Assembly: GCA_021838785.1 (NCBI GenBank) | Contig: JAKCCV010000002.1 | Coordinates: 1-64,000, forward strand | Length of the DNA: 64,000 bases | Direction of reading: 5' to 3' | Source: Acidobacteriota bacterium | GTDB taxonomy: Bacteria; Acidobacteriota; Terriglobia; UBA7540 | In this document: piece by piece, positions 1-64,000 of the stretch | How positions within the stretch are numbered: the first letter of the stretch is position 1 | How the letters are laid out: each line of letters opens with the position of its first letter | Made by a program: the position numbers and the translations under genes | The notes under the pieces: generated by a model | What the model was told of the DNA's origin: nothing | The model's input: the letters and a program-made list of their open reading frames with translations, nothing else | The model's database searches: none

Positions 1-68
1 CGCACCCAATCTTGCAGCTGCGACTTTTGCATCGAATCGAGCATAATCTTAGGGGCGACTCTTGGCAT
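1..68 (-). CDS. IS630-like transposase, N-terminal fragment (runs off left edge)
   Basis: Reading leftwards from an ATG at 68 gives about 22 codons, open to the window edge, beginning MPRVAPKIMLDSMQKSQLQ. The opening RVAPxIxL followed by a helix-turn-helix-like stretch resembles the start of IS630-family DDE transposases, which cut and paste at TA targets. Only the N-terminus is visible, so no catalytic residue can be checked. The AT-rich stretch just outside it (about 80-125) would hold the IS end, but I could not identify an inverted repeat. It could also be another HTH protein. Confidence 0.4.
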   Translation of the reverse strand, partial: MPRVAPKIMLDSMQKSQLQDWV

Positions 69-241
69 GCCCCGATTGTAACGTCAAATCACAATATTAT
101 AAATAACTATTCGTACGATGTACTAGCACCCTGAGCCAGCGCCCGGCTCGGGCCAATCCGGACGCCTGACAAAACGATCGGCGCTGAGCTGGCCGCAGCG
201 CTGCGAGCGGGTTGCTGACCTTCGATGCGCAATTCCCCGGG

Positions 242-721
242 CTAGCGGGTCAGCGGGCTTTCCCAGACGACCCGAAGGAGCTCCTTGAGCTGGGCGAATC
301 GCTTCGGCCCCAGCTCGGCGCTCCATTCACGCTCGATTTCGCGGAGCACCTCTTGGATCTTCGAGTAGGCGGCGTGGCCCCTGCTGGTAAAGCGTATGAT
401 TCGCGCGCGGCCACTGTTGGGAGCAGCGGACCGGGCGATATAGCCATGCTCTTCGAGGCTCCTCAGGAGCTGGTTCATGGCCTGTTTGCTGATCCCTGCA
501 CGCTCAGCCAGAACGCCCGGGCGAGCCCCATCCGGCCCTGGAAACTCCAGGACCGCCATATGCGGCAGGCGCAATTCCTCAAAGCCGGCGGCGTTCAGTT
601 CACGGATCAAACGCCGGTGGATGGCCCGGGCCGGAACGCGCAATAATGCTCCGATGAGCATATTTTTGGTCTTTATGTGTGAAGCTGGCATTTTTCTCTT
701 GACACCTTCAGTAAATGCCAT
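242..721 (-). CDS. MarR-family transcriptional regulator
   Basis: A 159-residue winged-helix regulator, the usual MarR length. The middle (about residues 55-115) holds the DNA-binding region: a helix-turn-helix with GVLAERAGISKQAMNQLLRS, followed by the wing with LEEHGYIARSAAPNSGRARI. The flanking helices would form the dimer interface. MarR proteins are cytoplasmic dimers that usually repress a divergent neighbour until a phenolic or oxidant ligand binds. It is divergent from the cupin gene at 771, and the shared spacer holds two identical-architecture palindromes, so autoregulation plus control of the cupin is the natural inference. The ATG at 721 lies inside the first palindrome; an ATG at 691 preceded by AAGAGA is an equally good start and would leave that palindrome untranslated. 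Family assignment is firm; the ligand is unknown. Confidence 0.88.
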   Translation of the reverse strand: MAFTEGVKRKMPASHIKTKNMLIGALLRVPARAIHRRLIRELNAAGFEELRLPHMAVLEFPGPDGARPGVLAERAGISKQAMNQLLRSLEEHGYIARSAAPNSGRARIIRFTSRGHAAYSKIQEVLREIEREWSAELGPKRFAQLKELLRVVWESPLTR

Positions 722-755
722 TTACATTCTAGCATAGTAAATTAACTTTACTATG
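699..755 (+). promoter_or_regulatory. MarR/cupin divergent control region: promoter plus twin GTAAA-N5-TTTAC palindromes
   Basis: Two palindromes share the same arms and spacing. The first is GTAAATGCCATTTAC at 711-725. The second is GTAAATTAACTTTAC at 737-751, and its symmetry extends outward to CATAG/CTATG (733-755). Their centres are 26 bp apart. A TTGACA at 699-704 with TTACAT at 722-727 (17-bp spacer) makes a rightward promoter whose -10 lies inside the first palindrome, the classic geometry for repression. MarR operators are typically palindromes of this size; that the 242-721 product binds here is inferred. Confidence 0.75.
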
Positions 756-770
756 AGAGGAGTAAAATAC

Positions 771-1259
771 ATGGCATCCCAGACCACCGAAATTAACGTC
801 AAAACCAACCCCGCCGACGAGACCATCCGCCTGGGGCCGCTCGCGGTACGATTTCTGGTCACGGGGGAGAACTCAGCGGGCAGCGTGGCGGCATTCGAAC
901 TTTATGTCCCGGCCGCGAAGCGCCTGGCCGCTCTGGCGCACAGCCACGACCACTACGAAGAAACGATCTACGGCATCGAAGGCGTGCTGACCTGGACCGT
1001 CAACGGAAAGCCAGTCGAGGTGACACCGGGGCAGGCGCTCTGCATTCCGCGCGGCGCCGTCCACCGGTTCGATAACAACGGCGCGGAGGATGTGAAGGCG
1101 CTGTGCGTGATCTCTCCGGCGGCCGTCGGCCCCGAATTTTTCCGTGAGGCGGCTGAAGTGATCAACGCGGCGGCGGGCGGGCCTCCAGACAAGGCCAAGA
1201 TGATCGCCATCATGCTCCGCCACGGCCTCACGCCGGCGGCACCTCCGACCCAGGCGTAG
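771..1259 (+). CDS. Cupin-domain protein
   Basis: A small single-domain beta-barrel protein (162 residues). The first conserved cupin motif is visible as AHSHDHYEETIYGIEG followed by the second near CIPRGAVHRFDNNG, with the His and Glu residues that normally hold a metal. Cupins of this kind act as dioxygenases, isomerases or sensors for small aromatic or sugar substrates in the cytoplasm; no substrate can be read here. An ATG at 753 is in frame, but AGAGGAG at 756-762 sits 8 bases before the ATG at 771, so the later start is chosen. It is divergent from a MarR gene and its promoter overlaps a MarR-type palindrome, so it is probably the regulator's target, for example in quinone or phenolic detoxification. 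Confidence 0.85.
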   Translation: MASQTTEINVKTNPADETIRLGPLAVRFLVTGENSAGSVAAFELYVPAAKRLAALAHSHDHYEETIYGIEGVLTWTVNGKPVEVTPGQALCIPRGAVHRFDNNGAEDVKALCVISPAAVGPEFFREAAEVINAAAGGPPDKAKMIAIMLRHGLTPAAPPTQA

Positions 1260-1289
1260 GGGCTTCCAGGCAGAGGGGGAACCGCGGAC

Positions 1290-1309
1290 CGCGGGCATGG
1301 TGGCCCGTG
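1290..1309 (+). terminator. Possible hairpin after the cupin gene
   Basis: CGCGGGC and GCCCGTG form a 7-bp stem (one G-T pair) around the loop ATGGTG, 31 bases after the cupin stop codon. No T-run follows, so it is not a canonical intrinsic terminator. Confidence 0.3.
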
Positions 1310-1762
1310 CTGCTTGCTGTGCTGCCCTCCCCTTTCCCAAGCCACCCCTTGACGACAAGAATGAGAGGGGCGGCGAGTGGGGCTTGGCGCCCGCTGCCGA
1401 ATCTTCTGGGCCGCCGAGTCGTCGCCCTCTGAAGCGCGAAGTCAGTGCCTTGAGGGCGATCGGGCCGATTTACCTCGGACAACTCTCTCGATGCAATCTG
1501 CAGCAAACGATACCAAGAACCAGGTGATGATATGGAGCGCGGCAGGCGGGGGCTTCGCATCACCCTAAGCATCTACGACAAACGACGGGCTGAGAAGGCG
1601 GAGTGAACCTGGCACGTCGAGCTGAATGTTTGCCTCAATTATCGGGACAAGCCCATAAAGATTCCTCTGCCTGACTTTATCAATTGGCGATGGTCAAAAG
1701 CGCACTCGGTTGTTTCGCTACGTTTAGGATTCGGTCATCTCCAATCGTATGCCCGACTGCCG
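1310..1762. other. Intergenic stretch without a convincing gene
   Basis: Short open frames exist on both strands but none has a ribosome binding site, a recognisable family signature or plausible protein composition. The right end carries the promoter of the sensor kinase. I see no repeat, RNA gene or mobile-element remnant here. Confidence 0.6.
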
Positions 1763-1768
1763 TATAAT
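1763..1768 (+). promoter_or_regulatory. -10 box (TATAAT) of the sensor kinase gene
   Basis: A perfect TATAAT lies only two bases before the first in-frame ATG (1771). Transcription would begin near 1775, inside that upstream frame, so translation has to begin further down; this supports the ATG at 1864. No good -35 hexamer is visible. Confidence 0.5.
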
Positions 1769-1863
1769 TCATGCTGGCGGTTTGGGGGAGTTGGCTCGTA
1801 GCCAGGACGACAGCGGGGCGTGGTGTGCCAGGGCAGCTAAGCGCATTGCAGGCAAAGAGAGAG

Positions 1864-4839
1864 ATGGGGCGCAAACTCGCCTTGTTGGCGCTGATGGCTC
1901 TTGCAACCATCCCCGCCCTGGCGCTTCCCACCAATAAAAGCATCTGGGAATTTGATCGCCGCGTCTGGTACGCGGAGGATGGCCTGCCGAATGACATGAT
2001 TCTGGCCATCGCGCAGACCAAGGACGGCTACCTATGGATCGGCACTCGTGGCGGGCTGGCGCGTTTTGATGGATTTCAGTTCGTGGTGTTTAACCGCTCC
2101 AACACACCCGCATTTCGCGACAACCGCGTTCTTTCTCTATGCGCCACACGTGACGGGGACCTCTGGATTGGCACGGCGGGCGGCGGCATCATTCGCTACC
2201 ATGACGGAGAGTTTAAGTTGTTTGGCGCACAACAGGGGCTGACCAACGGCTTTGTCCGCACCATTTACCAGGAGCGTGACGGGCGGCTGCTGGTGGGCAC
2301 GGACCACGGTCTTTTTTTGCTGAAAGGCGACCGGTTCGTGCGCCTCGACGGCCGCGGCAGGCTGCCTTTCATTTCCGTTCATGCCATCACGCAGGACCGC
2401 CAGGGCCGGCTGTGGGTGGGCGGCTCCGGCCTGTTCGTGCTCTCGCGCGGAAAAGTACAAAGCATCGTGCTGGGTCAAAGCATGGCCAGCAACCAGATCA
2501 AATCCGTATTTCAGTCGCGCAGCGGCACCATGTGGATCGGCACCTACTCCGGGCTCTATCGAATCACGCGGAATGGCAAGATTCTGCACGGGCCTTTCGA
2601 CAGCGACCTGGAAGCCAACTTCTGCCAGGACCAGGAAGGCAACATCTGGGTAGGCTGGGTCGGGCACGGGATCAGCCGCTATCGCAACGGCATCTTCCGC
2701 ACCTATCAGGCTCCGGCGATTCTACCCAACAACACCGTGCTTTCCATCTTTGCCGATTCCGAAAAGGATCTATGGGTGGGAACGGAAGACGGCCTGCTGC
2801 GCATCAGCGACACGGGTGTCAGCGTAGTGGAAAACAAGGACGGCATTTCGCTCGGCAACACCAGCACGATCTATGAAAACGTCAGCACACTGTACGCCGC
2901 CCCCAACGGGACCTTGTGGATTGCCGACGGCCACCTCTATCAGATTGTGGGATGGCGCCTGATTCGCTACCGGCTGCCGGCCGCGATTCGCCACCTCGCC
3001 ATTCGCACGGTGTTTGAAGACTCAAAAGGCGTGCTGTGGCTCGGGACTGGCGGGCAAGGCTTGGTGGCCCTTCAGAAAGATGGAGCTGTAGCCCATTACA
3101 CGCGCAAGCAGGGCCTGATCAATGACTTTACTCGGGCTTTCTGCGAAGGCCGTCGCGGCAACCTCTGGATTGGCACGGACGGCGGAGTAAGCCGATGGAA
3201 CGGAAGACATTTTCGGAATTACACCACGGCCGATGGGCTGGCCTATCCGAGCGTCCGCGCCATTGTGGAAGACAAGGCCGGATCCATCTGGGTTGGAACC
3301 GACGGAGGACTGTGCGTTCTCCACGACGGCAAATTTGTGAAGGACGCGGCGCTGGCTCCGCTGCGCCATGTCAAAGTGTGGGCCATCCATGAAGACGGCG
3401 CCGGAGCGCTCTGGCTGGGCACGCGCGACGAGGGACTCTTCCGCCTGAAAGACGGCCATCTGTCGCACTACACCACGCGTTGCGGCCTTCCCGATGACGA
3501 CATTTACCAGATTCTCCAGGACCACGCCGGCAACCTCTGGTTTAGCGGCTCGGCAGGCATTTTTCAGATTTCACTGGCCAACTTAAATAGCGATTCAGAA
3601 TGCGCGCCGGGCTCGCTCGTGCCCACCATCTACGGCAGTTCCCAGGGATCGGAAGTAGGCGAAGTGAACGGGGGCATCCAGCCCGCCGGCTCGGTAACGC
3701 GCTCGGGTATTTTGTGGTTTCCCACTTCCAAAGGCGCCATCCGCATTGACCCCTCCGGCGTGAACTGGAGCCAAAAACCGCGAGTTCTGATTGAATCCGT
3801 GGAGGCTGACGGCAAAAACATTCCGCTTCAAGCGGGCAGCCGCATTCCGCCGGGGCGCGGACGGCTCGAGATTCGCTACACGGCTCCCAGCCTTCGCGCG
3901 CCGGAACACATCCGCTTCAAATACATGCTAAAGGGCTTTGACCACCAGTGGATTAACGCCTCCACACGCCGCGTGGCTTATTACACCAACCTGCCACCGG
4001 GAAACTACCAATTTAAGGTGGTCGCCTACGACAACGACGCGCCGAACGAGCGGGCGGAAGCGTCGTTTCCTTTCACCTGGGAGGCTCGGTATTATCAGAC
4101 CTGGTGGTTTGACGCTCTCCTCGCCCTGCTGATTGCCGCCACGGTATGGATGGGGCTGCGCATGCACCTGGCCCAGACCGAGGCGCGTTACGCCGCTGTG
4201 CTGGCCGAGCGCAACCGCTTGGCCCGCGAGATGCACGATACCGTCATCCAGGGATGCGTGGGCGTCTCCACGCTGCTGGAGGCGATTTCCAGCGTGTCGG
4301 AGTCATCTTCCGGCACGGCGCAAAGCCTGCTTAACCACGCGCGAGAACAGATTCGGCAGACGCTGAATGAGGCGCGGCTGGCCATTTGGAACATGCGCTA
4401 CACCTCGATGGAAGCCGAGGGTCTTGTCTCAGGACTGCGGCATCTGGCGTACAACTTTTCCGCGGGAAAAGAGGTGAAAGTCCGCACGGAGGTTTCCGGA
4501 ACTCCATCTTTCGTGGAACCGCAGGCGGGCAGCAATCTTCTGCTGATTGCGCGGGAAGCCGTGCGGAACGCGCTGACCCACGCCAACCCCACCCAGGTCA
4601 TCATCCAGGTGGCGTTCGCGGACCACCACGTCCGCATGGAGGTTCGGGACGACGGATGCGGCTTCAATCCCCAGAACGGGGGGTCGGGCCAAGAGGAACA
4701 TTACGGAATCGTCGGCATGCGCGAGCGCGCCCAGGAGTTAGGAGGAAAATTTGAAATCCATTCACAACCGGGAAAAGGAACCTACGTCGTGGTCGCAATT
4801 CCATCCGGTGAACAAAAATCTCGCCGACGAACCGAGTGA
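1864..4839 (+). CDS. Two-component sensor histidine kinase with beta-propeller sensor, Y_Y_Y and HisKA_3 domains
   Basis: A hybrid-sized membrane sensor kinase of 991 residues. It opens with a signal peptide (KLALLALMALATIPALAL). About 600 residues of two-component-regulator propeller repeats follow, recognisable from repeated D-G-x-LWIGT-x-GG units. Next come a Y_Y_Y domain (FKYMLKGFDHQW, LPPGNYQFKVVA), one transmembrane helix near residues 748-768, a HisKA_3 dimerisation domain with the phospho-acceptor His791 in EMHDTVIQ, and a HATPase_c domain (DDGCGF, GIVGMRERA). The sensor lies in the periplasm. Such kinases accompany glycan loci and sense oligosaccharides in Bacteroidetes and Acidobacteria. 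The ATG at 1771 is in frame but overlaps the -10 box; the ATG at 1864 is preceded by AAGAGAGAG and starts directly at the signal peptide. The partner regulator overlaps the 3' end, and the convergent galactan locus is the likeliest target (inferred). Confidence 0.93.
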   Translation: MGRKLALLALMALATIPALALPTNKSIWEFDRRVWYAEDGLPNDMILAIAQTKDGYLWIGTRGGLARFDGFQFVVFNRSNTPAFRDNRVLSLCATRDGDLWIGTAGGGIIRYHDGEFKLFGAQQGLTNGFVRTIYQERDGRLLVGTDHGLFLLKGDRFVRLDGRGRLPFISVHAITQDRQGRLWVGGSGLFVLSRGKVQSIVLGQSMASNQIKSVFQSRSGTMWIGTYSGLYRITRNGKILHGPFDSDLEANFCQDQEGNIWVGWVGHGISRYRNGIFRTYQAPAILPNNTVLSIFADSEKDLWVGTEDGLLRISDTGVSVVENKDGISLGNTSTIYENVSTLYAAPNGTLWIADGHLYQIVGWRLIRYRLPAAIRHLAIRTVFEDSKGVLWLGTGGQGLVALQKDGAVAHYTRKQGLINDFTRAFCEGRRGNLWIGTDGGVSRWNGRHFRNYTTADGLAYPSVRAIVEDKAGSIWVGTDGGLCVLHDGKFVKDAALAPLRHVKVWAIHEDGAGALWLGTRDEGLFRLKDGHLSHYTTRCGLPDDDIYQILQDHAGNLWFSGSAGIFQISLANLNSDSECAPGSLVPTIYGSSQGSEVGEVNGGIQPAGSVTRSGILWFPTSKGAIRIDPSGVNWSQKPRVLIESVEADGKNIPLQAGSRIPPGRGRLEIRYTAPSLRAPEHIRFKYMLKGFDHQWINASTRRVAYYTNLPPGNYQFKVVAYDNDAPNERAEASFPFTWEARYYQTWWFDALLALLIAATVWMGLRMHLAQTEARYAAVLAERNRLAREMHDTVIQGCVGVSTLLEAISSVSESSSGTAQSLLNHAREQIRQTLNEARLAIWNMRYTSMEAEGLVSGLRHLAYNFSAGKEVKVRTEVSGTPSFVEPQAGSNLLLIAREAVRNALTHANPTQVIIQVAFADHHVRMEVRDDGCGFNPQNGGSGQEEHYGIVGMRERAQELGGKFEIHSQPGKGTYVVVAIPSGEQKSRRRTE

Positions 4840-5424
4840 GGGCAAAATCCGCGTCATGGTGGTGGATGACCATCCAGTGGTGCGCTTGGGCCTTGCCGCC
4901 ATTGTGAACGCCCAGCCCGATATGACCGTGGTGGCCGAGGCGGGGTCCGGCGAAGCCGCAGTGCAGTGGTTCCATCAGCGGCAGCCGGACCTTGTGCTGA
5001 TGGACCTCCGTCTGCCCGCCATGAATCAAAACGTACCCGCTTTATCGCCCTCACCACTTACGACGGCGATGAGGACATCGTTACGGCGCTGGAAGCCGGG
5101 GCGCAGGCCTACTTGCTGAAAGGCATTTCGCAAGGTGAGCTGGTGAACGCCATTCGCAAGGTGCATGCGGGCCACAAATATCTCCCCGACCACGTCTCCA
5201 GGGTGCTGGCGGAGCGCCCCCCTTGCTTTCGCCTGAGCGCGCGCGAACTGGAGGTGCTCCAGTTGATTGTGAAAGGCCTGAGCAACAAAGAGATCGCAAA
5301 AACTCTGGGCATCACCGAAGGCACGGTCAAGTGGCACGTGAACATCATCCTGGGACTGCTGAACGTGAACGACCGCACCCAGGCCGCCATCGCCGCGCTG
5401 CAACGCGGCATTGTCCATTTCTAA
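4751..5424 (+). pseudogene. NarL/FixJ-type response regulator, disrupted by an internal deletion and frameshift
   Basis: The receiver half (VMVVDDHPVVRLG, phospho-acceptor Asp in LVLMDLRLPAMN) is read from a TTG at 4751. AGGAGG at 4740-4745 stands 5 bases before it, so translation overlaps the kinase gene by 89 bases. The other half (RFIALTTYDGDEDI, YLLKG, then a LuxR helix-turn-helix with LSARELEVLQLIVKGLSNK and GTVKWHVN) continues in another frame to 5424. The break is near 5025-5035. Compared with NarL-type receivers, roughly 10-14 residues after LPAMN are absent, and the frames require the lost length to be 1 modulo 3. So this is a deletion, not a simple one-base slip. As written the gene cannot make an intact regulator. 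An assembly collapse is possible. The domain identities are secure. Confidence 0.85.
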
Positions 5425-5425
5425 A

Positions 5426-5440
5426 ATTCCCTCTCGGAAT
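5426..5440. terminator. Small hairpin between convergent genes
   Basis: ATTCC and GGAAT pair around CTCTC between the response regulator stop and the convergent GH2 stop codon. The 5-bp stem is weak and carries no T-run; it is the only candidate terminator in this 15-base gap. Confidence 0.25.
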
Positions 5441-7626
5441 CAGTCGCTGCGGCAGCGCCACAGACCCAGGCGCCAGATTGGCGGACGCCACCAGCAGGTC
5501 CCCTTGGCAGCCAGAAATCCGGTGGGCCGGTAAAGCCAGAGGCGCAGTGTCAGACCGCGCGAGTGTGCCGGAGGATTCCAGTTTTTGACGAGCGTGTAAG
5601 CCGGGCCGATATCCGGCAGCGTCTGTTCGCCTGCCCCCAATTCCACGCCGTGCGCATCCACCACGCGCCACACCGCCCGGTAATGGTCGAGCGGGTAAGA
5701 AGGGATCTGGTTGGGGCCACGCCGGCTGATGATCGCGCTGAATCCCGTGGGCGGTGAGACCGTCGTTTCGTTCTTTGGCCACGTCATCTGGATATCGAGG
5801 TCAGCCGGGGCATTGTACTTTTGGAAAGCGTAATAGATAGGCTGGCGCTGCCGGTTACGGCTGACAAACCCAAGGCCGCCGAATCCGCGCCGCGAGGGCA
5901 CGGGCACGGTGAGTCGGCTCCGGCGCGGAAACGCGTGCGAACGGTAGGGAGCGTAGCACCAGTAGAGCACGCCCGCTATCCAGGGGTATTTGCCGAACAG
6001 CGACAATTCTTTGCCAATGCTGGCATCCCTAAAGCGCCGTGCCTGCTGGGGATTCCGCGTGAGCGGCAGGTAGGGCGCCGTTTCTGAAATGATGACCATC
6101 TTGTTCGGGTAGTCCTTGCCGATCTTTCGGATGTAACCCGGCAGCGCTTTCTCCGTGCCGTGGCCGGAGCCGTAATACTCATTCCACATGACAAAGTCCG
6201 CGTAGCTCGCCGCGTTGTCGCGCGGATTCTTGATCAGCGGGAGAAGGTCGTCGGCGTAGGTGACGTAGCGCGACGGATCGAGCGACTTGATGTACCGGTC
6301 CATCGTTCTGAAATAGGCCACACCCTGCGGCGTGTCGGTGGCGCTTTCATTACAGACGCTCCACGCAAAGATGCTGGGATGGTTGCCGTCCTGCTCAATC
6401 ACCGCGTGCATCATGCGCTTGGCGAGCGCAATCACTTTCGGGTTGGCAAACTGGCTGGCGCTGAAGTGCCAGAGCGGAATTTCAGGGATCAGCAGGATGC
6501 CGTGCCGGTCGCAGAAATCGTAGATGAACGGATTTTGCGGATAGTGCACGGGGCGGGTGAGCGTGACTTGCAGGTTCTTCATGTCGTCAAAATCGTGGAG
6601 GATGGTTCCTTCGGTTTCCGCCAAACCCTCCCACGGCGAATCCTCGTGGCGGTCAATGCCCGTGAGACGGACAACATGGCCATTGAGGTAAAGCTTGCGG
6701 TCGTGAATCACAATGGTGCGAACGCCAAAATTGTCGGCGCGCGAATCGAGCACTTGCCCGCGCGGCCCGGTGAGCACGGTTTCCATCCGATAGAGATTCG
6801 GATTGTCAAAACTCCACAACTTGACCGAGTGAAGGTCAAGGTTGATGGTGACGACCTTTTTGCCCGGCGGCAGCGCAACCGGCTTCCCGGCGGTGGCCGC
6901 GACGTCGCCGTGAGGTCCTAGGATTTTTAGGGACAGCCTTGCGCGGGTCGCTCGGGAAACGTGATTCTCAAGATGCACGTGGTCGGTGACCGTCGCGCCC
7001 GTGCCGGTCACGGTACTGAGAATCTGCTGCCATCGCACCAGTTGCGGCGCGCTGACTTTGAGCCAGACGTGGCGCACGATGCCGCCATAGGGCCACCAGT
7101 CGTACCAGGTGCCCGGCCGGTTGCTGCCTCGCATGGCCCAGCCAGGAATGGTGGCGACGCCGGGCTGATTGCTGATCTCAACAGCCAGGTAATTGATCGG
7201 CTTGAGGTACGGCGTGGCGTTGAAGTAGTAGCTGGTGTAGCCGCCCTGGTGACTGCCCAACTCGGTCCCGTTCAGCCAGACGTGCGAACTGTAGAACGTG
7301 GCGCCAAAATGGACCTCAACGCGCTCGTCGCGGGTGAGTGCAGGATAAGCGAACGTCTTGAAGTACCACGCATGGCCGACATAATAATAATATTTCCGCA
7401 TGAGGCTCCAGGTTCCCGGAACCCGAACCATCGTTGTGCCGACAGGCTTTGCTTTGGTCCAGCCTTCCGATGCCCCCTGATTCGAAGGGTCTGTCTTGAA
7501 TTGCCAGTAGCCGTCGAGATTGACCCGCGTGGACGCAGAGGCCGTGCAGGACGCCAGCAAAAGCAGGCTGGCAAAAAGACTTGTCCAGTAGAACCTTCGC
7601 CCGCTTATCCTCGATTCAACATACAT
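5440..7626 (-). CDS. Glycoside hydrolase family 2 lipoprotein (beta-galactosidase/beta-glucuronidase-like)
   Basis: A secreted retaining glycosidase of 728 residues. An N-terminal lipoprotein signal ends in LLLLASC, putting the lipidated Cys at residue 27. The jelly-roll sugar-binding domain (about 30-210: VNLDGYWQF, VHFGATFYSSHVWLNG, PGTWYDWWPYGGI), the immunoglobulin-like middle domain and the TIM barrel follow. The acid/base is Glu427 in WSVCNES and the nucleophile Glu515 in VIISETAPY. The start at 7626 has GGGAGG six bases upstream; an in-frame ATG at 7641 lacks this. It is the last gene of a minus-strand set with GH53 and a TonB receptor, where it would cleave terminal beta-linked sugars from galactan oligosaccharides. 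GH2 also contains mannosidases and glucuronidases, so the exact sugar is uncertain. Confidence 0.9.
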   Translation of the reverse strand: MYVESRISGRRFYWTSLFASLLLLASCTASASTRVNLDGYWQFKTDPSNQGASEGWTKAKPVGTTMVRVPGTWSLMRKYYYYVGHAWYFKTFAYPALTRDERVEVHFGATFYSSHVWLNGTELGSHQGGYTSYYFNATPYLKPINYLAVEISNQPGVATIPGWAMRGSNRPGTWYDWWPYGGIVRHVWLKVSAPQLVRWQQILSTVTGTGATVTDHVHLENHVSRATRARLSLKILGPHGDVAATAGKPVALPPGKKVVTINLDLHSVKLWSFDNPNLYRMETVLTGPRGQVLDSRADNFGVRTIVIHDRKLYLNGHVVRLTGIDRHEDSPWEGLAETEGTILHDFDDMKNLQVTLTRPVHYPQNPFIYDFCDRHGILLIPEIPLWHFSASQFANPKVIALAKRMMHAVIEQDGNHPSIFAWSVCNESATDTPQGVAYFRTMDRYIKSLDPSRYVTYADDLLPLIKNPRDNAASYADFVMWNEYYGSGHGTEKALPGYIRKIGKDYPNKMVIISETAPYLPLTRNPQQARRFRDASIGKELSLFGKYPWIAGVLYWCYAPYRSHAFPRRSRLTVPVPSRRGFGGLGFVSRNRQRQPIYYAFQKYNAPADLDIQMTWPKNETTVSPPTGFSAIISRRGPNQIPSYPLDHYRAVWRVVDAHGVELGAGEQTLPDIGPAYTLVKNWNPPAHSRGLTLRLWLYRPTGFLAAKGTCWWRPPIWRLGLWRCRSD

Positions 7627-7868
7627 GGTTTGCCTCCCCATCGCCGCGCCGGGGCCTCACCCTGGGTCGGGGCCACCCGGCTCGAGGTTATTGCTTGCCC
7701 TGAATCGGTCCAATACCGAAAAATTGGAAAACTGGAAGTGCTCTTCATGGCGCCAGCAAAGATCCAGCGTGGGGCCGTCCAAAAAGAGAGCCGCCCGCGA
7801 GACAAGGATCTCCTTTCCAGCGATTGATCAAGCAAGCCGGATTTCTTTCCCCCGACCCCTGGCGTGAG

Positions 7869-9011
7869 CTATCGTCGCGTGTACTCGTCAAACACCGTGA
7901 TCACCGGCAGCGCGTTTCCAGAATCGTCAAAGAATCCGCGGGCTCTGAGTGGCGATTGGGCAGGCACGGCGGGCTCCCACCAGAAAAGGCCTTTGCCCAA
8001 GTTGTCCGGGGTATCCAGAACCGTGCGAAAGACAGCCTGGAGAAATTGCTTCTGCCCATCGGGCGTTATGGGAAACGGCGGCGGCGGCATCTGGAACTTC
8101 GGATGGAGTTTCTTGAACTTGGCCGGCACGTGGAAAGTCGGCTTTTCCCACGTGTACGCGACCTCGGCGAGAACAATGGGTTTGTGGAAGGTGGTGGCCG
8201 TCATGTAAAGGTTATACCGCAGGTCGTCCAGGCTTCCCTGCCACCACGGGTAATAGGACTGGCCAATCACATCGTAGTGGACATGGTATTTCGCCAGATG
8301 GTCAAAAAAATAATGGGTGGTTTTCCAGTCGCCACCGCGGTCAATGTGAATCATAATCAGCGGCCGCGGCTGGTTGCCGTGGCCCGCGTCCACCCCGTTG
8401 ATGCCGGCCTTCAGCAAATCCGTAAACTGTTTCCAGTGGTCCGGAAGTTTGCCGTCCGGCCACAACATGCCGTTGGTAATCTCGTTGCCAATCTGCACCA
8501 TGTTGGGCAGAACTCCCGCTTTGCGGAAGGCCTCGATGGTGTTGCGCGTGTAGGTATAGACCTGCCGCACCAGTTGCTCATGCGTCATGCCGAGCCAGGC
8601 CTTGGGCGTGAATTGCTTGCCGGGGTCCGCCCAGGTGTCCGAATAGTGGAGATCAAGAAGAAATTTGAACCCCAGCTTTTTGGCAGCCTGCGCTGACGCA
8701 ATGGTGTAAGGCAAATTGTTCGGCAGGTTTGTGGGATGCACAAACAGCCTTAAGCGGACCCAGTTGTAGCCATGGTCCTTGAGGATCTGCAGGACGGGCA
8801 TTGCCTTGCCTTTGTTTCTAAACACGGTCCCCTCGGCTTCGGCTTGCCTTGCGAAAGAAACATCCGCGCCGATGATATATTGAGCCCGCGCCGCCGGGGG
8901 GAGCATAAGGCTCAGAATCAGGCCCGAGGCTGTAATCACAACCCCACGAAGGCGGTTCCTTCCGCGGGTTACGCCCGGGCGCATCGAGACTTGTCGGCGA
9001 TTTCGGTTCAT
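7869..9011 (-). CDS. GH53 arabinogalactan endo-beta-1,4-galactanase
   Basis: An endo-acting enzyme of 380 residues that cuts beta-1,4-galactan side chains of pectin; GH53 has essentially one known activity. The chain starts with a signal peptide (VVITASGLILSLMLPPAARA) and then shows the family landmarks IIGADVSFARQAE, NWVRLRLFVHP and FLLDLHYSDTWADPGKQ. The acid/base is Glu177 in VQIGNEITNG, with IGQSYYPWW after it, and the nucleophile is Glu283 in LAEVAYTW. The ATG at 9011 puts the signal peptide about 20 residues in; an in-frame ATG at 9095 only adds a non-conserved extension. It lies between a TPR protein and GH2, downstream of a TonB receptor, which gives the locus its galactan reading. 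It probably acts in the periplasm or at the surface. Confidence 0.93.
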   Translation of the reverse strand: MNRNRRQVSMRPGVTRGRNRLRGVVITASGLILSLMLPPAARAQYIIGADVSFARQAEAEGTVFRNKGKAMPVLQILKDHGYNWVRLRLFVHPTNLPNNLPYTIASAQAAKKLGFKFLLDLHYSDTWADPGKQFTPKAWLGMTHEQLVRQVYTYTRNTIEAFRKAGVLPNMVQIGNEITNGMLWPDGKLPDHWKQFTDLLKAGINGVDAGHGNQPRPLIMIHIDRGGDWKTTHYFFDHLAKYHVHYDVIGQSYYPWWQGSLDDLRYNLYMTATTFHKPIVLAEVAYTWEKPTFHVPAKFKKLHPKFQMPPPPFPITPDGQKQFLQAVFRTVLDTPDNLGKGLFWWEPAVPAQSPLRARGFFDDSGNALPVITVFDEYTRR

Positions 9012-9163
9012 GCTGTGCCTGCCATCCTTCCCTCGGTTGTTGGGTGCCCATCGAAGCGGAGGAAACTCATCTCTCGGGCTGCCCGCGAGCGACATCCATC
9101 AAGAAAAAAGCTCCGCATCTCCTCTCACCCCGGACGCGGCGGCCGCTACGCATGGTGGAGCAG

Positions 9164-10492
9164 CTAATGAGCCGTGCCCGAAAGTTCCTCGTCCAAGGTG
9201 AGCGAACTCTTGTTCATTTCGCGGAAGAGTTGCCGCACCTGCGCCTTGGCTTCCCGTATTTCATGAAACAGTTTCAGTTCGTGACGCGACTTCTCCGGCA
9301 TATTTAAATCTCGGTACGCCATTCCGAGCTGATAACGTGCTTCCTCGTTGAGAGGCGCCGATTGGACCGCCTCGCGCAGGTGTGGAATCGCCTCTTGTGG
9401 CTTTCCCTCGCTCATCAAGACTTTCCCAAGCCCCAACTGCGCTTGCCCGCTCGCATGGTCCATTGCAGCGGCGCGCTCGAAGTGGACATACGCGCTCTTG
9501 AGGTTGGCCCGTTGCAGAGCAATTTGACCGAGCAGACATTCGATGTCCGGGCTGTCTCCATCCATCTGAATGGCCATTGCAAATTGCTTTTCCGCCGCGA
9601 CTTGCGCAAGAGGGTCCTTGGGGGACGACTCTAGGAGCGCTTCTCCTAGCTCGAAATGAACGCCGGGCAAACGGGGGTCAGCCTGCAGCGCCTTTTTGTA
9701 GTACTTGATAGCGTCCTGGAGATCTCCGTTGTTCACCAAGCGCTCGGCGATCACTTCCTGCATAAGCGCGGAGCGGGGCGCGAGGAGCGCCAGCTTATTG
9801 AGGGTGTCGTCAGCCAAGTCGTAATACACTCGCTGCGCAAGGTACAAGACCTCGATGTTGTCGGGCGCGAGTTCCATCAGCGACTGCATCACCGCGGCCG
9901 CGCGCTCGAGGCTGCCCCGGCGGTAGTAAATCGCCGCCAGTTCAAGACCCACCTGAACTCGCACCGGCTTGTCTTTCACTTTGGGGAAGGCTTTCGCCAG
10001 CAACTCTACTCCCGAGTTTTCTCCCATTCTTGTCTCGCACATCCCCAGTAATGCCTCGGCTTTGGCGAGGGAAGGATTTAAGGACAGAGCTTTGCGCAAG
10101 TAGGTTGAGGCCTGCCGAAAGTTGCCCTGAAAGAACGTAATAATGCCCAAGTCCGTGTAAGCCTCGGTGTTTTGGGGGTCCAGAGCAAGGGCCTTGTGGA
10201 ACTCCTTCGCGGCCGTTACAGGGTCTTTGGCCCTCAATGCCGCCTCGCCGCGCGCAAGATATCTTTGAACGTCGGCCGTGCTTGACGATGAGGATTGAGC
10301 GTTCAAGCTCGTGAGAAACAACGCCATGAGCAAGAGAAGCAGCGTCGTCCGCCCGCAAGCCCTGCCGAAATCGCCGGCCACTTGCCGGGAAGTTTTGCTA
10401 GACCAACCCCTCCATCGGAAAAACTGCCGGACGCCCACGACTTGCGTCACTCCCTGAAATCGTTCCCTGCGGACATTGGCTGAGGCCTCCAT
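9164..10492 (-). CDS. TPR-repeat exported protein
   Basis: After an N-terminal arm and a hydrophobic export signal (TTLLLLLMALFLTSLNAQ) the protein is almost entirely tetratricopeptide repeats. Their typical spacing shows in units such as AKEFHKALALDPQNTEAYTDLG, then a similar unit near YLRKALSLNPSLAKAEALLG, and others to about residue 400. TPR solenoids bind partner proteins; no catalytic domain is present. The signal is unusually far from the ATG at 10492 (GGAG five bases upstream), and a GTG at 10381 would put it near the N-terminus, but that one has no clear ribosome site. TPR proteins often follow Oar-type receptors in Acidobacteria, as here. The role within the galactan locus (for example assembly of the receptor complex) is inferred. 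Confidence 0.82.
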   Translation of the reverse strand: MEASANVRRERFQGVTQVVGVRQFFRWRGWSSKTSRQVAGDFGRACGRTTLLLLLMALFLTSLNAQSSSSSTADVQRYLARGEAALRAKDPVTAAKEFHKALALDPQNTEAYTDLGIITFFQGNFRQASTYLRKALSLNPSLAKAEALLGMCETRMGENSGVELLAKAFPKVKDKPVRVQVGLELAAIYYRRGSLERAAAVMQSLMELAPDNIEVLYLAQRVYYDLADDTLNKLALLAPRSALMQEVIAERLVNNGDLQDAIKYYKKALQADPRLPGVHFELGEALLESSPKDPLAQVAAEKQFAMAIQMDGDSPDIECLLGQIALQRANLKSAYVHFERAAAMDHASGQAQLGLGKVLMSEGKPQEAIPHLREAVQSAPLNEEARYQLGMAYRDLNMPEKSRHELKLFHEIREAKAQVRQLFREMNKSSLTLDEELSGTAH

Positions 10493-10650
10493 ACGAACTC
10501 CGGCTCCCAGGATTGTAGAGGCTTGCCTCATACCAGGCAACACAGCTTGAACCCGAAAGGAGTCCGCACCAGGACGCTTCTGAGTCGCGGCCTGCCCCGG
10601 AGCCGCATGCGCGATCCCGTCACCTTGCGCCTATCCCAGAGAACACGCGG

Positions 10651-13600
10651 CTAAAAGGTGAGGTGAGCGCCGAGTTGTATGATTCGCATGTTGCCGTTGA
10701 AACCTGCCGGGCCGGTAATGGTGCCGGCCGTAGGATCAGCGAAGGCACCGGTCGGGCTCCGCCCCACGTTGGCATCCGGGTTACCGAAGTTGACATGATT
10801 GAGCGCATTGTACATGTCCGCCCGGATTTGTAGCCGGGTCTGCTCAAAGTGAAGCGGAAACGATTTCGCAATGCTGAGATCCATGTCTGCAAATCCAGGT
10901 CCAATGAGGGTATTGCGACCGTTATTGCCAAAGGTCCCGGGCGCCGGGTTGGCATAAGCTGCAGGGTTGAACCATTCACCGTTGGTAGGATGCGCGACTT
11001 TGGGGTTGCCCACCAGCTCTGGATAGAGCGTGCCGCCTCCCTGGAGTCCGGGATCAATGCTACCGGCAACCGAGCCCTGGATAACCGGAGTGAACGGAAC
11101 GCCGCCGTGCCACTGGATAATGCTGGAGACTCGCCAGCCGCCAGCAATCTGATTGGCCACCCCGTGAAGTGGAAACTCGCGCCGCGTGCCGAAGGGCAGG
11201 TCATAAACCACCTCGCCAACCACGGTGTTCGCCGTGATGAAGTCTGACAAGCCGTAATTGGCGGCAGGGTCGTAGGCGTTTTGGTAGATATCAACACCCG
11301 ATCCGTGGCCGTTGCCGGTTCCGGTATCCATCGCCTTCGACCAGGCGTAGTTGACCGTGAACTCCACACCATGCGACATCCTCTTCTGCACGCTGAGTTG
11401 CAGGGCGTTGTAATTGGACCAACCGGTGTAGAGGGCGGCGTTGATGGAATCGAACACGGGGTTCGGGTTCCCGCAATGGTAGCCCGTGCAGCCGAGTTTG
11501 CTTTGGGGAGGTTGGTTGATGTCGGTTTGGAAGTTTAGATTGTTGCCGTGCGTGTAAACGTAACTCGTATCCAGCATGATGCCGCCAACGAACTCGTGCT
11601 CGACACTGAAAAGGAATTGTTGCACGAAGTCCGTTGGCATATTCCGCGGGTAGTATTGCACGGAGCTGAAGTTGGAAATTTCCGGCGTCAGCGTTTGAAG
11701 CGTCGGAAAGACCACCGTGCCTGGAGGCGGTCCCGACGCGAGTTTCCACGGGTAAGTCCCAAAAACATACCCTCCGTTGCCGACGTTGTGAGGATTAAAA
11801 CCCAGGCCCAACGCGCCGTCGGTATAATTTTCGGCATCCCGCGGAGCGTCGAAAATTCCGTAACTCGACCGGATGGACCAGTCTGGGCGGGGCGACCAGG
11901 CAATCCCCACGCGCGGCGCAACTTCCTTATAGTCGCCGTTCTGGATGGTTGACATGTTCTTGACCCCAAATGCCGGGTCGCTCTGTCCGCCGAATAGAAT
12001 CGCGCCGTGGTATTGGCCGCCATCGGCCGAATTCGGCAGGTAGGGATCATAGACGCCAAAGAGATTATTCTTCACGCCCCAGCCGGATTGCAATTGCCAG
12101 CGGAGGCCCAGGTTCAAGGTCACGTGCGGGGTCATGCGGTAGTCGTCGCTGGCGAAAAACGCGGAATTCCACATGTGAGCGCTGGTTTCATCAGATTCGT
12201 AAACGTACCATCCGTAAACATCTCCCGACAAAAAGTCAGCGTAGGGGATTCCGGTCACCCCTCCGTTAAATTCAAAATTGCCGGACGTAATATCGCCCCA
12301 ATTCGTATAGTTCTGATAGTCTCGGTCGTACTCTCCGCCAAGTTTAATAGTGTGCTTTCCACGAATGAGCGTGAGAACATCGGAGTAATTGTAAACTTCT
12401 TCGCCCAGCACCGCGTCAATGTTGCCGTTTTCGCCGCATCCTGCGCCCAAAGCGAAGCAGCCGGCTCCCGCTCCAGAATCAATCGTAACTTTGGGAAACA
12501 CGTTGGCGGGAGCGTTGGTTCCGTAGGTTGGCTCCAGGCCAATCGCGGTTGGGGCGTTCTTGCCGAGGGACCATGGGTGGTAAGCGTCGAGTTCGTGCAT
12601 TCCCCCGAATCGAAATTCGTTCAGCGTCGTCGGGTTAATGGTGTAGATGTCCGAGATCTGGCCGGTCAGATTGTTGTTGTGCCCTGCGTTGATGGCCGAA
12701 GCAAGGTTAGGGTAGAGAGGATCCGCAGGGACGTAAGTCACGAAGTTCGGGTAATAGTTGAAGCTGACCGAGACTCTCTGCTTGGGCGAAAAATCGTAAT
12801 CCACCTTGCCCGTGTACCATGTGGACGTGTTGGGGGCTGTCCCATTGAACACGTAATTGTTAATCCCCGGGCAGGTTTGGGGATTGGAGGCCGAAGGATT
12901 CAATGGGCCCGGGCATCCTTTAATCCATCCCGGAGCGCTTGAACTGGGGAAGTAGCTCTGAAGTTTCAACGCCACCGGATCGTAAGTTCCCAGCAAATGC
13001 CCGGCGGAGTTGAAATAAGTGGGATTTGTCGAACCGGGAACCCCGTAAAAATTCCCGGCTTCCATGGCGGCGGTAGGGTAACTGTAGAGTCCCGCGGTCG
13101 GCGTTGTCGAGGGATTGCGCTGATAGTTGAAGAAGAAAAAAGCTTTGTTTCTCTTGATCGGCCCTCCCAGGCTGGCGCCATAGTCGTTCCAGTGTTCCAC
13201 CGACTTCGGCCCCGCCTGATTGTAGAAGCCCCGGGCGTTGAGCGCTGTATTCTGAATGAATTCATACGCGCTGCCATGCCATTGATTCGTTCCACTCTTG
13301 GTAATCACGTTGATGGACGTGAGACCATTGCCATATTGCGCAGCCGCGTTGCTCGAATTGACGCTGACCTCGGCGATGGAATCAATCGGCAGGATGTTGT
13401 TACTGTTGTTGAAATCCCTCGGGTCAGTAGAAGCGGAGCCGTCCGTCAGAAAATTGATATTGTATCCCTGGGTGCCGTTAATTCCTGATTGCTGGCCGGG
13501 CCCAGCCATGCCTGTCCCTCCGCCCGTGTTGACGCCGGGAATAAGCTGCATCATCTCCGCGCGCCAGTCGGTGCCCACGATCGGCGCAGCGTCAATGGCG

Positions 13601-14031
13601 CGGGTGCTAAGGTTCACCCGCTGCCCGGTGGTTTGGGTCTGGACGAGCGGCGCCGCGGCATTCACCTCGACTTTCTGGGTTGTGGAACCCAGTTGAAGGG
13701 TGGCATTAATTTCCAGAGTCTGGATCTGAAGGACAATGCCTTTGCGCACCAAATCCCGAAAGCCATTTTTCGAGAAGGTAATGGTGTAGTCGCCTGGCGA
13801 TAGAAACGGAACATCGTACAGCCCGGCCCCGTTCGTCTTGGTGGGGGTAATGACACCGGTCTGAACATTCGTAATCTTGACCGTTACGCCGGGCACCACG
13901 GCGCCTGACGGATCACGAACAATCCCCCTAATCTCACCGCTATTGGCATTCTGCGCTGAGAGCCGAACACCCGTCAGCATGATGGCCAACACGGCCAGTG
14001 ACAAACCGTTGATGAATCGTTGGATTTTCAT
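10651..14031 (-). CDS. Oar-type TonB-dependent outer-membrane receptor (galactan locus)
   Basis: An outer-membrane beta-barrel of 1126 residues. A signal peptide (LSLAVLAIMLTGVRLSAQ) leads into a carboxypeptidase-regulatory-like domain (about 28-115: GEIRGIVRDPSGAVVPGV, GLYDVPFLSPGDYTITF). The TonB plug follows (PIVGTDWRAEMMQLIPGV, FLTDGSASTD, INVITKSGTNQWHGSAYEF), then a long barrel ending in IIQLGAHLTF, whose terminal Phe is the outer-membrane insertion signature. AAGGAGG lies seven bases before the ATG at 14031, fixing the start 20 codons inside the longest frame. It is the first gene of a minus-strand run with TPR, GH53 and GH2. In this receptor type the plug opens with TonB energy to import oligosaccharides, here probably galacto-oligosaccharides. 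Confidence 0.93.
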   Translation of the reverse strand: MKIQRFINGLSLAVLAIMLTGVRLSAQNANSGEIRGIVRDPSGAVVPGVTVKITNVQTGVITPTKTNGAGLYDVPFLSPGDYTITFSKNGFRDLVRKGIVLQIQTLEINATLQLGSTTQKVEVNAAAPLVQTQTTGQRVNLSTRAIDAAPIVGTDWRAEMMQLIPGVNTGGGTGMAGPGQQSGINGTQGYNINFLTDGSASTDPRDFNNSNNILPIDSIAEVSVNSSNAAAQYGNGLTSINVITKSGTNQWHGSAYEFIQNTALNARGFYNQAGPKSVEHWNDYGASLGGPIKRNKAFFFFNYQRNPSTTPTAGLYSYPTAAMEAGNFYGVPGSTNPTYFNSAGHLLGTYDPVALKLQSYFPSSSAPGWIKGCPGPLNPSASNPQTCPGINNYVFNGTAPNTSTWYTGKVDYDFSPKQRVSVSFNYYPNFVTYVPADPLYPNLASAINAGHNNNLTGQISDIYTINPTTLNEFRFGGMHELDAYHPWSLGKNAPTAIGLEPTYGTNAPANVFPKVTIDSGAGAGCFALGAGCGENGNIDAVLGEEVYNYSDVLTLIRGKHTIKLGGEYDRDYQNYTNWGDITSGNFEFNGGVTGIPYADFLSGDVYGWYVYESDETSAHMWNSAFFASDDYRMTPHVTLNLGLRWQLQSGWGVKNNLFGVYDPYLPNSADGGQYHGAILFGGQSDPAFGVKNMSTIQNGDYKEVAPRVGIAWSPRPDWSIRSSYGIFDAPRDAENYTDGALGLGFNPHNVGNGGYVFGTYPWKLASGPPPGTVVFPTLQTLTPEISNFSSVQYYPRNMPTDFVQQFLFSVEHEFVGGIMLDTSYVYTHGNNLNFQTDINQPPQSKLGCTGYHCGNPNPVFDSINAALYTGWSNYNALQLSVQKRMSHGVEFTVNYAWSKAMDTGTGNGHGSGVDIYQNAYDPAANYGLSDFITANTVVGEVVYDLPFGTRREFPLHGVANQIAGGWRVSSIIQWHGGVPFTPVIQGSVAGSIDPGLQGGGTLYPELVGNPKVAHPTNGEWFNPAAYANPAPGTFGNNGRNTLIGPGFADMDLSIAKSFPLHFEQTRLQIRADMYNALNHVNFGNPDANVGRSPTGAFADPTAGTITGPAGFNGNMRIIQLGAHLTF

Positions 14032-14047
14032 CGCACTGCCTCCTTCG

Positions 14048-15018
14048 CGGGCACAGGCGGACGCCGCCTCGTCCCACGCTCCCAAGCCCAACTGCTCAAT
14101 GAGTCTTCCCAGTCAATGCTGCTGAACGGACACTCGATGTCCTCATAGTAGCGGCTCGTGATTCGCGCTTCGAGCCGCCGCTTCTCGACAATCCAGGAAA
14201 ATGGCCCGCCACTTGCCCAGCACCGAACAAGAAAGAGATTTGCCAAACGATAGCCCCTCTTCCGAACTCGTGCCGTTCCCGGTTTCTTTGAGCTTGCACC
14301 CCACCCCCACATCGGTCTTCGCAGAGAAGCCATTGCGGAATGCCGCATTCTCTGCGAGACCATCCCGCGATGCATCGTTCGACGGGTATTTTCGCCGCCT
14401 CCGCTCGAACCCCGCGATGCTCAACGACCATAACTACCGGTCTATAGGCTGGAATGCACCTATCCAAAGTTAGGCAGCAAGCCTGCCGAAGCCGCCGAGC
14501 CTTCGCTCTTGGAAGCGCGTGCGCGAACCTGCAATGGTCAGGGCCGCAACGAACGCAGCAAGTTGCGGCTACACCGAGGCCGCATCGTGCTGATCTTGCC
14601 ATAGAGCGCGTCGCAACCATCGTGCTCCTGCATGCCGAGCCGCTTGCGCGCTGGTAAATCGGGGCATATTTTGGTAGGTTGGGAAGCCAAGGGTAGCCGC
14701 GACGGTGCGGCCTCCGTCGCGGGTTTTTAGATAGGGTGGCGGGAGAACCTGCGGCGCACGAAACACGAGCAGCCCGTGGCACACCAACAAGAAGAGCCTT
14801 CAACACGCAAAACAGTGTCTCGGCTACCGGCTGTTATGTCCTCTTCAATTGCCGTTCACCTTGGGAGCGATGAAAGCCCATACGAACATGCCAAGGCATC
14901 CTAAAGGATGGACGGGCCTGAAGGCTGCGGGTTTTCGTATCAATTTCAAAAGCCTCATGAGCGGCGCCCAGAGTTCGTCTATCGCACAATTTTTGACGGA
15001 GTGCGCAGGGTGAGCAGA
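14048..15018. other. About 1 kb without a convincing gene
   Basis: The longest frame (minus strand, 236 codons, 14096-14806) is rich in Arg, Cys and Ser, lacks a ribosome binding site and resembles no family I know, so I do not call it. The left end must hold the promoter of the TonB receptor. No inverted repeats, tRNA or element ends were recognised. It may be a decayed gene. Confidence 0.55.
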
Positions 15019-15035
15019 CTTCGGGCAGCCTGAAG
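15019..15035. promoter_or_regulatory. 17-bp near-palindrome upstream of the glycosylase gene
   Basis: CTTCGGGCAGCCTGAAG is symmetric about 15027 with a single mismatch pair, 46 bases before the ATG of the AlkA-type gene. A one-base centre makes it a poor RNA hairpin but a reasonable operator for a dimeric regulator. No regulator is known. Confidence 0.3.
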
Positions 15036-15080
15036 GCGTTTGGGGCTAGGGGGCTAGCAGTCGTCTGCGACTTCCTCAGA

Positions 15081-16019
15081 ATGAAGACCAGATTTTTGCT
15101 TCGGCCCGTTAGCCCTTTCCGGCTTGACCTGACAGCGTGGGCGCTTCAGCGGCGGCCCGGCAACCTCGTGGACCGTTATGACGGTGGAGTGTACCGCCGG
15201 GTGCTCGCTTTAGAACGCGGGGCGTTTGAAATCGAGGTCCGCGAGGTTGGCAGCACGGGGCAAAGCCTGGAAGTCAGTGTCACCGGCGAGGCCCTCTCGC
15301 AGGAAGAAAAGCGAAAAGTCAAAGCCTTGGTGGAAACCGCGCTCGGTATTCGGACGGACTTGAGTGGTTTTTACCGCCTGGCCGAGAAGGATTCCCGGCT
15401 TGAGATACTCGCGCGCCGCTTTCGGGGCCTGAAACCGCCACGGTTCTACTCAATCTTTGAGGGTCTCATCAACGGCATTGCCTGCCAGCAACTGAGCCTG
15501 TCGCTGGGCATTCAGCTTCTTGGCCGTTTGTCGCGAAGGTTTGGCCCTTCGGTGGACGAAGGCGGTTCGCTACGATATGGTTTCCCGCGCCCGCAGGATC
15601 TGGCCGGTGCCAACCCCGAAGATATCAAGCGGCTCGGATACAGCCTTCAAAAGGCCCGCGCCATAACGGAAATAAGTCGGCTGGTGGTGGAAGGCGGGCT
15701 TGATCTTGACGGGCTGGCTTGCCAAAGCGACGAGGATGCCCGTCGCCGGCTCATGGCGATTCGTGGCGTGGGGTGCTGGACCGCGGAGTACACTTTATTG
15801 CGCGGTATGGGGCGCTGGCACATCTTTCCGGTGGACGATCAGGGCGCGCGCAACGGTCTTGCGCGATGGCTTCATTTGCGGAAGCCACTCGAGGCGACTG
15901 GCGCGGCACGGATCCTCAGACGCTGGCAGCCTTACGGCGGGCTTATCTATTTCCACATGCTGATGAACGGGCTGGACGAAGCGGGATACTTGAAGCGATC
16001 GAGGAGCGAGCCAGCGTGA
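15081..16019 (+). CDS. AlkA-type DNA-3-methyladenine glycosylase (HhH-GPD family)
   Basis: A base-excision repair enzyme that removes alkylated purines, leaving an abasic site. It has 312 residues, close to the family norm. The AlkA-like N-terminal domain (1-110) precedes the helix-hairpin-helix/GPD fold. The hairpin reads LMAIRGVGCWTAEYTLLRGMG and the catalytic aspartate pair is Asp252-Asp253 in IFPVDDQGAR, matching the position of the E. coli catalytic Asp. GLINGIACQQLSLSLG is the conserved helix that lines the base pocket. The four-cysteine cluster of Nth/MutY is absent, as expected for AlkA. The stop codon overlaps the GTG of the next gene, so the methyltransferase is translationally coupled. 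A palindrome lies 46 bases upstream. Confidence 0.9.
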   Translation: MKTRFLLRPVSPFRLDLTAWALQRRPGNLVDRYDGGVYRRVLALERGAFEIEVREVGSTGQSLEVSVTGEALSQEEKRKVKALVETALGIRTDLSGFYRLAEKDSRLEILARRFRGLKPPRFYSIFEGLINGIACQQLSLSLGIQLLGRLSRRFGPSVDEGGSLRYGFPRPQDLAGANPEDIKRLGYSLQKARAITEISRLVVEGGLDLDGLACQSDEDARRRLMAIRGVGCWTAEYTLLRGMGRWHIFPVDDQGARNGLARWLHLRKPLEATGAARILRRWQPYGGLIYFHMLMNGLDEAGYLKRSRSEPA

Positions 16020-16579
16020 ACGGCTTGCACCATTGGCTGTGCCGGTCGAGGCTCTGGCGAAGGACGGTCCAGGCGCACTTCTTGCCCTGGGTCTTCGAGG
16101 ACGTCGAGCCGGGCGACGACCTTTTGGAGCTGGGCCCGGGGCCCGGGGTGACAACGGACTTGCTGCGGGGGAATGTCAAACGTCTGACGGCTGTTGAAAT
16201 TGACCGCCTGGTGGCCCACGATCTTGCCGCCAGGCTGGCGGGCACCAATGTCACGGTCGTCGCGGGCGATGCCGCCCGATTGCCTTTCACCCACGGGTGC
16301 TTTTCGAGCGTCGTCTGTTTTACGATGCTGCATCACGTTTTGTCGAGCGAACTGCAAGACACGCTGTTTCGGGAGGTTCGCCGGGTGCTCAAGCCCGATG
16401 GAATCTTCACCGGCGTGGACATCGGACCCAGTTTCGGGATGTGGTTGGTCCACTGGGGCCAGCCCTTTGTGCCGGTTGCTCCCGCCTCCCTGGCCGTGCG
16501 GCTCCGGGCCGCGGGGTTCAAAGACGTAGCCGTCGAAACAGGCCGTTGGGTCTTTCGGTTTCGTGGCGCTGCGGCGTAG
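16016..16579 (+). CDS. Class I SAM-dependent methyltransferase
   Basis: A 187-residue cytoplasmic Rossmann-fold methyltransferase. Motif I binds SAM as LLELGPGPGVTTD. It is followed by the acidic end of strand 2 (AVEID), motif II-like AGDAARLPF, and VVCFTMLHHVLS plus VRRVLKPDGIF, the pattern of the UbiE/Methyltransf_11 group. An open frame reaches back to 15719 through the glycosylase gene, but the GTG at 16016 overlaps that gene's TGA (GTGA) and has GAGGAG about ten bases before it, so this is taken as the true start. The substrate cannot be told. Coupling with AlkA suggests co-expression but not necessarily a role in repair. Its 3' end is 9 bases from the convergent cytochrome gene. Confidence 0.85.
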   Translation: MNGLHHWLCRSRLWRRTVQAHFLPWVFEDVEPGDDLLELGPGPGVTTDLLRGNVKRLTAVEIDRLVAHDLAARLAGTNVTVVAGDAARLPFTHGCFSSVVCFTMLHHVLSSELQDTLFREVRRVLKPDGIFTGVDIGPSFGMWLVHWGQPFVPVAPASLAVRLRAAGFKDVAVETGRWVFRFRGAAA

Positions 16580-16588
16580 CTTCTTGAT

Positions 16589-18043
16589 TTACTTTGCGGC
16601 GGTGCTCGCCGAGGTTGGCGGCGCGGGCCGGCGGCGCCGCGAGGCCAAAAAGGCCAGCAGGTCGGAAAGCTGCTGTGGGGTAATGTTGCCGTTGTAAGAG
16701 GGCATATTCGTCGCGCCGCTATAGATGCGGGTTTCCATTTGCGCCGGCGTCATTCGGTCGCCGGCATAGGTAAGGTCTGGGCCGCGTATGCCTCCGTAGC
16801 CTGAGATCATGTGGCAGAATTCGCAACCCTTGTCGTGGAAGACCTTCGCTCCCTCCGCGATGGGGCCGCTGGTTGTGCCCACCACGGAGGCGGGTAGCGG
16901 CGGAGCGTTCATGCGGGGCGACCACGGAGCCAGACGCCCCAGCGTCCCAAAGTACGCAATCATCCACACAATGAAAGCCACAATCCCGAATGCCCACTGG
17001 CGCTTGAACGGGCTGCGCTCTCCTTTAGGAGCAACCAGCGGAAGCAGAACGAGCACCACGACCAGCAGTAGCGGACCCAGAATGATGACGTAGGTTTCCG
17101 ACCATCGCGGGATGACGGAAAGCAAGGCGTAATACCAAAGAAAGTACCACTCGGGCCGTGGCGAGGCCTGAATGATGCTGGGATCGGGCGGCCTGCCGAG
17201 CGCCGGCGGCCCGACCGTGATGGCCAGCACGACCATCGTGCCAATCACGAGCAATCCGAACACGGCGTCGCGCCAGGCGGCGTCCGGCCAGAACGGCACG
17301 CCTTCACGATGAAGCAGGTCGGAATACCAGGCACGATAGGTTTGGGGATCCACGGGCCTGCCGACCTGCGGGGGTTCAGAAATGCCGTTTCGGATGACGA
17401 GGTACAAGTGAAAGCCAAGAAAGAAGAAAATCAGCGCCGGGATAAAGAAAACATGAAGAGCAAAGAACCGGCTGAGGGTGGCTCCGCCGACCGTGTCCCC
17501 GGCGAGAATGAAGCGGGCAAGCCAGTGGCCGATGAAGGGTGTGCGGCCAGCCTGCTCCGCGGCGATGACGACCGACCAAACGCCCGTTTGATCCCATCGG
17601 AGAAGCTGGCCTGTAAAGGCCATTCCCAGCACCAAGAAAAGAAGCGCCACGCCGGTCAGCCAACCCATTTGACGCGGATACTTGTAAGAACCCCAGAGGT
17701 AAACGCGAATGGCGTGAAGGCCAATCAAAATAACCATGGCCGAGGCGCCAAAGGCATGGATGCCGCGAACGATGCTGCCGAAGCGCGTGCCACTAATGAA
17801 GGTTAAACTCTGATACGCTTGGCCGGCCGAGGGAACGTAGGCGCTCGCCAGTGCGATCCCCGTCACGATTTGGACGATGAACACAAACAGCGTGGCGCTT
17901 CCCAGAACATAGAACCAGGCCGACTTGCGGGCGTGCGGAACGGGGTGCTTGGCAAGAGGAATGAGCCAGCTTGAAACGCCGGTGACGTCGTCAAACCAAC
18001 GCCAGATGGATTTGAGGAATCGCAAGCTGTTGTTTTCGCTCAA
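16589..18043 (-). CDS. Cytochrome b6/subunit IV/cytochrome c fusion of a quinol-oxidising b/c complex
   Basis: A membrane protein of 484 residues combining three parts. Residues about 1-215 are cytochrome b with two His pairs: 13 residues apart in IHAFGASAMVILIGLHA and 14 apart in ALHVFFIPALIFFFLGFH. The 14-residue gap is the b6f-type spacing. Residues about 255-385 are the subunit IV-like helices with the quinol-site motif PEWY (RPEWYFLWYYALL). The C-terminus (about 400-475) is a cytochrome c domain with CEFCH and a Met ligand in TNMPSYNG. With the Rieske protein just upstream (4-base overlap) it should form a b/c complex in the membrane, oxidising quinol and passing electrons to a c-type heme. 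It closes the nar operon, an uncommon position; haloarchaeal nar operons also carry Rieske and cytochrome b genes. Confidence 0.92.
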   Translation of the reverse strand: MSENNSLRFLKSIWRWFDDVTGVSSWLIPLAKHPVPHARKSAWFYVLGSATLFVFIVQIVTGIALASAYVPSAGQAYQSLTFISGTRFGSIVRGIHAFGASAMVILIGLHAIRVYLWGSYKYPRQMGWLTGVALLFLVLGMAFTGQLLRWDQTGVWSVVIAAEQAGRTPFIGHWLARFILAGDTVGGATLSRFFALHVFFIPALIFFFLGFHLYLVIRNGISEPPQVGRPVDPQTYRAWYSDLLHREGVPFWPDAAWRDAVFGLLVIGTMVVLAITVGPPALGRPPDPSIIQASPRPEWYFLWYYALLSVIPRWSETYVIILGPLLLVVVLVLLPLVAPKGERSPFKRQWAFGIVAFIVWMIAYFGTLGRLAPWSPRMNAPPLPASVVGTTSGPIAEGAKVFHDKGCEFCHMISGYGGIRGPDLTYAGDRMTPAQMETRIYSGATNMPSYNGNITPQQLSDLLAFLASRRRRPAPPTSASTAAK

Positions 18044-18564
18044 ATCTTTTCCGTAGTGATGGGAACTGGGCTGGCCAGAATTTGAACTTCATCGTTTTGA
18101 ACACGCACGGGATATCGGCGCAGCGGCCTCGGGGGCGGTCCGGAAGCGACATCGCCGTTGGCATAATAAACTCCGCCGTGACACGGGCACATAAACAAAT
18201 TCGCCGTGGGCAGCCAGCGGACCGGACACCCCAAATGCGTGCAGTTCACCGAGAAGGCGATGAAATCGGACCTCGAAATTCGCCGAAGCCAGGCGGCGCT
18301 GCGCGCCGTGACACCGGCCCAGGGTAACGGCGAAGAATCCAGGAAGGCTACGTTGACCGTGCTTCCCACTTGAAAATCGTTCAGCTTCCCGACTGTTCGC
18401 CAGACCCGCGGCACTTTTCGGAGACCCAAAAGGAAACCCACGCAGGGAATGGCCACGATGGCGGCGACGATGCTTCCCAGCATCAATGTCAAGCGGGATA
18501 GGAACCGACGCCGCGTCTCGTCGCAGGCCGCGCACTCGGATGCTCGTTCAATGTCCGTCGTCAT
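18040..18564 (-). CDS. Rieske [2Fe-2S] protein
   Basis: The electron-shuttling subunit of a quinol:cytochrome c complex, 174 residues. A short arm ends in a twin-Arg-like DETRRRFLSRL and runs into one membrane anchor (LMLGSIVAAIVAIPCVGFLLG). The globular head has the two cluster boxes CTHLGC and CPCHGG, each giving one Cys and one His to the [2Fe-2S] centre, plus the partner Cys residues of the stabilising disulfide. The twin-Arg pattern suggests Tat export of the folded head to the periplasm. The ATG at 18564 has AGGAGG seven bases upstream and overlaps the narI stop by four bases; a longer open frame to 18819 lies inside narI and is rejected. Its stop overlaps the cytochrome b/c start, so the two subunits are co-translated. 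Confidence 0.94.
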   Translation of the reverse strand: MTTDIERASECAACDETRRRFLSRLTLMLGSIVAAIVAIPCVGFLLGLRKVPRVWRTVGKLNDFQVGSTVNVAFLDSSPLPWAGVTARSAAWLRRISRSDFIAFSVNCTHLGCPVRWLPTANLFMCPCHGGVYYANGDVASGPPPRPLRRYPVRVQNDEVQILASPVPITTEKI

Positions 18565-19265
18565 CTTGACGCCTCCTGCGTCTTGGCCGGCGCGACCCGC
18601 GCGCGTCGATTCCAAATGACCACCTGATAGGGCCGCCACAGGTATTGCACGGGAAACATGACCAAATGAACCAAACGCGAAAATGGGAACAGAAGAATAA
18701 TTGCGAATCCCAGAACAAAGTGAAGCTTGACAAAGGCCGGGAGCGCGATCACCGTGCTCATGTCGGGATGAAGCTTTGCGAGCGACCAGAACCACGGGAC
18801 GGCGGTCCTCAGATACCACAAGCTGCCCCAGCGGTCGAAAATCGCGATGCTGAGGCCCGTTGCAACCTGAACCAGCAAGAGGCCCAAGACAATCCCGTCC
18901 ATATAAGAGGTCACGCGGCGAACCCGCGAAGCGGTTGGCAGACGACGGATAATCAGGACAACGATGCCAAGCAAAGCGTAAAAGGCCAAGGAGATGCCTG
19001 TGAGTTCAAGGACGAGCAGCCGGATCCTGTTTCCCAGAAGCCATGCCGCGGCTCCGGGGAAAAATGCGGCAAGCAAATGCGCCAACAGGATCAGCGTAAT
19101 GCCGTAGTGCCAGGGCACGGAGCCCCAAAAGAGCTTGCGGTTTTCGAGAAGCTGGGAAGACAGGCTTGAATAGGTGTAGGGCCGGGCGCGCCGGCGATAG
19201 AGGCCCACACCGATCGCGAGAACCAAAGCGAGATAAGGAAAAGCGATAAACAAGAAAGCGTCCAA
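18561..19265 (-). CDS. narI: Respiratory nitrate reductase gamma subunit NarI
   Basis: The membrane cytochrome b subunit (234 residues) that oxidises quinol on the outer side and passes electrons via two b hemes to NarH. Five hydrophobic segments are visible. Conserved histidines occur in PWHYGITLILLAHLLAAF (first helix pair) and in AKLHPDM and VKLHFVLGFAIILLFPFSRLVH, the normal heme ligand positions. The start is a TTG at 19265 with GGGAG seven bases before it; no ATG is available near. It overlaps the Rieske start by four bases and follows narJ. With NarG lacking a Tat signal, the enzyme should face the cytoplasm. Confidence 0.95.
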   Translation of the reverse strand: MDAFLFIAFPYLALVLAIGVGLYRRRARPYTYSSLSSQLLENRKLFWGSVPWHYGITLILLAHLLAAFFPGAAAWLLGNRIRLLVLELTGISLAFYALLGIVVLIIRRLPTASRVRRVTSYMDGIVLGLLLVQVATGLSIAIFDRWGSLWYLRTAVPWFWSLAKLHPDMSTVIALPAFVKLHFVLGFAIILLFPFSRLVHLVMFPVQYLWRPYQVVIWNRRARVAPAKTQEASR

Positions 19266-19283
19266 CTTCGTCTCCCTTGCCTT

Positions 19284-19841
19284 TTAAGTGGCGGCGCCGC
19301 GGGCAGTTTCCAAGCTCGTAATCGCCTTCGGCGCTGCACCCTTGAGCGTGACTAAAAGCGCCTGAAAAACGGACACGTAAGTACACCCTGCGTTCGTCTG
19401 CTTCAGGGCCGAGAGAATTCGAGTAACGCCGGGAATGAGACAATCCTCGACCAGCGCCTGAATTTCAGCTTCGTCGCTCAGAGAATCCAGCAGGCGCAGC
19501 ACCAGGCTCAAATGATCCGGCAACTCTACTCCAGTACGCACCTGCGCGCGATCCATGCGCTCTCGTAACAGAGCCATAAAAATGTTGCGGCGCACATCTT
19601 CGCCAAAAAGGTGGCAGCCCAGGTTCGGTGTCGAATCAGGGTGCATGTCGAAAGAAGAAGTGTAAATTTCCTGAAGCTGTTCGAGCGGCATGCCGCTTAA
19701 TGCCAGTTCAAACTGACGAGCGAGATCAGCGGCTTCAGAATCGGTTTTGGCGACCTGGCGAGAAAGCTCGCGTGCCTGCGAGAATACACTCGGACTCGGG
19801 TAGTCCAGAACGTCCGCAAAAAGGCTGTAGATACCGTTCAT
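19284..19841 (-). CDS. narJ: Nitrate reductase assembly chaperone NarJ
   Basis: A cytoplasmic TorD/DmsD-family chaperone (185 residues) that holds apo-NarG until the molybdenum cofactor is in and NarGH docks on NarI. It is all-helical and acidic. Family landmarks are the opening IYSLFADVLDYPSPSVF and the central TSSFDMHPDSTPNLGCHLFGEDVRR region, where FD-x-HP-x-x-xxL is typical. GAGGT lies about 11 bases before the ATG, a weak site that fits a low-abundance chaperone. It sits between narH and narI, the standard order. Confidence 0.92.
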   Translation of the reverse strand: MNGIYSLFADVLDYPSPSVFSQARELSRQVAKTDSEAADLARQFELALSGMPLEQLQEIYTSSFDMHPDSTPNLGCHLFGEDVRRNIFMALLRERMDRAQVRTGVELPDHLSLVLRLLDSLSDEAEIQALVEDCLIPGVTRILSALKQTNAGCTYVSVFQALLVTLKGAAPKAITSLETARGAAT

Positions 19842-19888
19842 CTCAATAAGACCTCAAGCCGCCTGAAACCAATCAGCGTTTCACGCCC

Positions 19889-21381
19889 TCACAGCCCGCG
19901 CGATGGTAGCTGCACGAAGCCCGCGCCTCTCTCTTCCTGAAATTCATGCGGATCCACACCCATCTCGATGGCCACCTCGCGGAGCATGGGAGGGATGACG
20001 AACATCTCTTCGAAGCTCGCGAGCGCCGTGAGGTGGTAAATGTCCTCAACCTCATTCGGAGTCAAGTGTGCGTCCTCCAGAGCTTGGATCGCCTTTTCCA
20101 TCGGGATGTCGCCCACGGTCTCAGCGCGTTTGAACATGCGTCCCGCAAGCAGCTTTTTGTACACTGCGACGACCATCGCTTCGTCTCCTGCCGCAAAGAG
20201 GCTGGCCATGTATCGGATCGGCAGGCGAGCGCTCTCGAGCGAACTGAAGAAGTCCTTCTCCAATTCGTAGTGCCCCTGTTGGCTCAAAGTCGCAGTCACC
20301 GGCAATAAGGGCGGCACGTAGAAGAGCATGGGCAAGGTCCGCCACTCCGGATGGAGCGGCAGCGCCAGCTTCCATTGTTTTACATACCTATAAACGGGCG
20401 ACTTCTGCGCCGCCTCGATGACCTTCTTGTCCAAACCGAGGGCCATCGCTTGGTAAATGACTTCGGTGTCAAACGGGTCCAGAATAATCTCGCGCTGCGC
20501 TTCCACGAGCTCACTGTCTGGTTTCGAGGCGGTCTCCTCGATTCGCTCCGCGTCATAAAGCAGAACGCCGAGGTAGCGAATCTTGCCTACGCAGGAATGC
20601 ATGCAAGCTGGAGCCTGTCCGGTCTCAAGCCGCGGATAACGAGAATGCACTTTTCGGCTTTGCCCGCTTCCCAGTTGAAGTACACCTTCTTATACGGGCA
20701 ACCCGAGACGCACATCCGCCAGCCCTGGCATTTTTCCTGACTGACCAACACGATGCCGTCCTCACCGCGCTTGTAAATCGCACCGCTCGGGCAGGCGGCG
20801 ACGCAGCTCGGGTTAAGGCAGTGATTACAAATGCGCGGCAGATAGAAATAAACGAGTTGCTGAAGTTCGAAGAACCGCCGCCGCTCCTCTTCGTTCATCA
20901 CCTTTTGCAGATTGGGGTCGTTCGCGGCGTAAATCGGCGAGCCGCTCATGTCGTCATCCCAGTTGGGTCCGGCTTCGATTTCCATTTCTTCGCCGGTAAT
21001 CATGGAGATCGGACGGGCTACGGGCTGGTCATCGCTTGGCCTTGCATCAATCAATTCCTTGTAACGGTAGGTAAACGGCTCGTAGTAATCATCGAGAGTG
21101 GGCAAGCGCGGGTTGAAGCTGATATTCACAAGCTCCGTGGGACGGCTGCCCAGTTTGAGGCGGAGTTTTCCGTCTTCGAGCACCCAACCGCCGCAATATT
21201 GGTCCTGGTCTTCGTACAGGATCGGATATCCTGTGCCCGGCTTGGTTTCAACGTTGTTCCACCACATGTATTCCGTGCCGGGGCGGTCGGTCCAGAGGTT
21301 CTTGCACGCCAGGCTACACGTATGGCAGCCGATGCATTTGTCGAGGTGGAAAACCATCGAGACTTGGGCGCGGACATCCAT
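19889..21381 (-). pseudogene. narH: Nitrate reductase beta subunit NarH, one-base frameshift
   Basis: NarH carries the [4Fe-4S] and [3Fe-4S] wire between NarG and NarI. The first part (from 21381) has HLDKCIGCHTCSLACKNLW, then CNHCLNPSCVAACPSGAIYKR and CQGWRMCVSGCPYKKV. The second part, in another frame, starts with YPRLETGQAPACMHSCVGK and continues to a normal C-terminus, so together about 497 residues are present. The frames meet between 20640 and 20641. The DNA there reads TGC ATT CTC GT TAT CCG, whereas E. coli NarH has CILCYPRLETG; one missing T exactly explains the break and removes the cluster cysteine. GAGGAG lies about nine bases before the ATG at 21381. As written no active enzyme is possible. 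Since every other nar gene is intact, a base-calling error is the likelier explanation. Confidence 0.9.
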
Positions 21382-21393
21382 TCCTATTTCTCC

Positions 21394-24300
21394 TCAATCC
21401 CACTCCGGCTTGCCCTCGAGCTTGTGGACAACCACGTAGGTGTCTCGGTCGGAGGCCGGCGGGCCGTAATCGTTAAAGCGATAGGAATGCTGGGCGTAGC
21501 CGCCCGCAATCAACACCGGTTTCAGGCGCATCCGAGTGACGCTGTTCGTTCCCCCGCCGCGGCGATGGTTGCGCGTGGGCGACTTGGGAAAAGCAATCGT
21601 GCGATCGGGCGCGTGGTAGAAAATGCACAGCCCCCGCGGAATGCGGGCACTGACAACCGCGCGGGTAACGATGACTCCGTTATCGTTATAGGCTTCAACC
21701 CAGTCGTTGTCCTCGACGCCGATTTCCCGGGCATCTTTGTCATTCAGCCAAAAAGGCTCGACGCCGCGCGAAAGCGTAAGCATGCGAAGGTCATCGGAAT
21801 AAGTTGAATGGATGTGCCATTTGCCGTGTGGCGTGATGCAGCCGAGAACCAGAGAGCGCGGCCCGGCGGGGCTTTTTGCCAGGTTCAGGGTGTTTTCCAG
21901 GCTGATCCGCGGCTTGAAGGTTGGGAAGGATTCTCCAAAGGCAAGGTAGGCCTCGTGGTCCAGGTAAAAATGCTGGCGCCCGCTGAGCGTTCGCCAGGGG
22001 ATGAGGCGCTCCACATTCATCGCATATCCGGTGTAGGCCCTTCCGTTGTTCACAATTCCCGACCAACAAGGGCTCGTCAGAATGCGCCGTGGTTGACGGA
22101 TCAGATCGTCGAAGCTGTAACGGATTTGACGCTCACCCGCCGCGAGGTCAGCGAGCGACAGCCCTGTCTGGAGTTCTCTCTGTTGGAAGCCGCGATAGGC
22201 CATCTCGCCGTTCGTTTCGGGCGCGAAGAAGAGCACGGCGTTAGCGGCGTTGCGTACGTCCGACAACGAGGGATACCGCTTTCCACTCCACTCATAGGCC
22301 GGAACCATGTTCGCAAATTCGTCGTAAAGTTCACCCACGGGAATTTCGACACCGTGGTCCTCGATGCCGTACTCTTTGATTCCCGGACCGAGCGAGTTGA
22401 AGCGGTGGAACAGATTGGCGTAGTCACGCTCCACGACGTGGATGTGGGGCAAGGTACGGCCCGGCACGGGCTTGCATTCGCCTTTCGACCAATCCCTCAC
22501 TGTTGGCTGGGCAATTTCATCCGGAGTGTCGTGAAGCAGAGGCGTGGTGACAATTTCCTTGAATGGCGAGGGGAAATGCGTGCGGGCGAGTTCGCTAAGT
22601 TTTTCAGCAAGGCTTCGGAAAATGTCCCAGTCGCTTCTCGATTCCCAGCAGGGTGGCACCGCCGCGCCCAGCGGATGAATGTACGAGTGAAGATCGGTCG
22701 TGTTCAAGTCGTCTTTTTCGTACCAGCTCGCCGAGGGAAGAACGATGTCGGAGTAGAGCGCCGAAGTGTCCATTCGGAAGTTCAGGTCAACGACCAAATC
22801 CAGTTTTCCCTGGAGCGGGGCGTCGCGCCACTGAACTTCATGCAGAACGTCCTGCGCAACTTCATCGGCAATGGCGTTACTGTGGGTTCCGAGGTAGTGC
22901 CGGAGGAAATATTCATGGCCTTTGGCGCTTGAATGCAGCGCGTTCGCTCTCCAAATCAGCCAGACGCGCGGCCAGTTTTCCGGCGAGTCGGGGTCTTCGA
23001 CTGCGAACCGAATCTTGCCGGCGCGTAACTGCTCCACGACCCATTCGCTCACTTCACGCGGAGTCTTTTTCCCTTCAGCCTCGGCTTCGCGAGCCAGCTC
23101 AATCGGATTGCGGTTAAATTGGGGATAGAACGGCAGCCAGCCCATGCGAACCGCGGCAGCTTCAAGGTCTAAAAAGTGTTCGTGAGCGAACGGGCCGTCC
23201 GGTGGGTGATAATCGGGGAACGCCCTTTCATAACGCCATTGGTCGCTGTGGACATAATGGAACGAAGGTCCGTTCATTAAACGCGGCGGACGGCTCCAGT
23301 CAAGCGCCATGGCCAGCGTGCTCCAGGAGGCGGCCGGCGTTATCTTTTCCTGGCCGGTGTAATGATTCAAGCCGCCACCGTTCACGCCCACGCACCCGCA
23401 GAGCATCAATGTGGTTATTCCGGCACGATAATTCAGATTCGCGTGATACCAGTGATTGACTCCCGACCCGACGATAATCGTGCACTTTCCCTTCGTCTTT
23501 TCCGCCGTGGTCGCAAACTCTCGCGCCAGTTGAACAACCGTCTCTCGCCCCACTCCGCTGAATTTTTCCTGCCATGCCGGCGTGTAGGCCATTTCCTCAT
23601 CGTCGTAACTTGACGGATACTCGCCCGGCAAGCCTCGTGAGATTCCAAACTGCGCCATCAACAGGTCGAACACCGTGGCGACTGGGACGGCACCCTCACG
23701 TGTTTGGAGATTGCGAACCGGAACTCCCCGATGAAACGTGCGGTCGCCGGCGAAGTCCCTGAAGCTGACCTGCGCAATGTCCTCGTGCTGGCTGACCAGG
23801 CTCAGTTGCGGGTCGATTTCTGATCCCTCCAGAGCGTCTTTCAACTCCAGGTTCCATTTCCCTTTTTGCGACTGCCAGCGGAAGCCAATCGCTCCCTGCG
23901 GCATGCGCGGTTCCTTGCTTCGCTCGTCAAGAACCAGGAGCTTCCACTCGCCGTTCTCCGCATCCTTATACTTTTCGAGTTGATTCGCGCGCAAAAACCC
24001 GCCGACTGTGTAACCTTTCCCCGTTTTCTCAAGCCTCACGAGGAACGGAGCGTCCGAAAAACGCTTTAAGTAATCCATAAAGTATGGAACCTGGCGTTCC
24101 ACATAAAATTCCTTCAGAATCACGTGATTCACCGCCATCCAGAGCGCGCCATCCATGCCGGCATTGACGGGAATCCACCAGTCGGCGTGCTTTGAGACCT
24201 GGCTGAAATCCGGTGAGAAAACTACAAGCTTGGCCCCGTGATGCCGGGCCTCAACGGCAAAATGCGCATCGGGCGTGCGCGTCATGTTCAGGTTGCTGCC

Positions 24301-25008
24301 TTCGGCCACGATGTATTTGCTGTTGAACCAGTCGGCGCTTTCGGCCACGTCGGTCTTCTCGCCCCAAACTTCAGGCGAAGCGGGCGGAAAATCAGCGTAA
24401 AGGTCATAGAAGCTCAGCAGCACCCCGCCAAAAAGCTGAAGAAATCGTGAGCCTGCCGCATAGCTCAACATGGACATGGCAGGAATCGGAGAAAAGCCAA
24501 TCACGCGGTCAGGGCCGTATTTCTTTGCCGTGTAAATCATGGACGCGGCGATGATTTCCAGGCACTCGTCCCACGTGGCCCTGCGGAATCCACCTTTGCC
24601 CCTCGCGGCCTGGTATTTTCCTCGCTTCTCCTCGTTCTCAACGATCGAGGCCCAGGCTTCAACCGGGTCCGAGTGGATTGCACGCGCTTCGCGCCAGTAG
24701 TCCATCAGCACGCCGCGCAGGTACGGGTACTTGATGCGGAGGGGGCTGTAGATATACCAGGAATAGACAATGCCGCGCTGGCATCCTCGAGGCTCATAGA
24801 GTGGCAGGCCGGTTTCGAGCTTGGGATAATCGAGCGCCTGCATTTCCCAAGTAACGATTCCGTTTTTGACATAGACCATCCACGAGCACCCGCCCGTGCA
24901 GTTCACGCCGTGCGTGCTCCGAACAACCTTATCGTGCTGCCAGCGGTTCCGGTAAAACTCTTCCCACAGGCGCGTCTCGGGATTCAGGATGTCCTTAATC
25001 CAGCTCAC
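21394..25008 (-). CDS. narG: Respiratory nitrate reductase alpha subunit NarG
   Basis: The catalytic molybdenum subunit, reducing nitrate to nitrite; 1204 residues against about 1247 in E. coli. The FS0 [4Fe-4S] cluster ligands are present: His33, Cys37, Cys41 and Cys76 ([17 protein letters not shown]). The presumed Mo-ligand Asp is in [13 protein letters not shown]. Other landmarks are [47 protein letters not shown] and [11 protein letters not shown]. There is no twin-Arg signal, so it is cytoplasmic-facing, unlike haloarchaeal NarG. Its start overlaps the stop of the membrane cytochrome c gene (ATGA), and narH follows after 12 bases. This is the core of the denitrification-type operon. Confidence 0.97.
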
Positions 25009-25643
25009 GCTTGAAGCCCTCCCTGAGCGCGGGCTTTCTCAAGCAGCCTATGTCTAACTGACCGCAAGCGGCCACGCCAAACCCATCGGGTGATGACCAG
25101 CAGAATGCAAAATCCGCCGAATCCTGCAAGGGCCACGATCGGCGTCAAGGAGCGGGAGGATGGCTCGGTCGAAGCCTGTTGGAAAAAGGCCAGCAAGTCC
25201 GCCCGCTCCTGCGGTGTCAGCGGATGGGGATCGTAAATGGCGGTCATTGCCGGAAAGAAGAGCGTCTTGAGCGCCACGGGTGCACCTTCAGGGCCTAGCT
25301 TGTTATAGATGTGCGTGAGATTGGGCCCGAGCGTGCCGCCGTTCGGAAACCGAAGCCCGGCGATGCTGTGGCAAGCTGCGCATGGCGGTCCGCCATTCTG
25401 GAAGCGAACCCGGCCCGCGAAAAGCTCTCTGCCGCGCGCGGCCGAGCCGGCGGGGAGCACTTCCTGGATTTGAGCTTGCGGTTGGCTGCTGAGCGGTGCA
25501 GAGGGAGTCTGAGCCTCCAGCCGAGGCAACAACATACCGACCACCATCAGCATCTCCATCGCGGCCGCCACCCACGTGAAGATCCTGGCCCTGACACGAA
25601 CCTGGGTTCGATGGCTATATATCGCTCCGCGATGTATTATCAT
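25005..25643 (-). CDS. Membrane-anchored cytochrome c, first of the nar core genes
   Basis: A c-type monoheme protein of 212 residues. The N-terminus has a hydrophobic export segment ([23 protein letters not shown]). The heme site is CAACH with a downstream Met ligand candidate in [28 protein letters not shown] is the closing cytochrome c helix. A C-terminal helix ([22 protein letters not shown]) anchors it, with a basic tail in the cytoplasm. The ATG at 25643 is chosen because the longer frame to 25784 would overlap the transporter gene and lacks a signal peptide at its start. Its stop overlaps narG. Thermus nar operons also begin with a cytochrome c (NarC), so it may link NarGHI to the b/c complex or to a periplasmic reductase (inferred). 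Confidence 0.85.
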
Positions 25644-25749
25644 CCTAAATGCCCCCGCTCCGTGGGCACCACGGTCAGTCAGCCCTGCGCGTTTACTTTT
25701 TAGGCATTTGATTCTATGTCCCGACCGTGCCCCATGCAACAGAGATTTT

Positions 25750-26835
25750 TCAAATTCGGCCTCGCGAGGCGGCCGCTTCCGCAATGTTGTTCTTTTGCGC
25801 TACGCGCCGGCAGGCGCCCGCCAGCGACCCCGTGAGACCAGCGAAGGTCAGCAGCCAAGCGGCCAAGGCCAGGTAGATGAAATACCTGGGAATCAGAAAA
25901 AGCAACGGCAGACGGATCGCCTGAGCCAGGCGGTACGTGCATGCCGTGTACATGCCCAGCGGGAAGACGCCGCCCCAAAAAAGCGGGTCGTACACCAGCT
26001 TGAACTTCTTATAGACATGTCGCCAGTAACCCAAGATGAACAGCATGGGAATCCACCAAGTGGCAGTAGCCCAAAAGAGCACCGTGAAGCCTTTGATAAA
26101 CGGCAGGAAGCTTTCCAAAAACGGCGCTTGATTTGCGTTGAGGATCAGCAAGGCTCCCGCCAGCGTCGAAATGGCCATGGCCCCCATGTTGATCCAATAA
26201 GGGGGCATCAAATCGGAGGGAGAAAACTTGAAAAACGTGTAGCGGTAAAAGATGAGCGAGATGAGCCAAATATAGAGCATCCCTCCAAAGAGCCAGAAGG
26301 CGAGGGCCAGAAATAAAATCGAGTCGTGGTGCGCCCCAAAAGCCGGCAACAGCAGAGTCGCCAGCGCTGAAACCGCCTGCGTTGCGACCACCGTGACTAG
26401 CCAGCCGCCATTGATCCCTTCATCGAGAGTTGGCTTCTGTTCTTTTACCGTATAGGCGGTGAAGACGCTGTAGGTGAAGAGGGCCCACAGGACCAGAGAT
26501 CCAAACCAGAGAATCTCCGCCAGTTGATAACGGTTAAAAATTACGATGAACTGACTTCCAACAATGCCGGTGGCCGCGACGAGCGTGAAGTATCCAACGC
26601 CTCGATTGTGGTCAATCAAATCCGAAAACATCTCGCGCGGAAAACAAACCAGCCGGACAATCGTCAGGCCCCAAAGGATAATGTAAGCTGCCAAGTTAAT
26701 CCATGCGAGGATTACACCAAAGGGTTCCATGCGGAGGAGGTGCAAGGCAATGGCTAGGATTCCAGTGGCCATCACCATCGCAAAATAGGCTGGATTGAGT
26801 GATTGGATGCCGTCGCGAAGGTGTCTCCAGGCCAT
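25750..26835 (-). CDS. TDT/TehA-SLAC1-family transporter
   Basis: A polytopic inner-membrane protein, 361 residues from this start. About ten hydrophobic helices are visible, beginning LNPAYFAMVMATGILAIALHLL, the first-helix signature of the tellurite-resistance/dicarboxylate transporter family (TehA, Mae1, plant anion channel SLAC1). Members conduct small anions, malate, sulfite or nitrate. Its place in the nar operon, where a NarK nitrate/nitrite carrier would normally be, makes nitrate or nitrite traffic an attractive but unproven role. An upstream ATG at 26937 is in frame; neither start has a good ribosome site, and the first helix needs only the later one. The gene lies between the small ORF at 26979 and the cytochrome c gene, same strand. 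Confidence 0.85.
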   Translation of the reverse strand: MAWRHLRDGIQSLNPAYFAMVMATGILAIALHLLRMEPFGVILAWINLAAYIILWGLTIVRLVCFPREMFSDLIDHNRGVGYFTLVAATGIVGSQFIVIFNRYQLAEILWFGSLVLWALFTYSVFTAYTVKEQKPTLDEGINGGWLVTVVATQAVSALATLLLPAFGAHHDSILFLALAFWLFGGMLYIWLISLIFYRYTFFKFSPSDLMPPYWINMGAMAISTLAGALLILNANQAPFLESFLPFIKGFTVLFWATATWWIPMLFILGYWRHVYKKFKLVYDPLFWGGVFPLGMYTACTYRLAQAIRLPLLFLIPRYFIYLALAAWLLTFAGLTGSLAGACRRVAQKNNIAEAAASRGRI

Positions 26836-26978
26836 CGTCGTAGGAAACCGTTTTCCACTGCCGTTGGCTTCCGATGCCGGGGCGGATAATCGGAATCTTA
26901 GCGCTTCTCGGCCCAAGGCTCCTCTGGAAAATCCCACCGGAAAGCAATTCGACGATAGACGCTGACGCGCGCCCCCGG

Positions 26979-27167
26979 CTACGCGGCCTGCCGTTCGCGG
27001 TAGTACTTGGAGAGCTTGGTCCCCTGCTTGCGCACAGCCAGCATCTTTTGGAGCAAGTCTCCCTGCGCCTTGGCCGGTCGAGGCTCAATCCATTCCGAAT
27101 ACTGCCATCGCAGGCATGCTTTGCGCAGTGGTTCAGGCAAGACCGTCCTCTCACGGATTTTGTGCAT
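26979..27167 (-). CDS. Small basic protein, unknown (62 aa)
   Basis: Not recognised. A short, highly charged, soluble protein without Cys clusters or membrane segment, reading MHKIRERTVLPEPLRKACL at the start and ending in SKYYRERQAA. It overlaps the end of the hemerythrin gene by 17 bases and is preceded by GGAAG about eight bases before the ATG, which supports translational coupling. It fills an otherwise open gap in the nar-linked minus-strand run. It could be a regulator or accessory of hemerythrin, or spurious. Confidence 0.5.
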   Translation of the reverse strand: MHKIRERTVLPEPLRKACLRWQYSEWIEPRPAKAQGDLLQKMLAVRKQGTKLSKYYRERQAA

Positions 27168-27696
27168 TCAGTGCTTCCATCATGCTGCGAAGCCGTTCGT
27201 GCTTCCCCTCGCCAATCTTTTCGTCCTCCAACAGCTTGAACGCGCCTGCAATAGCAGCCTGTTCCTCCTGGCTGAGGACGCGATCGGCCATCTTGAACAG
27301 CATTTCTTCTTCCTTATAAAAATGGTCGTGCATGAGGTCCGAGTAATTCCACGCCGCCTGCATCCAGCGTTTCGCCGCGTCAGGCGTAAGGCCGTTGCCG
27401 GCTGCCGTGCTCATTTCCTCAATCAGGCCCCGCGCCCGGTCGTGCTCCATGAGCATCACGCCGAGCGGCCCGCCGTCCGCTGGAATGCCCTTCTTCTCAA
27501 GCAGCGGAAACAGGATCTCTTCCTCCTTGCTGTGATGGCATTGCTCAACGAAGAGGCAGATAAACTCCATCAGCTTGTCCACCTCTTCTTGCGACACCTC
27601 CTCGTCGCGGTTCATTTTGGCCGCAATGCGTTCGGCAACCTCAAGTGCGCCTTTAATGGTTTGGTGTTCCTGTCTCAATCGGTCCGTTGCGGATGG
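27151..27696 (-). CDS. Hemerythrin-domain protein
   Basis: A four-helix bundle di-iron protein of 181 residues. All expected ligand clusters are present: His in RQEHQTIKGAL, the pair and Glu in CHHSKEEEILFP, His in LMEHDRARGLI and the HxxxE of HDHFYKEEEMLF. Hemerythrin-like proteins bind oxygen or NO and protect or repair iron-sulfur clusters under nitrosative stress. AGGAGG lies eight bases before the ATG at 27696; an in-frame ATG at 27729 overlaps that site and is rejected. It heads the minus-strand nar run and is divergent from an NnrS-type gene, with two FNR/DNR-type boxes in the shared promoter, which points to an NO-stress role. Confidence 0.92.
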   Translation of the reverse strand, partial: PSATDRLRQEHQTIKGALEVAERIAAKMNRDEEVSQEEVDKLMEFICLFVEQCHHSKEEEILFPLLEKKGIPADGGPLGVMLMEHDRARGLIEEMSTAAGNGLTPDAAKRWMQAAWNYSDLMHDHFYKEEEMLFKMADRVLSQEEQAAIAGAFKLLEDEKIGEGKHERLRSMMEALNAQNP

Positions 27697-27756
27697 CATT
27701 GCTGTTTCCCTCCTGCTTTCTGAAGGCATCTTGGGCGCGCGCGGTTCATGCCGATA

Positions 27757-27788
27757 TGACTAAAGTCACAGGGGCGTGACAAAAGTCA
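27757..27788. promoter_or_regulatory. Twin TGAC-N4-GTCA boxes (CRP/FNR-superfamily, NnrR/DNR-like)
   Basis: TGACTAAAGTCA at 27757-27768 and TGACAAAAGTCA at 27777-27788, centres 20 bp apart, lie in the 236-bp spacer between the divergent hemerythrin and NnrS genes. NO-responsive NnrR/DNR regulators recognise TTGAC-N4-GTCAA-like sites; the outermost T and A are not kept here. A TAATCT at 27813-27818 would place a rightward start near 27825, with the right box at about -42, the class II activator position. The left box stands at a similar distance from a possible leftward start near 27721. Regulator identity is inferred. Confidence 0.7.
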
Positions 27789-27932
27789 TTGTGGCCGCTT
27801 GGCAGGCCATCCTAATCTGCTGACGTCGCGGGAAATCGTCGGCGTGAGCAGGACCACTGATGGCTGGTCAAGAAAAGCCCAACCCAAGAGGCGCGCGAAT
27901 GCGAGCGATCCTCAACTCGATAGGGAGCGAGC

Positions 27933-29486
27933 ATGACCAAGAAAATTGAACCATCCACCAGCGTCGCGGAGATTGTGCGACTGTGCCCGTCAGCGAGAAA
28001 TATCTTTGATCGCCACGGGCTGCATGGCTGCGGCGGCGAACACGGTCCGGCCGAGTCGCTGGAGTTTTTCGCTCGCGTCCATGAGGTAAATCTCGATGCA
28101 CTGCTTGAAGACTTGAATGCCGCGCTCAACCAATCTTCCCAACAACCTTACATCTATCACGAGACGCTCGCGGATTACATCTACCGCCGCTTCTTCAAGG
28201 CCGGCATCGCCATCGTGCTCAGCCTGGGCGGGATGTGGGGCGTCATTTCCCTTCTGCAGATTTCGCTCGGCAAGGAATTACTCCAACCGGCGCTCATGCC
28301 GGCCATTCACGCTCACGCCCACGCCATGATTTTCGGCTGGGTCGGATTGTTCGTGATGGGCTTTGCCTACCAGTCTTTCCCGGGATTCAAGAACACGACG
28401 CTGTGGCAGCCCGGATGGGCGAATTTCACGCTGTATCTGATGCTGAGCGGCATCCTGCTGCGCGCCATCGCCGATATCCTTCAGCACGGGGGTTGGGCGC
28501 TGAGCTTGGGCGGCATATCCGTCGCCTCGGAAGTGGCGGCTGTCGTTTTGTTCATGACGATTATCCTCAAAACGGCGCGGCAATCCATTGCTCCGCATAA
28601 TCCTTACGAAACCTTCATCATCGCGGCCCTTGCCTGGTTTTTGATTCAGGCGATCTTCGACGGCTTCTTCTTCTTTGCCGAAGCGACGGCGGCGAATCTT
28701 CAGCAGACCATCTTTCGCACGGCACTGCTGGATGCGCCGTTGCGCGACGTCCAGTTGTTCGGCTTTGCCGCTCTGATTACTGCAGGTGTCAGCCAGCGGT
28801 TTGTGCCGGTTGTCTATGGCTTAGGTAAGCCCCGACACGACCGCCAAAAGTTGATTTTTTGGCTGATGAACGGCAGCCTCGTGCTGGACGTTGCAAGCTA
28901 CTTGGCCTTGTTCCTCACGGGCAATGCCACATGGGGCATTGCGCTTGAGGTCGCTTATATTCTGATGGCGCTATGGGCGGTGTTGCTGGTGATTCAATTA
29001 CGGATCTTCACGCCCACCACGCAGCCGGACCGAAGCTGGAAATTCATTCGTGCTGCTTATGTGTGGCTGCTGATCGCCATGCTCATGCTGCCGTTTCTCA
29101 TACCTTACGGACTCTGGACTGGCCAAGGCTTCTCACATGCTTTCTGGGGAGCACATCTGCACGCTTTCGCGGTGGGCTTCATCAGCATGATGATTATCGG
29201 CGTCTCGTCCCGCGTCGTTCCCATTCTGGCGGGAGTGGATTCAAAGCGGCTGAGTTCGCTCTGGGGTCCGTTCCTTCTGCTGAACGTCGGCTGTGCAGCC
29301 CGCGTGCTGCTTCAAATTCTGACGGACTGGCGCCCCGGCCTGGCATATTCTCTGATTGGTGTTTCGGGGGTGTTGGAACTCGCCGCTCTCGCCTGGTGGG
29401 GCATCGGATTGTGGCGTGTCATGGATCTGTCGAAGACGCATCGGGCGGGCGTGCTCAGAGCGCCAGCACCCCTGGCCGCTCGCTAG
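27933..29486 (+). CDS. DUF1858-NnrS fusion protein
   Basis: A 517-residue membrane protein joining two domains. Residues 1-70 form a DUF1858-like domain (SVAEIVRLCPSARNIFDRHG, Cys18 and Cys33, then the typical SLEFFARVHEVNLDALLEDL). The rest is an NnrS-type 12-helix heme/copper membrane protein, with His-rich helix starts in AIHAHAHAMIFGWVG and GAHLHAFAVGFISMMIIG. NnrS proteins relieve NO stress in denitrifiers, acting in the inner membrane. GGGAG stands six bases before the ATG. It is divergent from the hemerythrin gene and preceded by the twin boxes, so NO or anoxia induction is likely. Ric/ScdA proteins pair a related Cys domain with hemerythrin; here hemerythrin is a separate neighbour and the small domain is attached to NnrS. 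Confidence 0.85.
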   Translation: MTKKIEPSTSVAEIVRLCPSARNIFDRHGLHGCGGEHGPAESLEFFARVHEVNLDALLEDLNAALNQSSQQPYIYHETLADYIYRRFFKAGIAIVLSLGGMWGVISLLQISLGKELLQPALMPAIHAHAHAMIFGWVGLFVMGFAYQSFPGFKNTTLWQPGWANFTLYLMLSGILLRAIADILQHGGWALSLGGISVASEVAAVVLFMTIILKTARQSIAPHNPYETFIIAALAWFLIQAIFDGFFFFAEATAANLQQTIFRTALLDAPLRDVQLFGFAALITAGVSQRFVPVVYGLGKPRHDRQKLIFWLMNGSLVLDVASYLALFLTGNATWGIALEVAYILMALWAVLLVIQLRIFTPTTQPDRSWKFIRAAYVWLLIAMLMLPFLIPYGLWTGQGFSHAFWGAHLHAFAVGFISMMIIGVSSRVVPILAGVDSKRLSSLWGPFLLLNVGCAARVLLQILTDWRPGLAYSLIGVSGVLELAALAWWGIGLWRVMDLSKTHRAGVLRAPAPLAAR

Positions 29487-29735
29487 TCCGCCCAGCCTCG
29501 AGTGGGAAAGCGCGACTCACAAGCCGGCCCAAGCGGCAGCGCATTGCGGTTCTTGAGGTCGCTCAGGCGTCGCCGAATATCCTGAAACACAGTTTCATCC
29601 TGATGGGGTAAAGGTCCAACTCCAGCCGGAAGATGCGCCCGGCAGCCGTTTTCCGGGGGTGATTTGCGGGTAATGCGGCAAGGGCATCGGCTTTCGGCGC
29701 TCTCCCAGGAGCTTTGCACGGTGAGAAGTGCCAAC

Positions 29736-31328
29736 ATGACGACGGAACTTCCGGAAGCCTGGAAAAACGCCTACGCGCGGGATCGTGTTATTGAAGCCGA
29801 TTATGCCGATCCGGCCCCTGAGCGTCAGGCGGCGCGAGCGCTGGCAGCGTTCATTGCGAGCGGGCTGGTGTTCCTTGTATTTCCCGGCACGGTCCTCGGC
29901 GTTTGGAATCTGGTAGAGATCGCATCCCACCGCTCAGCCACGGGCGCCAGCACGGCGTGGATTCAGGCTCACGGTCAAGCGCAGCTCTTAGGATGGGTGG
30001 GCAGTTTTATTCTGGGCATTTCACTCTACGCGCTGCCCAAATTTCGCGGCTGGACGCTGAAGAAATTCGGAGCCGTTTGGACAGTATGGGCGTTGTGGAC
30101 GGTGGGCATCGCTTGGCGATGGTGGGTTGGCGTTTGGTCCGATGGTTGGAGACTCGGTCTGGTCGCGTCGGCTCTCGTGGAGTTGGCGGCCTACGTTCTG
30201 GCGCAGCGAATTCTGCTGTTCCCCCCGGTTAAAGAGAAAAAGAAGCGTCGGCACCGTGTTCCGAGCGATTTGGGTTCCTGGCTTGGCATGGTGGGATTTG
30301 CCGGGCTTGGCTTGGCGTTAGCGCTCAACCTGGCAATTGCCATTTACGTCAGCGGGACTCAAAGCCTGCCGGTCTATCCCGCGAAACTTGATCGCTTGCT
30401 TCTGATGGCCGAGCTGTGGGGGTTTGTAATTCCGCTGGCGTGGGGATACAGCACGCGCTTTGTGACGATTTTCCTGGGCCTCGAGCCGCCTGATCATCGT
30501 GCCGCACGCTGGCTTTGTCCGGCGCTCGCCTTGACGGTCCTGAGCGCCTTCACGTTTCGGTTTTGGATAACCGACCTCCTGGCGCTCGTGACGACATGGA
30601 CGGCCGTGCCCGCTTTGCGGATATTTGAGCGTCCCGCGCGGCCGGCCAAGTTGCTCTATATTTATAAGGGCTATCCTTTATTCATCCGCATTGCGTACGT
30701 GTGGCTGGTGGTGGCGACGGCGCTCGGAGTCCTCGCGGACGCATATCCGCAAACGATAGGCTTGGGTGGCGCTTCGCGGCACGCGCTCACGGTGGGATTC
30801 ATTGCCACGCTGATTTTCGCGCTGGCGCCGCGCATGTTGCCGGCCTTCCTCGGCGGGCGCGAACTCTACAGCACGCGCCTGATGGCTGCGAGCCTTTGGC
30901 TGCTGACGGGCGGATGCCTGATGCGCGTGGCCACGGAAGCTTTTGCCTATTCCTCGCCTCCGGGCGCAGCCGTCTGGTCCATCCTGCCGATTTCCGCCTT
31001 CATCGAATTGAGCGCCGTGCTGGTTTTCGCCGCCAACCTGGCCCTCACGCTCCGGCAAGCGCCGCCGGCCTGGCTTGAGCCAGATTCGCTTAGCGCTGAA
31101 TTGCCGCTCTACTGGTTTGTGACGAGCTTTCCGCGCACGCGGGCTCTCTTGATTGACGCGGGATTGACCACATTGGCGCGGGTCAAAGATCCACCCCGTT
31201 CTTTGAGCCTGCGGGAGGCGGCCTCCGCCGAGAATCTGGAGGTTGAAAACGTGCTCCGCGTTCTCAACCAGTTCTTCAGCCGCCATCAGCCTCGCCTCCG
31301 AACCGAAAAGCCCGTCGCCGACGGCTGA
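29736..31328 (+). CDS. NnrS-family protein with C-terminal DUF1858-like domain
   Basis: A second NnrS-type membrane protein, 530 residues from the ATG at 29736 (GAGAAG about ten bases upstream; an in-frame ATG at 29664 would add a poorly conserved arm). Around twelve hydrophobic helices are visible. His-bearing elements correspond to those of the preceding gene: WIQAHGQAQLLGWVGSFILG and SRHALTVGFIATLIFALAPRMLPAF. A soluble tail (about 475-525: LLIDAGLTTLARVKDPP, SLREAASAENLEVENVLRVL) resembles DUF1858 but lacks its cysteines. It follows the DUF1858-NnrS gene by 249 bases on the same strand. The two look like diverged partners, possibly a heteromer or parallel systems for NO handling; this is inference. 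Confidence 0.82.
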   Translation: MTTELPEAWKNAYARDRVIEADYADPAPERQAARALAAFIASGLVFLVFPGTVLGVWNLVEIASHRSATGASTAWIQAHGQAQLLGWVGSFILGISLYALPKFRGWTLKKFGAVWTVWALWTVGIAWRWWVGVWSDGWRLGLVASALVELAAYVLAQRILLFPPVKEKKKRRHRVPSDLGSWLGMVGFAGLGLALALNLAIAIYVSGTQSLPVYPAKLDRLLLMAELWGFVIPLAWGYSTRFVTIFLGLEPPDHRAARWLCPALALTVLSAFTFRFWITDLLALVTTWTAVPALRIFERPARPAKLLYIYKGYPLFIRIAYVWLVVATALGVLADAYPQTIGLGGASRHALTVGFIATLIFALAPRMLPAFLGGRELYSTRLMAASLWLLTGGCLMRVATEAFAYSSPPGAAVWSILPISAFIELSAVLVFAANLALTLRQAPPAWLEPDSLSAELPLYWFVTSFPRTRALLIDAGLTTLARVKDPPRSLSLREAASAENLEVENVLRVLNQFFSRHQPRLRTEKPVADG

Positions 31329-31367
31329 GGCAAAGCTCTGCCGCAAGGGGTCGGAGAACCTGATAAT

Positions 31368-31628
31368 ATGATCTCGACGCTTCCGGTGCGGCGCATGGAT
31401 GAGCCATCTTCAATTCCCGACAGCCTCGAATGGCTTCCCGACGCGGTTCTGATCCTCGGCGGTGAGGGCCAGATTCTTCTGGTGAACGCCGCCGCCGGGG
31501 ACTCGGGGAGCCGCTCGCTGCGTCCCTGGCGAGCCGCCTGTCAAGGCTCTTCAAGCTCCCGAGGTCTCATCCGCTGCCAAGAGGATCCGCTGTCCCCACA
31601 GAGCCCGCAACGCCGTTCCCGGCCCTGA
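31368..31628 (+). pseudogene. PAS-domain stub, truncated
   Basis: The first 35 or so residues from the ATG at 31395 (SLEWLPDAVLILGGEGQILL then VNAAA) are the unmistakable opening strands of a PAS sensor domain. After about 31497 the frame continues as low-complexity Ser/Arg/Pro sequence with no PAS core and stops at 31628. It looks like the 5' end of a PAS regulator or kinase cut off by rearrangement. A GATAAT -10-like hexamer stands directly before the ATG at 31368, so 31395 is the likelier start. The lost protein may have regulated the NnrS genes beside it (speculative). Confidence 0.6.
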
Positions 31629-31658
31629 GCGCAGGTGCCGGTTGGGGGAAGGAACGTG

Positions 31659-31664
31659 TATAAT
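31659..31664 (+). promoter_or_regulatory. -10 box (TATAAT) giving a near-leaderless transcript
   Basis: A perfect TATAAT ends eight bases before the ATG of the methylase gene at 31673, so transcription should start within a base or two of the start codon. No ribosome binding site fits in between, and no clear -35 is seen. This indicates leaderless translation. Confidence 0.5.
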
Positions 31665-31672
31665 GCGGCGCA

Positions 31673-34114
31673 ATGACCGAGCATGGGCAAGACGTCGAGG
31701 ACTTGGCTGCGGCGATTCGCCATCTGGCTGACACTGCCGAAAGCGAGATGGATCTGCAAGTCAAAGTTGAAAAGCTGCTCGATCCATTTCTCCCCAAAAT
31801 TCCCGGCGCCACGCTCGACCGTTACGGCCACGCCACCCAACTCGGCGGCATTCAGGACGCCCTGCACGGCAACGTCATCATTGAATACGAGCGCCCCGGA
31901 AAACTGGCGAAACCGGCGGGCCTCGGCGAATGCTTGCGCCAGCTTCGGCAATACCTTGCGGAAGAGGCGCAGCGCCACGGCCATCAGTCCACCGCCGCCC
32001 TCAAAAGAATGGTGGGCATCGGTCTGGACGGACGTCAGATCGTTTTTGTCCGTTACCGGGGCAAGGACGCCGCCCCATTCATTCCACCCAAGAAGCTCTC
32101 CCCTCAAATGGCTTTCTTTCCTGAATCCAGGACCCACGATTTCTACGTTGACGGCCCTCATCCCGTCACCGGGGAGAGCGTCGGAACCTTTCTCGGTTAT
32201 CTTCACTCGCTCGCTCGGCTGCCGCTCACGCCCGAGGCGCTCGCCGAAACGTTCGGTCCCAAGGCTGGCATCGCCCAGGCCGTCATCGGGACGCTTTACG
32301 AGAAGGTGCGCAAGGCCGGCAACCAGCGTGTCGAGACTTTCTTCGCCGAGTGGCACCGCATCTTCGGCATCGTTTACGGTCAGGACATTGGCAAGGCGGA
32401 AGCGGACGCCCGCGCCCTCGGCAAGCAATTCGGCGTGCCGACCGTTCCCAAGCTGAAGGAATTCCTCTTCTGCGTTCACACTTATTTCGCTCTGCTCATG
32501 AAGCTGCTGGCGGCGGAGGTGATGACCTTGCAACGCGGCGCCATGCTGCAGTCGTTTATAGCGCCGCTGGTCTCCGCCCCGCCCGAAGATTTTCGCAAGG
32601 CGCTGAAAGACCTCGAAGACGGCGGCCTGTTTGCGGGGCAAGGGATCAACAATTTCCTGGAAGGCGACTTCTTCTCGTGGTACTTGAGCGTATGGGATAA
32701 ATCAATGGCGGAAGAATTGCGCGCCATGCTCCGCGCACTCGCCCGCTTCGATCCCCGCACGCCCTATCTCGCGCCCGAGCAGAGCCGCGACTTGCTGAAA
32801 AAGCTCTATCAATATCTTGTCCCCAAAAAGCTGCGGCACGATTTGGGGGAATTCTACACCCCCGATTGGCTGGCGGAACACCTGCTCAATCAACTTGAGT
32901 ACACGGGCGACTTGGACAAGCGGCTGCTCGACCCCGCCTGCGGCTCCGGCACGTTTCTCGTTCTCGCCATCCGCCGAATGAAGGAATGGGCGCTGCAACA
33001 CGACCCGCCGATTGACGCCGAAACCGTCGCCAAGAAGATTCTCCAAAATCTCTGCGCGTTCGATTTGAATCCCATCGCGGTAATCGCCGCCCGCACGAAT
33101 TTTCTGCTGGCCATGGGCGAGCTCGTCCGCTACGTCCGCCCCATAGAAATCCCCGTCTATATGTGCGACTCGGTGCTGACGCCTTCTGAATACGCGGAAC
33201 TTTTCGGCAAGGGCTATCGAATTCCAACGGCCGCGGGCGAGTTTGAGATTCCGGGTGAAATCGTCACCTCCGGCCAGATGGAAAAGCTCGCCGCTTTGCT
33301 CGAACAATGCGCGCGCGGGGATTATTCGGTGCGGGAATTTCTGAACCGCGCCAAACGGGAACTCGCCGTCACCCACCATGCGACGTTCGAGGGACTGACG
33401 GCGCTTTTTGAGCACATCCACAAGCTCGAAAAGCAAAATCGCAACGGGATTTGGGCACGCTGGCTCAAAAACGCCTTCGCCCCGCTGTTCAAAGGCAAAT
33501 TCGATTACATCGCCGGCAACCCGCCCTGGATTAACTGGGAATCGCTGGCGAGCGAATATCGAAGCGCCACGGCCAAGCTGTGGCACAAGTACGGACTGTT
33601 TTCACTCAAGGGACACGCGGCTCGCCTCGGGGGGGGCAAAAAAGATTTTGCCATGCTGTTTGCTTATGCGGCCATGGACAACTACTTGGATAAGGGCGGA
33701 AAGCTCTGCGCCCCCTCTTCGTGGCGGCCCACGATTAGTTTACAACTTCGATTAAGGCCAGCGTATGAGGTATCAACGGCAGGGTCAGTTGAAGATGCTC
33801 TGCCGCAGGTGGCACAATCTTCGGCGGCGGAAGTTGGCCGGCATCTTGCAAAATCCTCCGCTGTGCCCGCAGCAAGAGTATCGCCCGACCGGAACCGAAC
33901 ATCTGCTCCCCAAAGTAGGGTTCATGTTTCGTCCCGATGCCATCGGAGGAGCCAGTCTGCCGTGGGCCGTCGGGCATGGTACGGCGAGTTCGGGCCAGTG
34001 TCGCGCGGGCCTGGCTGCCACGCTTGTGGGAACGGCGCTCAAGTTGGTTCGGTTCGGCTTGATCGGCCTGCCCTCGGGCCACACACCGAAGCCGTGAGGA
34101 AAAGAGGCCGTTGA
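31673..34114 (+). pseudogene. Type IIG-like restriction-methylase (N6-adenine), truncated after the NPPW motif
   Basis: A DNA adenine methylase of the large restriction-modification kind. Residues 1-300 hold an uncharacterised N-terminal part that could be the nuclease/helical region. The methylase core starts near residue 395 (KKLRHDLGEFYTPDWLAEHLL), with SAM motif I DPACGSGTF, a CAFDLNPIAVIAARTNFLLA strand and catalytic motif IV AGNPPWINW. After KDFAMLFAYAAMDNYLDKGG (about 33708) the family normally continues with the remaining motifs and a target-recognition domain; instead the frame runs on as composition unlike it to 34114. So about the last third of the gene is missing, with the junction near 33710-33720. 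It starts near-leaderless behind a TATAAT. It cannot be expected to bind a target site, so it is probably a dead system or one under decay. Confidence 0.85.
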
Positions 34115-34308
34115 AGTCAGCTTGGCGCTTGACGCTGACCGGCTTCCATGACCGACCGATATCACTTCCCATCGGCTAAACGTGGAATTTGTTTACCTGG
34201 CCGCAGGTCCCGGTCAGAGGGCCACTGACTGCTAAGCTCTACGGGGCGTTGCCAGTCGGGGTTCGGAAAGGCCGCCGTGCCCCGTCACTTCCCATGCCTC
34301 CTGACGGA
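33716..34308. other. Unassigned sequence after the methylase break
   Basis: From the truncation point to the promoter of the next TonB receptor I see no recognisable gene on either strand. A plus-strand frame at 33765-34097 has many Arg, Leu and Gly residues and no ribosome site. No terminal repeats or transposase fragment mark an insertion. The stretch may be the residue of a deletion. Confidence 0.5.
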
Positions 34309-34360
34309 ATATATCAGATACCAAAATGCGCTTGACTTCGTGCATCGGGCGTGGTAGGAA
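34309..34360 (+). promoter_or_regulatory. Shared operator copy 1 and promoter of the first glycan-locus TonB gene
   Basis: ATATATCAGATACC at 34309-34322 (core TATC-A-GATA, centre 34316) is followed by TTGACT at 34332-34337 and TAGGAA at 34355-34360 with a 17-base spacer. The right half GATACC is exact. The same 14-bp element recurs before the TonB genes at 43285 and 50902. Confidence 0.7.
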
Positions 34361-34398
34361 TCGGAGAGCGCCGGGGCCCTCTAGGGTAGGAGGTAACG

Positions 34399-37300
34399 AT
34401 GGAGCAACATGAAACCGACCGACTGGGCACCGCCAAGGTCCAACGCACGAAGCGAACCACCCCTGGCCATCCGATAGGTTTGCTTCTCTTTTGCCTGTCA
34501 GTTTTCACTTTGGTTTTGCCGCTCACCGCGCGAGCGCAAAATCTGAACGCTTCCATCAGCGGCTTTGTGCTGGACCCGAGCGGGGCGGCCGTACCAAACG
34601 CCAAGCTCGCTTTTACCAACACGGCAACTCACGTCGCGTTGACGTCCACCACCAACTCCGCAGGGCATTATCTGGTGGCCGGGCCCGATGTAGGAACCTA
34701 CAACGTGGTAGTGCAGGCCCCTGGCTTCAAACAGTGGCGGCTAACCGGTCTGCCGGTCACGGTCGGAGAGAACGTGACCCTCAACGTGAAATTGCAGATA
34801 GGAGCGGTCACGCAGAGTGTCACGGTGGCGGCCAACGCCGCCCGCGTCAACACCTCCAACGCCGAAATCGGCGACGTCATCGGGCACACGCAGATTGCCA
34901 GCATTGCTGTCAACGGTCGGGATTACATTACGCTGGCGGCGCTTGTGCCCGGGGCCCGCAGCCGTCTTCCGGACTCTCCCTATACCGGCGGAGGCGGCAC
35001 GGGCGGCGGTTCCAACATCGTGTTTAACGGCGTTCGCCTCGGCGCTAACAACTGGATGATTGACGGGGCGGAGAATCTAGACACTGGGTCCAATGCCGCT
35101 CCTGAGGCTTATCCCGCCATGGCCGCCATCCAGGAATTCCGCGTGATGACCAGCAATTACAGCGCGGCATATCCGATGGCGGCGGGCGGCATTGTCAACG
35201 TCGCCATTAAACACGGGACAGACCAATTCCATGGCTCCGCCTATGAATTCCTGCGCAACGATGACTTCGACGCGCGCAATTTCTTCTCTCCTACCGTGGC
35301 CCCGCTCAAGCAGAACGACTTTGGATTCACCGTGGGCGGCCCCATCCGGCGGAATAAAACGTTTTTCTTTTACAGCCAGGAATGGCGCCGCTTCCGCGAG
35401 GGCCTAACGACCCGGTTGCATACGCCGAGTCCCCTCGAGCTTGAAGGCAATTTCAGCCAGTCGCCCATCGTGAATAACGCCAAATCGCTCAAGACTCCTC
35501 CTGGCGTGCCCGCGACTTGCATTAGCGGTTTGCAAATCAACCCGGCTTGTTTTAACCCCAACGCCGTGGCACTTCTGAAAGCCGGGGTGTTTCCTTCCGC
35601 CGATATTTCGGGGAATTCCTTCATTAACTACGTGGCTTCCCCGGTCGAGCCCATTAACTATGCCCAGGAGCTGGTTCGGATTGACCATCGGTTCAGCGAC
35701 AGCTTGCAGTTCTTCGGACATTACATCCATGAGCAGTTTTACCGCCAGCTTCCCGCCGCCGAATTCGGCTCGGACACTTTTCCCACGGTCCACTCGGATC
35801 GGCACATGCCGGATTATAACATCGTCCTGAACCTCACCAAGACTTTCAGCCCCACGCTCGTCAACCAACTAAACTTCAACGTCAGCTACGACGCCATCCA
35901 AATCCTTCCCGCCGGCGTTTATCAACGCCCTGCGGGCTTCAACGTCCCGCAACTATTTCCGGTCAACCCCGACAACCGTATTCCTTCCTTGTTCCTGGCC
36001 CAAGGCTACGGCACCTACGATGTGACCGACCTGCCTTGGCACAACTTTGAACGCAACTGGGCTTGGGAAGACGATGTCTCCAAGGTTTTCGGCCACCATA
36101 CCTTCCAGTTTGGCGGGCTTTACATCTTTTCCCAAAAAGACCAAATCACGGGAGGAAGGTCACAGGGTGACTTCAGTTTTAACGGTGCTTTTACTGGCAA
36201 CAGTCTGGCCGATTTCCTGCTCGGCTATCCCAACAGTTACACCGAATTGAGCACCCAGACCGTGCCCAAGTTCCGTTATAGCCAGGTGGAAGCCTATGCG
36301 CAGGACGATTGGAGGATAAAACCGACCTTAACCTTGAACTTGGGCGTGCGATGGGTCTTTATCCCGCACACCTATACAAAGGGCAATGTGCTCTCCAACT
36401 TCCTTCCGGGAGAATGGAACGCCGCCCAAGCACCGACGCTGAACAGCAAAGGCAACATCTCCTGTACGCCTGACACCACGGCGTGTAACCTGATGGATGG
36501 CCTGTTTGTGGCTGGCACCAACGGCGTGCCGCGCGGCCTCGCCCAGACGGTGTACGACGATTTTGGTCCACGGTTGGGGTTTGCTTGGGATCCGACGGGA
36601 CACGGAACGACGGCCATTCGCGGCGGATTTGGCATGGGCTACTATCGCGTGCAGGGAAACGACACGTACAACGTCGCCAATAATCCCCCGTTCGCCACCA
36701 ACGTCACGCTCGACTACGGGCTTTCCAACACCACGCCGCCGATGGACAATCCGGCGGAAGGCACGGCCGCTCCGCTTGCACCGTCTTCATTGGTGGTCAT
36801 CAACCCCTACTACCCGCCCCCCATGATTGAGCAGTACAGCCTCAGTGTGCAGCATCAGCTCTCCCCCTCCACCACACTCAGCGTCGCTTACGTGGGAACT
36901 CACGGCGAGCACCTGCCGGTGAGCATTAACCTCAACCAGCCGCGACCTTACGCCGGCTTCAACTTCAATCCCGTCCTCAACAAGATACCGGCGCCTCCCG
37001 TGAACCTCTATCGCCCGTATGTCGGCTGGGGAACAATTACGCAACAGGAGATGGCAGCGGTCAGCGACTACAATTCCCTCCAAGTGGATTTCGAGCGGCA
37101 CATGAGCAGGGGGCTGCAAGTTGGAATCGCCTATACATATTCGAAAGCGATGGATGACGCCTCGGCCTTTGGGCAACAACCTCAAAACGCCTACGATCTG
37201 CGCGCCGACTGGGGGCCTTCCGACTTCAACTCCACGCACATCCTCCAGATGAACTATGACTGGCGACTGCCGTTCTTTAGCGGCGCCCGCGGCGCCAAGG

Positions 37301-37734
37301 GCGTGGCGCTGGCAGGTTGGGAATTTGCCGGCATCACCACCCTGGAAACGGGCTTGCCCTTCAGCCTTGGCCTGACCGGCGCCGGACACGGCTTGGCGGG
37401 GCGCCCGAATGTCCTCGCGGTGGTCGGAACCCCCCACCAAGTCAATCAGTGGTTCACCACCTCGAGCGTTGCCGCCCCGCAGGCCGGCTTTTTTGGCAAC
37501 GCCGCCAGGAACTCCGTCACGGGTCCCGGAATGACCGTCTTTAATTGGTCGTTGTACAAACATTTCCAGCTCAGCGAACGAATTCGATCCGAGCTCCGCT
37601 TCGAGTTTTACAACGTTTTCAACCATACCAACTTCGCAGGCGTTAGCTCGGCGCTCGGGTCAGGAAGTTTTGGAGAGGTCACCAGCGCCCATGACCCGCG
37701 CATCATCCAACTCGGGCTCATGCTGCATTTCTGA
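34399..37734 (+). CDS. Oar-type TonB-dependent receptor, glycan locus copy 1
   Basis: An outer-membrane receptor of 1111 residues. A signal peptide (LLLFCLSVFTLVLPLTARA) leads into the carboxypeptidase-regulatory-like domain (ASISGFVLDPSGAAVPNAKL, GHYLVAGPDVGTYNVVV). The plug contains IASIAVNGRDYITLAALVPG, WMIDGAENLDTGS and VNVAIKHGTDQFHGSAYEFL. The barrel ends in RIIQLGLMLHF with the terminal Phe needed for Bam assembly. GTAGGAGG sits just before the ATG. It opens a plus-strand glycan locus and has its own promoter with the shared operator. It most likely imports an oligosaccharide released by surface enzymes; which sugar is not readable. Confidence 0.93.
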   Translation: MEQHETDRLGTAKVQRTKRTTPGHPIGLLLFCLSVFTLVLPLTARAQNLNASISGFVLDPSGAAVPNAKLAFTNTATHVALTSTTNSAGHYLVAGPDVGTYNVVVQAPGFKQWRLTGLPVTVGENVTLNVKLQIGAVTQSVTVAANAARVNTSNAEIGDVIGHTQIASIAVNGRDYITLAALVPGARSRLPDSPYTGGGGTGGGSNIVFNGVRLGANNWMIDGAENLDTGSNAAPEAYPAMAAIQEFRVMTSNYSAAYPMAAGGIVNVAIKHGTDQFHGSAYEFLRNDDFDARNFFSPTVAPLKQNDFGFTVGGPIRRNKTFFFYSQEWRRFREGLTTRLHTPSPLELEGNFSQSPIVNNAKSLKTPPGVPATCISGLQINPACFNPNAVALLKAGVFPSADISGNSFINYVASPVEPINYAQELVRIDHRFSDSLQFFGHYIHEQFYRQLPAAEFGSDTFPTVHSDRHMPDYNIVLNLTKTFSPTLVNQLNFNVSYDAIQILPAGVYQRPAGFNVPQLFPVNPDNRIPSLFLAQGYGTYDVTDLPWHNFERNWAWEDDVSKVFGHHTFQFGGLYIFSQKDQITGGRSQGDFSFNGAFTGNSLADFLLGYPNSYTELSTQTVPKFRYSQVEAYAQDDWRIKPTLTLNLGVRWVFIPHTYTKGNVLSNFLPGEWNAAQAPTLNSKGNISCTPDTTACNLMDGLFVAGTNGVPRGLAQTVYDDFGPRLGFAWDPTGHGTTAIRGGFGMGYYRVQGNDTYNVANNPPFATNVTLDYGLSNTTPPMDNPAEGTAAPLAPSSLVVINPYYPPPMIEQYSLSVQHQLSPSTTLSVAYVGTHGEHLPVSINLNQPRPYAGFNFNPVLNKIPAPPVNLYRPYVGWGTITQQEMAAVSDYNSLQVDFERHMSRGLQVGIAYTYSKAMDDASAFGQQPQNAYDLRADWGPSDFNSTHILQMNYDWRLPFFSGARGAKGVALAGWEFAGITTLETGLPFSLGLTGAGHGLAGRPNVLAVVGTPHQVNQWFTTSSVAAPQAGFFGNAARNSVTGPGMTVFNWSLYKHFQLSERIRSELRFEFYNVFNHTNFAGVSSALGSGSFGEVTSAHDPRIIQLGLMLHF

Positions 37735-38010
37735 GCTTCTCCCTATCATCCAAGCTGAGCGGCCCGGAGGAGCCACCGGCAAACCAAGGCAGCCCTTCCG
37801 CGGGAAGAGGTTGGGCGAACTCACGGGCAGAGGTTGCGTTGGACGCGCGCGCCCACTTGATCGCCGCGAGACCATGGTGGCGCGCTTGGGGGCAAGCCGA
37901 ATCCAGCGGCCGCATGTTCCTGGAGCAATGCACCAGCCTCGCATTCAGGCCACCGACGCTTTTGACGAATTCGGAGAACCGTAACCCAAAGCCATCAGGA
38001 GGAATCCAAC
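37735..38010. other. Gap between TonB receptor and GH3, with a small hairpin
   Basis: CTTCC and GGAAG pair around GCG near 37795-37807, a weak 5-bp stem without a T-run. The shared operator of the TonB promoters is not repeated here, so the GH3 gene may be transcribed through from the receptor gene. Confidence 0.35.
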
Positions 38011-40368
38011 ATGACACGACGGGAATTTGCTTCGTTGCTTGGTGGCGTGAGCGCCTTCCTGACCGGACGACGGTCTGCCGGCGCTCAGACGCCGGCGCCA
38101 GAAATTTCCAAATCCCCGCGCTCGCCCAGCCCGAACCAAACCGCAGCAGCCGGCTATCGCAACCCCGACCTGCCCATCGAACAACGCGCGGCAGACCTGC
38201 TGCGCCGCATGACGCTTGAAGAAAAAATTGAGCAGTTACGTGGCGGCAGAACCTCGATCTACGGCATGCTGGATCCCACCGGCCAATTTACCGACCAGGA
38301 TATCCGGGGCGATTTTCGGCATATTTATGACATGCACTCACACCGCAGCCCGCGCGACCAAGCCGTTTATCGCAACGGCCTGCAACGGTACGCGGTCGAA
38401 AAAACGCGCCTCGGCATTCCGCAGATTTTTCAGGATGAGGCGCTGCACGGTTACACGGCCCACGGCGCAACCAGTTTTCCTCAAGCCATTGCTCTCGGCA
38501 GCACCTGGGATCCCGAATTACTCGAGCGAGTTTTCACGGTCGCTGGCGATGAGGCCGCTTCGGCCGGCATCAACCAGGTGTTTGCCCCGGTGCTGAACCT
38601 GGCGCGAGACCCGCGCTGGGGGCGCACCGAAGAAACCTACGGCGAAGACCCTTACCTTTCCGCCCAGCTCGGCGTCGGGGCCATTCGAGGCCTGCAAGGC
38701 AAAAATTATTTGATTGACCGTCACCACGTGCTGTCCACCGCCAAGCATTTCGCGGCGCTCGGCGAGCCCTGGGGGGGACGCAATACCGCGCCCGCCAACT
38801 ACGCCGAGCGCGTGCTACGCGAAACTTTCTTGCCAATGTTTCGCGCCGCTGTCGAGCAAGCCCAGGTCGGCAGCGTCATGGCCGCCTACTGTGAAATCAA
38901 CGGTGGCATTCCATGCCACATCAACCGTTGGTTGCTCACGAAAGTTCTTCGTGGCGAATGGGGTTTTCGCGGCTACGTCACCTCCGACGGCGCGGGATTG
39001 GAGATGCTGGTCAACACGCACCACATCGCAGCCGACTACGCCGGAGCCGCCCGCATGGCGCTTGCGGCCGGCGTTGATTATGATCGCTCGGCAGGTTCCG
39101 TCTATTCCACCTTGCTCGACCAAGTCCGACACGGCCACGTTCCGGAAAGTGAAGTGGACCGGGCGGTCTTCCGCATCCTGGAAGCGAAATTTCGCCTGGG
39201 CTTGTTTGAGAATCCTTACGTGGATCCGAGCTATGCCGAGCGCATCACCAACTCCGCGCCGCACCGTCGCTTGGCACTTGAAGCGGCTCAAAAGGCCATT
39301 ATCCTGCTCAAGAACGCCAACAACCTGCTGCCCCTTGATTTGAAGAAATTCAAGACGATCGCCGTCATCGGCGGCGACGCCGCCACCGTGCACCTGGGCG
39401 GTTACAGCCGCCCGGTCGAGCCGGGGGACGTCAGCCTGCTCGAAGGCATTCGCCAGCGCGTCGGCTCCTCAGCGCGCGTCGTGTATGCCGAGGGCTGCGA
39501 AATCACCACCGGCACTCCGGGCCACGTCATGCTGCCGAACCGCAAAACGCAGCTTCGGAACATCCGCGCTGCCACCGAACTCGCGCGCCACGCGGACGTA
39601 GCCATCCTCGTGATGGGCGGCAACGAGCAGACCTGCCACGAGGCGAGCGTCCGCAATCCCGGCGACCGCGATTCGCTCACCATGGTGGGCTTGCAAAATC
39701 GTTTGGTTCGCTCGATTGTGGAAACGGGAACCCCAACCGTTCTCTTCTTGATTAACGGTCGCCCGCTCTCGATTGACTATGCGGCCGAGCACGTTCCCGC
39801 CATCCTGGAGGGATGGTATCTTGGCGAGGAGGGCGGCACAGCCGCCGCGCAGGTGCTCTTCGGCGATGTCAATCCCGATGGGAAGCTTCCCCTCACGTTT
39901 CCCCGCTCCGTCGGCGAGCTTCCCGCTTACTATTACCGCAAGCCTTCCGCCGACGTGCCTTATCTCTTTGTCCCGCGCGGCCCGCTGTTTCCCTTTGGCC
40001 ACGGCCTCAGTTACACGACCTTCAGCTTCTCTAACCTCACCCTGTCACCGGCTCAGATTGCCCGCGAGGGTGAAACCGTCGCCAGCGTGCAGGTGACCAA
40101 CACCGGACGGCGCGCCGGCGATGAAGTAGTTCAGCTTTACCTCCGCGATCGAGTCAGCAGCGTCACGCGGCCCATTCAGGAGTTACGCGGTTTTAAGCGC
40201 ATTCATCTGAAGCCCGGCGAAACCCAATCGGTCCAGTTCAAGCTGACGCCGGCCGAACTTGGCTTTCACAACGCCGAAATGCAATGGGTTGTCGAGCCGG
40301 GGACGTTTGATATCATGGTCGGCTCCAGTTCGGTGCGCACCCTCCACGCCACACTGGAGGTAGTCTAG
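38011..40368 (+). CDS. GH3 beta-glycosidase (beta-glucosidase/xylosidase type)
   Basis: An exo-acting retaining glycosidase of 785 residues. The leader is twin-Arg-like (TRREFASLLGGVSAFLTG) and suggests Tat export. The first domain is a TIM barrel (ALHGYTAHGATSFPQAIALG, AKHFAALGEP, CEINGGIPCH) with the nucleophile Asp326 in GYVTSDGAG. The second domain (about 430-640) includes KAIILLKNANNLLPLD. A fibronectin III-like domain forms the C-terminus (VQLYLRD, LRGFKRIHLKPGE). The ATG has CAGGAGGAATCCAAC upstream, a clear ribosome site. The next gene, an MFS transporter, starts 14 bases after its stop, so they are an operon. The product is likely a monosaccharide taken up by that carrier; whether glucose, xylose or galactose is not decided. 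Confidence 0.92.
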   Translation: MTRREFASLLGGVSAFLTGRRSAGAQTPAPEISKSPRSPSPNQTAAAGYRNPDLPIEQRAADLLRRMTLEEKIEQLRGGRTSIYGMLDPTGQFTDQDIRGDFRHIYDMHSHRSPRDQAVYRNGLQRYAVEKTRLGIPQIFQDEALHGYTAHGATSFPQAIALGSTWDPELLERVFTVAGDEAASAGINQVFAPVLNLARDPRWGRTEETYGEDPYLSAQLGVGAIRGLQGKNYLIDRHHVLSTAKHFAALGEPWGGRNTAPANYAERVLRETFLPMFRAAVEQAQVGSVMAAYCEINGGIPCHINRWLLTKVLRGEWGFRGYVTSDGAGLEMLVNTHHIAADYAGAARMALAAGVDYDRSAGSVYSTLLDQVRHGHVPESEVDRAVFRILEAKFRLGLFENPYVDPSYAERITNSAPHRRLALEAAQKAIILLKNANNLLPLDLKKFKTIAVIGGDAATVHLGGYSRPVEPGDVSLLEGIRQRVGSSARVVYAEGCEITTGTPGHVMLPNRKTQLRNIRAATELARHADVAILVMGGNEQTCHEASVRNPGDRDSLTMVGLQNRLVRSIVETGTPTVLFLINGRPLSIDYAAEHVPAILEGWYLGEEGGTAAAQVLFGDVNPDGKLPLTFPRSVGELPAYYYRKPSADVPYLFVPRGPLFPFGHGLSYTTFSFSNLTLSPAQIAREGETVASVQVTNTGRRAGDEVVQLYLRDRVSSVTRPIQELRGFKRIHLKPGETQSVQFKLTPAELGFHNAEMQWVVEPGTFDIMVGSSSVRTLHATLEVV

Positions 40369-40382
40369 TTTCTCAGCTCTAT

Positions 40383-41675
40383 GTGACCCGGCGCCTTCGC
40401 GCCCCCCTTGTGGCGAACCGACGCAAAGAATTCGGCTTGTCCGCGCGCCCCATGGCCTGGTGGCTGGCGATTCTGCTGGGAACCTCTCTCACCATCAATT
40501 TCATTGATCGCCTGGTTCTCTCCACGGTCGCCCCTATGCTTTTCCGTCAATTGCACCTGACGGCCAGCGAGTATTCCTACATCGTCTTCGCCTTTATGCT
40601 CGGCATGACACTCGGCCAGATTCCTGCCGGGGCTTGGATTGATCAAGTCGGCGTTCGTGCCGGCTTGGCCAGTATTTTTGCCGGCTGGTCGTTCAGCAAC
40701 ATGGCCCAAACGATTGCCGAAAGCGTGGCCAGCTTCAGCGGCTTGCGCTTCTTAATGGGCGTGTTTGAGTGCGGCAATTACTCGGCGGGCGTGAAGAACG
40801 TGGGAGAGATTTTCCCCAGTGACCAGACGGCCCTGGCACTGGGACTTTTCAATAGCGGAAGCCTTCTTGGTTCGGTCGTTGCGCCGCCGCTCGTGGTTTA
40901 CATTGCCCATCGCTTCGGTTGGCGCAGCGCTTTTCTGCTGCCCAGTCTGGCGGGACTGGTCTGGATTCCTCTTTGGCTTCGATCGTCGCGCGCGATAGAC
41001 CGGCTTCGGCTGCCCAAACCGGCGGCGGACGCGCCCGAGAAAATCACCGTGGGTCGTTTGCTCCGGCTGCGCCAGACCTGGGGCGTGATTTTGATGCGCG
41101 CTCTTTCCGGGCCGCTCTCCCAATTCTACTGGTATTGGCTTCCGCTCTACCTGGTCCAAGGCCGCGGGCTAACGATGACCGCCATGGCCGGTCTCGCCAG
41201 CTTGTCTTATTTTGTGGGCGGCGTGGGGCAGATCGGCGGTGGCTATATTTCCGGACTCCTCATCCGTTGCGGCTGGGAAGTGGATCGGGCCAGAAAGTCC
41301 ACCTATGCGCTGGGCACCGCGCTGGCCGCGCTCGGCACGCTGCTCGCCCCTTTGACCCGAAGCTCTTTCGATGCGGCGCTAGTTGCCGGCATGGGCATTT
41401 TCGGCGTGAACGTCATGTCCAACCACGTCATCGCCGTGATTACCGACGTTTTTCCGGACTCAACGCTGGCTCGCGTCACCGGCATCACCGGCGTCGGCGA
41501 AGGGATTATTGACATGGCCATGACGCTGTTCACGGGCGTGGTGGTGATGCGCTTTTCTTGGTTTCCCGTTTTTGCCGCCGCGGCAGTTATGCCACTCGGG
41601 AGTTTCGCCGCGCTCTTGTTTTACGTGCGACGCTGCCGCTCGCTCACCCCCGAAGAGCTTCTGAGCCGTGCCTGA
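40383..41675 (+). CDS. MFS transporter, anion:cation symporter (hexuronate-like) group
   Basis: A 12-helix inner-membrane symporter of 430 residues. The first helix has the ACS pattern INFIDRLVLSTVAPML; the MFS motif A loop reads GAWIDQVGVR, followed by GLRFLMGVFECGNYSAGVK. Members of this group (ExuT, glucarate and related transporters) import sugar acids or simple hexose derivatives with protons. The start is a GTG at 40383, 14 bases after the GH3 stop, with no clear ribosome site, so it may rely on coupling; an ATG at 40452 directly before the first helix is the alternative. Its place between GH3 and PFK suggests that it imports the liberated sugar. Confidence 0.88.
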   Translation: MTRRLRAPLVANRRKEFGLSARPMAWWLAILLGTSLTINFIDRLVLSTVAPMLFRQLHLTASEYSYIVFAFMLGMTLGQIPAGAWIDQVGVRAGLASIFAGWSFSNMAQTIAESVASFSGLRFLMGVFECGNYSAGVKNVGEIFPSDQTALALGLFNSGSLLGSVVAPPLVVYIAHRFGWRSAFLLPSLAGLVWIPLWLRSSRAIDRLRLPKPAADAPEKITVGRLLRLRQTWGVILMRALSGPLSQFYWYWLPLYLVQGRGLTMTAMAGLASLSYFVGGVGQIGGGYISGLLIRCGWEVDRARKSTYALGTALAALGTLLAPLTRSSFDAALVAGMGIFGVNVMSNHVIAVITDVFPDSTLARVTGITGVGEGIIDMAMTLFTGVVVMRFSWFPVFAAAAVMPLGSFAALLFYVRRCRSLTPEELLSRA

Positions 41676-41839
41676 GTTTTGCGTCAGCAGTCGGCGAGAT
41701 ATGGCGGCAGGACTAAGCCGGTTTCGCAGGCGCTTGTGACGCCTCGGCGTGCTGCGGCCGGTGACATCCCGTTCCGTGTTGCGGCTAAAATGGACCGTCG
41801 GCCGGTTTGGCGTCGGTTCAGTCCTAAGGAGAGTTTCCG

Positions 41840-43006
41840 GTGGCACAACCCAGTGCTTTTGTTGCCCATGGTGGCGGTCCGACTTCCGTTTTGAACTCCA
41901 GCCTGCGGGGGCTGATGGAGCAATGCCACGCCGCCCGCCTCGCCCATCTTTGGGCGCCGAGGGGAGGGTTGCCGGGGGTTCTGCGCCACGACGTCCTCGA
42001 CCTGCTATCGCTTCCTCGCCGCCAAATGCGGGCGCTCGGCCGGCAGGTCGGCTCGGTCATCGGCAGTTTTCGCGGCGCCATCACCCCCAAGGACCTTGAA
42101 GCGACCATAGAATTCTTTCGCCGGCACGACATTCGATATTGTTTCTACACTGGCGGGAACGGCTCGATGCAAACCGCGCTCGAACTATCTGCCACAGCTC
42201 GCCGGCTCAATTATCCGCTGGCGACCATCGGCATCCCTAAAACCGTGGATAACGATCTCTGCCAAACGGACCATAGCCCCGGCTTCGGCAGCGCGGCGCG
42301 CTTTGTGGTCACCGCCGTGCGCGAAATTGGCCTCGATCAACGAGCCTTGCCCACCCCGGTCTCGATTGTCGAGGTGATGGGCCGCAACGCCGGCTGGCTG
42401 GCCGCCGCTTCCCTTCTCGCCCGCCGGCGGCGCGACGACCCACCCCATTTCATTTACATTCCCGAATCCGCCTTCAATCCGTCCGAATTTCTGACGCGCG
42501 TGGACGGCCTGCTACGTCGCCAAGGCTGGGTGGTCGGCGTGGTCGCCGAGGGATTAAAGGATGATCGTGGCCGTCCGATCGCCGCTTCCGGCGGCAGCAG
42601 TCGGGATGCCCGTGGCCGCCCGCTCCCCGGCAACGTGGCCGCCGCCCTGGCGCGCCTGGTCAGCCGTGAACTCAAAGTCCGCGCCCGCAGCGAAAAGCCC
42701 GGCATCCTCTGTCGTGCCTTCAGCCTGTCCCAGTCCAGCGTGGACGCCGAGGAAGCTCGTGCGATTGGAGGCTTTGGCCTCCGGGCCGCGCTTCAGGGCG
42801 AGACCGATGCCATGGTGGCCATCGAGCGGTTGCCCTCGAAGCGTTATCGCATCCGGCTGAGGTTGGTCCCGCTCAGCGAGGTGGCCAGCCGCGAGCGGCA
42901 TTTGCCCAACCGTTTCCTGAGTGAACCGGGGCAAATTCAAGCCTCTTATCGTTCCTACGCGACGCCGCTCATCGGCCAACCTCTGCCGCCGGCGCTCTAT
43001 CTCTGA
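41840..43006 (+). CDS. 6-phosphofructokinase (PfkA superfamily, PPi-type signatures)
   Basis: Phosphorylates fructose-6-phosphate to fructose-1,6-bisphosphate in the cytoplasm, committing the sugar to glycolysis. The family core is visible: VAHGGGPTSVLNSSLRG at the nucleotide/diphosphate loop, TGGNGSM at 104-110, catalytic IGIPKTVDNDL (Lys134, Asp137, Asp139) and VMGRNAGWLAAAS. Lys in PKTVDND is the mark of pyrophosphate-dependent enzymes, while GGNGS has Gly where PPi enzymes have Asp and ATP enzymes have Gly. So the donor is ambiguous. The start is GTG at 41840 with AAGGAG eight bases upstream. It closes a GH3-MFS-PFK run, linking glycan breakdown to central metabolism. Confidence 0.9.
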   Translation: MAQPSAFVAHGGGPTSVLNSSLRGLMEQCHAARLAHLWAPRGGLPGVLRHDVLDLLSLPRRQMRALGRQVGSVIGSFRGAITPKDLEATIEFFRRHDIRYCFYTGGNGSMQTALELSATARRLNYPLATIGIPKTVDNDLCQTDHSPGFGSAARFVVTAVREIGLDQRALPTPVSIVEVMGRNAGWLAAASLLARRRRDDPPHFIYIPESAFNPSEFLTRVDGLLRRQGWVVGVVAEGLKDDRGRPIAASGGSSRDARGRPLPGNVAAALARLVSRELKVRARSEKPGILCRAFSLSQSSVDAEEARAIGGFGLRAALQGETDAMVAIERLPSKRYRIRLRLVPLSEVASRERHLPNRFLSEPGQIQASYRSYATPLIGQPLPPALYL

Positions 43007-43049
43007 TTCCCGCCCGACCTTCAGGAGGTCCACGCGGGGTCCTCGAATC

Positions 43050-43109
43050 GGTATCTGATATCTGTCATATTACTTCCTCTTGACAATTGCCTATGCCTAT
43101 GAATAATTT
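43050..43109 (+). promoter_or_regulatory. Shared operator copy 2 and promoter of the second glycan-locus TonB gene
   Basis: GGTATCTGATATCT at 43050-43063 (centre 43056) is the reverse-oriented version of the element at 34309; here the left half GGTATC is exact. TTGACA follows at 43080-43085 and AATAAT at 43102-43107 (16-base spacer, five of six -10 positions), a strong promoter about 175 bases before the TonB ATG. Confidence 0.72.
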
Positions 43110-43284
43110 GGGCTGGATGAAGCCCATCTCGGCAAAGCATCCCGCGGAGGGCTGCTTAACGACGACGGGCAAGTGCTCTCTTTTGCCTCTCTGTCGGACC
43201 TTGGGTCTCTAGCGTACATGACGTCGGAACTAGAGGAATGATGCCTCACGCCGACGGCGGTGAAATTCCGTGGCGAGGTGATGT

Positions 43285-46200
43285 ATGGTCGGACGGACTC
43301 GTAAGATCGCACTCCATGAAGGGTACAAGAGGGGCTTTGCCCAACCCCAAAGCGGAAGGCTCAACGTCGCAGCCTTGCGCAGCCATCGCCGTGGCAGCTT
43401 CTGCAAAGCGCATGGTTGGTTGGTGGCGCTCTTGGGGCTCGCGTTGGTGGCCCTTGCCGCGCCTCGCGGTTACGGCCAAGCTTTTGGAAGCATCAGCGGT
43501 CGCGTGACCGACCCCAGCGGCGCGGGCGTCCCCGGGGCGCAAATCACGGCCACCGAAACACTCACTGGTTTTTCCCGCCACGTCAGGTCCGGCTCGACCG
43601 GCGAGTACGTGATTCCGAATCTCCGCCCCACCGAGTACACCTTGACAGTGAAGGCCAAGGGGTTTAAGACTGCCGTGCAAAAGGGCATTACGCTGCTCGC
43701 CAACCAGGCCGCCACGGTGGATATTCACCTGCAACTCGGCTCGACCGTGCAAACCGTCTCGGTGGTTGGGGCGGCGCCGCTGGTTAATACCACGACGCCA
43801 ACCTTGAGCGACGTCATCGGCCGGGACCGCATGGTGGATTTGCCCTTGAACGGCCGCGACGCGGTGGAATTGATCAATCTCGTGGCCGGGGCGAGCGGCG
43901 TGTCGCCGGCAACCACCACCAGCCAAGGCGCCCTGCCAGGGGCGGCCAACGCCAACATCAACGGCTCCCGAAACAACCAGACCAGCTACTCGCTGGATGG
44001 CGCGAACTTCCTCGACCAATATTACAACGTCAACATTCCCTTCCCTTTCCCGGACGCCTTGCAGGAATTCAGCGTGCAGACCGACAATTACAGCGCCCGG
44101 TACGGGGAAAATGCCGGCGGCGTGGTCAACGTGGTCACCAAAAGCGGCACCAATCAATTTCATGGCGACTTATTTGAATTTGTCCGCAATCCCATCTTTA
44201 ACGCCCGCAATTTCTTCTCAGCGAACCGCGACGAAATCAGGCGAAATCAGTTCGGCGGCACCATCGGCGGGCCGGTTATCATTCCCCACGTTTATAACGG
44301 CCACGACCGCACTTTCTTCTTCTTCGGCTATCAAGGCGAGCGATTTCGCGACGTGAGCACGGCGCACGCCTTCGTGCCCACCGCCGACGAACTGAACGGC
44401 AACTTCTCCGCCCTGCTCAGCGCCACGAATCCCGACAATCCCTTTGGCCGAGCGGAGCAAATCAAAAATCCGTGGCCGTACGCGATCGGCACGACCGGCC
44501 CCGGCCAAGCCTTTAAGGGCAATATCATCCCGGTCAGCGGCCTCGATCTAGCGGCGCTGAAGTTGGCGGAAAACTATCTCCCGCACGTGGGCGGCACGGG
44601 GGAAGTTTTTTACACCCAGCCCACCGTGCAGAACATCAACGAGGCCATCCTGCGCGTGGATGACAGGCTCGGCAATAAAGACAGCCTGACCGGCCGTTGG
44701 TACAAGGATCATGTGCTGCTCGAGCCGCAAAACCCGCCCGGCAATCTTCTCGGCTATGCCGCGGGATATGACCAGCCCGTCAACAACCTCATGATCCAGG
44801 AAACACACACCTTTCGGTCGAATCTGCTGAACCAAGCCAGCTTCACCTTCTCCAATGTGCCCACCGAAAAAACCTTTACGGCCAACTCGCCCAACGCAGC
44901 AACTTTTGGCGTCAAGGGGTTGTGGCTACCCACGACACCTTGGATTCAGAATATCAGCGTGGCGGGCGCCTTCGGGATTTCTGGAGGCGCCGAAGGGCCT
45001 TTTAATAACAAGGATTTTGGCGCGGAGGATAATGTGAGCTGGGTGGTGGGCCGGCACAACATTGACATGGGTGCGAGCTTTGACCACTCCATCGTCAACC
45101 TGGGTGACCAGTTCCTGGCGCAGGGATCCTTCAACTTTAATGCCAGCGTGACTAACAACCCCCTCGCCAGCTTCTTGCTCGGCTACATGCAAAACTTCCG
45201 CCAGGGTTACGGCGAGTATAAAAACAATCGAGACAATTTCTGGGCGTTTTATTTTAACGATAGCTTTCACGCCACGCCGCGGCTCACGCTCAATTACGGC
45301 CTGCGCTACGAACCCTATTTCCCCTGGAAGGAGATTAAGGGCCGCGCCGAACAGTTCAGCCCGGCGAACTATTACGCCCACGTGAAGTCCATAAAGTTCC
45401 CCAACGCCCCGCCGGGCCTGCTTTTCCCGGGCGATCCGGGCGTGCCCTTTGCCGGCGTTCGAGGCGACTTCACGGATTTCGCTCCGCGCGTCGGCTTTGC
45501 TTACGATTTAACGGGCAATGGGAAAACCAGCATTCGCGGAGGAGCGGGCTTCTTCTACGATTCCGGAACGGCGGGCGTCATCAACAACCGATTCGCGGAC
45601 ATTTCTCCCTTCAGCCCGCAGGTCTCCCTGACGCCGGCCCCGGGTCCTTTCAGTGACCCGCTCCAAGGCTACACGGGCTTCTATCCATTTCCTTTCACCT
45701 ACCCACCGGCCAGCAACACGCTGTTCTCCCTGCCGGACCTGGTCATTACTTACGACCCCTCCACCAAATACCTGGTGCCGGTGACCTATCAATGGGACCT
45801 CGTCGTGGAGCGCGAACTGGCGCGCAACTGGATGCTGCAAGTCGCCTACGTGGGCTCAGTGGCGCGGCATGAAAAGGAAACCATCGAGCTTGACCCGGCG
45901 CGCTATATTCCCGGCAGCAAGCTGAGCACCGATGCCCGCCGCCTTTTCGCCCCCTACTACGGCTCTATCTCGATGGATGGCCAAGATGTCAACGCCAACT
46001 TCAACGCCCTGGAAGTCACGCTCAAAAAGCGCCTCCAGCGCCATCTTAGCCTCACCGCCGCTTACACCTATTCTAAAGCCCTCGACGATGTTCCCAACGG
46101 CGGCAGCAATAACGACATTGGCTCAGATGCACCTTCTGCTCTGCCGTGGTATTTCCCGGGTCGGCATCAATTCGATTACGGCCCGGCGGGTTTCGATCAC

Positions 46201-46743
46201 ACGCATCGGCTGGTGGTTTCCTACGTGTGGATGCTGCCGCAATTTTCCAATGGCAATCGCTTCACGCACGATGTCTTGGGCAACTGGCAGTGGACGGGCA
46301 TCGTGACCGCCCAAACCGGCGGGCCTTTCACCATCACTGCCGGCAAAGATCAATCTCAAACCGGCTTGAACCAAGACCGCGGCGTGGAACTGCCCGGCGT
46401 TCCTGCTTTCGCGTCCAGCAAATTCGGCGCTTGCGTCAATCGCGCCCCGTGCGTGGATTACCTCAATCCGGCGGCCTTCACCGAGCCGGCCATCGGGACC
46501 TTTGGAACGCTCGGCAAGGATAGTTTCCGAGGCCCGGCCTTCTTTGGTTGGGACATGGGTCTGTTCAAGGAGGTCCCTCTCACGGAGCGCTTCCGCCTGC
46601 AATTTCGTGCCGAGTTCTTTAATGTCTTCAACACCGTGAACTTCAACAACCCGACGGCCAGCGTCAGCGGCTCTGGTTTTGGTACCATCAACGGCGCGGG
46701 AAGCCCGCGAATCGGCCAGTTGGCCATGAAGCTGATTTTCTAA
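43285..46743 (+). CDS. Oar-type TonB-dependent receptor, glycan locus copy 2
   Basis: An outer-membrane receptor of 1152 residues. A long basic N-terminal arm precedes the signal segment (LVALLGLALVALAAPRGYGQ). Then come the carboxypeptidase-regulatory-like domain (GSISGRVTDPSGAGVPGAQI, GEYVIPNLRPTEYTLTV), the plug (RMVDLPLNGRDAVELINLV, YSLDGANFLDQ, VNVVTKSGTNQFHGDLFEFV) and a barrel ending IGQLAMKLIF. GAGGTGAT sits directly before the ATG at 43285. Plug sequence differs enough from the other two receptors of the locus to suggest a different ligand. It is followed by GH2 and GH27 genes on the same strand. Confidence 0.93.
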   Translation: MVGRTRKIALHEGYKRGFAQPQSGRLNVAALRSHRRGSFCKAHGWLVALLGLALVALAAPRGYGQAFGSISGRVTDPSGAGVPGAQITATETLTGFSRHVRSGSTGEYVIPNLRPTEYTLTVKAKGFKTAVQKGITLLANQAATVDIHLQLGSTVQTVSVVGAAPLVNTTTPTLSDVIGRDRMVDLPLNGRDAVELINLVAGASGVSPATTTSQGALPGAANANINGSRNNQTSYSLDGANFLDQYYNVNIPFPFPDALQEFSVQTDNYSARYGENAGGVVNVVTKSGTNQFHGDLFEFVRNPIFNARNFFSANRDEIRRNQFGGTIGGPVIIPHVYNGHDRTFFFFGYQGERFRDVSTAHAFVPTADELNGNFSALLSATNPDNPFGRAEQIKNPWPYAIGTTGPGQAFKGNIIPVSGLDLAALKLAENYLPHVGGTGEVFYTQPTVQNINEAILRVDDRLGNKDSLTGRWYKDHVLLEPQNPPGNLLGYAAGYDQPVNNLMIQETHTFRSNLLNQASFTFSNVPTEKTFTANSPNAATFGVKGLWLPTTPWIQNISVAGAFGISGGAEGPFNNKDFGAEDNVSWVVGRHNIDMGASFDHSIVNLGDQFLAQGSFNFNASVTNNPLASFLLGYMQNFRQGYGEYKNNRDNFWAFYFNDSFHATPRLTLNYGLRYEPYFPWKEIKGRAEQFSPANYYAHVKSIKFPNAPPGLLFPGDPGVPFAGVRGDFTDFAPRVGFAYDLTGNGKTSIRGGAGFFYDSGTAGVINNRFADISPFSPQVSLTPAPGPFSDPLQGYTGFYPFPFTYPPASNTLFSLPDLVITYDPSTKYLVPVTYQWDLVVERELARNWMLQVAYVGSVARHEKETIELDPARYIPGSKLSTDARRLFAPYYGSISMDGQDVNANFNALEVTLKKRLQRHLSLTAAYTYSKALDDVPNGGSNNDIGSDAPSALPWYFPGRHQFDYGPAGFDHTHRLVVSYVWMLPQFSNGNRFTHDVLGNWQWTGIVTAQTGGPFTITAGKDQSQTGLNQDRGVELPGVPAFASSKFGACVNRAPCVDYLNPAAFTEPAIGTFGTLGKDSFRGPAFFGWDMGLFKEVPLTERFRLQFRAEFFNVFNTVNFNNPTASVSGSGFGTINGAGSPRIGQLAMKLIF

Positions 46744-46849
46744 ATGTTCGAACGCCCGCGCCGCACCCCTCGCCCTGATCGGGGGTCGCTTCAAAAACTC
46801 GTCCGGCGGTCGGGTGCGGCAAATCAAAGCAGTCCCTCGAGGAGAACCG

Positions 46850-49498
46850 ATGATTCATCCGTGGAAGCGGGGCCTCGCCCTCATCGTCGTCGCATGGATT
46901 TGCGCCGGGCCAGCTTTGGCGCCAACCCTCAGCCGAGCCTCCGGCCAACTGAAAACCTCGCCTCGCTCCGTCTTCCTACTTGACCGCGGCTGGATGTTCC
47001 ATCCCTTACGCAACTTCGAGCTTTGGCCGGCTGAGCCGCAGCTCACTCCGCAGCAGCTCAAGCAGTTGCACTGTCCTTGGCCTGGGGCCGGTTGGCAGCC
47101 CGTGCAGCTCCCTGACGATTACATCGTGCGCGGCCGCTTTTCGCGTCAGCCGAGCGCCGCCCTGCTGGCCGAGGGAGCCGAATGCTTGCCGGGCGGACGC
47201 GAGTGCCGCCCTCACGTTTCCGGAGGTGCTTTAGCCTCAGCTCAGCACCTCGCCTCGATGAAGCACCCGCCGCGTCATGGGCGCTCCGCTTATGGAGGAC
47301 ACGGCTATTTGTCCTTATACCCGGCCTGGTACCGTCGCGCGTTTTTTCTCCCCACCTCGGACCGTAACCGAACGGTGTGGTTGAACTTTGGCGGAGTGTA
47401 CCGCGACGCCGTGGTTTTCATCAACGGGCATCGCGTGGCGCAACATCCCAGCGGCTACACGGCCTTTCGGCTCAATGTGACACGCTGGGTTCGCTTCGGG
47501 CAGCAGAACGATGTTGCCGTTTTTGTGGATCCGCGATGGTTCGAGGGCTGGTGGTACGAAGGGGGAGGGATTTACCGGCACGTTCGCCTGATCGTGAGCG
47601 GCAAGCTCCATGTGGCCCCGTGGGGAACCTTTGTCATCGCCAATGTTCCCGGGCCCATCCACTACAGTTCAGCGGAGGGAGATCGGGCCACGGCGCGCCT
47701 CACGCTTCAAACGACGGCGCGCAACGATGAGCCACGCGGCCAACACTTCACTTTGGCGTCTCAGATTGTGGGCCCCGACGGCAACGTTGTCGCTTCAGCC
47801 ACAAGCCAGGAATTCCTGCCCGCCGGCCATGCCTCGACTTTTCAGCAGCGCGAGGTCGTCCGCCACGCCTGGTTGTGGTCGCTTGCTCATACCCATCTTT
47901 ACCGGCTGGTAACGACGCTGCGCGTGGGCCATAACGAGACGGACCGCAAGCTCACGACCTTCGGCATCCGAACGCTTCGCTTTGACCCGCAGCGTGGCTT
48001 CTTCCTCGACGGCAAGCACGTGGAAATTCGCGGCGTGGCCAATCATCAGGATTTTCCCGGCGTCGGCATTGGCGCTCCTGACAATCTCTGGGCCTGGCGC
48101 ATCGCCAAGCTCAAAGCCATGGGCGCGAACGCTTACCGATGCTCGCACAACCCGCTGGCCACAGCCTTCTATCGAGCCTGCGACCGCATGGGCATGTTGG
48201 TGATGGATGAAAACCGACACCTTGGCGACACGTACTATCCCAAGTCTGCCCGCGGCACACCTTATTCCAATCTCTCCGATCTGCAGGCCATGGTCCTGCA
48301 ACATCGCAATCATCCTTCCATCATCATGTGGTCCATGTGCAACGAGGAAGGGTTGCAACGGACGACCTATGGCGCCAAGATTTTTGCCGCCATGAAAGCC
48401 GCCGTCCGAAAGCTTGACCCTACCCGGCCGGTCACCAGCGCCATGAATGGCGGCTACACGCCCAACGGATTCCTTTCCGTCGAGGATATTTTCGGAATGA
48501 ACTACCACAACGCCGAGTTTGCCGCACTGCACCGCCAGTATCCTCATTTGATGATTTTTGGCAGCGAGGACGTCAACGCTTACAGCTCTCGCGGCACGTA
48601 TGAGTCGCATCGCTCGACGGCCCGCTGTTCCGCTTACGGTTTCGGCTACGGCCCGGGGCACAAGGCCGCCCGAGGATTTTTCTTCGGCCATGAGCCCTGG
48701 CTTTCCTGGGAGCCGGTTATCACCCATCCCTTTGTCGCCGGCGAATTTGTCTGGACAGGCTTCGATTATCGAGGCGAGCCAAATCCTTACAGTTGGCCGG
48801 CCGTCACCAGCCAAACCGGCTCGCTCGACCTGTGCGGCTTTCCCAAGCCGGTCTATTATTATTGGAAAGCATGGTGGGGAACCCAACCCTCGGTGTACTT
48901 TTTCCCCAGTTGGAATTTCCCCAAGGCGATGATCGGAAAGGAAATTTTAGTTCGAGCCTATTCAAATTGCGACCGCGTAAAACTCTCGCTCAATGGCAAA
49001 AGCCTCGGCGCCAAAACCATGCCGCGCTTCCAATATCTGGATTGGCACGTTCCCTACACCCCGGGCACACTGACCGCGCAGGGATATGACCACGGTCGGC
49101 TTGTAGCCACTTACACGGTGCGCACCGCGAGCCGCCCCGTCGCTCTGCGGCTGGCCTCGGAGGTCAGCCATCTGACGGCCGATGGCGAATCCATCGCTCC
49201 TATCCGCGTGGAAGTCACCGACGCGCGCGGCGACATCGTGCCCGCGGCCGACAATAGGATTCATTTCTCCGTCACGGGCGCGGGCACGCTGGCGGGTGTG
49301 GGCAATGGCAACCCTTCCAGCCACGAGCCCAATATCGCCAACTCCCGCCGCGCCTTTCGAGGTCTTTGCACGGTTTTGGTGAGAGCGGCCCGCCATCCCG
49401 GCGAGATTGAGATTGTCGCGCGGGCGGCCGGGCTGGCTTCGGCGCGTCTGGTCCTTCGCACCCAGGCCCGCGGCTACGCGAGCGAAAGCCATCCGTAA
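46850..49498 (+). CDS. GH2 beta-galactosidase with C-terminal DUF4982/Ig-like domains
   Basis: A large exported glycosidase of 882 residues. The signal (GLALIVVAWICAGPALAPTLSRA) precedes the sugar-binding domain (VWLNFGGVYRDAVVFINGHRV, WYEGGGIYRHVRL) and the Ig-like domain. The TIM barrel has acid/base Glu499 in WSMCNEEGLQ and nucleophile Glu573 in IFGSEDVNAYS. C-terminal parts look like DUF4982 (RVKLSLNGKSLGAKTMPRF) and an invasin-like Ig domain (PIRVEVTDARGDIVPAADN). This layout is typical of beta-galactosidases from polysaccharide loci. GGAGAA lies before the ATG at 46850; an ATG at 46814 is in frame but lacks one. It runs with the GH27 gene, so together they could strip alpha- and beta-galactosyl groups. 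Confidence 0.92.
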   Translation: MIHPWKRGLALIVVAWICAGPALAPTLSRASGQLKTSPRSVFLLDRGWMFHPLRNFELWPAEPQLTPQQLKQLHCPWPGAGWQPVQLPDDYIVRGRFSRQPSAALLAEGAECLPGGRECRPHVSGGALASAQHLASMKHPPRHGRSAYGGHGYLSLYPAWYRRAFFLPTSDRNRTVWLNFGGVYRDAVVFINGHRVAQHPSGYTAFRLNVTRWVRFGQQNDVAVFVDPRWFEGWWYEGGGIYRHVRLIVSGKLHVAPWGTFVIANVPGPIHYSSAEGDRATARLTLQTTARNDEPRGQHFTLASQIVGPDGNVVASATSQEFLPAGHASTFQQREVVRHAWLWSLAHTHLYRLVTTLRVGHNETDRKLTTFGIRTLRFDPQRGFFLDGKHVEIRGVANHQDFPGVGIGAPDNLWAWRIAKLKAMGANAYRCSHNPLATAFYRACDRMGMLVMDENRHLGDTYYPKSARGTPYSNLSDLQAMVLQHRNHPSIIMWSMCNEEGLQRTTYGAKIFAAMKAAVRKLDPTRPVTSAMNGGYTPNGFLSVEDIFGMNYHNAEFAALHRQYPHLMIFGSEDVNAYSSRGTYESHRSTARCSAYGFGYGPGHKAARGFFFGHEPWLSWEPVITHPFVAGEFVWTGFDYRGEPNPYSWPAVTSQTGSLDLCGFPKPVYYYWKAWWGTQPSVYFFPSWNFPKAMIGKEILVRAYSNCDRVKLSLNGKSLGAKTMPRFQYLDWHVPYTPGTLTAQGYDHGRLVATYTVRTASRPVALRLASEVSHLTADGESIAPIRVEVTDARGDIVPAADNRIHFSVTGAGTLAGVGNGNPSSHEPNIANSRRAFRGLCTVLVRAARHPGEIEIVARAAGLASARLVLRTQARGYASESHP

Positions 49499-49550
49499 CC
49501 CGCGCCGCCGGACACAATTTTGATTTGACCCTTCCGAAAGGACTTCGCCC

Positions 49551-50711
49551 ATGCCTCATAAATTTTATCGCGTCGTGCTCACGGCGCTGTTGCTCACGCT
49601 GGCAGCCACTGCCCAGGCCAAAGAGCCGATGCTGGCCCGCACCCCACCCATGGGTTGGGATAGCTGGAATCATTTCCATCTCAACATCAATGAAGCCATC
49701 ATTCGCGCTCAAGCCAAAGCCATGGTAACCAGCGGCATGAAGGCCGCCGGTTACCAATATGTCATCATTGATGGCGGCTGGGAGGGTTACCACAACGCCC
49801 AAGGCGTGTTTCGCCCCGACATCCTCAAGTTTCCCCACATGAAGGCGCTGTGCGATTACATTCACAGCTTGGGCCTAAAGGTCGGCATTCACGACAGTCC
49901 CGGACCAGTCACCTGCGCCGGGCGCGCCGCCAGTTACGGCCATGAGCGACAAGATGCCGAAACCTTCGCGCGTTGGGGCATTGATTACGTCAAGTACGAT
50001 TGGTGCAGCGGCAGCCTGGTCTATAAGCCCGACCAAATGAAGGCCGCTTATGCCAAATTTCACCGCGATTTGCTGCGCACCGGACGGCCCATCCTTTATA
50101 GCCTTTGCCAATACGGCATGCAGGACGTCTGGAAGTGGGGCGCCGCCGTCGGCGGCAACATGTGGCGCACCACCGGCGATATCAGCGACAATTACTATCG
50201 CATGGCCTACATCGGCTTTGAGCAGAACGGGCTTCAAAAGTACGCCGGGCCCGGCCATTGGAACGACCCGGATATGCTCGAAATTGGTAACGGCGGCATG
50301 ACCAATGAAGAATACCGCACCCAAATGAGCCTTTGGTGCATTCTGGCCGCGCCCTTGATCGCCGGCAACGATTTGACCCATATGAGCCCCCAAACCCTCG
50401 CCATCCTCACCAATCGCGAGGTGATTGCCGTGGATCAGGACCCGGCCGGCATCCAAGGCCATCGCGTCTGGCAAGAAGGGCCGCTCGAAATTTGGATGAA
50501 GCCGCTCGCCAATGGCAGCCGGGCTGTCGGGTTGTTCAATCGAGAAGAACATGCCATGACCATGACCCTTCGTTTCAAAGACATCGGCCTGTCGGGGCCG
50601 GTAAAGCTGCGCGATCTCTGGAAGCATCAAAATCTCGGCACGTTCACGGCGCGCTATACCACTCGCGTGCCCAAGCACGGCGTCGTCATGCTCCGCGCTT
50701 GGCCGCGATAA
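49551..50711 (+). CDS. GH27 alpha-galactosidase
   Basis: A retaining exo-glycosidase of 386 residues removing terminal alpha-galactose, secreted by a classical signal (VVLTALLLTLAATAQA). Family landmarks are the opening ARTPPMGWDSWNHFHLNI and VIIDGGWEG. The nucleophile Asp150 lies in YVKYDWC, the acid/base Asp210 in WRTTGDISD, and GHWNDPDMLEIGNGG binds the sugar. A beta-sandwich ends the protein. Some GH27 members are beta-L-arabinopyranosidases, so arabinose cannot be excluded; the substrate loop GIHDSPGPVTCAG is close to galactosidases. AAAGGA is about twelve bases upstream of the ATG. It follows the GH2 gene by 52 bases in the same operon. Confidence 0.92.
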   Translation: MPHKFYRVVLTALLLTLAATAQAKEPMLARTPPMGWDSWNHFHLNINEAIIRAQAKAMVTSGMKAAGYQYVIIDGGWEGYHNAQGVFRPDILKFPHMKALCDYIHSLGLKVGIHDSPGPVTCAGRAASYGHERQDAETFARWGIDYVKYDWCSGSLVYKPDQMKAAYAKFHRDLLRTGRPILYSLCQYGMQDVWKWGAAVGGNMWRTTGDISDNYYRMAYIGFEQNGLQKYAGPGHWNDPDMLEIGNGGMTNEEYRTQMSLWCILAAPLIAGNDLTHMSPQTLAILTNREVIAVDQDPAGIQGHRVWQEGPLEIWMKPLANGSRAVGLFNREEHAMTMTLRFKDIGLSGPVKLRDLWKHQNLGTFTARYTTRVPKHGVVMLRAWPR

Positions 50712-50772
50712 AATTCCGAACATTGGGGCACGCAGCCACGCGCCGACTCGGTCACGCGGCTGAATGCTCGCA

Positions 50773-50825
50773 AGATATCAGATATTATTATTTCGCTTGA
50801 CAAGCTGTACGGCAAGCGATAGAAG
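50773..50825 (+). promoter_or_regulatory. Shared operator copy 3 and promoter of the third glycan-locus TonB gene
   Basis: AGATATCAGATATT at 50773-50786 (centre 50780) matches copies 1 and 2 in the TATC-W-GATA core. TTGACA at 50797-50802 and TAGAAG at 50820-50825 (17-base spacer) follow. The operator centre is 17 bases before the -35, against 16 in copy 1 and 24 in copy 2. Confidence 0.7.
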
Positions 50826-50901
50826 AATATTGCTGATCATCTTACTTCGCTTTTCTTGGCGTCAGGGCTTTGGGTGTTGATAGTCATCCAGGAGGATACC
50901 C

Positions 50902-53900
50902 GTGTCAAATCACATGCCATTGAGGGCCGCCCGCCTCGTGGGGGCGGGCTTGTTGTGTTTCTTTTTGTTCAGCGGTCTCGCACGCGCCCAGGAGTTCCGT
51001 GCCACGTTGTCCGGCCAGGTGACCGATCCATCCGGCGCCGTCATCCCCAACGCGGCGATTACTGCGGTGAAGAATGATACCCATCAAACCTACACGGCGC
51101 GCACAGACAACTCGGGCGTCTATGTGATTCCGTACATGTTGCCCGGCATCTACACCGTCACCGTGAGCGCCAAAGGATTCAGAACGGGCGTGCAAGAGAA
51201 GGTCCTTTTGCAGGCCGCGCAGAAATACGGGCTGAACTTTAGGCTCCAAGTCGGCATGGCCCGGCAGGAAGTCACGGTGAGCACGGCCCCGCCGCTCATC
51301 AATACCGCGAGCGGCTCCAGCGCCAACATGCTGACGGGTCGCGAAATCGAAAACATCCCCCTCAATGGGCGTCAAATTTACATGCTGATCGGCACCACGC
51401 CCGGCTCGCAATTTCTTCAGACTCAGTTTGGCGCGTCCGGTTACTCGGGCACCCGCGGCTGGGACGTCTCGAACAATTACTCGCTGGGGGGTGGCGTTCA
51501 AGGCTACAACATGTTCACGCTGAACGGCACCAACATCACGATGATGGGCGGGTTTGGCGAGGAAGGCAGTTGGATGGTGGCCCCGAACGCCGACGCTGTG
51601 CAAGAAGTCAACATCCAGAGCAATACCTACGACGCCCGTTACGGCTACACGATGGGTGGCACGGTGAATATCGTCACCAAATCCGGCACCAACCAATACC
51701 ACGGCGACCTTTACGAATATCTTGAAAACGGCTCCCTGAACGCCAATAATTTTGAGAATAACTACGGTGGCATTCCGAGGGGAAACACCATCCAGCACCA
51801 ATACGGCGGCACCTTCGGCGGGCCGATCAAGCACAATAAGATCTTTTTCTTTGGGAGTTTTGAAGGTTATTGGGAAGACATTCCCTTCACCACGCTCACC
51901 AGCGTTCCGCCGGCGTATCTGCATCCGCAGGCTGGGCAGGGCGTCAACTTTACCCAAACCGGATACACCATCTACGATCCTCTCACGACGGTCTGCAAGG
52001 CGGCGGGCGGGACGCTCGGCAACTGCAAAGGCAACAACTACGCCCGCACCGAATTTCCCAATGACACTATCCCTGCCAATCGCATTGACCCCGCGGCCGC
52101 GGCCTTGCTCAATCTCTTTCCCATGCCCAACATCAACACCACTTCCATCGTGGACAATTACATCGCCACCACCCCGGACGAATACCGTTATTGGCAACCG
52201 ATGGTTCGCGTGGACTACACTACCAGCGACCGCACCCGCTGGTACACCGTGTTTGAATGGCAACGGGGCCACGAGTTCCGCGATTCGAGCGGCTTCACGG
52301 GGCCGGCGGAAACCGGCGACATCCACACGTTTCGGGAGAACGTCGTGGCCAGCCAAGACATGACGCACACCTTCTCGCCGAGCCTGGTAGGGGATTTCAA
52401 GCTCTCCTTCACCCGCTTCAACTCGCGATTTCCGAACGGTCCGCTTTCCACGCCAACCCCTAGCTCCATCGGACTTCACATGCCGGATGTTCCCACAGCC
52501 TTCAAAGACCTGCTGCCCCAAATCAGCTTTGGCGAGCTTTATCCCGGAATCATCGGCAACACGGTGAGCACGCAGATGAATCAGACGATGGTGCTCGATG
52601 TGGACTTCACCAAGATTCACGGCGCGCAGAGCTTCGAGTTTGGAGGGGAAATTGGCCGTTGGAATTTCGCTAATCCGTTCGACGTGGGGCATCCGAACGG
52701 AACCTTTTCCTTCGGCACTCAGCCAACCCAATACAATCCAATGCGTAGAGATGCTCTGCCCGGTATCACTGACGGCAACGTCATCGCCTCCCTGCTGCTC
52801 GGCTACCCGACCGGCGGCGGCGTGGATTGGCAGCACACGGTGTATGAAACCATCCCTGAGTACGCCATCTACGGCCAAGACAACTGGCGGGTCAACCATC
52901 GCCTCACCTTGAATATCGGCTTGCGTTACGACGTGGTAGGTGGCGTGGTGGACCGCTTCAACGGGCTCAACCGCGGGATGTGCCTAAGTTGCGTCAACCC
53001 TATTACTAACAGCTCGACGTACCAATCCAACATCTCCAACTCCAAGAATCTGTCGGCTTGGCAGGCGGCCACGGCGGCGATTTATGCCGCCGCCGGCTCG
53101 ACCGCCGGACCCTCCATCCATCCCGGCACGGTTCATGGCGGGATCCAGTTTACCGGCGCTTATGGCCAGCCGCGCAATGCCTACAACATTGACTGGAGCA
53201 ACCTCGCGCCGCGCCTCGGCTTTGCTTACGAAATTGATCCGAAGACCGTGCTTCGTGGTGGATGGGGCTGGGAATTCGGTTACGGCATCGAAGGCGGCAC
53301 ACGTTCGGGTTTCAGCATCACTACCCCCTACATCAACTCCCTCAATGGCGGCGTAACGCCCAGCGACTATTTCTTGACAGGAACTCCCTATCCCAACGGG
53401 GTGATCAAACCCGTCGGGTCTTCCCTGGGGCTTGAGACCAATCTCGGCAATTCGCAAAGTCTCGACTTCCCGCAGAGAAAAATCCCTCGTGCGACGGTCA
53501 TGTCCATCGGCATTCAGCGCCAACTACCCTGGCATACGGTGTTGAGCGTCAAGTACGCGGGCAATTACGCGCGCGCCCTGCGCACGCAAGGCGTCTTCGA
53601 ATGGGTCAACGGTGTTCTTCCCTTGGAATGGGGTTATCCGGACTTGCAGCAAAATCACTATGATTCTACCCTGGCGAGCGAGCTAAACGCCCGCGTTCCC
53701 AACCCCTACTATGGCGTGGTGCCTTCCAACAGCAGCTTGGGCTCATCCCCAACGGTGAGGGCTGCCAACTTGTTGGTCCCGCTCAATCAATTCGGGTTGG
53801 TTGGCGATTACACCGATCCTTATGGCAAGAGCTGGTACGACTCGCTACAAGTGAAATTGGATAAGCGGCTCTATGGGGCCCGCCGAGGCCTCAGCTATCA

Positions 53901-54564
53901 GCTCGCCTACACCTACTCCAAAAACATGGCGCTCACTAGCTATCGCAACGGCTGGCCCTGGCAGGACCCGCATCCCATCTATAATCCGATCGGCTACGAC
54001 CGCACGAACATCTTCACGTTGGCCGGTGAATGGGACCTCCCGATGGGGCGAGGTGCCAAGTACATCTTTTCCAATCCTTCGCGACTGTGGGGCGGCGTCA
54101 TCAACAACTGGCGTTTAGACTGGATTTTCTCCGACGAATCCGGCACGCCCGTGGGTGTTCCCAACGTTTGGTATGTGGGCCACCACGGCTTTGTTCCGAC
54201 CGGCGGGCCTACGTTCTCCCAATGGATTTACAACTGCAACGGGATTCCCAAAGATTGCTATACGCCCATCCCCACGTTCGGCCAAGGCAACCAGCCCGAC
54301 CGCATCGGCTATCTTCGCAACCCTTACATTCCCAATCTCGACCTCTCGCTCCAGAAGGATTTCACCCTGACGGAGTCCAAGCGGCTTCAGTTCCGCGCCG
54401 ATGCCTTTAACCTGATGAACACGCCACTCTTTCCGGGGCCAAATGAGAACACCAGCCAACCGCCTAAAGAGGTCAACGGGCGATGGCAGGGGTTTGGAAC
54501 CGTCAACCTTTTCCAGCAAAACTTTCCCAGGATCATTCAGCTTTCGCTGAAGCTGTTTTTCTGA
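50902..54564 (+). CDS. Oar-type TonB-dependent receptor, glycan locus copy 3
   Basis: The largest receptor here, 1220 residues. The signal is LVGAGLLCFFLFSGLARAQ. The carboxypeptidase-regulatory-like domain reads ATLSGQVTDPSGAVIPNAAI and GVYVIPYMLPGIYTVTV; the plug has IENIPLNGRQIYMLIGTTPG, FTLNGTNITMMGG and VNIVTKSGTNQYHGDLYEYL; the barrel ends IIQLSLKLFF. The start is GTG at 50902 with AGGAGG six bases upstream. It has its own promoter carrying the shared operator and no gene follows it in the run, so it probably acts with the GH2/GH27 enzymes encoded just upstream. Ligand unknown. Confidence 0.93.
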   Translation: MSNHMPLRAARLVGAGLLCFFLFSGLARAQEFRATLSGQVTDPSGAVIPNAAITAVKNDTHQTYTARTDNSGVYVIPYMLPGIYTVTVSAKGFRTGVQEKVLLQAAQKYGLNFRLQVGMARQEVTVSTAPPLINTASGSSANMLTGREIENIPLNGRQIYMLIGTTPGSQFLQTQFGASGYSGTRGWDVSNNYSLGGGVQGYNMFTLNGTNITMMGGFGEEGSWMVAPNADAVQEVNIQSNTYDARYGYTMGGTVNIVTKSGTNQYHGDLYEYLENGSLNANNFENNYGGIPRGNTIQHQYGGTFGGPIKHNKIFFFGSFEGYWEDIPFTTLTSVPPAYLHPQAGQGVNFTQTGYTIYDPLTTVCKAAGGTLGNCKGNNYARTEFPNDTIPANRIDPAAAALLNLFPMPNINTTSIVDNYIATTPDEYRYWQPMVRVDYTTSDRTRWYTVFEWQRGHEFRDSSGFTGPAETGDIHTFRENVVASQDMTHTFSPSLVGDFKLSFTRFNSRFPNGPLSTPTPSSIGLHMPDVPTAFKDLLPQISFGELYPGIIGNTVSTQMNQTMVLDVDFTKIHGAQSFEFGGEIGRWNFANPFDVGHPNGTFSFGTQPTQYNPMRRDALPGITDGNVIASLLLGYPTGGGVDWQHTVYETIPEYAIYGQDNWRVNHRLTLNIGLRYDVVGGVVDRFNGLNRGMCLSCVNPITNSSTYQSNISNSKNLSAWQAATAAIYAAAGSTAGPSIHPGTVHGGIQFTGAYGQPRNAYNIDWSNLAPRLGFAYEIDPKTVLRGGWGWEFGYGIEGGTRSGFSITTPYINSLNGGVTPSDYFLTGTPYPNGVIKPVGSSLGLETNLGNSQSLDFPQRKIPRATVMSIGIQRQLPWHTVLSVKYAGNYARALRTQGVFEWVNGVLPLEWGYPDLQQNHYDSTLASELNARVPNPYYGVVPSNSSLGSSPTVRAANLLVPLNQFGLVGDYTDPYGKSWYDSLQVKLDKRLYGARRGLSYQLAYTYSKNMALTSYRNGWPWQDPHPIYNPIGYDRTNIFTLAGEWDLPMGRGAKYIFSNPSRLWGGVINNWRLDWIFSDESGTPVGVPNVWYVGHHGFVPTGGPTFSQWIYNCNGIPKDCYTPIPTFGQGNQPDRIGYLRNPYIPNLDLSLQKDFTLTESKRLQFRADAFNLMNTPLFPGPNENTSQPPKEVNGRWQGFGTVNLFQQNFPRIIQLSLKLFF

Positions 54565-54721
54565 CGCAACCACCGGGGGACTCGACCCGGCAACATGCCT
54601 CTTCGGATCGGAGTGGCGCCGCGCTCCGACCCGTAGGCGTGTCGCTATCCGACAACCCCTGGAGGCGACCCCTGGCACGGCGGGCAGGTTTCGGCTACAT
54701 TAGAAGTTCAGGAGGGTGAGC

Positions 54722-55195
54722 ATGGAAAAGGCGACTTTCGCTGCAGGGTGCTTTTGGGGCGTGGAAGCGGCATTCCGGCAAGTGCCGGGGGTCGTCGCGA
54801 CGGCCGTGGGCTTTATGGGCGGCACACTGGCCAATCCGAGTTATCGCGACGTCTGCACCGACCGGACCGGCCACGCAGAGGTGGTTCAGGTGGATTTCGA
54901 TCCCAACAAAGTTTCCTACGAGGCGCTGCTCGACACCTTTTGGAAAATGCACGACCCCACCCAGTTGAACCGGCAAGGCCCCGACGTCGGCACGCAATAC
55001 CGCTCGGTGATTTTCTATCACAACCCGGCTCAAGAGGCCGCCGCCCGCGCCTCGAAGGAAAAACTCGAGAAATCGGGTGCATTTCAGCGGCCCATTGTCA
55101 CCCAGATTGCTCCCGCTGCGGAATTCTGGCGCGCCGAGGATTATCACCAGCAATACCTTGAAAAGCGCGGTCTCGCCTCCTGCCATTTGCCGTGA
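54722..55195 (+). CDS. msrA: Peptide-methionine (S)-S-oxide reductase MsrA
   Basis: Repairs oxidised methionine in proteins using thioredoxin; 157 residues, a compact single-domain member, cytoplasmic. The catalytic Cys10 lies in [11 protein letters not shown], followed by GFMGGT (usually GYMGG), [15 protein letters not shown] and [20 protein letters not shown], which hold the sulfoxide pocket. The C-terminal Cys in LASCHLP may be the resolving residue. AGGAGG lies six bases before the ATG at 54722; the in-frame GTG at 54716 overlaps that site and is rejected. It is a stand-alone gene downstream of the glycan locus. Confidence 0.94.
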
Positions 55196-55350
55196 TGTCT
55201 CCGTCGCCGAATCGTTGCGGCGCGGGTTTATGAGGCGTTTTTCGCTGGCCGACCCCGGCAGCCCAAATCCTGCCTTGCCGTCCGCCGACGATGGCACATA
55301 GCCGCGAGGGTCTCTTTTCCCTCGCGGGCTTCTCGCGCGTTTCTTCGCCA

Positions 55351-55566
55351 ATGAAACCCGAACCCCGCCCATCCTCCGATCCCGTCGCCGGCCTCTGCGC
55401 CGAGTGCGCTCACGCCCGCCGCATCGAGTCCCACCGCCGTTCCGTCTTTTATCTGTGCTGCCGCTCGATGAGCGATCCCAGCTTTGCCAAATATCCCCGC
55501 CTGCCGGTCCTGGCGTGCTCCGGCTTTGAGCCGCCCGCTTTGCCATCCTTCACGAACGACCACTGA
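55351..55566 (+). CDS. Small cysteine-containing protein, unknown (71 aa)
   Basis: I do not know the function. The chain has two Cys pairs in the layout of a small metal-binding or ribbon fold: GLCAECAHARRIESHR, then FYLCCRSMSDPSF, with a further Cys in LPVLACSGFEPP. The run YPRLPVLACSGFEP is the kind of ending seen in small acidobacterial hypothetical proteins. The ATG at 55351 has no ribosome site; an in-frame ATG at 55291 would add 20 non-conserved residues. It sits between msrA and the convergent permease gene. Confidence 0.6.
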   Translation: MKPEPRPSSDPVAGLCAECAHARRIESHRRSVFYLCCRSMSDPSFAKYPRLPVLACSGFEPPALPSFTNDH

Positions 55567-55581
55567 ATTCCCCGTGCCGTT

Positions 55582-56829
55582 TCACTTGATCCACCACAAC
55601 CACACCGAACCCATCACCAGCGTCAACACGGTGACCGGCAATCCAACTCGAAAATAATCGCCAAAGCTAATCTCCTCGACGTCGCGCGACCGCTCCACCA
55701 CAATAATGTTCGCCACCGAGCCAGTGATGGTCAGATTGCCGGCCAAGGTGCTGGCCATCGCCAGCACCAGCCATCCCAGGTGGGGGTTGGCGAATTGTGG
55801 CACCATGGATTTGAGCAGCATCACCGCCGGCACGTTGCTGACGATATTCGAGAGCACCGCCGTCACCACGGTAAAGACTCCGGCGCTCTGAATGCCGAGC
55901 GGTCTTGCAAAGTGGAGGAGGTCGTCGGTAATTCCGGCATTCTGCGCGCCTTGAATAATGACGAAGAGCCCGGCAAAGAATACGAGCAATCCCCAATCCA
56001 CTTCTTCATAGACCTGTCGCGGCTCGCGCGTCCGGGTAATCAGCATCATGGCCGCGCCGAAGGCCGCCATCATCGCCGGCGGAACGCCCGCCAAAAAACC
56101 GACGAGCACCATCAAAATGACGATGCCGGGTTTAATTAGCCGAACCGGCTCCCTGGCTTCGACGCTGCCCGCCTCAACCTTCGGCGAATGAGTCGGCTCG
56201 GTTGTTGGAAAAGCTTTTGACAAAATTAGCCAATCCAGAAACAGCCCCGCCAGCGCCACCGGCCCCAGGTGCGCGAGAAAAACCAGATAGCCGATGCCCG
56301 AGTACGAACCAATTAGCATGTTCTGCGGGTTGCCGGTGATTGTCGCCACGCTGCCGATGTTCGAGGCCGTCGCCACGGCCAGCAGGTAGGGCAAAGGTTT
56401 GACGCCCATGCGGCGCGTCGCCGTGAGCACAAACGGAACCATCGCCAGGCAGATGATGTCATTCACGAAAAAGGCCGAAAGCACGCCGCTTAAAAAGATC
56501 ACCGTGGGCAGCAAATGCCGCGGCCGCAGGTGCTCCACCACCCAGCGCGTGATGCCGTCGAAAAATCCCGCCAGGTGCAGCGTGGCGACGATCAGCATCA
56601 TGGAGAACAGCAGCACGATGGTCTTGAAGTCAATCGCGCTCAGCGCCGCGTCCGGCCGCACGATGCCGAACGCCACCATCAGCACCGCGCCAATGATGGC
56701 CGCCCCCGGCCGGTCAATTTTCATTCCGGGGAATTTGCCGACGGCAAAAACAAAATAGCAGGTGAGAAAGATGGAGAATGCCGCAAAGAGTTTCAACTCG
56801 CCGAGCGTGAAAACAGGAAGGTGGCTCAT
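55582..56829 (-). CDS. SLC13/ArsB-like anion permease
   Basis: An inner-membrane ion-transporter-superfamily protein of 415 residues with about eleven hydrophobic helices. Landmarks are ATLHLAGFFDGITRWV, SGVLSAFFVNDIICLAMVPF and the repeat-hairpin motifs ATASNIGSVATITGNPQN and ASTLAGNLTITGSVANIIV, which belong to the SLC13/ArsB/NhaD fold. Substrates in this group are arsenite, sodium, sulfate or dicarboxylates; none can be chosen. No ars or sulfate gene lies nearby. Its first 80 codons and upstream 4 bases recur almost exactly at 58649-58893. Confidence 0.88.
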   Translation of the reverse strand: MSHLPVFTLGELKLFAAFSIFLTCYFVFAVGKFPGMKIDRPGAAIIGAVLMVAFGIVRPDAALSAIDFKTIVLLFSMMLIVATLHLAGFFDGITRWVVEHLRPRHLLPTVIFLSGVLSAFFVNDIICLAMVPFVLTATRRMGVKPLPYLLAVATASNIGSVATITGNPQNMLIGSYSGIGYLVFLAHLGPVALAGLFLDWLILSKAFPTTEPTHSPKVEAGSVEAREPVRLIKPGIVILMVLVGFLAGVPPAMMAAFGAAMMLITRTREPRQVYEEVDWGLLVFFAGLFVIIQGAQNAGITDDLLHFARPLGIQSAGVFTVVTAVLSNIVSNVPAVMLLKSMVPQFANPHLGWLVLAMASTLAGNLTITGSVANIIVVERSRDVEEISFGDYFRVGLPVTVLTLVMGSVWLWWIK

Positions 56830-56833
56830 TCAG
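56589..56833. repeat. 245-bp direct repeat, copy 1 (5' end of the permease gene)
   Basis: Matches 58649-58893 in 243 of 245 positions, offset 2060; mismatches lie at 56613/58673 and 56731/58791. It covers the first 80 codons of the SLC13-type gene. Homology ends sharply at 56833/58893. Confidence 0.95.
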
Positions 56834-57165
56834 CGTGCATCTCGTGAGGCAGAGAACCGATCCAAACATTCAGCCCTGACGAATTACCGAACAGGGCGGC
56901 CTGCGGCCGCTGGTCCGGCCAGGAAGGCATTCGATCGGTCCTGCCGTCCGCGCGCAGGCGCTCGATCCATGTCCCCGGCACCTCGTTGCCGGGGGCATGC
57001 CCCAACACGCAATTTCAGGGCCTTGATTATACGCCCGAACCGCGCCATGCCACCCGGGCCGTGCAGACGTGCGTGCAGGCGGGGTTTTCGATACCGTCGA
57101 TTGGTGGAACCGGAGATCCCTCTTGACAAACTGGTCGGGGGGGGGCGTAAAAGGATAGCTAACAT
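56834..57165. other. Gap with hairpins and a G9 tract, no gene
   Basis: Holds a small palindrome (GCGGCC-TGC-GGCCGC at 56896-56910), the strong hairpin at 56968-56999 listed separately, and a G9 run at 57137-57145. The 12-mer GATTATACGCCC near 57023 recurs near 59041, the corresponding position beyond the second repeat copy. Frames on the minus strand look like noise. Confidence 0.55.
56968..56999. terminator. Strong 13-bp hairpin
   Basis: CATGTCCCCGGCA pairs with TGCCGGGGGCATG (one G-T pair) around the loop CCTCGT. No T-run follows on either strand, so it may be a Rho-independent-like stop, a palindromic element or an insulator between the divergent permease and secreted-protein genes. Function unknown. 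Confidence 0.55.
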
Positions 57166-57726
57166 GTGTCGTCGCGGAGTTGGATGGTGGCGCTTGATCG
57201 CACAGTGTTGAAATCAGCCACAGCGACGGTCGTAGCGCTCCTTTTGTTCTGGGCTCTCCAGCCCCGTGACTCGGCGACCCTACGGGCCCAGTGCGATGGC
57301 GGAACCCAGTACGAGAGCCAGACAGCCTACATACAGTGCGAGTGCTGCCAGACCGAGGTCCTGGAGGACGCCAGCTGCGCCTCGGGCCCGGACGAAAACG
57401 GCAACCTGGACCTTGACCTCTGGTGGGACATGAACGAGGGCGACACCGATAACTACTACTATGAGGGGCCCTACACATTACAGGGCATGGCGTCCGGAGC
57501 TTGGCAAGACTGTTCCTGCAACTGGCAGGACAGCGTTGTCTTCACCGGTTTTTACTTTTCCTCGGGCGGTTCCGATGAAACGGACGTTTGGGCATCGTGG
57601 TACATGTCCAACGTGGCGGCCATCAACTGGGGAGACTGCAACACGGTGGGGGGGGCCTTGCGAATTCTCCGGCAGCACGGGCCCGGTCGCGGTCTTATCC
57701 CCCCCGGTTCAGGTCGGTTACTTTGA
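57166..57726 (+). CDS. Secreted cysteine-rich protein, unknown; G8 tract shifts its C-terminus
   Basis: I do not recognise this family. The frame starts at GTG 57166 (AAGGA about 11 bases before it). It has an export signal (ATATVVALLLFWALQP), then an acidic, aromatic, Cys-rich body (YIQCECCQTEV, NLDLDLWWDMNEGDTDN, WQDCSCNWQD, VWASWYMSNVAAINWGDC), which suggests a disulfide-bonded extracellular protein. At the run of eight G at 57648-57655 the present frame continues as LRILRQHGPGRGLIPPG and stops at 57726. With seven G it would instead read GGPCEFSGSTGPVAVLSPP and end FDSTC at 57739, which fits the body better. So the tract is either a miscall or a slippage switch. It is followed by another secreted protein. 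Confidence 0.65.
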   Translation: MSSRSWMVALDRTVLKSATATVVALLLFWALQPRDSATLRAQCDGGTQYESQTAYIQCECCQTEVLEDASCASGPDENGNLDLDLWWDMNEGDTDNYYYEGPYTLQGMASGAWQDCSCNWQDSVVFTGFYFSSGGSDETDVWASWYMSNVAAINWGDCNTVGGALRILRQHGPGRGLIPPGSGRLL

Positions 57727-57769
57727 CAGTACCTGCTGAGGGCTAGGGGGGTTCACAGGGAGGTGAAAC

Positions 57770-58522
57770 ATGTCTCGGGTTGGCTCTTCCCGCGGAGCGG
57801 CATCTGCACTCGCACCGCTGTTATGGACGGCGCTTGTAGCCCCGCTCGGCAGCGCCCAAGGCCCGCCGCTCACGACAAGGCTCGCGCCGCTTCCGGCTGG
57901 CCGGGTGCAACTGACCATCACCAACAACTCCCAGCAACCCATCACCGCCTTCGCCATTTACACCGTGTTCGGGCCCCAGGCCCGTAGCATCCGTATCGTG
58001 GACTCCCTAATCAACCGCGGGTTTGACCGGGAAGTTATGCCGGGCGACACCCAGCGGTTCGTGTTCGGCGGCGTGGTTCGTCTCGGAGTTGCCGTGCCTC
58101 CTCAAAAGATCACACTCGAGGCCGCCGTCTTTGCGGACGGCTCGACCTTCGGCGACCCACAATGGATACAGGCGATCACCCGCAACAGGAAAACTGTATA
58201 CCAGAACTATGCCACGGCCTTGCGCGAACTCCAGTCGGCCCGCGCTTCCAAGCAAACGCGCGGGCAGATCGTCGGGCGCTTCACAGCTCTGAAGGAGGAG
58301 GCCCTCCACTGCGGCGGGTCGGGCTGCGACGGGGCCATCGGGCACTACCTAACCGGTAACGCCGCAATCCCTTTCCAGTACGTGATAGCCAATCTTGCAT
58401 ACCCGAACATGGGCGGCGGCCGGCGCGCTCCTTTGAATACAATCACGCAGATACTCATCTCCCAAATCCAGGTGGTTATGCTCAGGATGCGCCAAGCCAG
58501 GCCTCCTGTCACAACCCCATAG
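57770..58522 (+). CDS. Exported protein of unknown function
   Basis: Not recognised. 250 residues with an export signal (LAPLLWTALVAPLGSAQG). The first half looks like a beta-sandwich (GRVQLTITNNSQQPITAFAI, then a region ending AAVFADGSTFGDP), as in proteins that carry an Ig-like domain. The second half is helical and basic (ALRELQSARASKQTRGQIVG, ALKEEALHCGGSGCDGAIGH). GGAGGTGA stands five bases before the ATG. It lies 30 bases after the alternative stop of the Cys-rich gene, so the two are likely co-transcribed and may act together outside the cell. Confidence 0.7.
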   Translation: MSRVGSSRGAASALAPLLWTALVAPLGSAQGPPLTTRLAPLPAGRVQLTITNNSQQPITAFAIYTVFGPQARSIRIVDSLINRGFDREVMPGDTQRFVFGGVVRLGVAVPPQKITLEAAVFADGSTFGDPQWIQAITRNRKTVYQNYATALRELQSARASKQTRGQIVGRFTALKEEALHCGGSGCDGAIGHYLTGNAAIPFQYVIANLAYPNMGGGRRAPLNTITQILISQIQVVMLRMRQARPPVTTP

Positions 58523-58889
58523 GGCGCCGCGGGACGAGCCGGGCCATAGTCCAGCACAGGCCGGCGCCTAACGCGACAAACTGTCCCGCGACGGCGACAG
58601 GCGCCGGGTGATAAAAGAACACAAGGTCGCTGATGCCCGAGTACGGCCCGATCAGCATCATGGAGAACAGCAACACGATGGTCTTGAAGTCAATCGCGCT
58701 CAGCGCCGCGTCCGGCCGCACGATGCCGAACGCCACCATCAGCACCGCGCCAATGATGGCCGCCCCCGGCCGGTCAATTTTCATTCCGGGAAATTTGCCG
58801 ACGGCAAAAACAAAATAGCAGGTGAGAAAGATGGAGAATGCCGCAAAGAGTTTCAACTCGCCGAGCGTGAAAACAGGAAGGTGGCTCAT
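58509..58889 (-). pseudogene. Truncated mosaic copy of the SLC13-type permease
   Basis: The first 80 codons match the intact permease at 55582-56829 almost exactly. Then 93 codons are missing in frame (279 bases) and the reading resumes with IGPYSGISDLVFFYHPAPVA, a diverged version of the intact protein's IGSYSGIGYLVFLAHLGPVA. It ends after 126 residues and lacks most helices and both ion-binding hairpins, so it cannot work as a carrier. A near-identical 5' part joined to a strongly diverged 3' part suggests gene conversion or recombination into an older paralogue. Confidence 0.85.
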
Positions 58890-58893
58890 TCAG
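58649..58893. repeat. 245-bp direct repeat, copy 2
   Basis: Partner of 56589-56833 in the same orientation with two substitutions. Together the copies bracket a 1.8-kb stretch holding the two unknown secreted proteins. Confidence 0.95.
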
Positions 58894-59200
58894 ATTGAAG
58901 ATTTCGAGTTATTCTGGTTCGTCTTGCGCTGGCCGACCGGCCGCGCACGTTGCTGAGCGAGAGTCAGTAATCATCCCGCGGACGCGCTCGTGCGGCAAAC
59001 GCCTGAAAGACACTTCCCCACCCCGCTTGGGCACAGCCTTCTGATTATACGCCCTCGTCGAAGCCCGCGACGCTGGCGCGGTAGGCCGACGTTTCATTCA
59101 ACGCTCGCTCTTCCGCCCGTATCCCTCACCGGCGCGCGTGACCGCACGCCTTTCGTTCCACGCTCGCTTCGAACTGTGTTAGCATCATCCCGAACGAGCC
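58894..59200. other. Gap before glpD with an imperfect direct repeat and promoter
   Basis: TTTCATTCAACGCTCGCT (59092-59109) and TTTCGTTCCACGCTCGCT (59151-59168) match in 16 of 18 positions, 59 bases apart; a TGTGTTAGCAT extended -10-like element follows at about 59175-59186, 15 bases before the glpD ATG. The repeat may be a binding site for a glycerol-phosphate regulator. No gene is visible. Confidence 0.4.
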
Positions 59201-60832
59201 ATGAAGCGCAACCTGGAAGCCCTTTCCAACCAGCTCTTCGACCTTGCCATCATTGGCGGCGGCGTGAATGGCGCGGCCACGGCACGGGATGCCGCGCTGC
59301 GCGGTCTGAAGGTGGCGCTGGTGGAGGCGAGCGATTTTGCGAGCGGCACGTCCAGCCGTTCCTCGAAGCTCATTCACGGCGGCCTGCGTTACCTCAAGCA
59401 AGGCGAATGGAAGCTGGTGCGCGAAGCGCGGCGCGAGCGCCGACTGCTGCTCCAGCTTGCGCCGCATCTGGCCCGGCCGCTTCCCTTCTGCCTGCCCATT
59501 TTTTCCGGCGACCCTTACTCGCCACTGGAGATTCGGCTGGGGCTTTGGCTTTACGATCTTTTAGGCAATCTCGGCCCGCGCGACCGTCACCGCATGATTC
59601 CGCCCGCCGAAGCTCTGCGCGAGATGCCCCGGCTTCGCGCCGAGGGGCTTCGCGCGGTGGCTCTCTATCACGATTCAGAAACCGACGATGCGCGCCTCAC
59701 CCTCGAATATCTCCTCGACGCCGCAGCGCACGGCGCCGTCGTGGCTAACTACGCCGAAGTCGAAGCCTTGGAGACGGCGCCTACCGCCGACGGCCGTCCT
59801 CTGCGCATTGCCGCCGCCCAAGTGGTGGACAAGCTTACCGACAGCCGTCACCGCCTGGCAGCCCGTTTTTGGGTCAACGCCACCGGCCCGTGGGTGGACC
59901 GCGTGCGCACCCTTTTGCCCCGCTACGACGGCGTACCCACGGTGCGTTTGACCAAGGGCACGCACATCATTATTCCGCCGGTGACGGGCCGTTACGCCAT
60001 GTTCGCGGCCATTCCTCCGAGCGACCGCATTTTTGTCTTGGCGCCGTGGCACGGTTACGCTCTGCTCGGCACCACGGACACTGATTTCGATGGCCCGCCG
60101 GAAAGCGTTGCTCCCGACCGCGCCGACGCCGAGTATCTGCTCCATGCCGTCAATCGCGTGTTGCGCAAGCCGCTCACCCTGGCCGACGTTCGCAACAGCT
60201 TCGCGGGCTTGCGGGCGCTGGTTCTCCAGCCCGGCGTCAGCCCGTCGCAAAACACCCGTGAATACCGTTTTCACGAAGACCCCTGGGTCGGCAACTTCAT
60301 CACCGTCTGCGGCGGCAAGCTGACCACGGCGCGCTCGCTGGGAGAAACCTTGGCGGCGCACGTCGCTTCGCGGCTAGGCCGAAGTGATACGGGCTATCCC
60401 GGCCGCACCGCACCGTTTCCCGGCGCGCCCGAGCAGGATTTTGAAGTTTTTGTCGCCGACGCCACGCGCCAAGCCATAGAGGATTTCAAAATCCCGGCAG
60501 CCACTGCCGAGCGTTTGGCGCGCTCCTACGGGCGCCGCGCGCGCCAGGTTCTTGAAACCCTCCGTCGCGAGCCGCGCCTGGCCGAGCCGTTGCCCGGCGA
60601 GCCTTCGTTATTGGCCGCCGAGGTAGCCTTCGCCCTGGACGAAGAGATGGCCTTGACGCTGGAGGATTTCTTGCTCCGACGTTCCGGCTTGAATTGGTTT
60701 GCGGCGAGCGGCTTTGAAGCCGCCTTGCCCGCCGTCGCCAGCATCTTTGCCGACCGGCTTGGCTGGACGCCCGCTCAGCGTGACGCCGCCATTCAAGCCT
60801 TCACCGGCACCTCAAAGGCACTGTCCGTCTAA
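59201..60832 (+). CDS. glpD: Aerobic glycerol-3-phosphate dehydrogenase
   Basis: Oxidises glycerol-3-phosphate to dihydroxyacetone phosphate and feeds electrons into the quinone pool; a peripheral membrane flavoenzyme of 543 residues, the usual size. The FAD Rossmann loop is DLAIIGGGVNGAATARDAAL at the N-terminus, followed by the substrate region SSRSSKLIHGGLRYLKQGEW and the FAD-domain closure VCGGKLTTARSLGETLA. The C-terminal helical domain (about 400-540) includes the DEEMALTLEDFLLRRSG signature of GlpD. No clear ribosome site is seen before the ATG. Its stop overlaps the next gene's ATG by one base, so the two make one operon. Confidence 0.94.
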   Translation: MKRNLEALSNQLFDLAIIGGGVNGAATARDAALRGLKVALVEASDFASGTSSRSSKLIHGGLRYLKQGEWKLVREARRERRLLLQLAPHLARPLPFCLPIFSGDPYSPLEIRLGLWLYDLLGNLGPRDRHRMIPPAEALREMPRLRAEGLRAVALYHDSETDDARLTLEYLLDAAAHGAVVANYAEVEALETAPTADGRPLRIAAAQVVDKLTDSRHRLAARFWVNATGPWVDRVRTLLPRYDGVPTVRLTKGTHIIIPPVTGRYAMFAAIPPSDRIFVLAPWHGYALLGTTDTDFDGPPESVAPDRADAEYLLHAVNRVLRKPLTLADVRNSFAGLRALVLQPGVSPSQNTREYRFHEDPWVGNFITVCGGKLTTARSLGETLAAHVASRLGRSDTGYPGRTAPFPGAPEQDFEVFVADATRQAIEDFKIPAATAERLARSYGRRARQVLETLRREPRLAEPLPGEPSLLAAEVAFALDEEMALTLEDFLLRRSGLNWFAASGFEAALPAVASIFADRLGWTPAQRDAAIQAFTGTSKALSV

Positions 60833-61638
60833 TGGCCTTCTCACCCACCTGGCACGAACGCCTTCGCCCGCTGCCGAGCGCTCCCTTGATTTCTCCGCCG
60901 CTCGTCATCGCGCATCGGGGCGCGTCCGGCGAGGCTCCAGAAAACACTTTGTTGGCTTTTGAGCTTGCGGCGCGCCAGGGCGCCGACGCTATTGAGTGCG
61001 ACGTGCATCTTTCAGCCGACGGCGTTCCCGTGGTCTTGCACGATCGCTCGCTCGGCCGCACCACCTCGGGCGTCGGCCGCGTCAGCGATTATCCCGCCGC
61101 GCTGCTCAAGCGCCTTGACGCCGGCTCCTGGTTCAATCGCCGCTATCCGGCGCGCGCTCAGACACGTTACATCGGGCAACGAATTCCGCTGCTGTCGCAA
61201 GTGCTGGCCTGGGCACGGCGCCGCAAGGTGCAGTTGTTTTTGGAAATCAAGCTGGGCGGCCATGTTTACCCGGGCGTTGAGGCGTGCGTGCTTGAAGAGC
61301 TGGCGCGCGCCGGAATGAGCGACCTCACGACCGTCATCTCTTTTGACTTCCCGACGTTATTGCGTCTGCGCCAATTGGACTCGCGCCTTGCGCTAGGCCT
61401 CGATTGCACGCGGCCCGTGCTGGCCATCCGCCGCGCCCAACGTCTGGCCGCGACCACCATCCTTCCCTACTGGGCTTTTGCCTCGCGTCGGTTCATCCGT
61501 CGCGCCCATCGCGCCGGCCTGCGCGTCGCCGTCTGGGATCTTGACCGCCCCCGCGCCATGCGCCGAAAAATCGCCGATGGCATTGACGGAGCCGTCACCC
61601 GCTACCCCGCCCGCCTCCGCCAATTCCTCAAAAGTTGA
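60832..61638 (+). CDS. Glycerophosphodiester phosphodiesterase
   Basis: Hydrolyses glycerophosphodiesters from phospholipid turnover to glycerol-3-phosphate, the substrate of the GlpD encoded just upstream. It is a 268-residue TIM barrel. The catalytic His and metal Glu lie in VIAHRGASGEAPENTLLAF, AIECDVHLSADGVPVVLHD gives the other metal Glu/Asp and the second His, and LFLEIKLGG continues the site. No signal peptide is present, so it is the cytoplasmic UgpQ-like type rather than GlpQ. Start and glpD stop share one base (TAATG). Its 3' end overlaps the convergent TonB gene by 11 bases. Confidence 0.93.
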   Translation: MAFSPTWHERLRPLPSAPLISPPLVIAHRGASGEAPENTLLAFELAARQGADAIECDVHLSADGVPVVLHDRSLGRTTSGVGRVSDYPAALLKRLDAGSWFNRRYPARAQTRYIGQRIPLLSQVLAWARRRKVQLFLEIKLGGHVYPGVEACVLEELARAGMSDLTTVISFDFPTLLRLRQLDSRLALGLDCTRPVLAIRRAQRLAATTILPYWAFASRRFIRRAHRAGLRVAVWDLDRPRAMRRKIADGIDGAVTRYPARLRQFLKS

Positions 61639-64000
61639 GCCACGCGCCTAGCTGGATATTGCGCGGGAAATTCACCTGGCTGGTGACGCGGCTAAAGGAC
61701 CCGGAAGTCGGACTCAGATTCGGAGGACCGAACAACGGGTGGTTGAAGGCGTTCTGAAAATCGGCCTTGATTTCAAGGCTTCTACCGGACTCGCCGAAAT
61801 AGAAGCTTTTCTGCACTTCAATGTCGGCATTGTTCACGGCCTCCTCCCGGAAATTGGGCAAGATGTACGGAAACGTGCGGTAATGATCCGAGAGCTCGAT
61901 GGCGGGGTTGTTCGGGTTCACGACGCCCCCGGGATAGAAGCCGGTGATGGGGAACGTACCCGTGCTGACCGTACTTCCCTTAATGTTCGTCCCGAGCAGG
62001 GCCGGATTCCCAGCGTAATAGGTGTCATTGGGAAACACAAGGGGAAGGCCGCTGTCCACCGAGTAAATCCACTGTCCCTGCCATCCGCCGAGGATAGCAT
62101 CGATGGGTCCGTGCCAGTTCTTCCCAAACCGCCGGCCGCGTCCCACTGGGATCTGCCAGATTCCGGAGAAGACAAACCGTTGCGGCTGGTCGAGCGGAGA
62201 AACGCTCCGCGTGAAATGCGTGTCCTCAGGGTTCAGCAGGATGTCATTCTCCATGAGCTTTGACCAAGTGTAGTCGGCCAGCAGCGAGAGGCCGCGGCTG
62301 AAGCGTTTCCTCACCGTCAGTTCCAAAGCATCATAGTCGCTGGTCCCATCGAAGCGGAACGAATTGATGCCGGTGTACTGTGGGTAAGGAAGCAGAAGTT
62401 GTCGGAGGGTGGTGTCGGAGCCGTTCAGACTCGACCCCGGCGCCAAATTATGGAAGGGATTGGGTTCGGTCGTTGAAAGGTCGTTAATCACGGTGTTGTT
62501 GCGGGTTGGCTGAGTGGAGAGGTACTGTAATGGCAGAGCGTCCAGATTCGACGTCGCAGCCAGCAAGTCATAGCCGTGATTCCCCACATAAGCCGCGTCA
62601 ACCAGCAAGTTCCCGCCGAACTGGTGCTGAACATCCAACTGCCACTCCTGCGTCATGCCGTTCTGCTGGTTCACAGGATAGTAAGTGACACTCTCTCCGA
62701 GGGACGTCCTAAGGCCGAGGCTGGAGCCCGAGGGGGCGACAATGCCGGACGGAAACGGATTGGCAAGGTTGCCCACAAACGTGAGACCGTTGTTGTTGCT
62801 CTCGTGCACGTCCGTGTTCTGAGTAAACCCAGGCTCGTTCAGTCCCCAGAAATTATGGGGAACCATGAACATTCCCCAGCCTCCACGAATGACCGTCTTG
62901 CTGTTCAACTCATAGGCCACGCCGATGCGCGGCTCGAAGTTGTCGGCGTCGGCGTTGTAAATATTACGATGCTGCGCGCTGGTGAACGTCACCCCGCCAC
63001 GTGCGTCGAAATGACTGCAAGCCGGCGGCTCAATGACCCCTCCCGCCACAAAAGAGTCCGCCTCACAATTGGCCACTGCCTGCGCGGCGATGGGGTTTGT
63101 GTCCGTAAAGTTAAACCCGAGAGTGTTTTGGTTAAAGCGCTCGGTGACAGGGCCTTCGACCTCATACCGTAAGCCCAGGTTGACGGTCAGCTTCGGTTTC
63201 ACCGACCAGTTGTCCTGCACAAAAAAGGCATTGTAACGCAACTGATTGTTAAACGAACCGTTGACGGTCTCTTCCCCGCCCGTCGGCAGGCCAAGGAAAA
63301 GCGCGGCAATGCCCTGTCCGAATTCGGAGCCCGATGTATTGAAAGGCCCATTCGTATAGTTCGTTCCGAATTCGTAGCAGCCCTCGGCGCAACTGAGACT
63401 CGAGCTACCCCAGCCGATAGACGCGAAAATCGTATCCGAATTGGAGCGTCTGGCGGCCGATGGTCTTCATCAATGTCGGGTCAAAACTGTAAACCGTAGT
63501 GCGCTGGAAGTCGGGCCCCTGGACGTTCGGCATGTCCTCGAGGTTGTCCACCTCGAGGTACGGCAGGAAGTTTCCGCCTTGAAAGAGGCCAATCGCGGAA
63601 GCCGGGAAGCCCAGGCTCTGTGGCGTAATCGTCCCCGCTGTAGGCTCAAAATGAGTCTCAACCCGGGTTGAGAAACCGAGCCGGGCATCGAGGACTGTGG
63701 AGGGCGAGAGCTCATATGTCTGCTCATAGCCTGCTCCGTTAACAGGCCGCGTGAGGCCTTTGGCAGCCGGTAATTGCCCATTCACCACCCCCGCCCACTC
63801 ATCTTCCACCTGCCGCCGCATCTCACGGTACCAATTAAAGGTGATTCTGTCCTTAGTGCTGATCACCTCGTCAACACGGGCCATTTCCAGATTGTAGTGA
63901 TCCGTGGTCGTCTGGGGGCTGTAATAGTTGTTTTCACAAAACTTATTTGCGCACGGTAGATTTTGCTTTGGATATACGTTTAGAAGGTTCTGACCGATCT
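61628..64000 (-). pseudogene. Oar-type TonB-dependent receptor, frameshifted, 5' end beyond the window
   Basis: Both parts belong to the barrel of one receptor. Entering from the right edge the frame reads IGQNLLNVYPKQN, continues through DRITFNWYREMRRQVEDEW and QTLQFGYDFRVYR, and stops at 63405. In the next frame the chain carries on as WGSSSLSCAEGCYEFGTNYT, FFVQDNWSVKPKLTVNLGLR and to the end NIQLGAWLNF with its terminal Phe at 61628. The frames meet in CGGCTGGGG at about 63408-63416; an extra C (or two lost bases) accounts for it. The signal peptide and plug lie outside the window. Either a recent pseudogene or a base-calling error. Confidence 0.88.

What the first reader, a model, noticed from the sequence alone, without database searches (positions are those of the whole stretch)
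27933..31328. Two NnrS proteins with DUF1858-like domains at opposite ends
The first has the domain at the N-terminus with two cysteines; the second has it at the C-terminus without cysteines. Both lie behind an NO-type promoter beside hemerythrin. Ric/ScdA proteins join a related Cys domain to hemerythrin, so this locus splits and reshuffles the same parts. A heteromeric NO-sensing or iron-sulfur repair complex is possible and, as far as I know, not described.
Basis: partly seen in the sequence, partly recalled or inferred. Interest (0 to 1): 0.65.

Follow-up and report, generated by a model that had tools for sequence, protein, structure and literature searches.

The report
Two NO-defence proteins with opposite-end domains
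A bacterium carries two membrane proteins of the nitric-oxide-defence family NnrS, one with a small cysteine-bearing domain at its front end and one with a cysteine-free cousin of that domain at its back end; the pair is real and recurs in its bacterial family, but relatives often carry both domains on one protein, so it is a new domain arrangement of a known kind rather than a new system.

Summary
NnrS1 (27933-29486) has an N-terminal DUF1858-type domain. NnrS2 (better start 29736, end 31328) has a Cys-less C-terminal domain that a single-sequence HMM search misses, but its orthologues show it to be DUF1858 (8 of 13 match Pfam; profile comparison far above shuffles; both PDB hits are DUF1858 structures). 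Only one of NnrS1's two cysteines (C33, CGG) is invariant. In the order, 13 of 40 genomes have both proteins, 6 only the first, 3 only the second; 9 of the 13 have them on one contig. Both usually lie behind an HcpR-like palindrome RTGAC-N4-GTCAY. Elsewhere in the phylum one protein carries Cys-DUF1858, NnrS and Cys-less DUF1858 together. The two come from two old NnrS subfamilies and the genome has an intact Ric, so 'Ric split and reshuffled' is not supported; a heteromer is untested. Predicted structures add that both cores have the heme-copper oxidase/NO-reductase fold, keep two universal histidines placed as for the low-spin heme, and lack those of the catalytic centre. Most likely: an NO/nitrite-induced membrane heme protein whose cytosolic DUF1858 domain relays redox or docks partners.

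The parts
27933..29486 (+). nnrS1: NnrS protein of 517 aa with N-terminal Cys DUF1858-type domain
   Evidence: Pfam NnrS 49.3 bits; orthologues 60-87% identical in the family
27945..28106 (+). N-terminal DUF1858/TIGR03980-type domain of NnrS1 (C18, invariant C33 in CGG)
29736..31328 (+). nnrS2: NnrS protein of 530 aa (554 aa if TTG 29664 is used) with C-terminal Cys-less DUF1858 domain
   Evidence: Pfam NnrS 36.7 bits; start by comparison with orthologues
31095..31286 (+). C-terminal Cys-less DUF1858 domain of NnrS2
   Evidence: best-predicted part of the model, pLDDT 73-86 over most of residues 451-510
27756..27769 (.). palindrome ATGACTAAAGTCAC, HcpR-like CRP/FNR box
   Evidence: conserved upstream of orthologues
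27776..27789 (.). palindrome GTGACAAAAGTCAT, second box
27151..27729 (-). stand-alone hemerythrin HHE protein, divergent from nnrS1, shares the boxes
   Evidence: Pfam Hemerythrin E 2e-21; same place in G417, G419, G425, G429, and nearby in G424

Best explanation
The locus encodes an inducible NO/nitrite-protection set beside a nitrate reductase operon. NnrS1 and NnrS2 are two membrane proteins with the heme-copper oxidase (NO reductase/cbb3) fold. They keep the two histidines in the positions of the low-spin heme ligands (helices 2 and 10) and lack the catalytic-centre histidines, so they would hold a heme and pass electrons or bind NO, not reduce NO as a true NO reductase does. Both termini face the cytoplasm, so each carries its DUF1858 domain on the inner face. 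The cysteine (CGG) domain of NnrS1 most likely works as a thiol/electron relay or NO gate, as the related ScdA_N domain does in YtfE/Ric. The Cys-less domain of NnrS2 most likely docks a partner. A CRP/FNR-type regulator acting at the RTGAC-N4-GTCAY boxes switches hemerythrin and the nnrS1-nnrS2 unit on together. Shown here: domain identities, pairing, boxes, paralogue history. Predicted here: fold and topology. Inferred: heme binding, relay and docking roles, regulation, protection of iron and Fe-S from NO.
For: NnrS and DUF1858 identity. Boxes upstream of 15 of 17 nnrS1 and 10 of 15 nnrS2 genes against 3.6% of random stretches; the core also precedes Ric, hemerythrin and qNOR genes. Core matches the published HcpR motif (PMC1274295). 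nar genes next door. Models: NnrS1 Z 29.7 to cbb3 and 29.2 to cNOR, Foldseek E 3.2e-5; NnrS2 Z 22.2 to cNOR. Only two histidines universal across five NnrS groups. Positive charges on the inner loops 11 to 3 and 21 to 5. ScdA_N cysteines feed electrons to the di-iron site of YtfE (PMC9052748). NnrS reported to protect the iron pool from dinitrosyl complexes (cited in PMC11526790).
Against: Models rest on 4-5 sequences with pLDDT 52-61. Profile-profile search does not confirm homology to heme-copper oxidases (at most 12%). No heme, NO or redox data. C18 is not conserved, so a two-cysteine disulfide cannot be general. The regulator is unidentified (one search gives candidates only). In the window NnrS2 has no box of its own and would need read-through from nnrS1.
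Confidence: 0.5

Rival explanations
1. NnrS1 and NnrS2 form an obligate heteromer, with or without the hemerythrin, that together restores the two-ended DUF1858-NnrS-DUF1858 chain of other Acidobacteriota.
For: Co-occurrence and frequent linkage in the family; one-chain relatives carry both ends; shared box type.
Against: Six genomes have only NnrS1 and three only NnrS2; gene order and strand vary; in four genomes they lie on different contigs; the paralogues split deeply; G265 and G148 have one each. The one-chain protein corresponds to NnrS1's clade only.
Confidence: 0.2
2. The NnrS proteins are NO sensors: the DUF1858 end passes a signal from the membrane heme to a cytosolic regulator of nitrate/NO genes.
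For: DrpB, which has a DUF1858 domain, modulates nar expression in Thermus (PMC6282519). CRP/FNR, sigma-54 and DUF2249 genes lie near relatives.
Against: No output domain; NnrS elsewhere is reported as protective; no intact regulator gene beside the pair in the window.
Confidence: 0.15
3. The locus is a Ric whose two domains were separated, the NnrS1 N-domain and the stand-alone hemerythrin working together as a split Fe-S repair protein.
For: Related Cys domain and hemerythrin lie side by side and share the boxes.
Against: Intact Ric in the same genome and in several genomes that hold the pair. The N-domain fits DUF1858/TIGR03980 better than ScdA_N and has one Cys in CGG, not the vicinal pair. 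A separate CCGG-type small protein is the closer ScdA_N match near nnrS1 in some relatives.
Confidence: 0.07
4. The NnrS2 tail is a vestigial or merely structural extension with no function of its own.
For: No cysteines; tail absent from the sister clade.
Against: 19 invariant columns in 13 orthologues and mean column identity 65%, in genomes of several genera.
Confidence: 0.08

Closest known systems
NnrS (PF05940), e.g. of Rhodobacter and Vibrio
   Same: Over the family cut-off; NO/denitrification context; the two universal histidines shared with classical NnrS of the phylum
   Different: Divergent (49 and 37 bits against 300 for classical members); DUF1858 end domains
One-chain DUF1858-NnrS-DUF1858 proteins of other Acidobacteriota (found here, e.g. 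G377, G137)
   Same: Same two end domains around an NnrS core; NnrS1 is in their clade
   Different: One polypeptide; often an extra ScdA_N-type N-terminal copy
Ric / YtfE / ScdA (ScdA_N + hemerythrin)
   Same: Related small domain; hemerythrin next door; NO regulon company
   Different: Domains not fused; CGG in place of the vicinal cysteine pair; intact Ric present separately
cNOR / cbb3 oxidase subunit I (heme-copper oxidases)
   Same: Predicted 12-helix fold; His on helices 2 and 10
   Different: No catalytic-centre histidines; no significant sequence homology
Thermus DrpB and Bradyrhizobium bsl7085 (DUF1858 in nitrate/denitrification loci)
   Same: DUF1858 protein in a nitrate or denitrification regulon (PMC6282519; PMC6710368)
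   Different: Soluble or stand-alone, not fused to NnrS

Membership tests
NnrS (PF05940) | whole-protein score over the curated cut-off | tested here: met
   49.3 and 36.5 bits, cut-off 28
NnrS (PF05940) | contains heme and copper | not testable with these tools
   needs protein; two universal His found
DUF1858 (PF08984), NnrS1 N-domain | family score | tested here: inconclusive
   30.2 bits for the domain alone, cut-off 32.2; E 5e-7, full-length match 1-59 of 59; TIGR03980 38.9 against 44.95; one-chain relatives pass
DUF1858 (PF08984), NnrS2 C-domain | family score of the single sequence | tested here: not met
   no hit
DUF1858 (PF08984), NnrS2 C-domain | homology of the orthologous family to DUF1858 | tested here: met
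   8 of 13 members match, best 3.4e-5; hhalign P 2e-7 over shuffles; PDB hits 2k53, 2fi0
Ric / YtfE (TIGR03652) | ScdA_N and hemerythrin in one chain | tested here: not met
   NnrS1 16.2 and hemerythrin 35.6 bits, cut-off 204.7
Ric / YtfE (TIGR03652) | vicinal cysteine pair | tested here: not met
   single Cys in CGG
Heme-copper oxidase / NO reductase | 12-helix subunit I fold | tested here: met
   Z 29.7 and 22.2 on low-confidence models
Heme-copper oxidase / NO reductase | histidines of the binuclear catalytic centre | tested here: not met
   no conserved His on helices 6-7; only H128 and H410 universal
Heme-copper oxidase / NO reductase | sequence homology (COX1 PF00115 cut-off 34.8) | tested here: not met
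   19.6 and 16.1 bits; hhalign at most 12%
HcpR-type CRP/FNR box | TTGAC-N4-GTCAA palindrome upstream of NO genes | tested here: inconclusive
   core TGAC-N4-GTCA met and conserved, outer TT/AA replaced by RT/AY; regulator not identified

The most novel reading that the evidence does not exclude
NnrS is a heme-copper-oxidase-fold protein stripped of its catalytic metal site, and in Acidobacteriota it has been wired to cytosolic DUF1858/ScdA_N thiol domains: a membrane-bound NO-handling device in which a degenerate NO-reductase core exchanges electrons or NO with a cysteine relay, with NnrS1 and NnrS2 as two specialised forms.
Probability: 0.3. Interest if true: 0.75.

Novelty: new variant of a known kind. 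Interest (0 to 1): 0.5.

Why it matters
What NnrS does at the molecular level is still unclear. A predicted NO-reductase-like fold with only the two putative low-spin-heme histidines left gives a testable reason why it binds heme and touches NO but need not reduce it. Repeated fusion to DUF1858/ScdA_N domains, at either or both ends, points to a cytosolic thiol partner in its mechanism and gives the uncharacterised DUF1858 domain a concrete context.

Tried and rejected
Recent duplication and split of one gene: rejected, as NnrS1 and NnrS2 lie in two separately supported clades. Ric split into parts: rejected as a replacement, because an intact Ric exists. NnrS2 C-domain as a chance resemblance: rejected. 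Proof of heme-copper oxidase homology by profile-profile search: failed, at most 12% probability; Pfam COX1 and NCBIfam ccoN hits are local and partly match helix 2 of NnrS to helix 10 of the oxidases, so the ligand assignment rests on the models. Canonical NO reductase in this genome: the only two COX1-type genes found (frames of 547 and 624 aa) are not of the 765-790 aa qNOR type seen in relatives. Plasmids: no match for NnrS1 or for a one-chain relative. The structural match lists are filled by the membrane core, so they did not test the DUF1858 ends of NnrS2. Occurrence outside the Acidobacteriota was not searched properly: the one genome-contig scan, with a close-relative query, found two MAGs.

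Full report
Observation. Both are over the NnrS cut-off (49.3 and 36.5 bits against 28) and are the only NnrS proteins in this 3.4-Mb genome, whose nearest named relatives are Acidobacteria MAGs. NnrS1 begins with a domain that fits DUF1858 (E 5e-7) and the redox-disulfide model TIGR03980 (E 6.5e-10) better than ScdA_N (E 9e-5). The NnrS2 tail has no hit alone, but its orthologues do: 8 of 13 match DUF1858, best 3.4e-5. The tail profile aligns with undoubted DUF1858 tails of relatives (70 bits against a 32.2 cut-off for the first member) and with the N-domains at P about 2e-7, far above 60 shuffles per target. Its only two hits among 177,635 PDB sequences, weak on their own (E 0.015 and 0.058), are both DUF1858-family structures. 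Details to correct: only C33 of the CGG motif is invariant, and NnrS2 probably starts at 29736.

Family picture. Searches of 396 genomes of the phylum and 40 of the order show three further forms. (a) One-chain proteins: Cys-DUF1858, often preceded by a CCGG-type ScdA_N/DUF1858 copy, then NnrS, then Cys-less DUF1858 (G377, G383, G323, G389, G086, G137, G153, G208, G357, G041, G253; three of them scanned, the tails over the cut-off). (b) NnrS1 orthologues without the tail. (c) NnrS2-like proteins without the tail, mostly in a sister family. A tree of 62 cores puts NnrS1 with the one-chain form and NnrS2 with the tail-less form, split at SH-aLRT 100; NnrS2 orthologues are one clade (quick method, long branches noted). 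So the pair is not one gene split in two; it is two old paralogues, each with a DUF1858 end.

Pairing. In the order, 13 genomes have both, 6 only NnrS1 (G418, G397, G400, G403, G412, G416), 3 only NnrS2 (G420; G406, with a NnrS1 fragment; G407, itself a fragment) and 18 neither (Fisher p 9e-4, kinship not corrected, many genomes incomplete). In 9 of the 13 they share a contig within about 4 kb, in tandem (G000, G417, G419), convergent (G424, G430, G432, G433, G413) or divergent (G428) order; in G414, G425, G429 and G434 they are on different contigs. Outside the family G265 has NnrS1 alone and G148 NnrS2 alone. Pairing is thus common in one family but not strict.

Control. Between hemerythrin and nnrS1 lie ATGACTAAAGTCAC and GTGACAAAAGTCAT. 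RTGAC-N4-GTCAY lies within 400 bp upstream of 15 of 17 nnrS1 and 10 of 15 nnrS2 genes, against 3.6% of random stretches in the same loci. The nnrS2 genes without a box include the three tandem ones downstream of nnrS1. In relatives the core palindrome also precedes Ric, hemerythrin, radical-SAM and qNOR genes. The core TGAC-N4-GTCA is that of the HcpR motif TTGACnnnnGTCAA (PMC1274295). The regulator is unknown; candidates are the CRP/FNR homologues at C29:96859 and C27:6506.

Neighbourhood. nar genes, a cytochrome c, an SLAC1/TDT-type channel protein and a stand-alone hemerythrin lie upstream. In relatives Ric, CRP/FNR, DUF2249, an FmdE-zinc-finger protein and qNOR recur. The genome has an intact Ric elsewhere, so NnrS1 plus hemerythrin does not stand in for it.

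Structure. AlphaFold2 models from shallow alignments (pLDDT 61 for NnrS1, 52 for NnrS2) match heme-copper oxidase subunit I above all else: NnrS1 to cbb3 oxidase Z 29.7 and cNOR Z 29.2, Foldseek E 3.2e-5; NnrS2 to cNOR Z 22.2. The tool's own notes put noise for helical models at about 14. Over five NnrS groups only two histidines are universal (H128, H410 in NnrS1; H79, H349 in NnrS2), on helices 2 and 10 of the models, where heme-copper oxidases hold the low-spin heme (established knowledge). Conserved histidines of the catalytic centre are absent. Profile comparison does not confirm homology, so the fold is a prediction and the ligand assignment an inference. K/R counts of the loops put both ends in the cytoplasm, so both DUF1858 domains would be cytosolic.

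Mechanism. Shown: domains, pairing, boxes, history. Predicted: fold, topology. Inferred: one heme per core; the CGG domain as a thiol relay or NO gate, by analogy with ScdA_N of YtfE, whose cysteines feed electrons to the di-iron site (PMC9052748); the Cys-less domain as a docking part; overall protection of iron and Fe-S from NO, as reported for NnrS (cited in PMC11526790). DUF1858 in other nitrate or denitrification loci (Thermus DrpB, PMC6282519; Bradyrhizobium bsl7085, PMC6710368) fits.

Novelty. I found no description of DUF1858-NnrS fusions in the library: the one paper holding both words concerns a stand-alone DUF1858 protein. The titles and abstracts of the eight papers holding 'NnrS' and 'heme-copper' do not suggest the oxidase fold for NnrS (they were not all read). 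The library is partial, so this is not proof of novelty. I rate it a new variant of a known kind.

Noticed in passing
window 31368-31628: Short frame with a 71-bp, 84% match to the start of a PAS-GAF-sigma54 activator (755 aa) that is intact downstream of nnrS2 in L082:8761-11028; in the window only a decayed fragment is left.
   Followed up: partly
window 31673-34114: Eco57I/MmeI-like restriction-modification gene, 93% identical over 2110 bp to the 1124-aa frame at L083:2194-5568, but it loses the match after about 33709 and ends early at 813 aa.
   Followed up: partly
window 29583-29831 and L200:7373-7739 (G000:C38): The 5' end and upstream flank of nnrS2 have an 84% duplicate elsewhere in the genome, close to the intact Ric, a mobA-like gene and the FmdE-zinc-finger gene that stands between nnrS1 and nnrS2 in G417; this looks like a past rearrangement.
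   Followed up: partly
L124:5395-5868, L129:5150-5365, L128:4577-4897, L115 (contig 20178-20459), L149 around 595-813: Small stand-alone ScdA_N/DUF1858-type proteins (mostly CCGG) directly before nnrS1 in several relatives, broken by a stop in L149; the same domain is fused in the one-chain proteins.
   Followed up: partly
L116:8543-8950, L119:763-1179, L132:7725-8135 and others: Conserved hydrophobic protein of about 135 aa next to nnrS1 or nnrS2 in eight neighbourhoods, with no Pfam or NCBIfam hit; absent from the window.
   Followed up: no
L118:10859-13153, L152:7067-9388, L135:2711-5080: qNOR-type NO reductases next to NnrS genes in relatives, two of them with the same palindrome upstream, while no qNOR-type gene was found in the window's own genome.
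   Followed up: partly
window 55582-56829 and 58509-58889: Two minus-strand frames begin with the same 60 residues (MSHLPVFTLGELKLFAAFSIFLTCYFVF...), which looks like a local duplication with one truncated copy.
   Followed up: no
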